IMG/VR virus record: IMGVR_UViG_3300025645_000365
Span: 1 to 27,507 of that record
Origin: a virus
Length of the DNA: 27,507 nt
Reading direction: 5' to 3' (one strand)
The notes under the pieces were generated by a model. It searched no databases, had not been told where the DNA came from, and saw nothing but the letters and a program-made list of their open reading frames with translations. The position numbers and the translations under genes are program-made. This document shows positions 1 through 27,507 of the stretch, piece by piece. The first letter of the stretch is position 1; the number at the start of each line of letters is the position of its first letter.

Positions 1-43
1 CCTCAAATACAAATTCAAATCTTCCAATTTTATCTTTATACAT
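1..43 (-). CDS. 5' end of an unknown gene, cut by the window edge
   Basis: An ATG (43-41) opens 14 codons that run off the left edge without a stop (MYKDKIGRFEFVFE). The start is supported by a late-promoter-like AATAAATA box 6 nt upstream, the arrangement seen at other genes here. It lies 18 nt after the stop of the DUF932 gene on the same strand. Product unknown. Confidence 0.5.
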   Translation of the reverse strand, partial: MYKDKIGRFEFVFE

Positions 44-49
44 TATAGT

Positions 50-57
50 TATTTATT
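50..57 (-). promoter_or_regulatory. T4-type late promoter box (AATAAATA)
   Basis: AATAAATA on the minus strand, 6 nt before the ATG at 43, in the 18-nt gap after the DUF932 gene. It matches the T4 late consensus TATAAATA at 7 of 8 positions. Confidence 0.5.
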
Positions 58-61
58 AGAA

Positions 62-895
62 CTAACCCGCAATTGTGAGGAGATTAAGAGCCTGGCGTGA
101 TAAAGTATTCGCAGAGAACTGACGAATCAACTTCTCAGCTGATTGCTTACCTGTATGAGTCTCATACTCTGTAACAGCATTGAATGCATCCCATCTTGAT
201 TCACCCACATTACCACGACCACTTGTATAGAGCTCAACAAGCTTCTCACGCTTATGACCACGACGAGTTGACTCTTCCTTAATAACAGGAATCAACTGCT
301 GTGTGAACTGAACCATTTGATCAGCTGTAAACTTCTCATTCTTAAGCTTCTCAACAATCTCAGTAAAGTTCTTCGTAGTTGAAATTGCACTCACGATATT
401 ATTGATCATACCACCTACATGTGTATCAAATGATGCTGAGTGTCGAGCACGATCACTTGCCTGCTCATTTTGAGAGATCAAGTGGAAAGCATTATCACAA
501 GCAATCCGAACAGTACTTGGGATCATCTTATTACTACCCATACCTGTATTGTCAATGACAGTGTATATATATGGCTCAACCTTATCACCTGCAACATCAA
601 TTGTGTCGCGATACTTTGATTGAATGACTACCTTACGACCACCTTTAGAGGTAGTGTAACCGATGTGATCAATATCACCAACCTTATCAGATGCTTCAGA
701 GATAATATCAATCATCTCGTTCATCTGAATAGGGCGATACTTATCCTTAACCATTCCTAAATGCTGATTTGTATCAGAACGTTGGAGTGAATAAACACCA
801 TCAATGCACCTTTTATTACCATCGAATACTTGTACTTTTTCGACTTCGAATTGCGGTACCTCATTGAGGCTTTTAATTTCGGTTATGAATCCCAT
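62..895 (-). CDS. DUF932 family phage/plasmid-like protein
   Basis: A 277-residue protein that I recognise as DUF932 (phage/plasmid-like protein family). The conserved C-terminal half includes IRIACDNAFHLI-type text near residues 130-140 and a GESRWDAFNAVTEYETH segment near 230-246, matching the family's usual G-x-RW-x-A-x-NAVTEY-x-x-H signature. The biochemical role of the family is not established; members are common in phages and plasmids. The ATG at 895 is the natural start. The nearest upstream box (GAAAATA, 5 nt away) is only a weak late-promoter match, and the gene more likely depends on the AGGAAC-N5-TATAAT promoters at 944-960 and 1009-1025. No signal peptide or membrane segment is visible. 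Confidence 0.75.
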   Translation of the reverse strand: MGFITEIKSLNEVPQFEVEKVQVFDGNKRCIDGVYSLQRSDTNQHLGMVKDKYRPIQMNEMIDIISEASDKVGDIDHIGYTTSKGGRKVVIQSKYRDTIDVAGDKVEPYIYTVIDNTGMGSNKMIPSTVRIACDNAFHLISQNEQASDRARHSASFDTHVGGMINNIVSAISTTKNFTEIVEKLKNEKFTADQMVQFTQQLIPVIKEESTRRGHKREKLVELYTSGRGNVGESRWDAFNAVTEYETHTGKQSAEKLIRQFSANTLSRQALNLLTIAG

Positions 896-943
896 ATTAT
901 TATTTTCTACTGTTTATTGTTGTTGTTGTTTGTTGTCTTATTA

Positions 944-960
944 ATTATAAGGTAGTTCCT
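944..960 (-). promoter_or_regulatory. Candidate AGGAAC-N5-TATAAT promoter
   Basis: Minus strand: AGGAAC (960-955), a 5-nt spacer, then TATAAT (949-944), followed by TAATAAG. It lies about 50 nt upstream of the DUF932 start. The same arrangement occurs at 1009-1025 and 1670-1686, always with a 5-nt spacer. The TATAAT is a standard -10 hexamer. The AGGAAC box lies too close to be a -35 element and suggests an activator or alternative recognition. Confidence 0.5.
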
Positions 961-1008
961 TTTGAAGGCGCTCACTTAAAACGTTAGGCTCTTTTTTTGT
1001 ATACTCTT

Positions 1009-1025
1009 ATTATATAGTAGTTCCT
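1009..1025 (-). promoter_or_regulatory. Candidate AGGAAC-N5-TATAAT promoter (tandem copy)
   Basis: Minus strand: AGGAAC (1025-1020), 5-nt spacer TACTA, TATAAT (1014-1009). It overlaps the last codons of the metallopeptidase gene and lies 65 bp upstream of the copy at 944-960. The two would act as tandem promoters for the DUF932 gene. The 114-nt gap between the two genes holds nothing else recognisable. Confidence 0.45.
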
Positions 1026-1459
1026 AAGTTGTTCTTCTTAAAAACTACCTTAGACTGCTCAAGTGCTTTGTATGTATGTAGTACTGAAGTAGTTAGCTTC
1101 TCAAACTTACGTGCATCCTTTTCCTCTGCAGAATTATAGTACTCCTTATACGTACTGTATGCACAAGCCATACTAAACTTAAAGAAATTGTGCTGTAGAA
1201 TATGTCTAATCTCATGGAGAATTGTGCTAATAGAATATCTCATGTCACCAGAGCAGTCTAGGTATATCTTAAAGTTACGTGACCTATTCTCAAGCCACAC
1301 ATACGAAGTCTCTTTAATACGGCTCTTATGAATCGTAATATTATAGTTAAAGCTCTGCCCTAAGTTTGCAGTTAGTACTTTGTCTATTACCCATTCTAAT
1401 GTATCATAGTTGATACCTGTTAACTTCTTAACTCCAGTTGACGGTAGTAACGTTATCAT
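1010..1459 (-). CDS. Small HExxH zinc-metallopeptidase-like protein
   Basis: A 149-residue protein with the zinc-protease signature HEIRH at residues 82-86 (H82, E83, H86). It sits in a helix-like context (STILHEIRHILQH), with a possible third ligand in the downstream acidic stretch AEEKDARKFE (E112/E113, E120). The spacing suggests a minimal gluzincin or ImmA/SprT-like fold, but the exact family is not clear. The length is typical for compact phage metallopeptidases. Its ATG overlaps the stop of the upstream 67-residue gene in an ATGA junction (1456-1459), so the two are probably translationally coupled. The substrate is unknown; cleavage of a phage or host regulatory protein would be a guess. 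Confidence 0.55.
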   Translation of the reverse strand: MITLLPSTGVKKLTGINYDTLEWVIDKVLTANLGQSFNYNITIHKSRIKETSYVWLENRSRNFKIYLDCSGDMRYSISTILHEIRHILQHNFFKFSMACAYSTYKEYYNSAEEKDARKFEKLTTSVLHTYKALEQSKVVFKKNNLGTTI

Positions 1460-1659
1460 CCAATCTTTCTAATAGTAGGTTCGTACGCGCCTTGCTGTAG
1501 TAACTTATCTATAGCCGCTTGCGCCTCATCAATAGTATCGATACGTTCCTTTAGAAAGTGAAGCATTCCATCCTTTGAGTCTCTATACTCAACGAGAAAT
1601 GTTCCGAATTCAACAGGCTTCTTAGGAAAACTTTTTCCTTTTGTACTTTTCGATTTCAT
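1456..1659 (-). CDS. Small unknown protein
   Basis: A 67-residue basic protein with a lysine/serine-rich N-terminus (MKSKSTKGKSFPKK) and a short region that may fold as a helix (residues 40-56). No family recognised. It is the first gene of a two-gene unit with the metallopeptidase (4-nt ATGA overlap). The AGGAAC-N5-TATAAT promoter ends 10 nt before its ATG, so the mRNA leader must be very short. Confidence 0.6.
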   Translation of the reverse strand: MKSKSTKGKSFPKKPVEFGTFLVEYRDSKDGMLHFLKERIDTIDEAQAAIDKLLQQGAYEPTIRKIG

Positions 1660-1669
1660 TGTACTTATT

Positions 1670-1686
1670 ATTATATCAGTGTTCCT
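1670..1686 (-). promoter_or_regulatory. Candidate AGGAAC-N5-TATAAT promoter
   Basis: Minus strand: AGGAAC (1686-1681), spacer ACTGA, TATAAT (1675-1670), then AATAAG. The -10 hexamer is 10 nt from the ATG at 1659, which places the expected transcription start within a few bases of the start codon. It is the third and clearest copy of this motif. Confidence 0.55.
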
Positions 1687-1734
1687 AATTATAGTAGCTC
1701 TTTTCTATATGGCAACTAAATATAATTAATCAAT

Positions 1735-2238
1735 ATGTTTGAAGAGGCAATACTAAATAATAATCCAGAGCAAATTGCTAAGCTTTGGGGACCAGCCGGC
1801 AAGGCGCATGATAGTCCTGATACTGGAATTGAGGTCTTAAAGAAGTCAGCTTACTATGTTATTAGGGACTGCGCTAAAGTAGCAAGATTGTACCTACCTA
1901 TACATGTTTGGGAGTTGTATGATGACCCTGTTACAAGTTTAAAGGGTAAGTTTACTAAAGTGGATGTAGAGGATTTCTTAAAGCGTGCAAATAATGAACC
2001 TGAAGCTAGAGCGTTAAAGAAAGTTATTCTAGCAGATATAAAGATAAAGCATACTTATGCCGAGCCATCACCAGCACCTGCTCAAGCCAGTAGTATGTCT
2101 TTCGAAGAGAGTAGTGACAGTGATGACTTATATGGTTACTACGAAGGGTATGACGATGATGAGGAAGTAAAGGCACCTGTAACACCTACAGCGGAGATTT
2201 TATCTGATGATGGACTTATAAGAAAGTACCTACTTTAG
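1735..2238 (+). CDS. Unknown protein with acidic C-terminal tail
   Basis: A 167-residue protein, the only plus-strand gene within a minus-strand cluster. Residues 1-110 look like a compact, mostly helical domain. Residues 111-167 are low-complexity, with Pro/Ala/Ser followed by Ser/Asp/Glu/Tyr (SDSDDLYGYYEGYDDDEE), probably disordered. No family recognised. An ACTAAATA box lies at 1715-1722, 12 nt from the ATG, a looser spacing than at other late genes. Its TAG stop (2236-2238) overlaps the TAA of the opposing nucleotidyltransferase gene tail to tail. Confidence 0.7.
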   Translation: MFEEAILNNNPEQIAKLWGPAGKAHDSPDTGIEVLKKSAYYVIRDCAKVARLYLPIHVWELYDDPVTSLKGKFTKVDVEDFLKRANNEPEARALKKVILADIKIKHTYAEPSPAPAQASSMSFEESSDSDDLYGYYEGYDDDEEVKAPVTPTAEILSDDGLIRKYLL

Positions 2239-2774
2239 TCCTCAATACTTGAGAAGTTACCTTTCCTAATTTGAGCTACATTCATCTTCTCTAATAGCTC
2301 TGGATTTTGTGCTATTGTCATAGCTGCAATTCTATTCTTAATCCTTGTGGTTGACCACTCATGCGATCTTGTAGTATATACAACACGTGTATCTAAATTG
2401 TCACCTGTAAAGGGCTCATTAATATAATCTTCTCCTAATATTCTAACATCAGGCTTGAAGAACTGTATCAGGTCTAGAAGCTCATCCTCTGTTTGATACA
2501 TATATATCTCATCAACATACTGTATTGCTAGTAGAGTTTTATATCTCTCGTAATACGGTATAATAGGTTTATACTTTGTGTACCGTGTAGCAGATGGATC
2601 CTGTTGTAGAAATATAATAAACTTATCACAGTGTCTCTTCGCTTCCTCAAACGTGTAGGAATATCCCGGGTGAATGAGATCGAACGACCCTGCAGTAAAG
2701 CCTGTGATAGTCTTATCGGGATTTTCTGCTTTTTGTAGTCTATACTCTAGACTATGATCACAATCGCTTTGCAT
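2235..2774 (-). CDS. TagD-like cytidylyl/adenylyltransferase family protein
   Basis: A 179-residue nucleotidyltransferase of the glycerol-3-phosphate cytidylyltransferase (TagD/RibF-like) HxGH superfamily. The nucleotide-binding loop is FTAGSFDLIHPGY (residues 26-38), where the usual second His of HxGH is Tyr38. Further family features are LQQDPSATRYTKYKPI (57-71), PDVRILGEDY (108-117) and the C-terminal signature WSTTRIKNRI (140-149). Related proteins in large phages transfer CMP or AMP onto small phosphorylated alcohols or sugars. The actual substrate here is not known. The His-to-Tyr change may lower activity or be lineage-specific. It is coupled to the upstream 74-residue gene by a TAATG junction and shares its cluster with an RmlD-like reductase, which hints at sugar or surface-polymer metabolism. 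Confidence 0.75.
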   Translation of the reverse strand: MQSDCDHSLEYRLQKAENPDKTITGFTAGSFDLIHPGYSYTFEEAKRHCDKFIIFLQQDPSATRYTKYKPIIPYYERYKTLLAIQYVDEIYMYQTEDELLDLIQFFKPDVRILGEDYINEPFTGDNLDTRVVYTTRSHEWSTTRIKNRIAAMTIAQNPELLEKMNVAQIRKGNFSSIED

Positions 2775-2998
2775 TAGACTATTTCTTTTAACTTAATCTT
2801 CTGTCGACCGAACTTACGCTCAGCTCCATCTACTGCAAGTATCCAGCCCGTCTTTGTAGTTGTATACTGCCAATCATTACTGAGACCAAAACGATCCCCA
2901 TGTAGATGAATACCTAATGCACCCCACATGGTTAATGCTTCGATAATTACTTCTTTTTCGCTATCACAAATTAGCCATTTCTTTTTTTTATTTTGCAT
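2774..2998 (-). CDS. Small unknown protein
   Basis: A 74-residue protein with a lysine-rich start (MQNKKKKWLICDSEKE), tryptophans and a basic C-terminus. No family recognised. It overlaps the RmlD-like gene upstream by 11 nt and the nucleotidyltransferase downstream by 1 nt (TAATG), so all three are probably co-transcribed and translationally coupled. Confidence 0.6.
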   Translation of the reverse strand: MQNKKKKWLICDSEKEVIIEALTMWGALGIHLHGDRFGLSNDWQYTTTKTGWILAVDGAERKFGRQKIKLKEIV

Positions 2999-3836
2999 TC
3001 CAGTATAGTGCTTGAAGAAGAGCCTTTTGTTCAGTTAGAGGCTCAAAACCATATTTATTCTTAAGCTTAGTAATGTCAAGTGTACAATTACTCCTTCCAC
3101 ACTTTGTTCCTAGCTCTTCAAACTCAACCACTTCCCAGTTCTCATTAACCATTCCATTCACCTTCATAATCTCTGTAACTTCAAGAGTAGAAAGAGGTTC
3201 TGGGTTAACAAAGTTAATAATTTCATTATCATTATGACCTTCTGAGATGTATTTGTTAATAAACTTAGTAAGATCATTCATGTATGTCTTTGAGTTCTTA
3301 CCTGGGTCAATTAGCTTATCATATCTAAGAAGCTTTGCAACAATAGACCTATCAGTATTATCATCATCAAATGGCATTCTGATTCTGATAGTCAGCCCAT
3401 AATCACTACTCGCTAATTCATAAGCATGCTTCGACTTTGAGTAGAATGACGACTCGTTACTAAACACTCCATAGTTTGCAGGGTCTTTTTCAGTCCATGC
3501 TTTATCATAACCACTATAAACACAACCAGAGGAGATGTGAATGTAAGGAATATTATGCACCCTACAAGCGTTGTTGACCATTGCAGGAGCTGTTACATTT
3601 AACTTCCAGCAATCCTCTTTATTATCTTCACACCCATCTACGTTAGGTCTGCCTGTGTAGCCAGAACAATTAACTACGTAATCAGGCTTATACTCAAATA
3701 GATACGTCTCGAGAATATCAGAGTCGGTATAGTTTAGAGAGGCTTTTGAGACAATCTCTACATCATGATCCTTCTTAAGTCTATTATACAAATACCCTCC
3801 AGTATAGCCGTAGCCTAAAATTAAAACTTTTTTCAT
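2988..3836 (-). CDS. RmlD-like NAD(P)-dependent sugar reductase/epimerase (extended SDR)
   Basis: A 282-residue extended short-chain dehydrogenase/reductase. The Rossmann glycine motif GYGYTG is at residues 8-13 (GxGxxG). A second segment, PDYVVNCSGYTG (51-62), matches the D-x-V-(I/V)-N-x-A/S region of RmlD. The catalytic Ser is in ISSGCVYSG (101-109) and the Tyr/Lys pair is Y132-x-x-x-K136. The length matches dTDP-4-dehydrorhamnose reductases and related nucleotide-sugar epimerases. It probably reduces or epimerises a nucleotide-linked sugar, perhaps for modifying a surface glycan or DNA base; the substrate is inferred only. It begins the three-gene unit down to 2235. The ATG lies just after an AT-dinucleotide run (3837-3848), and no clear promoter box is visible. 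Confidence 0.75.
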   Translation of the reverse strand: MKKVLILGYGYTGGYLYNRLKKDHDVEIVSKASLNYTDSDILETYLFEYKPDYVVNCSGYTGRPNVDGCEDNKEDCWKLNVTAPAMVNNACRVHNIPYIHISSGCVYSGYDKAWTEKDPANYGVFSNESSFYSKSKHAYELASSDYGLTIRIRMPFDDDNTDRSIVAKLLRYDKLIDPGKNSKTYMNDLTKFINKYISEGHNDNEIINFVNPEPLSTLEVTEIMKVNGMVNENWEVVEFEELGTKCGRSNCTLDITKLKNKYGFEPLTEQKALLQALYWNAK

Positions 3837-3877
3837 ATATATATATATTATTTTAATATATGAATTATTAAAATCAA

Positions 3878-4084
3878 CTACTTATGTGGATCTATTGTTT
3901 CTAGTCTTGTATAGTAATCAGATACCTCAGCAATGTGCTGCTTTGCAATTACTTCAGCGGTTGCTTTGTCGGTTGTATGCTCCATCTCAACTTTAATACC
4001 TTTAGCTAACTCCTCAGGATTATAGTCAATAGTGTCATCTACTGATCTTAAAATACCTTCACAAAGGTTATCAAACTCATTCAT
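3878..4084 (-). CDS. DUF5661-like small protein
   Basis: A 68-residue protein whose central segment (EMEHTTDKATAEVIAKQH, then IAEVSDYYTRLETID) resembles the short DUF5661-type proteins found in phages and bacteria, which carry the pattern EHT-x3-A-x-IA-x-xH-x-x-E-x-x-x-YYTxL. Function unknown. The ATG at 4084 sits exactly 5 nt after an AATAAATA late-promoter box that also contains the stop codon of the upstream gene. It is a good example of the leaderless arrangement. Confidence 0.6.
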   Translation of the reverse strand: MNEFDNLCEGILRSVDDTIDYNPEELAKGIKVEMEHTTDKATAEVIAKQHIAEVSDYYTRLETIDPHK

Positions 4085-4089
4085 ACTTT

Positions 4090-4097
4090 TATTTATT
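4090..4097 (-). promoter_or_regulatory. T4-type late promoter box (AATAAATA)
   Basis: Minus strand, 7 of 8 match to TATAAATA, exactly 5 nt before the ATG at 4084. It overlaps the TAA stop of the 4093-4308 gene. Confidence 0.65.
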
Positions 4098-4308
4098 CCT
4101 CTTCTAATGATAAGAGCTGATCTTTAATATCGTCAGGTGTTATTTTACCTTCGTCAACGACTAGCTCTATTTGATCAACGAATCCATTGACGAGATAGTC
4201 AACCTGTTCATCCTCAACCATATCGAGAGAATCTCTCAACTCATAAAGAGATTCATAGAGTTCATCTAGCTTCGTTTCAAATTTTTTGATTAGTTTTCCA
4301 ACCTTCAT
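4093..4308 (-). CDS. Small acidic unknown protein, coiled-coil-like
   Basis: A 71-residue, strongly acidic protein with regular hydrophobic spacing (KLIKKFETKLDELYESLYEL) that suggests one or two amphipathic or coiled-coil helices. No family recognised. The start ATG at 4308 follows an ACTAAATA box by 7 nt. Its end overlaps the promoter of the next gene. Confidence 0.6.
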   Translation of the reverse strand: MKVGKLIKKFETKLDELYESLYELRDSLDMVEDEQVDYLVNGFVDQIELVVDEGKITPDDIKDQLLSLEEE

Positions 4309-4314
4309 CTCAAG

Positions 4315-5007
4315 CTATTTAGTCTTCGACATATAATGTTCCAATATATTTTTAACGTCACTCTTAAGATAATTACAATGATATGTAACAAAGCGATCTC
4401 CTTGTAAATAAAATATAGCTAGCTTCCTACATTTCTTACCAGTTGATAGTTCGTGCAAGTATGCATACATGGATAGTTGTAATGCATAAACATTAAACTC
4501 GCAGTTATGAAGATGATCAACTGGTGCTAGCATACTCTCTCCATATTGTGAGCAGAACCTAAACTGCTTATTTGTCTTAAAATCACCTACAGTAAACTCA
4601 CCATTACTATGTTCGTAAATTAAATCAGCAGTACCTGCAACCATAAAGTCGGTATTATGGAGTAGACTTTCACAATGAATCTTCTTAAACCTATCAATGT
4701 TACGCTCGACGCCCTTATCGTAAGATTTATATAGCCAACCGTAGTCATCTTGTGTCTCTCCTATCGTAATATAATCTTCGAGTAGCTTATGTATATATGT
4801 TCCTCGGTCGCACGCTTTGTTTTTCTCTATATTCCACATCTCGAGAACCATCTCAACTGACACACCTTCTCTCTTTGCTACACGTGTAGCGTGTAGTGAG
4901 CTATCAAATGGTTTCTTATACTTTCCTAGTAGTGTGGTCACGGAAACAAACTCACCATGCTTATCGTGTGTATATCTATGCGATGTTTCGTCAAATTTTA
5001 CAGTCAT
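4315..5007 (-). CDS. PD-(D/E)XK family nuclease (RecB/Cas4-like)
   Basis: A 230-residue protein using the ATG at 5007. A longer in-frame opening to 5106 would add 33 residues that overlap the fibre gene and look non-coding. The PD-(D/E)XK exonuclease core is visible: a RGTYIH motif with H73, D128 in GTADLIYE, D142 and K144 in VGDFKTNK, and the QxxxY motif Q177-LSMY181. This is the RecB/Cas4/lambda-exonuclease-like fold, a metal-dependent DNA exo- or endonuclease. In phages such enzymes take part in recombination, repair or host DNA degradation. The first residues (MTVKFDETSHRYTHD) match the usual start of phage members of this family. A sigma70-like promoter lies just upstream at 5015-5042. 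Confidence 0.8.
   Translation of the reverse strand: MTVKFDETSHRYTHDKHGEFVSVTTLLGKYKKPFDSSLHATRVAKREGVSVEMVLEMWNIEKNKACDRGTYIHKLLEDYITIGETQDDYGWLYKSYDKGVERNIDRFKKIHCESLLHNTDFMVAGTADLIYEHSNGEFTVGDFKTNKQFRFCSQYGESMLAPVDHLHNCEFNVYALQLSMYAYLHELSTGKKCRKLAIFYLQGDRFVTYHCNYLKSDVKNILEHYMSKTK
4316..4323 (-). promoter_or_regulatory. T4-type late promoter box (ACTAAATA)
   Basis: Minus strand, 7 nt before the ATG at 4308. It overlaps the TAG stop codon of the nuclease gene (4315-4317). Confidence 0.45.
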
Positions 5008-5014
5008 TTTGTTT

Positions 5015-5042
5015 ATTATAGTATAAAACTGATCATTTGCAA
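5015..5042 (-). promoter_or_regulatory. Sigma70-like promoter for the nuclease gene
   Basis: Minus strand: TTGCAA (5042-5037), 16-nt spacer, TATAAT (5020-5015), then 7 nt to the ATG at 5007. The expected transcription start coincides with the start codon, so the message would be leaderless or nearly so. It lies back to back with the fibre gene's late promoter. Confidence 0.5.
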
Positions 5043-5049
5043 CTAAATA
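5042..5049 (+). promoter_or_regulatory. T4-type late promoter box (ACTAAATA) for the fibre gene
   Basis: ACTAAATA exactly 5 nt before the ATG at 5055. This supports that ATG over the in-frame TTG at 5037, which lies upstream of the box. Confidence 0.6.
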
Positions 5050-5054
5050 ATCAT

Positions 5055-8000
5055 ATGAGCTGCGACGGCATACCCATTTCACAACTACCAAACACAAATA
5101 CCCCATATACTGGCTTAGAGCAGCTAGTATTTGTACAGGATAATATAACTAAGACCGGCACGGTGGACACGCTAAGAGAATTTATATCACCTGATATCAG
5201 TAACTTTATATCGCTTACAGGTAACTGGGAGAATACATACATTACTGTCGCTGCCAAAGAGTTCTTATGGGATAATGCGTATGATTTGGTGTTTGGCAGT
5301 GAGCCAAGGTGGAATAGTAACTACACTACAGTGCAAGCTAACAGTGCCTGCTGGGCGTCAACTTGTACGACAGTTAGTGCTAACAGTGCTGCTTGGAGCC
5401 AAGAATTAGAACTTAACGATTTAGCTGATGTCGCGACAAACTTGAATACATTTTCAATTGAATTTGTACCGATTGGAGATGCAGGTAATGTTGCAGATAC
5501 TACAACTTATGGCGCTGTATCATATGATTATTGTATTAGTAAGTTTGAAATTACTGAAGGTAACATTGCTGAGTATAATGCTGACCCTGCAAATAGCACT
5601 CGTCTGATTACAATAGATAGTCGTGGTACTGATAAACCAGCTACAGACATAACTTGGAACGAATGTGCTCGTTATGTTAACTGGCTTAATATAAATGATG
5701 GAGCTCAACCAGCGTATAATTTTGCTCTACCCGGCATTAATGAAAATATTGATCTTTGGACTTCTGGCGAAGCATGGCAGCTTGATGGTGAGAATCTCTT
5801 TAGACATAAAGACGCAAAATACTTTATACCGAACGAAAATGAGTGGTATAAAGCCGCTTATTATAAGGGTGGCGGCACTAACGCTGGTTATTGGTTATAT
5901 CCAACAGGATCCGATACTGCTCCAACAGCTGTAACATCTGGAACTGTTGATGATACCGCGGTATATATCGGTGCCGGTGTAACACCTTTAAGCCCAGCTG
6001 ATGTCACAGAGGCTGGTGGGCTCAGTCCTTATGGTACAATGGGACAAGGTGGTAATGTATACGAACATACGGAGAATACTTTTGATGGCGCTAACGATAA
6101 CGTCCTTGTTAATCGGGTACACCGCGGCGGTAGCTTTGGTCTCCTTGCAAGCACCTTGATAAATACCCATCGTGCGTTTGCCGGTGCAAATACCGGGAGC
6201 CCGTCGAAAGGTCTTCGTGTCGCGATGGTCTCTGACGGTGATGATTGCGGTGGTACTACTTCATATAAAGCTGATGAAACTCATACTTTAGTATATAACT
6301 CATTAGTTAATAAATGGGTTGCATCTAAAAACATACCATATGGTGACTTCTGTAATGAGGTTGTATATATGAGTGAGATAGGCTCCTGTGCCTCTAGTAC
6401 AATATCAATTTCTGCAGATTTAGATCTTAACAACTATAGCATAGAAAACTTTAGAGTTAATGATCTAAATGTTAGTGGTTCTGCTACTATAGATGGTATC
6501 CTTAGTTCTGGTGATGTTGTTTATTCAGCTACTAGTAATAGTACACAATGGACTGATACATATAGTACGGTAAGCTCTAACTCAGCCGCTTGGGATGCTC
6601 TTACAGATCCGTATGATGATAGTTTACTACAATCTACTTCAGGTAACTGGAATAGTGCTTATACGACTGTAAGTGCTAATAGTGCTTCTTGGATTGGTGG
6701 AGATTACGATGACTCTTTATTGCAATCTACTTCAGGTAACTGGAATAGTGCTTATACGACTGTAAGTGCTAATAGTGCTTCTTGGATTGGTGGAGATTAC
6801 GATGACTCTTTATTGCAATCTACTTCAGGTAACTGGAATAGTGCTTATACGACTGTAAGTGCTAATAGTGCTTCTTGGATTGGTGGAGATTACGATGACT
6901 CTTTATTGCAATCTACTTCAGGTAACTGGAATAGTGCTTATACGACTGTAAGTGCTAATAGTGCTTCTTGGATTGGTGGAGATTACGATGACTCTTTATT
7001 GCAATCTACTTCAGGTGATTGGAATAGTGCTTATGACGAGCTGGTTAGTATTGGGTTAGCGGGTAATAATATTACAAATGCTGATGTTATATCAGCTAAT
7101 ATTATACATTCAATTTCTGCCTTTACTCACTACCAAGACATATTGGTATCTGAGCTTAGTGGGTTTAGTGTTGAAGGGGACGTTAGTATTGCTGGTCAAG
7201 TTGACGTTACCGGTACATTAAGTGCTAACGATATCGTTTATGCTTTAGATGGTAATAGCTCACAGTGGAATAATACATATACAACAGTACAATCTGAAAG
7301 TAGTAATTGGGTCAGTACTCTACCAACTCTCGATTCAGTCACGACAAACGGAGCAACTACCCTCAACGATATTAGTGTAGGCAGGATTGTAACTTTGCAC
7401 CCTACTAATCCGGTAAATGACAACGTTGCCACGGGCAATCAAGCTTGCGCTATTGGAGGCGTTGCAAACCAAGTAAGCGGCAATCGCTCGGTAAATTATG
7501 GAGGGCGTGAGAATGTAGTTTCTGGCAACGATAGCTCTACGATTGGAGGCTTCGGTCAAATTGTGATTGGGCAAGAATCTGAAGGATTTGGGTCTACAGC
7601 CACAACTCTTAACACGAAATATACGAGTGCTGTTGGAACAATCAACAGCGTTGTCGGATTATCAGGACAGGGAACGGCATCAACAGCGACAAAACATTCT
7701 GCAGTTCTCGGTGGAGATACAAACATAATCGAAAGCGCAACTGAAGCGGTCATAATTGGTGGGGATACAAACACAATCCAATCTACCCACCATCGCTCTG
7801 TAATATTAGGAGGCACGGGCATCGTAACAGATGCAGCGGATACAGCATACGTTCCAAACCTTAATGTTGGTGCAGGCTTCAAAATGCCAACAGGCGCGGG
7901 TGATTCTTATGTGCTAACCTCAGATGCAAATGGCGTCGGAACATGGCAAGCTAATATAGATGCACTACAAATAGCTGCGTCTGATGAAACAACAGACTTA

Positions 8001-8309
8001 ACAACAGGTATTACAACCACGTTTAGAGCTCCTTATGCGATGGAGTTGACAGATGTACGTGCAAGCGTTACAACAGCTCCTGTTGGCGCAGATATTACGG
8101 TAGATGTTACAGCTAATGGTACTACTATATTTTCAACAATTATATCTATTGACGATGGTAGTAAGACAAGTGTTGGGTCTGCTTCCCCGAGGGTCATATC
8201 TACTACATCTATACCTGATGATGCAGAGATTAAAGTTGATATTAAGACTGTAGGTAGTACGACGATAGGTAACGGGCTGAAGTTATCCTTTATCGGTTAT
8301 AAATCATAA
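5055..8309 (+). CDS. Modular tail fibre/adhesin with embedded FGE-sulfatase (C-type-lectin-fold) domain
   Basis: A 1084-residue protein. Residues 1-50 resemble the N-terminal segment of many marine phage fibre-like proteins (ISQLPNTNTPYTGLEQLVFV). Next come W-x-(N/S/D)-x-Y-(T/I)-TV-x-A-N-S-A-x-W repeats (about 58-125). Residues 136-392 form an FGE-sulfatase/SUMF1-type domain (SKFEITEGN, NEWYKAAYYKGGG, GNVYEHTEN, RGGSF, GLRVAM). No Cys lies at its end where active FGE has its catalytic pair, so it is probably a binding lectin-fold module. Residues 519-665 are near-perfect 31-residue repeats. About 771-950 is a YadA-head-like beta-roll of xIGGxxNxVSG units, and 968-1084 is a beta-rich C-terminal domain ending in LKLSFIGYKS. 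The likely role is receptor binding as a trimeric fibre; attachment to the baseplate is inferred. The gene converges on the 8316-9350 gene. Confidence 0.8.
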   Translation: MSCDGIPISQLPNTNTPYTGLEQLVFVQDNITKTGTVDTLREFISPDISNFISLTGNWENTYITVAAKEFLWDNAYDLVFGSEPRWNSNYTTVQANSACWASTCTTVSANSAAWSQELELNDLADVATNLNTFSIEFVPIGDAGNVADTTTYGAVSYDYCISKFEITEGNIAEYNADPANSTRLITIDSRGTDKPATDITWNECARYVNWLNINDGAQPAYNFALPGINENIDLWTSGEAWQLDGENLFRHKDAKYFIPNENEWYKAAYYKGGGTNAGYWLYPTGSDTAPTAVTSGTVDDTAVYIGAGVTPLSPADVTEAGGLSPYGTMGQGGNVYEHTENTFDGANDNVLVNRVHRGGSFGLLASTLINTHRAFAGANTGSPSKGLRVAMVSDGDDCGGTTSYKADETHTLVYNSLVNKWVASKNIPYGDFCNEVVYMSEIGSCASSTISISADLDLNNYSIENFRVNDLNVSGSATIDGILSSGDVVYSATSNSTQWTDTYSTVSSNSAAWDALTDPYDDSLLQSTSGNWNSAYTTVSANSASWIGGDYDDSLLQSTSGNWNSAYTTVSANSASWIGGDYDDSLLQSTSGNWNSAYTTVSANSASWIGGDYDDSLLQSTSGNWNSAYTTVSANSASWIGGDYDDSLLQSTSGDWNSAYDELVSIGLAGNNITNADVISANIIHSISAFTHYQDILVSELSGFSVEGDVSIAGQVDVTGTLSANDIVYALDGNSSQWNNTYTTVQSESSNWVSTLPTLDSVTTNGATTLNDISVGRIVTLHPTNPVNDNVATGNQACAIGGVANQVSGNRSVNYGGRENVVSGNDSSTIGGFGQIVIGQESEGFGSTATTLNTKYTSAVGTINSVVGLSGQGTASTATKHSAVLGGDTNIIESATEAVIIGGDTNTIQSTHHRSVILGGTGIVTDAADTAYVPNLNVGAGFKMPTGAGDSYVLTSDANGVGTWQANIDALQIAASDETTDLTTGITTTFRAPYAMELTDVRASVTTAPVGADITVDVTANGTTIFSTIISIDDGSKTSVGSASPRVISTTSIPDDAEIKVDIKTVGSTTIGNGLKLSFIGYKS
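5450..6232 (+). other. FGE-sulfatase/SUMF1 (C-type-lectin fold) domain-coding segment within the fibre gene
   Basis: Encodes about residues 133-392 of the fibre. The motifs run in the usual order: F-V-P-I-G, EITEGNIAEYN, KPATDITWNECARYVNWLN, FIPNENEWYKAAYYKGG, YPTGSDTAPTAV, MGQGGNVYEHTEN, VHRGGSF and KGLRVAM. The same fold carries the hypervariable site of known DGR target proteins (Mtd, TvpA). The module sits between copies of the fibre's W-Y-TTV repeat, as if inserted into a shaft. Confidence 0.75.
6114..6232 (+). other. Candidate hypervariable (DGR-like) region of the lectin domain
   Basis: Encodes residues 354-392 (RVHRGGSF through GLRVAM). By my count 6121-6240 has 69 G/C in 120 (57.5%) and only 21 A (17.5%), against 33 A in the preceding 120 bases. 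Codons at the tip-loop positions are mostly NNY (ttt, ggt, ctc, ctt, aat, acc, cat, ttt, gcc, ggt, aat, acc, agc), as expected if AAY template codons had been mutated at A. No template repeat or reverse transcriptase is visible in this window, so this is suggestive only. Confidence 0.3.
6609..7050 (+). repeat. 93-bp perfect tandem repeats in the fibre gene
   Basis: Copies start at 6609 (diverged first 20 or so bases), 6702, 6795, 6888 and 6981 (partial; diverges from about 7016). The three units starting at 6702, 6795 and 6888 appear identical. Each encodes 31 residues (DYDDSLLQSTSGNWNSAYTT and then VSANSASWIGG). Near-zero divergence implies recent expansion or ongoing recombination. Copy number probably sets fibre shaft length. 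Confidence 0.95.
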
Positions 8310-8315
8310 TATATA

Positions 8316-9350
8316 CTAATAATACGATCCGTATATATCAGTATCATTAACATCCATGTCTAGAATATCTCTAGATTTAGTATCGATATCACCTGGGTAT
8401 GATTTAGGCTCGCTTATATTATCTGACGGTATTGTTGTATTAATGACGCCGTTATGTGTGTTGTCATAAACTTGCTCGTTTGCACACTCAATTGGCGCGC
8501 CAGGTTCAAATGAATTCTCATATCTCTTGGCTCTTAGCCTCCATATATAATGACCAAGCATCGGATTAAGACCACCAGCAAGATCTTGATCCATTCTTTC
8601 AGTCACCTGGAATATCTTTGAACAGCGTCCGCCAGGTCTATCACAGCCAAGCTGTACAAAGTCTATAAGGTCACCAGACTTAGGCTCTAACTCGTGATTG
8701 TTTTCAATAAACTTATTTAGTATTGTATACTGCCCACCAGATTGATCATAAAGTGAAGTTAGTGCTTCAGTCATTGTCTCTGGTAAAAATGTTTGGGTAT
8801 CGTCTTCAGATATAAAACCAAAGCCTAATGGGTCAAAAGAACCCGGCTCACACCAATTACTCGATTGGTGTATACTATAGTCGCCAGCTTCTTCAGGAAT
8901 TAAATGATCTACGTAATCTGATAGTGGTAGTATATCACCTGACACTGTTTGAATGAAAAAGTCTCTACTTGAGAGTGTTTCCTCAAATGATTTAATATGT
9001 ACATACCCGGTAAAGTCATCTGCAGCCTCAAAGCCAAAGCTCTGTAAGCTTATTGACTCATTGTCTAGCTCCATATACATCTTTATAGGTATAGGACCGT
9101 AAAATACAGCGGTGGGCTCTTCACCGTACAACAAATTAGCACTTGATAAATTAAACGTATGAAGGTAATAATCAATAACATATCCGAAGTTGTTAATCAG
9201 ATCTTTATATGACTGATCAAAAACTAACTGCTCTGCATTGTAACCATCAGGGCTAGTAATAGCACTACAGCATGGATCCGCTGCAGCCATTATATCTTCT
9301 GGTGAGCAGTTTCGTCTTGCTGTATTACACCTACCGTCTGAATTATTCAT
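8316..9350 (-). CDS. Cysteine-rich structural protein, possibly gp14-like neck protein
   Basis: A 344-residue protein. Segments resemble the layout of T4-like neck proteins (gp14): LLYGEEPTAVFYG near 110, IKMYMELDNESISLQSFGFE, then EPKSGDLIDF and a following KIFQVTERMDQDLAGG/GHYIWRLRAKRYE part. The similarity is by architecture only, so the assignment is tentative. Cysteines are unusually frequent, including GRCNTARRNC near the N-terminus, CC at about 27-28, and CDRPGGRC. Unlike most genes here it has a clear Shine-Dalgarno (AAGGAAG, 7 nt upstream) inside the end of the preceding gene, which fits an internal position in a two-gene unit with 9352-9696. Its stop lies 6 nt from the fibre stop in a convergent arrangement with no terminator between them. 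Confidence 0.45.
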   Translation of the reverse strand: MNNSDGRCNTARRNCSPEDIMAAADPCCSAITSPDGYNAEQLVFDQSYKDLINNFGYVIDYYLHTFNLSSANLLYGEEPTAVFYGPIPIKMYMELDNESISLQSFGFEAADDFTGYVHIKSFEETLSSRDFFIQTVSGDILPLSDYVDHLIPEEAGDYSIHQSSNWCEPGSFDPLGFGFISEDDTQTFLPETMTEALTSLYDQSGGQYTILNKFIENNHELEPKSGDLIDFVQLGCDRPGGRCSKIFQVTERMDQDLAGGLNPMLGHYIWRLRAKRYENSFEPGAPIECANEQVYDNTHNGVINTTIPSDNISEPKSYPGDIDTKSRDILDMDVNDTDIYGSYY

Positions 9351-9351
9351 A

Positions 9352-9696
9352 CTATTGCTTCCTTTTTAACATACCACACTGGTTACCCTCTGCATCTTCA
9401 AACATATCAACCTCAACTCCTGAGTTACCTAGACCCTTACATTTGCTTGGTTCAAAATCAACAGCATACATCTGAAGAGTTGACATTAACGGTGCACCCA
9501 TAAGCTTAATTTGATGAGCACCTCCGTTAATAAGATTACTTACGTGTGGGCATTTATGCTTATATTCTTTTCTTACAAGATTCTGATGTTTTCTATCACC
9601 CCTCATTAAGCTCTTATTACCACATTGACCTGTGGCGGATGTTGCGAGTGCGTTACCAGTCTTATCACCCTGATAGTATTCCTTGAACGTTACCAT
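9352..9696 (-). CDS. Unknown small protein, probably virion-associated
   Basis: A 114-residue basic protein with five cysteines. A segment around residues 76-110 (MYAVDFEPSKCKGLGNSGVE, then MFEDAEGNQCG) looks like a compact beta-rich domain. No family recognised. It starts 5 nt after an ATTAAATA late-promoter box and ends 1 nt before the start of the possible neck protein, so the two form a late operon. A virion or assembly role is inferred only from that linkage. Confidence 0.55.
   Translation of the reverse strand: MVTFKEYYQGDKTGNALATSATGQCGNKSLMRGDRKHQNLVRKEYKHKCPHVSNLINGGAHQIKLMGAPLMSTLQMYAVDFEPSKCKGLGNSGVEVDMFEDAEGNQCGMLKRKQ
9358..9364 (-). promoter_or_regulatory. Strong Shine-Dalgarno (AAGGAAG)
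   Basis: Minus-strand AAGGAAG, 7 nt from the ATG at 9350, within the coding end of the upstream gene. It is notable because most first genes of transcription units in this window lack any Shine-Dalgarno. Confidence 0.65.
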
Positions 9697-9701
9697 ACTA
9701 G

Positions 9702-9709
9702 TATTTAAT
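9702..9709 (-). promoter_or_regulatory. T4-type late promoter box (ATTAAATA)
   Basis: Minus strand, exactly 5 nt before the ATG at 9696. It directly follows the terminator of the preceding unit, so termination and re-initiation are packed into about 45 bp. Confidence 0.65.
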
Positions 9710-9710
9710 A

Positions 9711-9746
9711 AAAAACCTGCTGAATCATACGACTCAGCAGGTTTTT
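9711..9746 (-). terminator. Rho-independent terminator after the acidic protein gene
   Basis: A 13-bp perfect inverted repeat (AAAAACCTGCTGA at 9711-9723, complement at 9734-9746) with a 10-nt loop. On the minus strand it is followed by a short T-rich stretch. It lies 24 nt after the stop of 9770-10966 and directly before the next gene's late promoter. The A/T flanks would also allow activity on the plus strand. Confidence 0.85.
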
Positions 9747-9769
9747 ATTTGATTGTTTCAGTTAATTGA

Positions 9770-10966
9770 TTAGTCTACTGCGCGGTCACCTGTCTTAAGG
9801 TTACCAACTTTGTTAGACTTACCATCATCGTAAGATGTATTAAGATGTGAACCACTATCAAGCTTACTATCAGCACCTTTAGCAGTAGCTGCAGCAGCGG
9901 TCTTAAGATCACCTACCTTGTTATTCTTACCGTCGTCGTATTTGCCACTGTGAGTAGAGCCGGTATCAATACCTTCTTCGTCCTCTTCACCAAATGCGCC
10001 TTCAGCAGCGTCTGCTTCATCACCATCTTCACTGTCTGACTCACCCATTGCAGCTTGAAGAACATCGCAAAGTGCTTGAGCAACGTCTTTAGAAAGAGTA
10101 ACAGTAACTTCATCACTACCACCTTCAAGTTCATCATCAGGAGTAGCATCCTCAATACCGAGAGCAGCGAAGTCTTCTGATTCCATTTCGTCAAAGTTCT
10201 CATTAACCATGACCTTATCGTAGAGTTTGTCAAAAACTGATTTTTGTTTCATAAAATTATTTAAGCCATCTCGTGCGATTTTCTCTGATATTTGTGAACT
10301 TTCTTCATTTTCATCAAACTTTGATTGTACAGTGAAGTGATGAACGAGTGACTTAGTGATACTAGCTCTTTCTTGATCACCCTGTCTGCTATATTGGTCA
10401 TGAAGCTCTTTAGCTGACTGAAGCATACCAGCTGCTTTATGAGCAAACTCACCAGCACCTTGTTTAACAGCGTTAAGTACTTCTCGTTTTACACTAACAT
10501 TGTTACCTTCTTCGTCTTCTTCGCTTTTCTCACCTGTACCATTGCATGGCTCACATCCTAAACCACCACACTCTTCACATTCACCGTCATCGGTACCATC
10601 GCTTCTCTCTTCATCTTCTTCAGCATCATCTTCTTTGTCTTCTTCACAGTCAACATAGTCGCACTTCTCTTTCTTACCATCTTTGTCATCATACTTACCC
10701 TCTTCATCCTCTTCAGGCATATAACTACTAGTATAAGACAACTTGTTAATATTATATAGGTTATCTTCTTTTTCCTTATCAGTAAGCTTTTCGATATCTA
10801 CCTCAGCTTCTGCAAAACCACCTTCTTCTGTTGGACCACCGGCTTGTAAAGCAGCGTCACCTATTTCACCAGGTCCGACCTTACCTTCCTTGATTAAATC
10901 CTTCTTTAATCCGTTCAACATACCACCGTAAAGTGAACCCAAGCTATTTAAATCGTCTTTAGACAT
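9770..10966 (-). CDS. Acidic low-complexity protein with DnaJ-type zinc motif
   Basis: A 398-residue, very acidic protein. Residues 1-80 are a possible helical head (NSLGSLYGGMLNGLKKDLIK). Residues 84-150 are Glu/Asp/Lys-rich with a CxxCxGxG-CxxCxGxG unit at 130-145 (C130, C133, C138, C141), which is the zinc-finger repeat of DnaJ and would bind one zinc. Residues 155-255 look helical, then come acidic linkers. The C-terminus carries two copies of DDGKxNKVGxLKT (about 343-355 and 378-390). The gene is divergent from the large terminase with a late promoter of its own, so a virion-assembly or packaging role is plausible. It could be a scaffold/core-like protein, but I do not recognise a homologue. 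It forms its own unit, closed by the terminator at 9711-9746. Confidence 0.6.
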   Translation of the reverse strand: MSKDDLNSLGSLYGGMLNGLKKDLIKEGKVGPGEIGDAALQAGGPTEEGGFAEAEVDIEKLTDKEKEDNLYNINKLSYTSSYMPEEDEEGKYDDKDGKKEKCDYVDCEEDKEDDAEEDEERSDGTDDGECEECGGLGCEPCNGTGEKSEEDEEGNNVSVKREVLNAVKQGAGEFAHKAAGMLQSAKELHDQYSRQGDQERASITKSLVHHFTVQSKFDENEESSQISEKIARDGLNNFMKQKSVFDKLYDKVMVNENFDEMESEDFAALGIEDATPDDELEGGSDEVTVTLSKDVAQALCDVLQAAMGESDSEDGDEADAAEGAFGEEDEEGIDTGSTHSGKYDDGKNNKVGDLKTAAAATAKGADSKLDSGSHLNTSYDDGKSNKVGNLKTGDRAVD

Positions 10967-10971
10967 ATATT

Positions 10972-10979
10972 TATTTATG
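10972..10979 (-). promoter_or_regulatory. T4-type late promoter box (CATAAATA)
   Basis: Minus strand, exactly 5 nt before the ATG at 10966. It lies 6 bp from the divergent terminase promoter box at 10986-10993. Confidence 0.7.
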
Positions 10980-10985
10980 TCTAGG

Positions 10986-10993
10986 TATAAATA
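10986..10993 (+). promoter_or_regulatory. T4-type late promoter box (TATAAATA) for the terminase
   Basis: Perfect TATAAATA, 6 nt before the ATG at 11000. It is back to back with the minus-strand box at 10972-10979; the 33-bp gap holds both promoters. Confidence 0.75.
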
Positions 10994-10999
10994 TTTTCA

Positions 11000-12697
11000 A
11001 TGGGAAAAGAAAATAATATGTTCTACATGGGTAATACCAACCTTCCTAACTCGAATTGGAAGGGGGAATGGACCAAAGACAAAATACGAGACCTTAAAAA
11101 GGCTAGTAAGAACATACTATACTTTGCTGAGAACTTCTTTCATATTATTAACCTAGACAGGGGTAAGGAAAAAATTCAGCTACACCCATGTCAAAAGCGC
11201 GCCATTAGAAAGATGCGTGATAATAGGTTCTTTGTATTACTAGCATCTAGACAGATAGGTAAGTCTACAATGATGACTATCTTCTTATTATGGCAGGCAT
11301 GCTTTACGAAGGATCAGAGGATTCTATTAGTAGCGAACAAAGAGGCTACTGCTATTGAGATTTTTCAGAGAGTTAGAATGGCATATGAGGAGTTACCTAA
11401 CTGGATTAAACCTCCTGTTAAAGAGTATGCAAAGACATCTATGACACTTGAGAATGGCAGTCGTATAGGTATTACAACTACAACTGGTACAGCTGCTCGT
11501 GGTCAATCTGTAAACTGTCTTGTAATTGACGAAATGGCTTTCATTGAACCTCACTTGGTTGAAGAGTTCTGGAAATCAGTCTTTCCTGTTATTACATCAT
11601 CGAAGAAATCTAAAGTATTTGTATGTTCTACTGCAAATGGTACAGGTAACCTTTTTCATACATTATATACAGGCGCTGAAGAAGGTACTAACGGCTGGGG
11701 ATATGATAAGATACTCTGGAATGAGGTACCTGGAAGAGATGAAGCATGGGCCGAGAATACAAGACAGGCTATCGGATCAGTAGATGCTTGGCGACAGGAG
11801 TTTGAGTGTGAGTGGATTGAAACTGGTGAATCAACTATTGATGCAGAGCTATTTGAGAAGATGGCGACTGAAATTTGTGATCCTAAAATCGTGCTTGATG
11901 ACGGTGCGTATAAGATATGGGAAGAAGCTGATCCATCTAGACTATATGTAGCTGGTGTTGATACAGCTGAAGGAGTGGGCGCTGACTCATCATGCGTACA
12001 AATACTAGATATAACCGATCTCAGAGACATTAGACAGGTAGCATGCTATAATAATAACCAAATACCACCACTTGAGTTTACTGCTAAAGTACACTCTATA
12101 TTAAAAAACTACGGATCACCGTTAGCTTTAATTGAGCGTAACAATTGCGGGGCGCAGGTTGTTGATAGACTATATAATGATTTAGGGTATGATAAGATAG
12201 TATCTTATGGTAATAAAGCAGCTAACCGTAAGAATGTTATGCAGGGTATGATTGCACATACTAATACAAAGTACAAAGGTGTATTAAATATGCGTTATTA
12301 TATTAACGAGGCGCGCGCCGTTACCATTAAAGATGAGCAGACATTAATGGAGCTTAAGAACTTTATTAGATATCCAAACGGTACATGGAAAGCAAGGCAG
12401 AGTAAGCATGATGATATGGTTATGTCATTGTTGTACGCTCTCTTTATATTGGAGAGGGAAATAACAGAACGCTTCTTCGAAATAGCAGAGCTTGATAGTA
12501 TGGGTAAACCGTGTGTTATTGATCAGATGGATTTCGGTATTCAGTACTTCGAAGATGCTACCTCAATATATCTAGATAATGAAGTAGTTGGAGATAATAA
12601 CAGCATGTTACCTCCAATGGTGTTCGGAATGGGTGAAAATCAAGCAGAGATGGATATGGATGAGTTATCTATGTTTGGTTATAAACCTCTACAATAA
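11000..12697 (+). CDS. 17: Large terminase subunit, DNA-packaging ATPase/nuclease (gp17-like)
   Basis: A 565-residue protein (T4 gp17 has 610). The N-terminal ATPase has Walker A SRQIGKST (83-90), Walker B CLVIDE (173-178) with catalytic E178, and coupling motif CSTANG (209-214). The C-terminal RNase H-fold nuclease has D321 in GVDTAEGVGADS, E379 in ALIERNNCG, and D471/D472 in KHDDMVMSLLYAL. It pumps DNA into the prohead through the portal and cuts the concatemer. The start at 11000 is supported by a late box 6 nt upstream. The small subunit is not adjacent, though a candidate lies at 27000. The gene's stop codon is inside the next late promoter. Confidence 0.97.
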   Translation: MGKENNMFYMGNTNLPNSNWKGEWTKDKIRDLKKASKNILYFAENFFHIINLDRGKEKIQLHPCQKRAIRKMRDNRFFVLLASRQIGKSTMMTIFLLWQACFTKDQRILLVANKEATAIEIFQRVRMAYEELPNWIKPPVKEYAKTSMTLENGSRIGITTTTGTAARGQSVNCLVIDEMAFIEPHLVEEFWKSVFPVITSSKKSKVFVCSTANGTGNLFHTLYTGAEEGTNGWGYDKILWNEVPGRDEAWAENTRQAIGSVDAWRQEFECEWIETGESTIDAELFEKMATEICDPKIVLDDGAYKIWEEADPSRLYVAGVDTAEGVGADSSCVQILDITDLRDIRQVACYNNNQIPPLEFTAKVHSILKNYGSPLALIERNNCGAQVVDRLYNDLGYDKIVSYGNKAANRKNVMQGMIAHTNTKYKGVLNMRYYINEARAVTIKDEQTLMELKNFIRYPNGTWKARQSKHDDMVMSLLYALFILEREITERFFEIAELDSMGKPCVIDQMDFGIQYFEDATSIYLDNEVVGDNNSMLPPMVFGMGENQAEMDMDELSMFGYKPLQ

Positions 12698-12700
12698 ATA
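12693..12700 (+). promoter_or_regulatory. T4-type late promoter box (AATAAATA)
   Basis: Exactly 5 nt before the ATG at 12706. It contains the terminase stop codon. Confidence 0.65.
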
Positions 12701-12705
12701 ATAAT

Positions 12706-13314
12706 ATGTCACAAAATAAGAATCAGCAGTCTCTATTAAACAAGAATAGGGTAGATAAGTTTATTTTAGTGTTTCAGCTTCCACCAGCTTTAAGAAAGAT
12801 TAAGAAGAGAAACAATAGAGATACATTTAATGTTGACGAAGATGCCTTTCAGATGTCTGTTTATGGAGCTGTTGTACCTGAGATAACTGTAGCTGCTATT
12901 CAAATACCATATGCTGGTAGTAATCTATATAACTCATCACATGCGAAAGAGCCATTTCCACCAGTAGACATTAACTTTACGGTGGATAACGAGTTTAATA
13001 ACTATTGGACCATATATAAGTGGTTAGATTTAATGCATGACGATAAAACAGGCTTGTTTGATGATGATGATTTAGTTGATAACGAGTTAACAGATGGTCA
13101 GGTACCTGGACCGTTTGCATTCTCTGATTATCAAACAGACTTAACGTTATATGGTCTAGATGAGTTTAATAATAAGCGTATAGAGTTTACATATACCAAT
13201 GCTTTCCCTGTTACAGTTGGTAGTATAAACTACAATTATAGGGATGCAAATGAGATAGAGAGTAGTGCTACATTTGTTTATTCACAAATACGGACTAAAT
13301 TGCTAAATATATAG
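12706..13314 (+). CDS. Tail-tube-fold structural protein
   Basis: A 202-residue protein located between terminase and sheath. The layout matches T4 gp19/gp54-type tube proteins: KFILVFQLPPAL near the N-terminus, VVPEITVAAIQIPYAG, a VDINFTVDNEFNNYWTIYKW strand-helix, an acidic loop (116-126), YQTDLTLYGLDE, and a C-terminal FTYTNAFPVTVGSINYNYR with a final FVYSQ strand. It is probably a tube-related piece of the baseplate or tail end rather than the main tube, since 15779-16336 is the better gp19 match. The exact T4 counterpart is uncertain. Confidence 0.6.
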   Translation: MSQNKNQQSLLNKNRVDKFILVFQLPPALRKIKKRNNRDTFNVDEDAFQMSVYGAVVPEITVAAIQIPYAGSNLYNSSHAKEPFPPVDINFTVDNEFNNYWTIYKWLDLMHDDKTGLFDDDDLVDNELTDGQVPGPFAFSDYQTDLTLYGLDEFNNKRIEFTYTNAFPVTVGSINYNYRDANEIESSATFVYSQIRTKLLNI

Positions 13315-13332
13315 AACTTTCGTCTGAAATAG

Positions 13333-13340
13333 CATAAATA
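13333..13340 (+). promoter_or_regulatory. T4-type late promoter box (CATAAATA) for the sheath
   Basis: Exactly 5 nt before the ATG at 13346, in the 31-nt gap after the tube-fold gene. No Shine-Dalgarno is present. Confidence 0.7.
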
Positions 13341-13345
13341 ATTTT

Positions 13346-15682
13346 ATGGCTAGAAGGACAATACAATCTCCAGGCGTTGAGATCAGAGAGAGTGATTTAT
13401 CACTACGTACGGTTTCACAAGGAACGACAACTTACATTACAGGATTCACAAGTGAAGGTCCCTCCGACGAAGTAGTCGGTGTTACCGGTATCAGTGATTT
13501 TGAACAGATCTACGGAAACCCAAGAACACCAGCAGAAAGATATTTTTATCATACTGTTAAATCTGCTCTAAATTCAACAGGTAGAGTTCTTGTTAACAGA
13601 CTACCGTACGGTGACGAGAGCGGTGAGGGCTTTGGCTCGAAGATCAGTTTACTCGCTTATCCAGCGACTGGTGTTACAACATTATCAACAGGTGAACCTG
13701 GAGTTCCTACATCCGACTATAGTAATACAGGCTCCTGGTTCATCGGTAAACCAACACAGTTCGAACTTACTTACGAACAATATGTAAAGCTTAAGAATGG
13801 TGAGCTATTCACAGACGGTTGGTCAGAAACTGCTGGCTCAGACTGGTCAAGTGTTAATGAATTATCAAGTGCTGCTATTTTAGTTATTAACAAGGCACAA
13901 ACAATTATTGACGGTCAGTTCAATGGTTATTATGTTGGTCTTGCTGATAATACTAACCTCAACCCAGCTCGTGATTATGATTCAATCTTAAGTGTTGAAA
14001 CCGTAACACAATCTGCTGGAGCTGTAGGTTTAACAGACTTTACTACTATCCCAGAATCAAGACTTGAGTTTGCACTATCTGCTACAGATGGTGAAGGATC
14101 AAATCCTGCTACCAACTCCATCTCACAGGTTATGGAGGATAGAATCACTAACTACAGTATTGGTGATGCAGAGTTTAACGACACGCTTAACTTTGGTGTA
14201 TTTAAGATACGTCAGTCAGTGTTCTCTAAGTCTGCTAACAGACTACAATACCTTCTTGAAGAGGGTGTCAACGGTGCAGTTGGATATTACAGACAGAAAA
14301 ACTCTGAGTCCGGTGGACTTCCTATTAACTTCTTCCTCGAAACACAAGAGGATGATTCAAGAAACATTGATATTTTAGTTAACCCGTACCTGTCGGATCA
14401 AATCAACGGTGTGCAACTTAACGCTGATGGTAATCCAAAGCGTAAAATTCGGGTTGTAACTGATACGCTTTATAAAGCTCTAAACGAGGGAGTGCTTACC
14501 GAAGCGCAAGTAGGTGCTACAGCAGCACAACTAGTAACTATTAGTACTGATATTGGTAAGGCTGATTCACTTTTCGCACTCGGCGCGTATGGTGAAACAA
14601 AGCTTGACGGTAAGGTAATTGGTAATATTCCAAAGAAGCTAGATCGTGCTCTACTTCGTATTAAGAACGATGATAAGTTTAACATCGACATGATTGCTGA
14701 AGGTGGTCTTGGTACTATCTTCACATATATGCAAACCAGCGGCGCTCTTAGTGCTAGAGGGTTCGACGATACACGTACAACTGACTCAATTGAAGCTCTG
14801 AGAACATCTAATGATATCTCAAACAGTGCTGCAAGAGATTCATATACTGTTATCTTTAATAGATTTAATACTTTCTGCGGGCCTGTTAAGGATGGTGGAA
14901 GAGGTGATGTACTATTTATTGCTGATCCAATCAGACAACTACTTGTTACTGGTAAAGACAATAAGGTACAGGACGATAAAAATAAGAACTTCTACACAGA
15001 CATCTACTGGGGACTGAGACATCAGTTTGAAAATACTAACTCATCTTATGCATGTACATATGCTAACTACTTAAAAGTGTTTGACAACTACACTGGATTG
15101 TTTGTATACGTACCACCATCCGGCTTTGCTTCTGCTAAAATGGCTTCAACAGATGCTTCAGTTGGGCCATGGGGTGCACCTGCAGGATTTAACAGAGGTA
15201 TTATTGGTGATGCGGTTGATATTGCTCTTACACCTAACCAAAGACAAAGAGACGATCTTTATACTGTTAACTTGAACCCGATTGCTTCCTTCCAGGATAG
15301 AGGTAACATATTCTTCGGACAAAAGACACTGCTTAAAAAGCCAAGTGCCTTTGATCGTATTAACGTAAGAAGAACATTCCTATATCTTGAGAAGATTACA
15401 AAGAAGACAATGCAGTACTTCTTGTTCGAGAACAACACACTATTCACTAGAACGAGAGTTATTAACACCTTACAGCCATTCTTTGAGCGTGTTAAGGCTA
15501 GCGACGGACTTTATGATTACCTGATTGTATGTGACGAAAGAAACAATACACCAGAGGTAATTGATCAGAACGAGCTTGTTATTGACATTTACCTTAAGCC
15601 AGTTAGAACGGCTGAATTTATTCTTGTTAATTTTTATGCATCACGCACGGACGCCAACTTCCAGGAGTTGGTCCAAGGATAA
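13346..15682 (+). CDS. 18: Tail sheath protein (gp18-like)
   Basis: A 778-residue protein (T4 gp18 has 659). The N-terminus carries the sheath signature SPGVEIRESDLSLRTVSQGT and TYITGFTSEGPSDEV, then FEQIYGNP. The conserved C-terminal domain is NVRRTFLYLEKITKKTMQYF, then TRTRVINTLQPFFERV, and near the end VIDIYLKPVRTAEFILVNFY. These are the parts that form the inner sheath ring and the interlocking arms. The extra length falls in the variable outer domains between about 100 and 420. The gene appears to be a self-contained transcription unit, with a late promoter 5 nt upstream and a strong terminator downstream, which would allow separate high expression of this abundant protein. Confidence 0.95.
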   Translation: MARRTIQSPGVEIRESDLSLRTVSQGTTTYITGFTSEGPSDEVVGVTGISDFEQIYGNPRTPAERYFYHTVKSALNSTGRVLVNRLPYGDESGEGFGSKISLLAYPATGVTTLSTGEPGVPTSDYSNTGSWFIGKPTQFELTYEQYVKLKNGELFTDGWSETAGSDWSSVNELSSAAILVINKAQTIIDGQFNGYYVGLADNTNLNPARDYDSILSVETVTQSAGAVGLTDFTTIPESRLEFALSATDGEGSNPATNSISQVMEDRITNYSIGDAEFNDTLNFGVFKIRQSVFSKSANRLQYLLEEGVNGAVGYYRQKNSESGGLPINFFLETQEDDSRNIDILVNPYLSDQINGVQLNADGNPKRKIRVVTDTLYKALNEGVLTEAQVGATAAQLVTISTDIGKADSLFALGAYGETKLDGKVIGNIPKKLDRALLRIKNDDKFNIDMIAEGGLGTIFTYMQTSGALSARGFDDTRTTDSIEALRTSNDISNSAARDSYTVIFNRFNTFCGPVKDGGRGDVLFIADPIRQLLVTGKDNKVQDDKNKNFYTDIYWGLRHQFENTNSSYACTYANYLKVFDNYTGLFVYVPPSGFASAKMASTDASVGPWGAPAGFNRGIIGDAVDIALTPNQRQRDDLYTVNLNPIASFQDRGNIFFGQKTLLKKPSAFDRINVRRTFLYLEKITKKTMQYFLFENNTLFTRTRVINTLQPFFERVKASDGLYDYLIVCDERNNTPEVIDQNELVIDIYLKPVRTAEFILVNFYASRTDANFQELVQG

Positions 15683-15700
15683 TATTATACTCCCTAACCA

Positions 15701-15736
15701 AGAGGCTGAAGTCGAAAGATTTCAGCCTTTTTTTTT
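15701..15736 (+). terminator. Rho-independent terminator after the sheath gene, GAAA-capped
   Basis: The stem AGGCTGAAGTC pairs with GATTTCAGCCT (15703-15713 with 15718-15728, one G-T pair) around a GAAA tetraloop. It is followed by an uninterrupted T run to 15736. It begins about 20 nt after the sheath stop and about 30 nt before the tube gene's late promoter. Confidence 0.92.
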
Positions 15737-15765
15737 GTTTAGTTGTTAAAAATGTAGGCTGTAGC

Positions 15766-15773
15766 TATAAATA
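15766..15773 (+). promoter_or_regulatory. T4-type late promoter box (TATAAATA) for the tail tube
   Basis: Perfect consensus, exactly 5 nt (ATTAT) before the ATG at 15779. It is the best example of the leaderless arrangement. Confidence 0.8.
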
Positions 15774-15778
15774 ATTAT

Positions 15779-16336
15779 ATGTCAAATTATAGGTCGAACC
15801 AAGATATTGAACAATTTTACAGTAAGGCTCAGGCAAGAGACTTTTCACGTGATTTTCTCTTCAGAGTACATGATGTTGTATTAGCAGGAGGCGTTACACT
15901 AGATGAAGGTGATTTAGTTTACTGTAAGGCTGGTGTTCTACCAGCAAGACAAATTACTAACGTTGAAACTCCTTACATGGGTCTTAACTTTAACATTCCT
16001 GGTAATGCTACATATCCTGGCTCAGACGGCTACTCACTTAAGTTCTATCTAGATGCTACATCAGAGCTCAGAAACAGAATGGAAGCTGCTTCACGTACCT
16101 TGTTTGATGATGAATTTTCAACTGGTCAGTATGCTACACCAGCTGCAGACACTTACATACATCTACAGCAGCTTAATAAGAAGCTCGAGCCTATTTCTGA
16201 CTACATGCTCTACGGTGCATCTATACGTAACATTGACGCTGTTTCATATGACATGGCTGGTGGTAATGGTGGTACAGTAGAGATGGATGTTACTGTTGCA
16301 TATCACTTCTATAAGCAGAGTGGTATAACAGAATAA
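15779..16336 (+). CDS. 19: Tail tube protein (gp19-like)
   Basis: A 185-residue protein, close to the T4 gp19 length (163). It has the gp19-type tube layout: FSRDFLFRVHDVVL at the start, a VYCKAGVLPARQITNVETPY strand, MGLNFNIPGNATYPGSDGYS, then FYLDATSELRNRMEAASRTL, and a C-terminal beta region (LYGASIRNIDAVSYDM, then VEMDVTVAYHFYKQSG). It forms the inner tube through which DNA passes. It directly follows the sheath gene as in T4. No Shine-Dalgarno precedes it. Confidence 0.88.
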   Translation: MSNYRSNQDIEQFYSKAQARDFSRDFLFRVHDVVLAGGVTLDEGDLVYCKAGVLPARQITNVETPYMGLNFNIPGNATYPGSDGYSLKFYLDATSELRNRMEAASRTLFDDEFSTGQYATPAADTYIHLQQLNKKLEPISDYMLYGASIRNIDAVSYDMAGGNGGTVEMDVTVAYHFYKQSGITE

Positions 16337-16340
16337 TTTT

Positions 16341-17027
16341 ATGTCGTTACAGCCTATACAGAGGCGATTAGACGGTCTCGCTAGTACTTGGGAAGGTGAT
16401 ATACCTACTAAGTTTCTTTGGACTATTGGATTTCAAGGTCGCAGTGGTAATGGGTTAATGCAGCAAGTTGCAGACTCAATTGAACGGGTATTATACGACT
16501 ATCAAGATAAGCGATGGTCATTGCATAAAGGTATATTCGACAATAGAACAGATGATGACATTGGATTTATGTTTGCACAGTCGGTCGCGTTACCTCAAGA
16601 GCAGGTAGCAGTTGGAACCTTACCAGTAGCTAAGTCTGGTGGTTTTGTAGCTGGTTACTATGGTGATAGGCGAGTTGATTACGGTAGTAGTAATAAGTTA
16701 GACGTTACGTTTTTAGAGCAAAACAAGGACATAGTTGATATGTTTATTAGGCCATGGCTTGTTGCTGTTTCGTATCATGGCTTAATTGAAGACGAGACTG
16801 ATTTAAAGTGTAACATCATTGTTAACTTACATACTAGAAACCCTAGTGGTCCTGAGAATCTTGAGATACCTTTTGGTGATTTTCGTAATAAGAGAAAGAC
16901 GTATATGTTTGAAGATTGTGTTCCAATAAACGTAGAGGCAGATCAATTGAGCTACGGTGAGCTCAGCAATAATGATCTAGAGAGAACAGTCTCTTTTGCG
17001 TTTAGTAAATATTCTCTCGTTGATTAA
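16341..17027 (+). CDS. Tube-fold baseplate/tail protein (gp54- or gp19-like)
   Basis: A 228-residue protein, 4 nt after the tube gene. Tube-fold features are KFLWTIGFQ, a QSVALPQEQVAVG strand, VDYGSSNKLDVTFLEQNKD followed by MFIRPWLVAVSYHGL, and a C-terminal YMFEDCVPINVEADQLSYGE with VSFAFSKYSLVD. That pattern is typical of gp19/gp54 relatives. Its place after gp19 and before the hub genes makes a baseplate tube-initiator role (T4 gp54) reasonable. Only a weak late-box match lies upstream, so it is probably co-transcribed with the tube. Confidence 0.65.
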   Translation: MSLQPIQRRLDGLASTWEGDIPTKFLWTIGFQGRSGNGLMQQVADSIERVLYDYQDKRWSLHKGIFDNRTDDDIGFMFAQSVALPQEQVAVGTLPVAKSGGFVAGYYGDRRVDYGSSNKLDVTFLEQNKDIVDMFIRPWLVAVSYHGLIEDETDLKCNIIVNLHTRNPSGPENLEIPFGDFRNKRKTYMFEDCVPINVEADQLSYGELSNNDLERTVSFAFSKYSLVD

Positions 17028-17062
17028 TATTGATTTAAGCAAAAAGCTTATTAATTATATTT

Positions 17063-17878
17063 GTGTTTACTATAGAGTTAGATCTACCGAGTGGTAGGAA
17101 GGTAAGAATACCTGAACTTATCAATAGAGATTATCTAACAATCTTAAAGTTTTGTGAAAATAAAGATTATCGCGGTCTTAGTGAGTTTCTTAACAAGCTG
17201 TATATTGAGCCAGATCTAAACATATTTGACAGGTTCTTTATATTAATATACGTTCGTAAACTCTTTGTAAGTAATAAGCTTATGTTTAAGGGTAAGGATG
17301 ATATGGATGTAACATATAGTCTGGACGATGCTCTGAGTAAGCTTGTAGATAACTACGTTGATGTAGATAAGGATCTCGTTTGTGGTGATATAACACTAAC
17401 AGTCGGTGTACCCATCGGACTGTATTTTGATAGTATAGATGACTTATATCAATATACTATTAGGACTGTTAGGTTTAAAGATACATCGATTAACTTTAAT
17501 GATCTAACAGCGGAAGAAAAGCGTACCGTATTAAATAAACTACCAACATCTATATTTTTACAGCTACAGGATTATATTGTTGATCTATCAAATACACTGT
17601 TTGATCTCACCTTAATTGAAGCAAATAGCGATCTAGATATATCAGAGGTAAGTGTTAATATTCTAGGTAACGGTGTCATATACTTTATTGCTTCAATATT
17701 ATCATATGATTTAGTATACTTCTACGAGACACTATACCATTATAATCACTTTGTAAGTAAAGCTGGTGATTTCTTTGATCTAACATATAACGAGACACGT
17801 CTATTATTAAAGATACACTCAGAGCGTATTGAAAAAGAGAATGAGGAGGTTAAGAAGCGTGAGCAACAAAATAGTTGA
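17063..17878 (+). CDS. gp26-like baseplate hub assembly protein, copy 1
   Basis: A 271-residue protein with a GTG start (17063). The N-terminus (ELDLPSGRKVRIPELINRDY) followed by LTILKFCENKD and FDRFFILIYVRKLFV matches the pattern of T4-like baseplate hub assembly proteins of the gp26 (T4_baseplate) type. The rest is acidic and largely alpha-helical. It ends in a charged helix (SERIEKENEEVKKREQQN). Only a partial late-box match (ATTAATTA, 5 nt upstream) is present. It is probably a non-virion assembly factor or minor hub component. Confidence 0.55.
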   Translation: MFTIELDLPSGRKVRIPELINRDYLTILKFCENKDYRGLSEFLNKLYIEPDLNIFDRFFILIYVRKLFVSNKLMFKGKDDMDVTYSLDDALSKLVDNYVDVDKDLVCGDITLTVGVPIGLYFDSIDDLYQYTIRTVRFKDTSINFNDLTAEEKRTVLNKLPTSIFLQLQDYIVDLSNTLFDLTLIEANSDLDISEVSVNILGNGVIYFIASILSYDLVYFYETLYHYNHFVSKAGDFFDLTYNETRLLLKIHSERIEKENEEVKKREQQNS

Positions 17879-17893
17879 TTAACGAGAGTGTGT

Positions 17894-17901
17894 CATAAAT
17901 A
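17894..17901 (+). promoter_or_regulatory. T4-type late promoter box (CATAAATA)
   Basis: Exactly 5 nt before the GTG start at 17907. The fixed spacing supports GTG as the true start. Confidence 0.65.
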
Positions 17902-17906
17902 TATCT

Positions 17907-18644
17907 GTGAGTAAAGAGCTTTTAAAAGATATTATTAAGGATCTAGATGATCTTAATAAGCAGAATGTAGTTAAGGTGACTGTACCGTCATCAGGTAAGG
18001 AGCTAGGCTTTGAGCTGTTTAATGTTTCACAGCATAAAGATCTGCTTAAGTCTGCGTTTGAAGGATACGAAGGCGTTATTAGGAGTAGTGCTATCTTTAA
18101 TGATATTATTATTAATAATAGTGAGTCAGAGTATGACTTCTCTTTAGCTGATAGATCATATATTTTGACACAGCTGAGGAAGGAATCACTAAGTAGTAAA
18201 TATATTGTAGGTAGTAAAGAATATGACCTTAACGATTTACCGGAGCCTGACTTTGATTTCGACTATAGCAGCGATGTAGAGTATAAAGGTATTAATGTAA
18301 CGGTTAAAGTACCATCGCTTACTAGAGATACAATTGTGGCAAAGAAGCTTATTTCAGAAATCTCCAAGCTCAACGAAAAGCAGAGAGAGACAGACGCTGT
18401 TAACATTGTACTAACGTATGAGATTATTAAGTTTGTTGAGAGTGTTGAGGTAGGTGAGAATGTGTTCGAGCTTAATAACTTTAACCTCTACGAGAGTAAA
18501 AAGCTTATTGATTCACTACCATTGAAGCTTAACAACATGATAGTTGAGGCTATTAGTGAGTTTCGTAAGCAGGAAGAAAAAAATATCACATTTGATGATG
18601 GTGTTGCTGTAGAAATTGATGCGAGTTTCCTATCTAGTGACTAA
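17907..18644 (+). CDS. gp26-like baseplate hub assembly protein, copy 2
   Basis: A 245-residue protein with a GTG start. The N-terminal VKVTVPSSGKELGFELFNVS followed by QHKDLLKSAFEGYEG, then LADRSYILTQLRK (about 90-102), and a second VNVTVKVPSLTRD-like half (about 130-145) match the T4_baseplate (gp26-like) family. It shares the opening V-x-(V/L)-PS-G-(K/R) motif with the previous gene, which suggests an ancient duplication. It is acidic and leucine-rich with no membrane segment. Its stop codon overlaps the promoter of the tape-measure gene. Confidence 0.6.
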   Translation: MSKELLKDIIKDLDDLNKQNVVKVTVPSSGKELGFELFNVSQHKDLLKSAFEGYEGVIRSSAIFNDIIINNSESEYDFSLADRSYILTQLRKESLSSKYIVGSKEYDLNDLPEPDFDFDYSSDVEYKGINVTVKVPSLTRDTIVAKKLISEISKLNEKQRETDAVNIVLTYEIIKFVESVEVGENVFELNNFNLYESKKLIDSLPLKLNNMIVEAISEFRKQEEKNITFDDGVAVEIDASFLSSD

Positions 18645-18647
18645 ATA
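18640..18647 (+). promoter_or_regulatory. T4-type late promoter box (ACTAAATA)
   Basis: Exactly 5 nt before the GTG at 18653. It contains the TAA stop of the upstream gene (18642-18644). Confidence 0.55.
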
Positions 18648-18652
18648 TATGT

Positions 18653-20737
18653 GTGGAAGATGAATCAGCCAATAATGCAAAAGCTGCTGCAGTTATAGCT
18701 AGCCTTGCTAATAAAAATAGCAGTGAGCCTCGTGGTGTCCGTGTTGAGCAAGGTGTCAATAACAAATCTAGAGGTGCAATACGGCGTGATGATGAGGGTG
18801 GTGGTATAAAAGATATACTACAAGTTAAGGCAACCCTAGCTACAAACGAGGTAGCTAGATATAAGAAGATATTTAGTATCTTTAAGAGTGTAGTAGCACC
18901 AGGTCCAGAAGCTGAGACGTTACAATCAGCAAAGCTTAAACAAAAGCTACCCGTACAGTTACCAAAGTCGTCGGAAGGCGCAGCTGGTAAGGTTGGGGGT
19001 AGTTGGTTAAAGAAACTGATCGGACCTGCATTATTAATACTCGGCGGGTTGGCTGCATTTGTTACCGGATTTTTATCAGACGGGCCTGCAAAGGGCCTAC
19101 TCAAGATACTAGCCAAAGTTGGTATTGGAGGTGGTGTAAAATGGTTTGCATCTAAATTTAAAGGTATAGGTAAGACCATTACTAGTGTGTTTAAAGGTTT
19201 AGGTAAGATGCTGCTTACTCCGTTTAAAGGTTTAGGTAAGATGCTGCTTACTCCGTTAAAGGGTTTAGGTGATAAGTTATTAAAACCGCTTAAAGGTTTA
19301 GGTAAGATGCTGCTTACTCCGTTAAAGGGATTAGGTGATAAGTTATTAAAGCCGCTTAAAGGGTTAGGTGCTAAACTAATCGAACCTGGCTTAATCGGTA
19401 AAATGGTTGATACAGTAAAAACAAAAGTAAAGTCTGTATTTAGTAGTATCAAAGGCGCGTTGCTAAAGCCATTTAAAGCTCTTAAAGGTGGCGCTATAGG
19501 TGGTATATTTAAGAAGGTTGGCGGTATGCTGTTTAAGCTTTTAAAACCTGTGCTTAAAAGAATACCTGGTATAGGATCTATGATATCTTGGGCCTTTGCT
19601 GTCTCAAGATTTAAGTCAGGGGATGTTGTTGGTGGTTTAATTGATGTTGCGTCTGGTATTGCGACGCTATTTCCGGGTGTAGGTACTGCTATAGGTATAG
19701 GTCTTGATGTACTAAATGCATTTTTAGATACCAAAAAAGGAAAGGAAGAAAAGGTAAAGCCTGCAGGTAGTGGGTTTAAGATGAGTGACTTTTTCGGTAA
19801 GATAAAAGACAAAATAATGAATAACTACCCTATTAAGAATCTTATGGAGTTCTGGGGTGGTGCTGCCGATATAGCAGGTGGTGATGTTAAGGGCGGTCTG
19901 CAGCGGATGGCGTTTGCTATACCTTTTGCTAAGCCATTAGCTGACTGGCTATTTGGAGCTACAAATGAGGAGACTGGTGAACGAGGTGGAGGTGCGATTG
20001 CTAAAGCTGGTAACGTTATGAAGGATTTAAAGAGTGCTCTTGCAAAGAAGATGCTTAGTATGTTACCAGAGAAGATGTTTGGTATCAGCATTAGAGCGAG
20101 GATTGGTAATATGCTCGGTGTTGATATGGGAGCAGTTAATGATGAAGTAGATAACCAGTACGCGGGAAAGCAGTACGCGGCTAGGTCAAAATACGGACGA
20201 CGTGAGGGTGAGGTTGGTATGGTAGAGTTTCGTAAAAATGCTAGTAAAGAAACTCTTAATTCACCTGAAGCGGCAGAGTTTGCGAAGATGGAGAAGATCA
20301 TGCGTATACGTCGCGGTGAATTACAAAAAGCCTTTGCAACGAAGGATCAACAGAACATTAAGGGTGCTGAGGCTGCATATACTGCAGCAAATATTGGTTA
20401 TATGAAGTCACAGCGCGCCTTCAGGGATGCTGCAAATAAATCACCAATGCAGGACTTTATTGTACAGGATGGTAAGATTACACCGTTTAGTAACAAGGAT
20501 TCAGTACTCGGTATGAAGACAGGTGGTGCTATAGATAAGCTCGTTAATAAGCAGAATGAAGATATTAAAAGGTTTAGTGGTCAGCTGGTTAAAATAGCTT
20601 TAGAGCATACACAGATATTAAGAGATATTGCTATAAATACACGTAATAGCAGTGGTGGTACAACTGTAGTTAATGCAGGTAATAACGCGACGTCAAAACC
20701 TAGAACAGTAGGCGTACGTGATGCCTATACAAGTTAA
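18653..20737 (+). CDS. Tail tape-measure-like protein with amphipathic 11-residue repeats
   Basis: A 694-residue basic, Gly/Lys/Leu-rich protein with a GTG start fixed by the late box. Residues 1-115 are charged and flexible. Residues 121-141 form a hydrophobic segment (LIGPALLILGGLAAFVTGFL). Residues 169-245 are seven LKGLGxKLLxP-like 11-mers. About 300-362 is a glycine-rich hydrophobic region (IPGIGSMISWAFAVSRF and GIATLFPGVGTAIGIGLDV). The C-terminal third is helical and charged. Position between the hub genes and the gp48-like gene, the length, and the mix of hydrophobic and helical segments fit a tape measure (T4 gp29 role): setting tail length and helping DNA cross the inner membrane. 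A long opposite-strand open frame here is a by-product of composition. Confidence 0.7.
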   Translation: MEDESANNAKAAAVIASLANKNSSEPRGVRVEQGVNNKSRGAIRRDDEGGGIKDILQVKATLATNEVARYKKIFSIFKSVVAPGPEAETLQSAKLKQKLPVQLPKSSEGAAGKVGGSWLKKLIGPALLILGGLAAFVTGFLSDGPAKGLLKILAKVGIGGGVKWFASKFKGIGKTITSVFKGLGKMLLTPFKGLGKMLLTPLKGLGDKLLKPLKGLGKMLLTPLKGLGDKLLKPLKGLGAKLIEPGLIGKMVDTVKTKVKSVFSSIKGALLKPFKALKGGAIGGIFKKVGGMLFKLLKPVLKRIPGIGSMISWAFAVSRFKSGDVVGGLIDVASGIATLFPGVGTAIGIGLDVLNAFLDTKKGKEEKVKPAGSGFKMSDFFGKIKDKIMNNYPIKNLMEFWGGAADIAGGDVKGGLQRMAFAIPFAKPLADWLFGATNEETGERGGGAIAKAGNVMKDLKSALAKKMLSMLPEKMFGISIRARIGNMLGVDMGAVNDEVDNQYAGKQYAARSKYGRREGEVGMVEFRKNASKETLNSPEAAEFAKMEKIMRIRRGELQKAFATKDQQNIKGAEAAYTAANIGYMKSQRAFRDAANKSPMQDFIVQDGKITPFSNKDSVLGMKTGGAIDKLVNKQNEDIKRFSGQLVKIALEHTQILRDIAINTRNSSGGTTVVNAGNNATSKPRTVGVRDAYTS
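19190..19387 (+). repeat. Six 33-bp tandem repeats encoding 11-residue amphipathic units
   Basis: Units begin at 19190, 19223, 19256, 19289, 19322 and 19355. The forms FKGLGKMLLTP / LKGLGKMLLTP and LKGLGDKLLKP alternate, with a last diverged copy LKGLGAKLIEP. A weaker copy (FKGIGKTITSV) precedes them. The alternation implies duplication of a 66-bp pair. Confidence 0.9.
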
Positions 20738-20743
20738 TAAATT

Positions 20744-22069
20744 ATGTCAAAGTTAATTAAAAGTTTTGAGGATATAAGCAATGCTAGCATTGCTACGTTT
20801 AATGGTGGTAAAATAGGTGAGTCAACATTAGACAATACTGATGTATATAAGAAGCCTCACCCCGCCGGTGGTACTATTGATATTGTTAATCGGTTCTGTT
20901 GGTTCTCTAGTGGCATGTCAAATACTACAGCAGCTGCGATTGCAAAGATACCGAAGTTGATGTTGACGGAGAAGGAGCAAGTGCTCAATTCACAATTATC
21001 TCAGGCACTATATTATATTAATAGTACTGTTAAAGCTGGTACAGACGTAGCAAATAGCACCGTAGTTAGTAAGTTTGCAGAGTTTATAGGTGTTGATGAT
21101 GCAGCTCAAAATACAGCCCTGAACAAACTTACTAGTATTAAGGATAGTTTACAAGGTAAGACTGCTGATAAGGGTACAGTTAAAAGACTCGAGAGTAATT
21201 TTTTAAGATCGTTAATTGGTTTATATTTAACGGAAGACACCGGGTTTACTTACTGCTTACCTTACTTTGAAAAGCCGCCTAGTATTAATAATAGTTGGGG
21301 CGCTTCAAACAACGAAAGTGTTGCTAGTGGTCTCATTAACACAGGCATGGATATAGTTGAAGAAATATCATCCTTTGTTAACCTCGCTCAACCAGGTGTA
21401 TATATACAAAAGGCAAAACATTTCTCTTTTGCAGAAGAAGGTCCAACGTTAACAGTTAAGTTTCCTTTATTCAACACAGTTACAAGAAATCAGGGTGATA
21501 TATCATATCAACTAAACTACGAGTTTTTGTGGTTATTAACATATCAAAACAAACCATATAAAACATCGTTTGCTAGGACACTACCACCTAAGATATATGA
21601 CGCTACTATACAAGGCATGGTAAATATGCCATATGCATACATCAGTAGTCTTGAGGTGGATTTTGTAGGTACAGTCAGAAACAAAGAGGTTGAAATAGCT
21701 GATATTGGGCGCTTTTCTGCACCTATTCCAGATGCATATGAAGTTACTATTCAGTTTACATCATTGTTATCAGATTACGCAAACTTGATGGTAGGTTCGG
21801 GCTTTCATGGAAACACGGTAGGTAATACAGTAACAATTGGTAAGACAGCTGCACCACCTGCTCCTAAACCTTCACAGGATCCCGGGTTTATACTTAATGA
21901 TACTACCACTGATGATGTATCTCCAATAGCTGTAACGCCTACGGCGCAAGCGGTTGTACGAACCGCTGCATCTACTAATAGTGGTATAGTACAGGAAGCA
22001 TCTGTCGGGTTAGACCCATCTAGACAGGGTGATGTAAATCGCTTCATACAGAATACAATTAATAATTAG
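20744..22069 (+). CDS. Baseplate tail-tube cap protein (gp48-like)
   Basis: A 441-residue protein (T4 gp48 has 364). Typical features are FCWFSSGMSN near the start, a long variable helical part, then TVKFPLFNTV (about 236-245), YEFLWLLTYQNKPYKTSFAR, LPPKIYDATIQGM, MPYAYISSLEVDFVGTVRNK and IPDAYEVTIQFTSLLSDYAN. The last three are the pattern by which T4-like tube-cap proteins can be recognised. The C-terminal 75 residues are Pro/Thr/Ala-rich and probably flexible. It would join the baseplate hub to the first tube ring. It follows the tape measure by 6 nt, with no exact late box. Confidence 0.65.
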   Translation: MSKLIKSFEDISNASIATFNGGKIGESTLDNTDVYKKPHPAGGTIDIVNRFCWFSSGMSNTTAAAIAKIPKLMLTEKEQVLNSQLSQALYYINSTVKAGTDVANSTVVSKFAEFIGVDDAAQNTALNKLTSIKDSLQGKTADKGTVKRLESNFLRSLIGLYLTEDTGFTYCLPYFEKPPSINNSWGASNNESVASGLINTGMDIVEEISSFVNLAQPGVYIQKAKHFSFAEEGPTLTVKFPLFNTVTRNQGDISYQLNYEFLWLLTYQNKPYKTSFARTLPPKIYDATIQGMVNMPYAYISSLEVDFVGTVRNKEVEIADIGRFSAPIPDAYEVTIQFTSLLSDYANLMVGSGFHGNTVGNTVTIGKTAAPPAPKPSQDPGFILNDTTTDDVSPIAVTPTAQAVVRTAASTNSGIVQEASVGLDPSRQGDVNRFIQNTINN

Positions 22070-22101
22070 TCTACAACCGCCATACCTTAAAGATACAGCA
22101 A

Positions 22102-22476
22102 ATGAGTACAATTAACAACGGAGCAAAGCAAAACAATATAGATGATAGGAGTGTATCCTCTCTGCAATCTACTTTGTATGAAAATATATTTAACGTCAAT
22201 TTGGTTGATAGTACTGACCCGCATTATTTCTACAACATACTAAATAAGGTAAGCTTTCCGGAAGAGTTAAGTGGTGATGTTTATGATGATATATCACTTA
22301 ACTATGATATGCCATGGACAACACTCTCATATAAATTATACAACACGATTGATTTATGGTGGTTAATTGTTCTGATAAATAAGCCTGATTACATTTTTAT
22401 GGCAAAGGGTGGTATTGGCTATAAATTCATTAAACCTAAATATGTAGAGAGTATACTTTCTAAAATTAATAACTAG
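22102..22476 (+). CDS. 53: Baseplate wedge protein (gp53-like)
   Basis: A 124-residue protein, shorter than T4 gp53 (196). After a divergent first half, the core PWTTLSYKLYNTIDLWWLI followed by VLINKPDYIF (about 70-100) is the LysM-like gp53 signature, in which W-x-x-LS-x-K-x-Y-x-x-x-D-x-WW is diagnostic. In T4 it clamps adjacent wedges around the hub. It lies 32 nt after the gp48-like gene with no clear promoter box or Shine-Dalgarno. Confidence 0.8.
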   Translation: MSTINNGAKQNNIDDRSVSSLQSTLYENIFNVNLVDSTDPHYFYNILNKVSFPEELSGDVYDDISLNYDMPWTTLSYKLYNTIDLWWLIVLINKPDYIFMAKGGIGYKFIKPKYVESILSKINN

Positions 22477-22482
22477 CGTGGT

Positions 22483-24513
22483 ATGAGTGATGCTAATTTA
22501 CAAAGCAAGAATTTAGGTTTCAATTTATCCATCATAGCGCAAGCAGTTGGTGGTGATACTGATGTCACTCCTATTGATACCGGTGTTTTATCATATCTTG
22601 AAATAGAAGATAATCTTATAAATCCTGGAATTACGGGTAATGTAGCCATTAAAAACTCGTATAATATAATGGATAGGTTGGAGACGTTTAGTTCAACAGA
22701 GAAGAATCTATTTCTAGATATAAACATTGAAGATAAAGATTCAAAAACAAAGCATGCATCTGATAGTAAAATAAGCTTATTAACAATACTTGAGAACAGT
22801 TCTATAATTGCAAAAAATATTACAGATAATATAATTGTATTTAAGTTTGAAGAAGCGCAAACATCCATGCTTAAAAAGACGTCGATGCGAAAGCTTTGGG
22901 AAACTGGTAGTAAGCCGGATAAATCACCATCCAATACACTAATTGGGCATGTAAGTGGTATCCTTGATATGTGGGGTAAGACACTGCCTGTACCTATTAA
23001 TACTAATAGTCTAACTGATAATAGTTTCACTGGTGAAAGTTCTAACGTTAACCTACAATCATATTGGTGGGATATAGAGGATAGTGTATTTGATGTAATT
23101 ACACGATTAGTAAACAACATTCAAATAGAGTCGTCTTTACCGTTATTTAAGATACAGAGTCTTAGTGAAGATACTAATACTACTACACGTAAGTTCACTC
23201 TCAAAAAGATGTTTACTGATAAACATCATGAGTTTTTGAAGGGAATGTCAGATGGTGGCGCAAGCACAGGCGACTTCGGTGAAGTTTATTTAGAAGAGTT
23301 TGTATTAGCACCACAAGAAGATAAGACAGGTGGTCGACATTCCTCTGGTATGTTCAACACGGTTGAGAACTACGAGTTAGTTAAGGCAGACATTGAGACG
23401 GCGCGATCAAAATATTGGTGTGACTACTTACTTAACGATAGTGCACCAGACTTAACCGCAACAAACATAAGCGTCACAGACTTTACTGATATTGTATCAA
23501 GTTTTGAGGAAGACGATCTAGGAGACACAAACGGCTTTAATTGCGCGTTACCTGTGTTGACAAACTCGAATAAAAAAATACTTAAGGCGGAAAGAGCTGA
23601 TAGTAGTGTTGATGATCCAAGTGTATTAGAGGATCAGGTATTTAATAAGGTTAAAAACAGTTTCTTGTTTCTCAACGATATAATAGTGTTCAATGTACGT
23701 GGTCAAGTCTTTAGAAAGCCCGGAACGTTTGTAACAATAAATGGCGGTGAGGTGACTGGTAGAACCGCGCCTGATAATATTTGGTTTGTGGTGTCTATTA
23801 AGCATATATTTAGGGAGTTAGACTATGAAAATGAAGTAGTAGCTGTTAGGTTGTTTGGTAATAGCAAGCGATATAAGGAGCTAGTACCATCAACAGACTC
23901 TGAAAGCGAGTCTGCAATAGCACAACCAACAAATGCATCAACAGACTCTGAAAGCGAGTCTGCAATAGCACAACCAACAAATGCACCAACTAACCTTTTA
24001 CCTATAGGGGATGTAACACAAACCGGGGAGGTTAACAGAGAGCGTATAAGGAAAGAGCTGGAGAGTGATCCAGATTTACAGCGGCTGTTATACGCTTCGA
24101 CTGCTGCAGAGGTAGGCGGTCAAGGCGAAGCGGCTCAGCAAGCATATATGGAAACGGTTATGAACCGAGCAGCTGCTTCAGGTAGGTCATTACGATCTAT
24201 ACTTCAAGATCCTGGTTATTATCCAGACTCAACAAAGGCAAAACTCAACAATCAATCACCACCAGATTACAACGATCAACTAAACCGCGTTCTAGCTGGG
24301 TCAAACATAACTAACCTCGCTACAGATAATGCTAGTTCAGGACTAGCAGATAGACGAGTAGCTGCAGGTAACCCAAGTACACGGATCGGAGGAGAGCTAT
24401 TTTATGCAAACTATTACGGTAGTAAAGTTGGAGGTACAGGTGTACCAAAGTATAAGGTTTGGAGAGAAGGTCAAATAAAAGATGTTCAAGCAAATACAGC
24501 TGAAGGTGCCTAA
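22483..24513 (+). CDS. Baseplate hub protein with C-terminal peptidoglycan-hydrolase-like domain
   Basis: A 676-residue protein. Residues 1-465 look like a gp27-type hub: beta-rich VLSYLEIEDNLINPGITGNV, then WWDIEDSVFDVITRLVNN, and FNVRGQVFRKPGTFVTING near 410. A duplicated 16-residue linker (STDSESESAIAQPTNA, twice, 470-501) follows. Residues 525-665 resemble a SleB/muramidase-type wall hydrolase: LLYASTAAEVGGQGEAAQQA, then AYMETVMNRAAASG and SLRSILQD, with E543 as the likely acid residue. The family assignment of this domain is by pattern only. In T4 the hub and lysozyme are separate proteins (gp27 and gp5); here they appear fused. The role would be local wall digestion during tail penetration. 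Confidence 0.65.
   Translation: MSDANLQSKNLGFNLSIIAQAVGGDTDVTPIDTGVLSYLEIEDNLINPGITGNVAIKNSYNIMDRLETFSSTEKNLFLDINIEDKDSKTKHASDSKISLLTILENSSIIAKNITDNIIVFKFEEAQTSMLKKTSMRKLWETGSKPDKSPSNTLIGHVSGILDMWGKTLPVPINTNSLTDNSFTGESSNVNLQSYWWDIEDSVFDVITRLVNNIQIESSLPLFKIQSLSEDTNTTTRKFTLKKMFTDKHHEFLKGMSDGGASTGDFGEVYLEEFVLAPQEDKTGGRHSSGMFNTVENYELVKADIETARSKYWCDYLLNDSAPDLTATNISVTDFTDIVSSFEEDDLGDTNGFNCALPVLTNSNKKILKAERADSSVDDPSVLEDQVFNKVKNSFLFLNDIIVFNVRGQVFRKPGTFVTINGGEVTGRTAPDNIWFVVSIKHIFRELDYENEVVAVRLFGNSKRYKELVPSTDSESESAIAQPTNASTDSESESAIAQPTNAPTNLLPIGDVTQTGEVNRERIRKELESDPDLQRLLYASTAAEVGGQGEAAQQAYMETVMNRAAASGRSLRSILQDPGYYPDSTKAKLNNQSPPDYNDQLNRVLAGSNITNLATDNASSGLADRRVAAGNPSTRIGGELFYANYYGSKVGGTGVPKYKVWREGQIKDVQANTAEGA
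23890..23985 (+). repeat. Perfect 48-bp tandem duplication in the hub-to-lysin linker
   Basis: Copies 23890-23937 and 23938-23985 appear identical and encode STDSESESAIAQPTNA twice. Each copy also holds the inverted repeat AGACTC...GAGTCT. Identity at the DNA level suggests a recent duplication. Confidence 0.95.
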
Positions 24514-24516
24514 CAT

Positions 24517-24524
24517 AATAAATA
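24517..24524 (+). promoter_or_regulatory. T4-type late promoter box (AATAAATA)
   Basis: 7 nt before the ATG at 24532, in the 18-nt gap between the two hub genes. Confidence 0.5.
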
Positions 24525-24531
24525 TAAACAG

Positions 24532-26997
24532 ATGGTAATTTACGGTAATAATCTAGCAGAAAAGCTATTCGGTGTCTCTTTGAGTAAGGAGCATTTAAGA
24601 CTTGCTACTCCGTATTGTGAGATTGTTGATGATCCGGATTTTGCTGTTGATGTTGATTTAGCTGTTGATTTCCATGCCGGGCTAGAGGGTGACATGGCTG
24701 CAGTTAGACGTAGTGTTGAGATATTAGTATTAAACAGCAGTTTACTTGATTGGTCTACTATTAACTTTTACGTCGATAAGATGAAGGTTCACCCATATTA
24801 TAAGGATGAAGTTAGACGTATAAACGATTATTTTAACGATCCTAACTATCCAAACTTTAAGGATGATAGTAGCTTCGGTAATGCGTTACGTGAAGCAGCG
24901 CGTGATTGTATAAACTCACCTTGTAATGTGTTTTCTGCTACATCTGATAGTATTGGTAGATTAGCGCAACCTGCAGCAACAAAGACGAGTGAGAATGCGT
25001 TTGATCTCGGTGACTTAAAAGGCACTACTACTAATCTTATGGATGGTTTAGATCAAGCTGTTTTTAACGACTTACCATCTGCGTTTCAGCAGGGTATACT
25101 AGAAGTAACAAATGTTGCGAAAGAGGCTTGGTCAAGTACACAATCTGTATTAATGGGGAAGTCAAATATAACCGACGCGGTTGGGTTAGCACAGTCTAGT
25201 GGTAGTATGAGATCGTCTGTAGCTAAGATGTATAATTACACACCTGATCTTAAAAGCTTTTTTGATTTTGATCAGATGGGTACAGCTATTTTAGCAGAAA
25301 TATCAAATAGTCTAGGAGGATGCTTTGATAAGTTTCAACATACCTATAGATATAACCCTTATACTGATAATATGAGTACCCCACTGGGTATTGATATACG
25401 GCAAGTAAACGGCGTACCTTATCACGCTGATCCTGGTGGTACATATACGGTGAAGGGTATGACACCTACCTCATCTGATATTAATGTCGCTGCTAGTGAG
25501 CCGGCTTCATCAAGTGGAGGTGGCAGCACCGGTGGGTCGGCAGCCGATACTGGGACAGGATCTTCAGGGTCAAGTGCACCTGGAGCTGTTGAAGGTGGGA
25601 CAAGTGGTTCATTTTTCCAGATAGGTAAAGGTGATATTTTAACTAAAGAAAATACTTACTGGATATCAAAGCCGTTAGTTAGTACAAACGCACCCACCGG
25701 TGGTAGTTGGCCTTATATTGCTGGTGGCTTCATCGATCATGAGAAAAGGCAAATACTTGTAGGTACTACCGGTGATTTTCAGATTGATTCTGGTGATACA
25801 GGTATTGAAGGAATGGATAGGATATGCCCGGGTGACCCTGCGCGTTGGATTGATGCAGCGGACGCGTGGCTTGAGGAGGACGCTCTAGGTGGACAGAATA
25901 ATGCTGCAATTGACGCGTTGAACCCAGTTCTAAACAGCTTTGGCGGATCTGATGCTCAAGCCACCCCGACTCCTACACCCGAGCCACCAGTTAGTGAGGT
26001 TCAACTTAAGGAGAAGGAGTTCATAGTACATAAAGTTTCAAACGGCTGGTCACATGATATATCACGTGAAGGTATGTCTGGACAAGCGTCTAAAGACGGT
26101 CTGTTTGTACCTCTAGCTGATAAATCTGATAAGATATTCAATGATGGTGCTATAATTAATAAGGCTTTGCTTGATAGGCTGAATGTTGTAGAGCAAGGCC
26201 TTGTACCGCTTAATATGGATATAGTCAAGGCTATAAAAGACGGTAAGGCATTTATCACTATTAGACAGTCAAACGAATGCAGTAAGTTTATTAAGATAGT
26301 CGGTTATAAGGAAAATGCATTATTTCCAGATGCAGCAATCGGCTTAACACCTGCTGCATATTATTACGCTTTTGGTAAGCTTCCAATTGGCTCTGTGAAT
26401 ACGGCGAAGACGGAGAGTATTGCTGTAGAAGATGCTGGTTGGGTTGTATCTAACACAAAGGCTTCGATTGAAGGTAATACAGCGGTGAGAATAGCTATTG
26501 GTGAATATCACGAAATGCGTGATGGTGTTTTTGAGTCCTTAGAGCAAGCGGAAGGAAAAATTAGTTGTAAAGATATAGAGTTGGGTGATACCTGGCGTGA
26601 TTATATACAGATATATCAGTCAGGTATGCTTAGCCCTCTATTAATTGGTAGTGGTGGTTCAAAGCAAGAAAGGGAAGATCGCGCTATTGGCTTATTAAAC
26701 CCGGCTTTGATTCAGAAGCTTATTGAATTAAGTCAAGAGTTGGGCGTTAAAATACCACTAAACTCAGGAAGAAGAAACAAGGCATATATGCAATCAACAG
26801 GTCAGTCCAAATCCTTCAAACCAGGCTCGCAGCACAACATAGGTAATGCTGTAGATGTTTCGTTTAGAACCGGACTTAACTATAATACAGTTAATGCCGC
26901 GGCTACTAAAATAGGATTTACCGGTATTGGTAAATATTCAACCTTTATACATCTAGATGTAAGACGTCCACCGGGTAGTAGAATTTCAAGGTGGTAG
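24532..26997 (+). CDS. Large baseplate/spike-associated protein with C-terminal M15 peptidase domain
   Basis: An 821-residue protein. The N-terminal about 290 residues (SKEHLRLATPYCEIVDDPDF onwards) are helical and not recognised. Residues 320-365 are a Gly/Ser/Thr linker, and 485-500 a PTPTPEPP linker. The C-terminal 721-821 is a peptidase M15_3-like domain: SGRRNKAYM, the zinc motif SQHNIGNAVDVSF (H768, D775) and FIHLDVR (H807). The metal-ligand set H, D, H is complete. M15 enzymes cleave peptide cross-links or stems of peptidoglycan, so this protein would complement the hydrolase domain of the preceding hub protein. It is the last gene of the block; its stop converges on the minus gene at 27000. 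Confidence 0.75.
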   Translation: MVIYGNNLAEKLFGVSLSKEHLRLATPYCEIVDDPDFAVDVDLAVDFHAGLEGDMAAVRRSVEILVLNSSLLDWSTINFYVDKMKVHPYYKDEVRRINDYFNDPNYPNFKDDSSFGNALREAARDCINSPCNVFSATSDSIGRLAQPAATKTSENAFDLGDLKGTTTNLMDGLDQAVFNDLPSAFQQGILEVTNVAKEAWSSTQSVLMGKSNITDAVGLAQSSGSMRSSVAKMYNYTPDLKSFFDFDQMGTAILAEISNSLGGCFDKFQHTYRYNPYTDNMSTPLGIDIRQVNGVPYHADPGGTYTVKGMTPTSSDINVAASEPASSSGGGSTGGSAADTGTGSSGSSAPGAVEGGTSGSFFQIGKGDILTKENTYWISKPLVSTNAPTGGSWPYIAGGFIDHEKRQILVGTTGDFQIDSGDTGIEGMDRICPGDPARWIDAADAWLEEDALGGQNNAAIDALNPVLNSFGGSDAQATPTPTPEPPVSEVQLKEKEFIVHKVSNGWSHDISREGMSGQASKDGLFVPLADKSDKIFNDGAIINKALLDRLNVVEQGLVPLNMDIVKAIKDGKAFITIRQSNECSKFIKIVGYKENALFPDAAIGLTPAAYYYAFGKLPIGSVNTAKTESIAVEDAGWVVSNTKASIEGNTAVRIAIGEYHEMRDGVFESLEQAEGKISCKDIELGDTWRDYIQIYQSGMLSPLLIGSGGSKQEREDRAIGLLNPALIQKLIELSQELGVKIPLNSGRRNKAYMQSTGQSKSFKPGSQHNIGNAVDVSFRTGLNYNTVNAAATKIGFTGIGKYSTFIHLDVRRPPGSRISRW

Positions 26998-26999
26998 AA

Positions 27000-27443
27000 T
27001 TAAACGTCTACAACATCTTCACCTGTCTCATCCATCAAGGCTTTCATAATATCATCTCTAGATAGAAGTACTTTCGTTTGATTGTCTGTGATGTTCATTC
27101 TTTCCCTAGCTTCAACATCTAGCTGCTTTATTGCCATCTTAGATTTATTAGCTTCTTTAGCTGTGTGTAGTTTATTAAGTGTATCAATAGCTCCAGTGGA
27201 TGCTCTGATTAATTCAGCTATAGCTGCTACATCTCTATTCTCTGGAGCGGAGGAAATGTAGTCCTTTACATCTTCAACCATATCAATAGAGGTGTTAACT
27301 AGCGAGCTAGTCTTATTAAGAATAAACGCTTCTAACTTATCAGCATCAAAATCCTCTTCTACCTTCTTAATTCCTGAGGTAGAGCTTTTATGGTCTTTGA
27401 TTTGTGATAAAATATCATCCACAGCATCATCGATTTCACTCAT
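27000..27443 (-). CDS. Possible small terminase subunit (gp16-like)
   Basis: A 147-residue, acidic, almost wholly helical protein. The start ATG at 27443 (MSEIDDAVDDIL) is preferred to one 6 nt upstream because it lies exactly 5 nt after an ATTAAATA box, which itself overlaps the upstream ATG. Residues 45-110 (SSLVNTSIDMVEDVKDYISS, then AIAELIRASTGAIDTLNKLH and ANKSKMAIKQLD) have the look of the central oligomerisation helices of T4-like gp16 proteins. The match is by pattern and length (T4 gp16 has 164), so the call is tentative. It would recognise DNA ends and stimulate gp17, yet it lies about 14 kb from gp17 and on the other strand. Confidence 0.45.
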   Translation of the reverse strand: MSEIDDAVDDILSQIKDHKSSTSGIKKVEEDFDADKLEAFILNKTSSLVNTSIDMVEDVKDYISSAPENRDVAAIAELIRASTGAIDTLNKLHTAKEANKSKMAIKQLDVEARERMNITDNQTKVLLSRDDIMKALMDETGEDVVDV

Positions 27444-27448
27444 ATACA

Positions 27449-27456
27449 TATTTAAT
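27449..27456 (-). promoter_or_regulatory. T4-type late promoter box (ATTAAATA)
   Basis: Minus strand, exactly 5 nt before the chosen ATG at 27443. The last 50 bases of the window beyond it are AT-rich and contain no further supportable gene. Confidence 0.6.
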
Positions 27457-27507
27457 CTCTTAGTTGACTTTTTCCATTTATATGCTATTATATGTATATA
27501 TGGAATT

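Follow-up and report, generated by a model that had tools for sequence, protein, structure and literature searches.

Several described systems are close to the locus analyzed here. In Treponema denticola, the DGR variable protein TvpA (PDB 2Y3C) adopts an FGE-type C-type-lectin fold, some DGR targets lie far from the core cassette, and orphan targets occur in isolates without a complete DGR (PMC4891356). In the Akkermansiaceae PEP-CTERM FGE-target DGRs (L184 and L185) and in the cassettes of the IMG/VR records L014 to L016, the target is a bacterial surface protein with its variable region near the C terminus, and the reverse transcriptase (RT) and the template adjoin it (an Avd gene is named in L184). 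In Bordetella phage BPP-1, the Mtd DGR acts on a receptor-binding phage-fibre tip, also built on a C-type-lectin fold, and the RT, Avd, template, and downstream hairpin are all present in cis. When the BPP-1 DGR was supplied by the host, it wrote the phage during lytic infection, as demonstrated experimentally (PMC3240598). No report of natural writing in trans was found in the literature searched, which was a limited library. As noted by Roux et al., remote targets escape their DGR survey method (PMC8144416). DGR surveys begin at an RT with a nearby target, and phages carrying DGR-type variable regions without RT or template would be missed.

Here, a 27,507-bp linear virus fragment (the window) was analyzed, which belongs to a T4-like phage according to its terminase and sheath matches. 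The RGGSW...GFR tip of an FGE domain in its tail fibre aligns with the C-terminal variable region of TvpA (PMC4891356). Unlike that of TvpA, the window tip is internal in a phage fibre, carries Phe for Trp, and is accompanied by neither RT nor template. In T. denticola, target and cassette reside in the same bacterial species, whereas the present target is carried by a phage that lacks a cassette altogether. The FGE domain of the window shares 47 to 48% amino acid identity with the DGR targets of the Akkermansiaceae genomes G273 and G159 and of L014 over about 265 residues. Sister tips in related phages share a template skeleton with the Akkermansiaceae systems and with L014 to L016, but the window tip does not match it. 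Neither RT nor template was detected in the window or in its complete relative, G011, and no strong hairpin followed the window and sister tips; BPP-1 served as the control. The tip is probably an orphan variable region that a bacterial DGR either donated or wrote in the past and that now drifts and recombines.

The fibre gene and its FGE domain

The features of the locus are collected in Table 1. An FGE-sulfatase domain had been proposed in the fibre from the sequence, and PF03781 matched it with 37.7 bits (cut-off, 23.3; E = 2e-9). The fibre had no match in PHROGs, and no phage in INPHARED matched the FGE domain. In a profile search against all PDB chains, the best match was TvpA (2Y3C; E = 1.7e-15). 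AlphaFold models were weak, with a mean pLDDT of 39 (11 rows) or 53 (23 rows) and a tip below 30; Foldseek on such a weak model also placed TvpA at the top, at an E value of only 0.012. The FGE/C-type-lectin domain ends in a variable tip, as do DGR variable proteins on this fold. This tip occupies residues 353 to 396 of 1,090, so the site is internal rather than C-terminal, and Phe follows RGGS in place of Trp; both points had been noted correctly.

Table 1. Features of the fibre locus (positions in the window)
Feature	Coordinates	Strand	Remarks
Tail-fibre-like ORF	5037..8309	+	1090 aa, TTG start as called; carries the FGE domain
FGE-type (C-type-lectin fold) domain	5454..6224	+	PF03781
Hypervariable, variable-region-like tip	6093..6224	+	Spans 44 codons; five alleles give 31 variable sites
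A-poor, GC-rich segment	6121..6240	+	From base counts
Tip 3' end GGTCTTCGTGTCGC	6210..6223	+	13/14 bases as in sister tips and some bacterial templates (GGTTTTCGTGTCGC)

The module at 5463-6223 is 87 to 95% identical at the DNA level to phages without similarity in the compared flanks. The window and L001, for example, have this module in common but not the flanks. In the fibres of T4-like phages, the FGE domain would serve as a receptor-binding module that can be exchanged, with the tip presumably encoding the ligand-facing part of the lectin domain.

A 93-bp tandem repeat (4.5 copies; unit encoding YDDSLLQSTSGNWNSAYTTVSANSASWIGG) lies in the fibre gene at 6623-7039. The near-identical record L017 aligned as two segments with their overlap inside this array, which suggests a change in copy number or a limit of assembly. 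The distal fibre at 7326-7950, with AIGG/SVNYGG-type repeats, shares 73 to 84% DNA identity with positions 3288-3867 of L011, another fibre region of G011-type phages, and is a second exchanged module. Sugar-nucleotide-type genes (cytidylyltransferase-like and RmlD-like) adjoin the fibre region on the minus strand at 2235-3836.

Composition and variability of the tip

The anomaly in base composition was confirmed. The A-poor segment has 57.5% GC and 17.5% A, compared with 27.5% A in the 120 bp before it and 38.5% GC in the record. When the whole record was scanned, 120-bp windows equally A-poor and GC-rich were found only within 6113-6241. The sequence-only reading had also regarded the codons between RGGS and GLRVA as mostly NNY, as expected after randomization of template adenines. 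This proportion is 64% among the 25 codons and 62% gene-wide, and 55% of windows of equal size reach it. An NNY excess was rejected as a sign of a DGR, as it is not above the gene average.

Starting from twelve close relatives of the FGE domain, a substitution hotspot was observed at 6093-6224. The window and L001 differ at 19 of 132 positions in the tip, versus 2 of 486 in the body (5607-6092; p = 9e-12). For L007 and L010, the corresponding counts are 18/132 and 12/486. The records L002 and G011 are 99.84% identical over 14.9 kb, and 6 of their 24 differences fall inside the 138-bp tip, all nonsynonymous (p = 7e-8). In all three pairs, pN exceeded pS in the tip. As the tip contains synonymous changes too, selection on point mutations alone cannot explain the contrast between the window and L001.

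Such a pattern could also be expected from ordinary adhesin-tip evolution, in which modules are swapped, alleles are joined near 6090 and 6224, diversifying selection acts on receptor binding, and a DGR was never involved in the tip. The near-identity of the module in phages with unrelated compared flanks agrees with this explanation, as do the spread of the variable sites of the window-class tip over the three codon positions (11/11/9; 9 of 31 are third positions) and the lack of a template. In addition, the L002 states at all six sites differing from G011 are present in other alleles, as micro-recombination would give. However, both flanks of the L002 and G011 tips are 99.8% alike, yet six dispersed differences occur in the tip only. 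The domain also falls within a family of DGR targets, and these phages carry sister tips of the DGR type. On balance, this explanation is unlikely.

Search for DGR machinery in the phages

The relative G011 (170.7 kb) carries six FGE domains in three fibre genes, one of which holds a homologue of the window's module. This genome is complete, because it has a 61-bp direct terminal repeat (170656-170716 and 1-61) and contigs of two other records span the join. No RT was found in G011 by PF00078 or by phmmer or tblastn with DGR RTs; the controls worked for PF00078 and tblastn (the BPP-1 RT was found by PF00078 at E = 9e-19). PF00078 likewise found no RT in the window or in 26 records retrieved via its terminase, the largest of 80 kb. 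An RT was also absent from 12 module- or FGE-bearing relatives and from another 26 phage records with FGE domains. In a search of 49 other phage records, L014 to L016 alone had one. As the window is a 27.5-kb fragment, the absence of RT is shown for its relatives only; one of the records with a window-class module is complete, and the window phage is known from fragments.

Templates were searched for in several ways. A single copy of the tip is present in the window, as the sequence-only reading had stated, and also in G011. A pattern scan of IMG/VR gave one match per contig, which in known module records was the tip itself, and no template for the window tip was found in 387 Verrucomicrobiales genomes. 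When the collected loci were scanned for A-run templates, true templates were found only in L014 to L016 and BPP-1; the other matches look low in complexity or AT rich. A template in cis was rejected, none having been found in the window, in G011, or in any other record covered.

Searches for the accessory elements were less informative. PF05635 gave no match to Avd, controls included, and tblastn with the G273 Avd gave none in G011 or in the controls. A strong hairpin was absent after the window and sister tips and also after Akkermansiaceae variable regions with intact cassettes; the BPP-1 control was found.

A DGR in cis, that is, an RT and a template of the window phage's own beyond the 27.5-kb fragment, has very little probability. 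The record is a fragment, and BPP-1 shows that phages can carry such cassettes. However, no RT was present in the complete G011 or in the three sets of terminase-related, module- or FGE-bearing, and further FGE records, and G011 lacks a template-like copy.

Conversion between paralogues of G011 was rejected as a source of the variation, since its remaining FGE domains have tips too unlike to be donors. The G011 tip at 53977-54111 was likewise rejected as a template: it is conserved (0 of 135 differences even in L007) but dissimilar to the variable tip. It belongs to an unusual arrangement at 52.5 to 54.2 kb of G011 (L090; gene 50365-54732), where one whole FGE domain, tip included, separates the body of another from its tip. 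This looks like an insertion into the variable loop of the outer domain, whose tip is unchanged in L007 and L078 (overall alignments there, 93 to 94%).

It is highly improbable that a trans DGR, supplied by the host or a coinfecting element and with a window-class template yet to be sequenced, is now acting on the window tip. The clustered nonsynonymous changes between L002 and G011 are recent, as such activity would produce, and between the window and G011 the tip has a lower pS than the body (0.07 versus 0.25) and a higher pN (0.13 versus 0.10). The 3' end GGTYTTCGTGTCGC is conserved, and BPP-1 offers a precedent for the writing of an infecting phage by a DGR that the host supplies (PMC3240598). 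Against this, no template was found in the 387 Verrucomicrobiales genomes or in IMG/VR, third-position changes are present, the tip has no downstream hairpin, and a single allele is shared by seven of the eight G011-type records that have this tip. The present variation of the tip more probably arises from recombination among alleles and selection than from current retrohoming.

The original proposal of a DGR variable region inside a tail fibre needs to be divided. A hypervariable, variable-region-type tip of a DGR-target fold is indeed present, but the results do not support a DGR belonging to this phage. The link to a retroelement is real but located outside the phage.

Sister tips and their bacterial counterparts

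In gene B of G011, the tip of the middle FGE domain contains 71% GC and 8% A, and the body of that domain about 40% GC. The tips of G011-B2 and L011-B2 differ at 33 of 138 bp, whereas the counts for the two neighbouring tips are 0 and 1. All but one of the changes (32 of 33) fall on first or second codon positions, mainly of NNC codons. In this pair, the body has a pS of 0.26, and the tip proper has a pS of 0.00 and a pN of 0.33. Over the sister tips, the variable columns are distributed 18/20/2 by codon position, and the skeleton is conserved. A nonsynonymous rise without synonymous change at AAC-compatible codons is the pattern of adenine-directed writing from a common template, which marks the sister tips as typical DGR-type variable regions.

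A skeleton pattern from the G011-B2 tip was searched against 257 Gb of prokaryote genomes and gave one match, an Akkermansiaceae PEP-CTERM FGE protein (L113). Its contig also carries what we take, from the sequence, to be thiC-like and penicillin-binding-protein-like genes. The FGE body of L113 is only 31 to 36% identical to the phage bodies, yet its tip retains the skeleton. Between the phage tips and the L113 tip, pS was 0.06 to 0.17, versus about 0.8 for the body (p down to 1e-13). The skeleton also occurs in the second domain of L001 and in L122.

A template of 116 nt was reconstructed from the phage tips and the L113 tip, with the variable sites set to A. When it was compared by BLAST with the 387 Verrucomicrobiales genomes, the best matches were AAC-rich repeats, with identities of 91% (G159), 88% (G273), 86% (G237), and 85% (G199). 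G273 and G159 contain complete Akkermansiaceae DGRs, with FGE target, RT, and template in one cassette, and the Avd-like gene of G273 passes the NCBIfam Avd cut-off. All 21 mismatches between the G273 target and its template are at template adenines. Similar FGE-target cassettes are present in IMG/VR (L014 to L016). For the L011-B2 tip and the G273 template, 22 of 31 mismatches are at A, and the others are taken as probable fixed differences between template lineages. As the mismatches are partly off adenines, the template of the phage tips would belong to this bacterial family and differ from every template recovered.

The window tip belongs to a second class, together with those of the first domain of L001, G011-A2, and L007. 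Its synonymous sites do not match those of the bacterial tips (pS, 0.55 to 0.70). The series of GC and NNC contents runs from fresh to ameliorated tips, with the window tip placed between the fresh ones and the C tip of G011. Invariant AAT codons are retained in the window tip. By sequence, its conserved 3' end would correspond in position to a putative IMH region. The window tip thus appears to be an older variable region, partly ameliorated, and we infer that it has the same origin as the sister tips, which a DGR located outside the phage genome seems to have written.

On this reading, the module would descend from surface proteins diversified by DGRs in Verrucomicrobiota. The window tip would owe its low A and high GC content to descent from a tip of bacterial type, DGR-written and rich in both NNC codons and GC, whose composition has since been partly ameliorated in the AT-rich genome of the phage. 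The synonymous mismatch with the bacterial tips, the third-position changes, the missing template, and the invariant AAT codons speak against this origin, and another foreign source might account for the GC excess. A phage without a DGR might acquire DGR-written tips by trans retrohoming during infection, by recombination with a written bacterial target, or by loss of its own cassette. For the skeleton class, recombination is a less probable route, as the phage and bacterial bodies share only 31 to 53% protein identity, leaving little flanking homology. We tentatively consider it possible, although not the likelier case, that the orphan fibre tips of T4-like phages, including that of the window, were written in trans by DGRs of Verrucomicrobiota hosts and then spread and decayed between phages. 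The bacterial host assignment is a putative one, taken solely from the shared template.

If the tips were written in trans, a host enzyme system would give tropism variation to phages lacking one. If they were only captured, bacterial surface proteins would still be a source from which phages take lectin tips that have been diversified beforehand. CAGTCG remnants of the skeleton were also observed in the FGE tips of the phage records L120, L122, and L128, with tip GC contents of 0.49 to 0.70, apparently at differing stages of decay.
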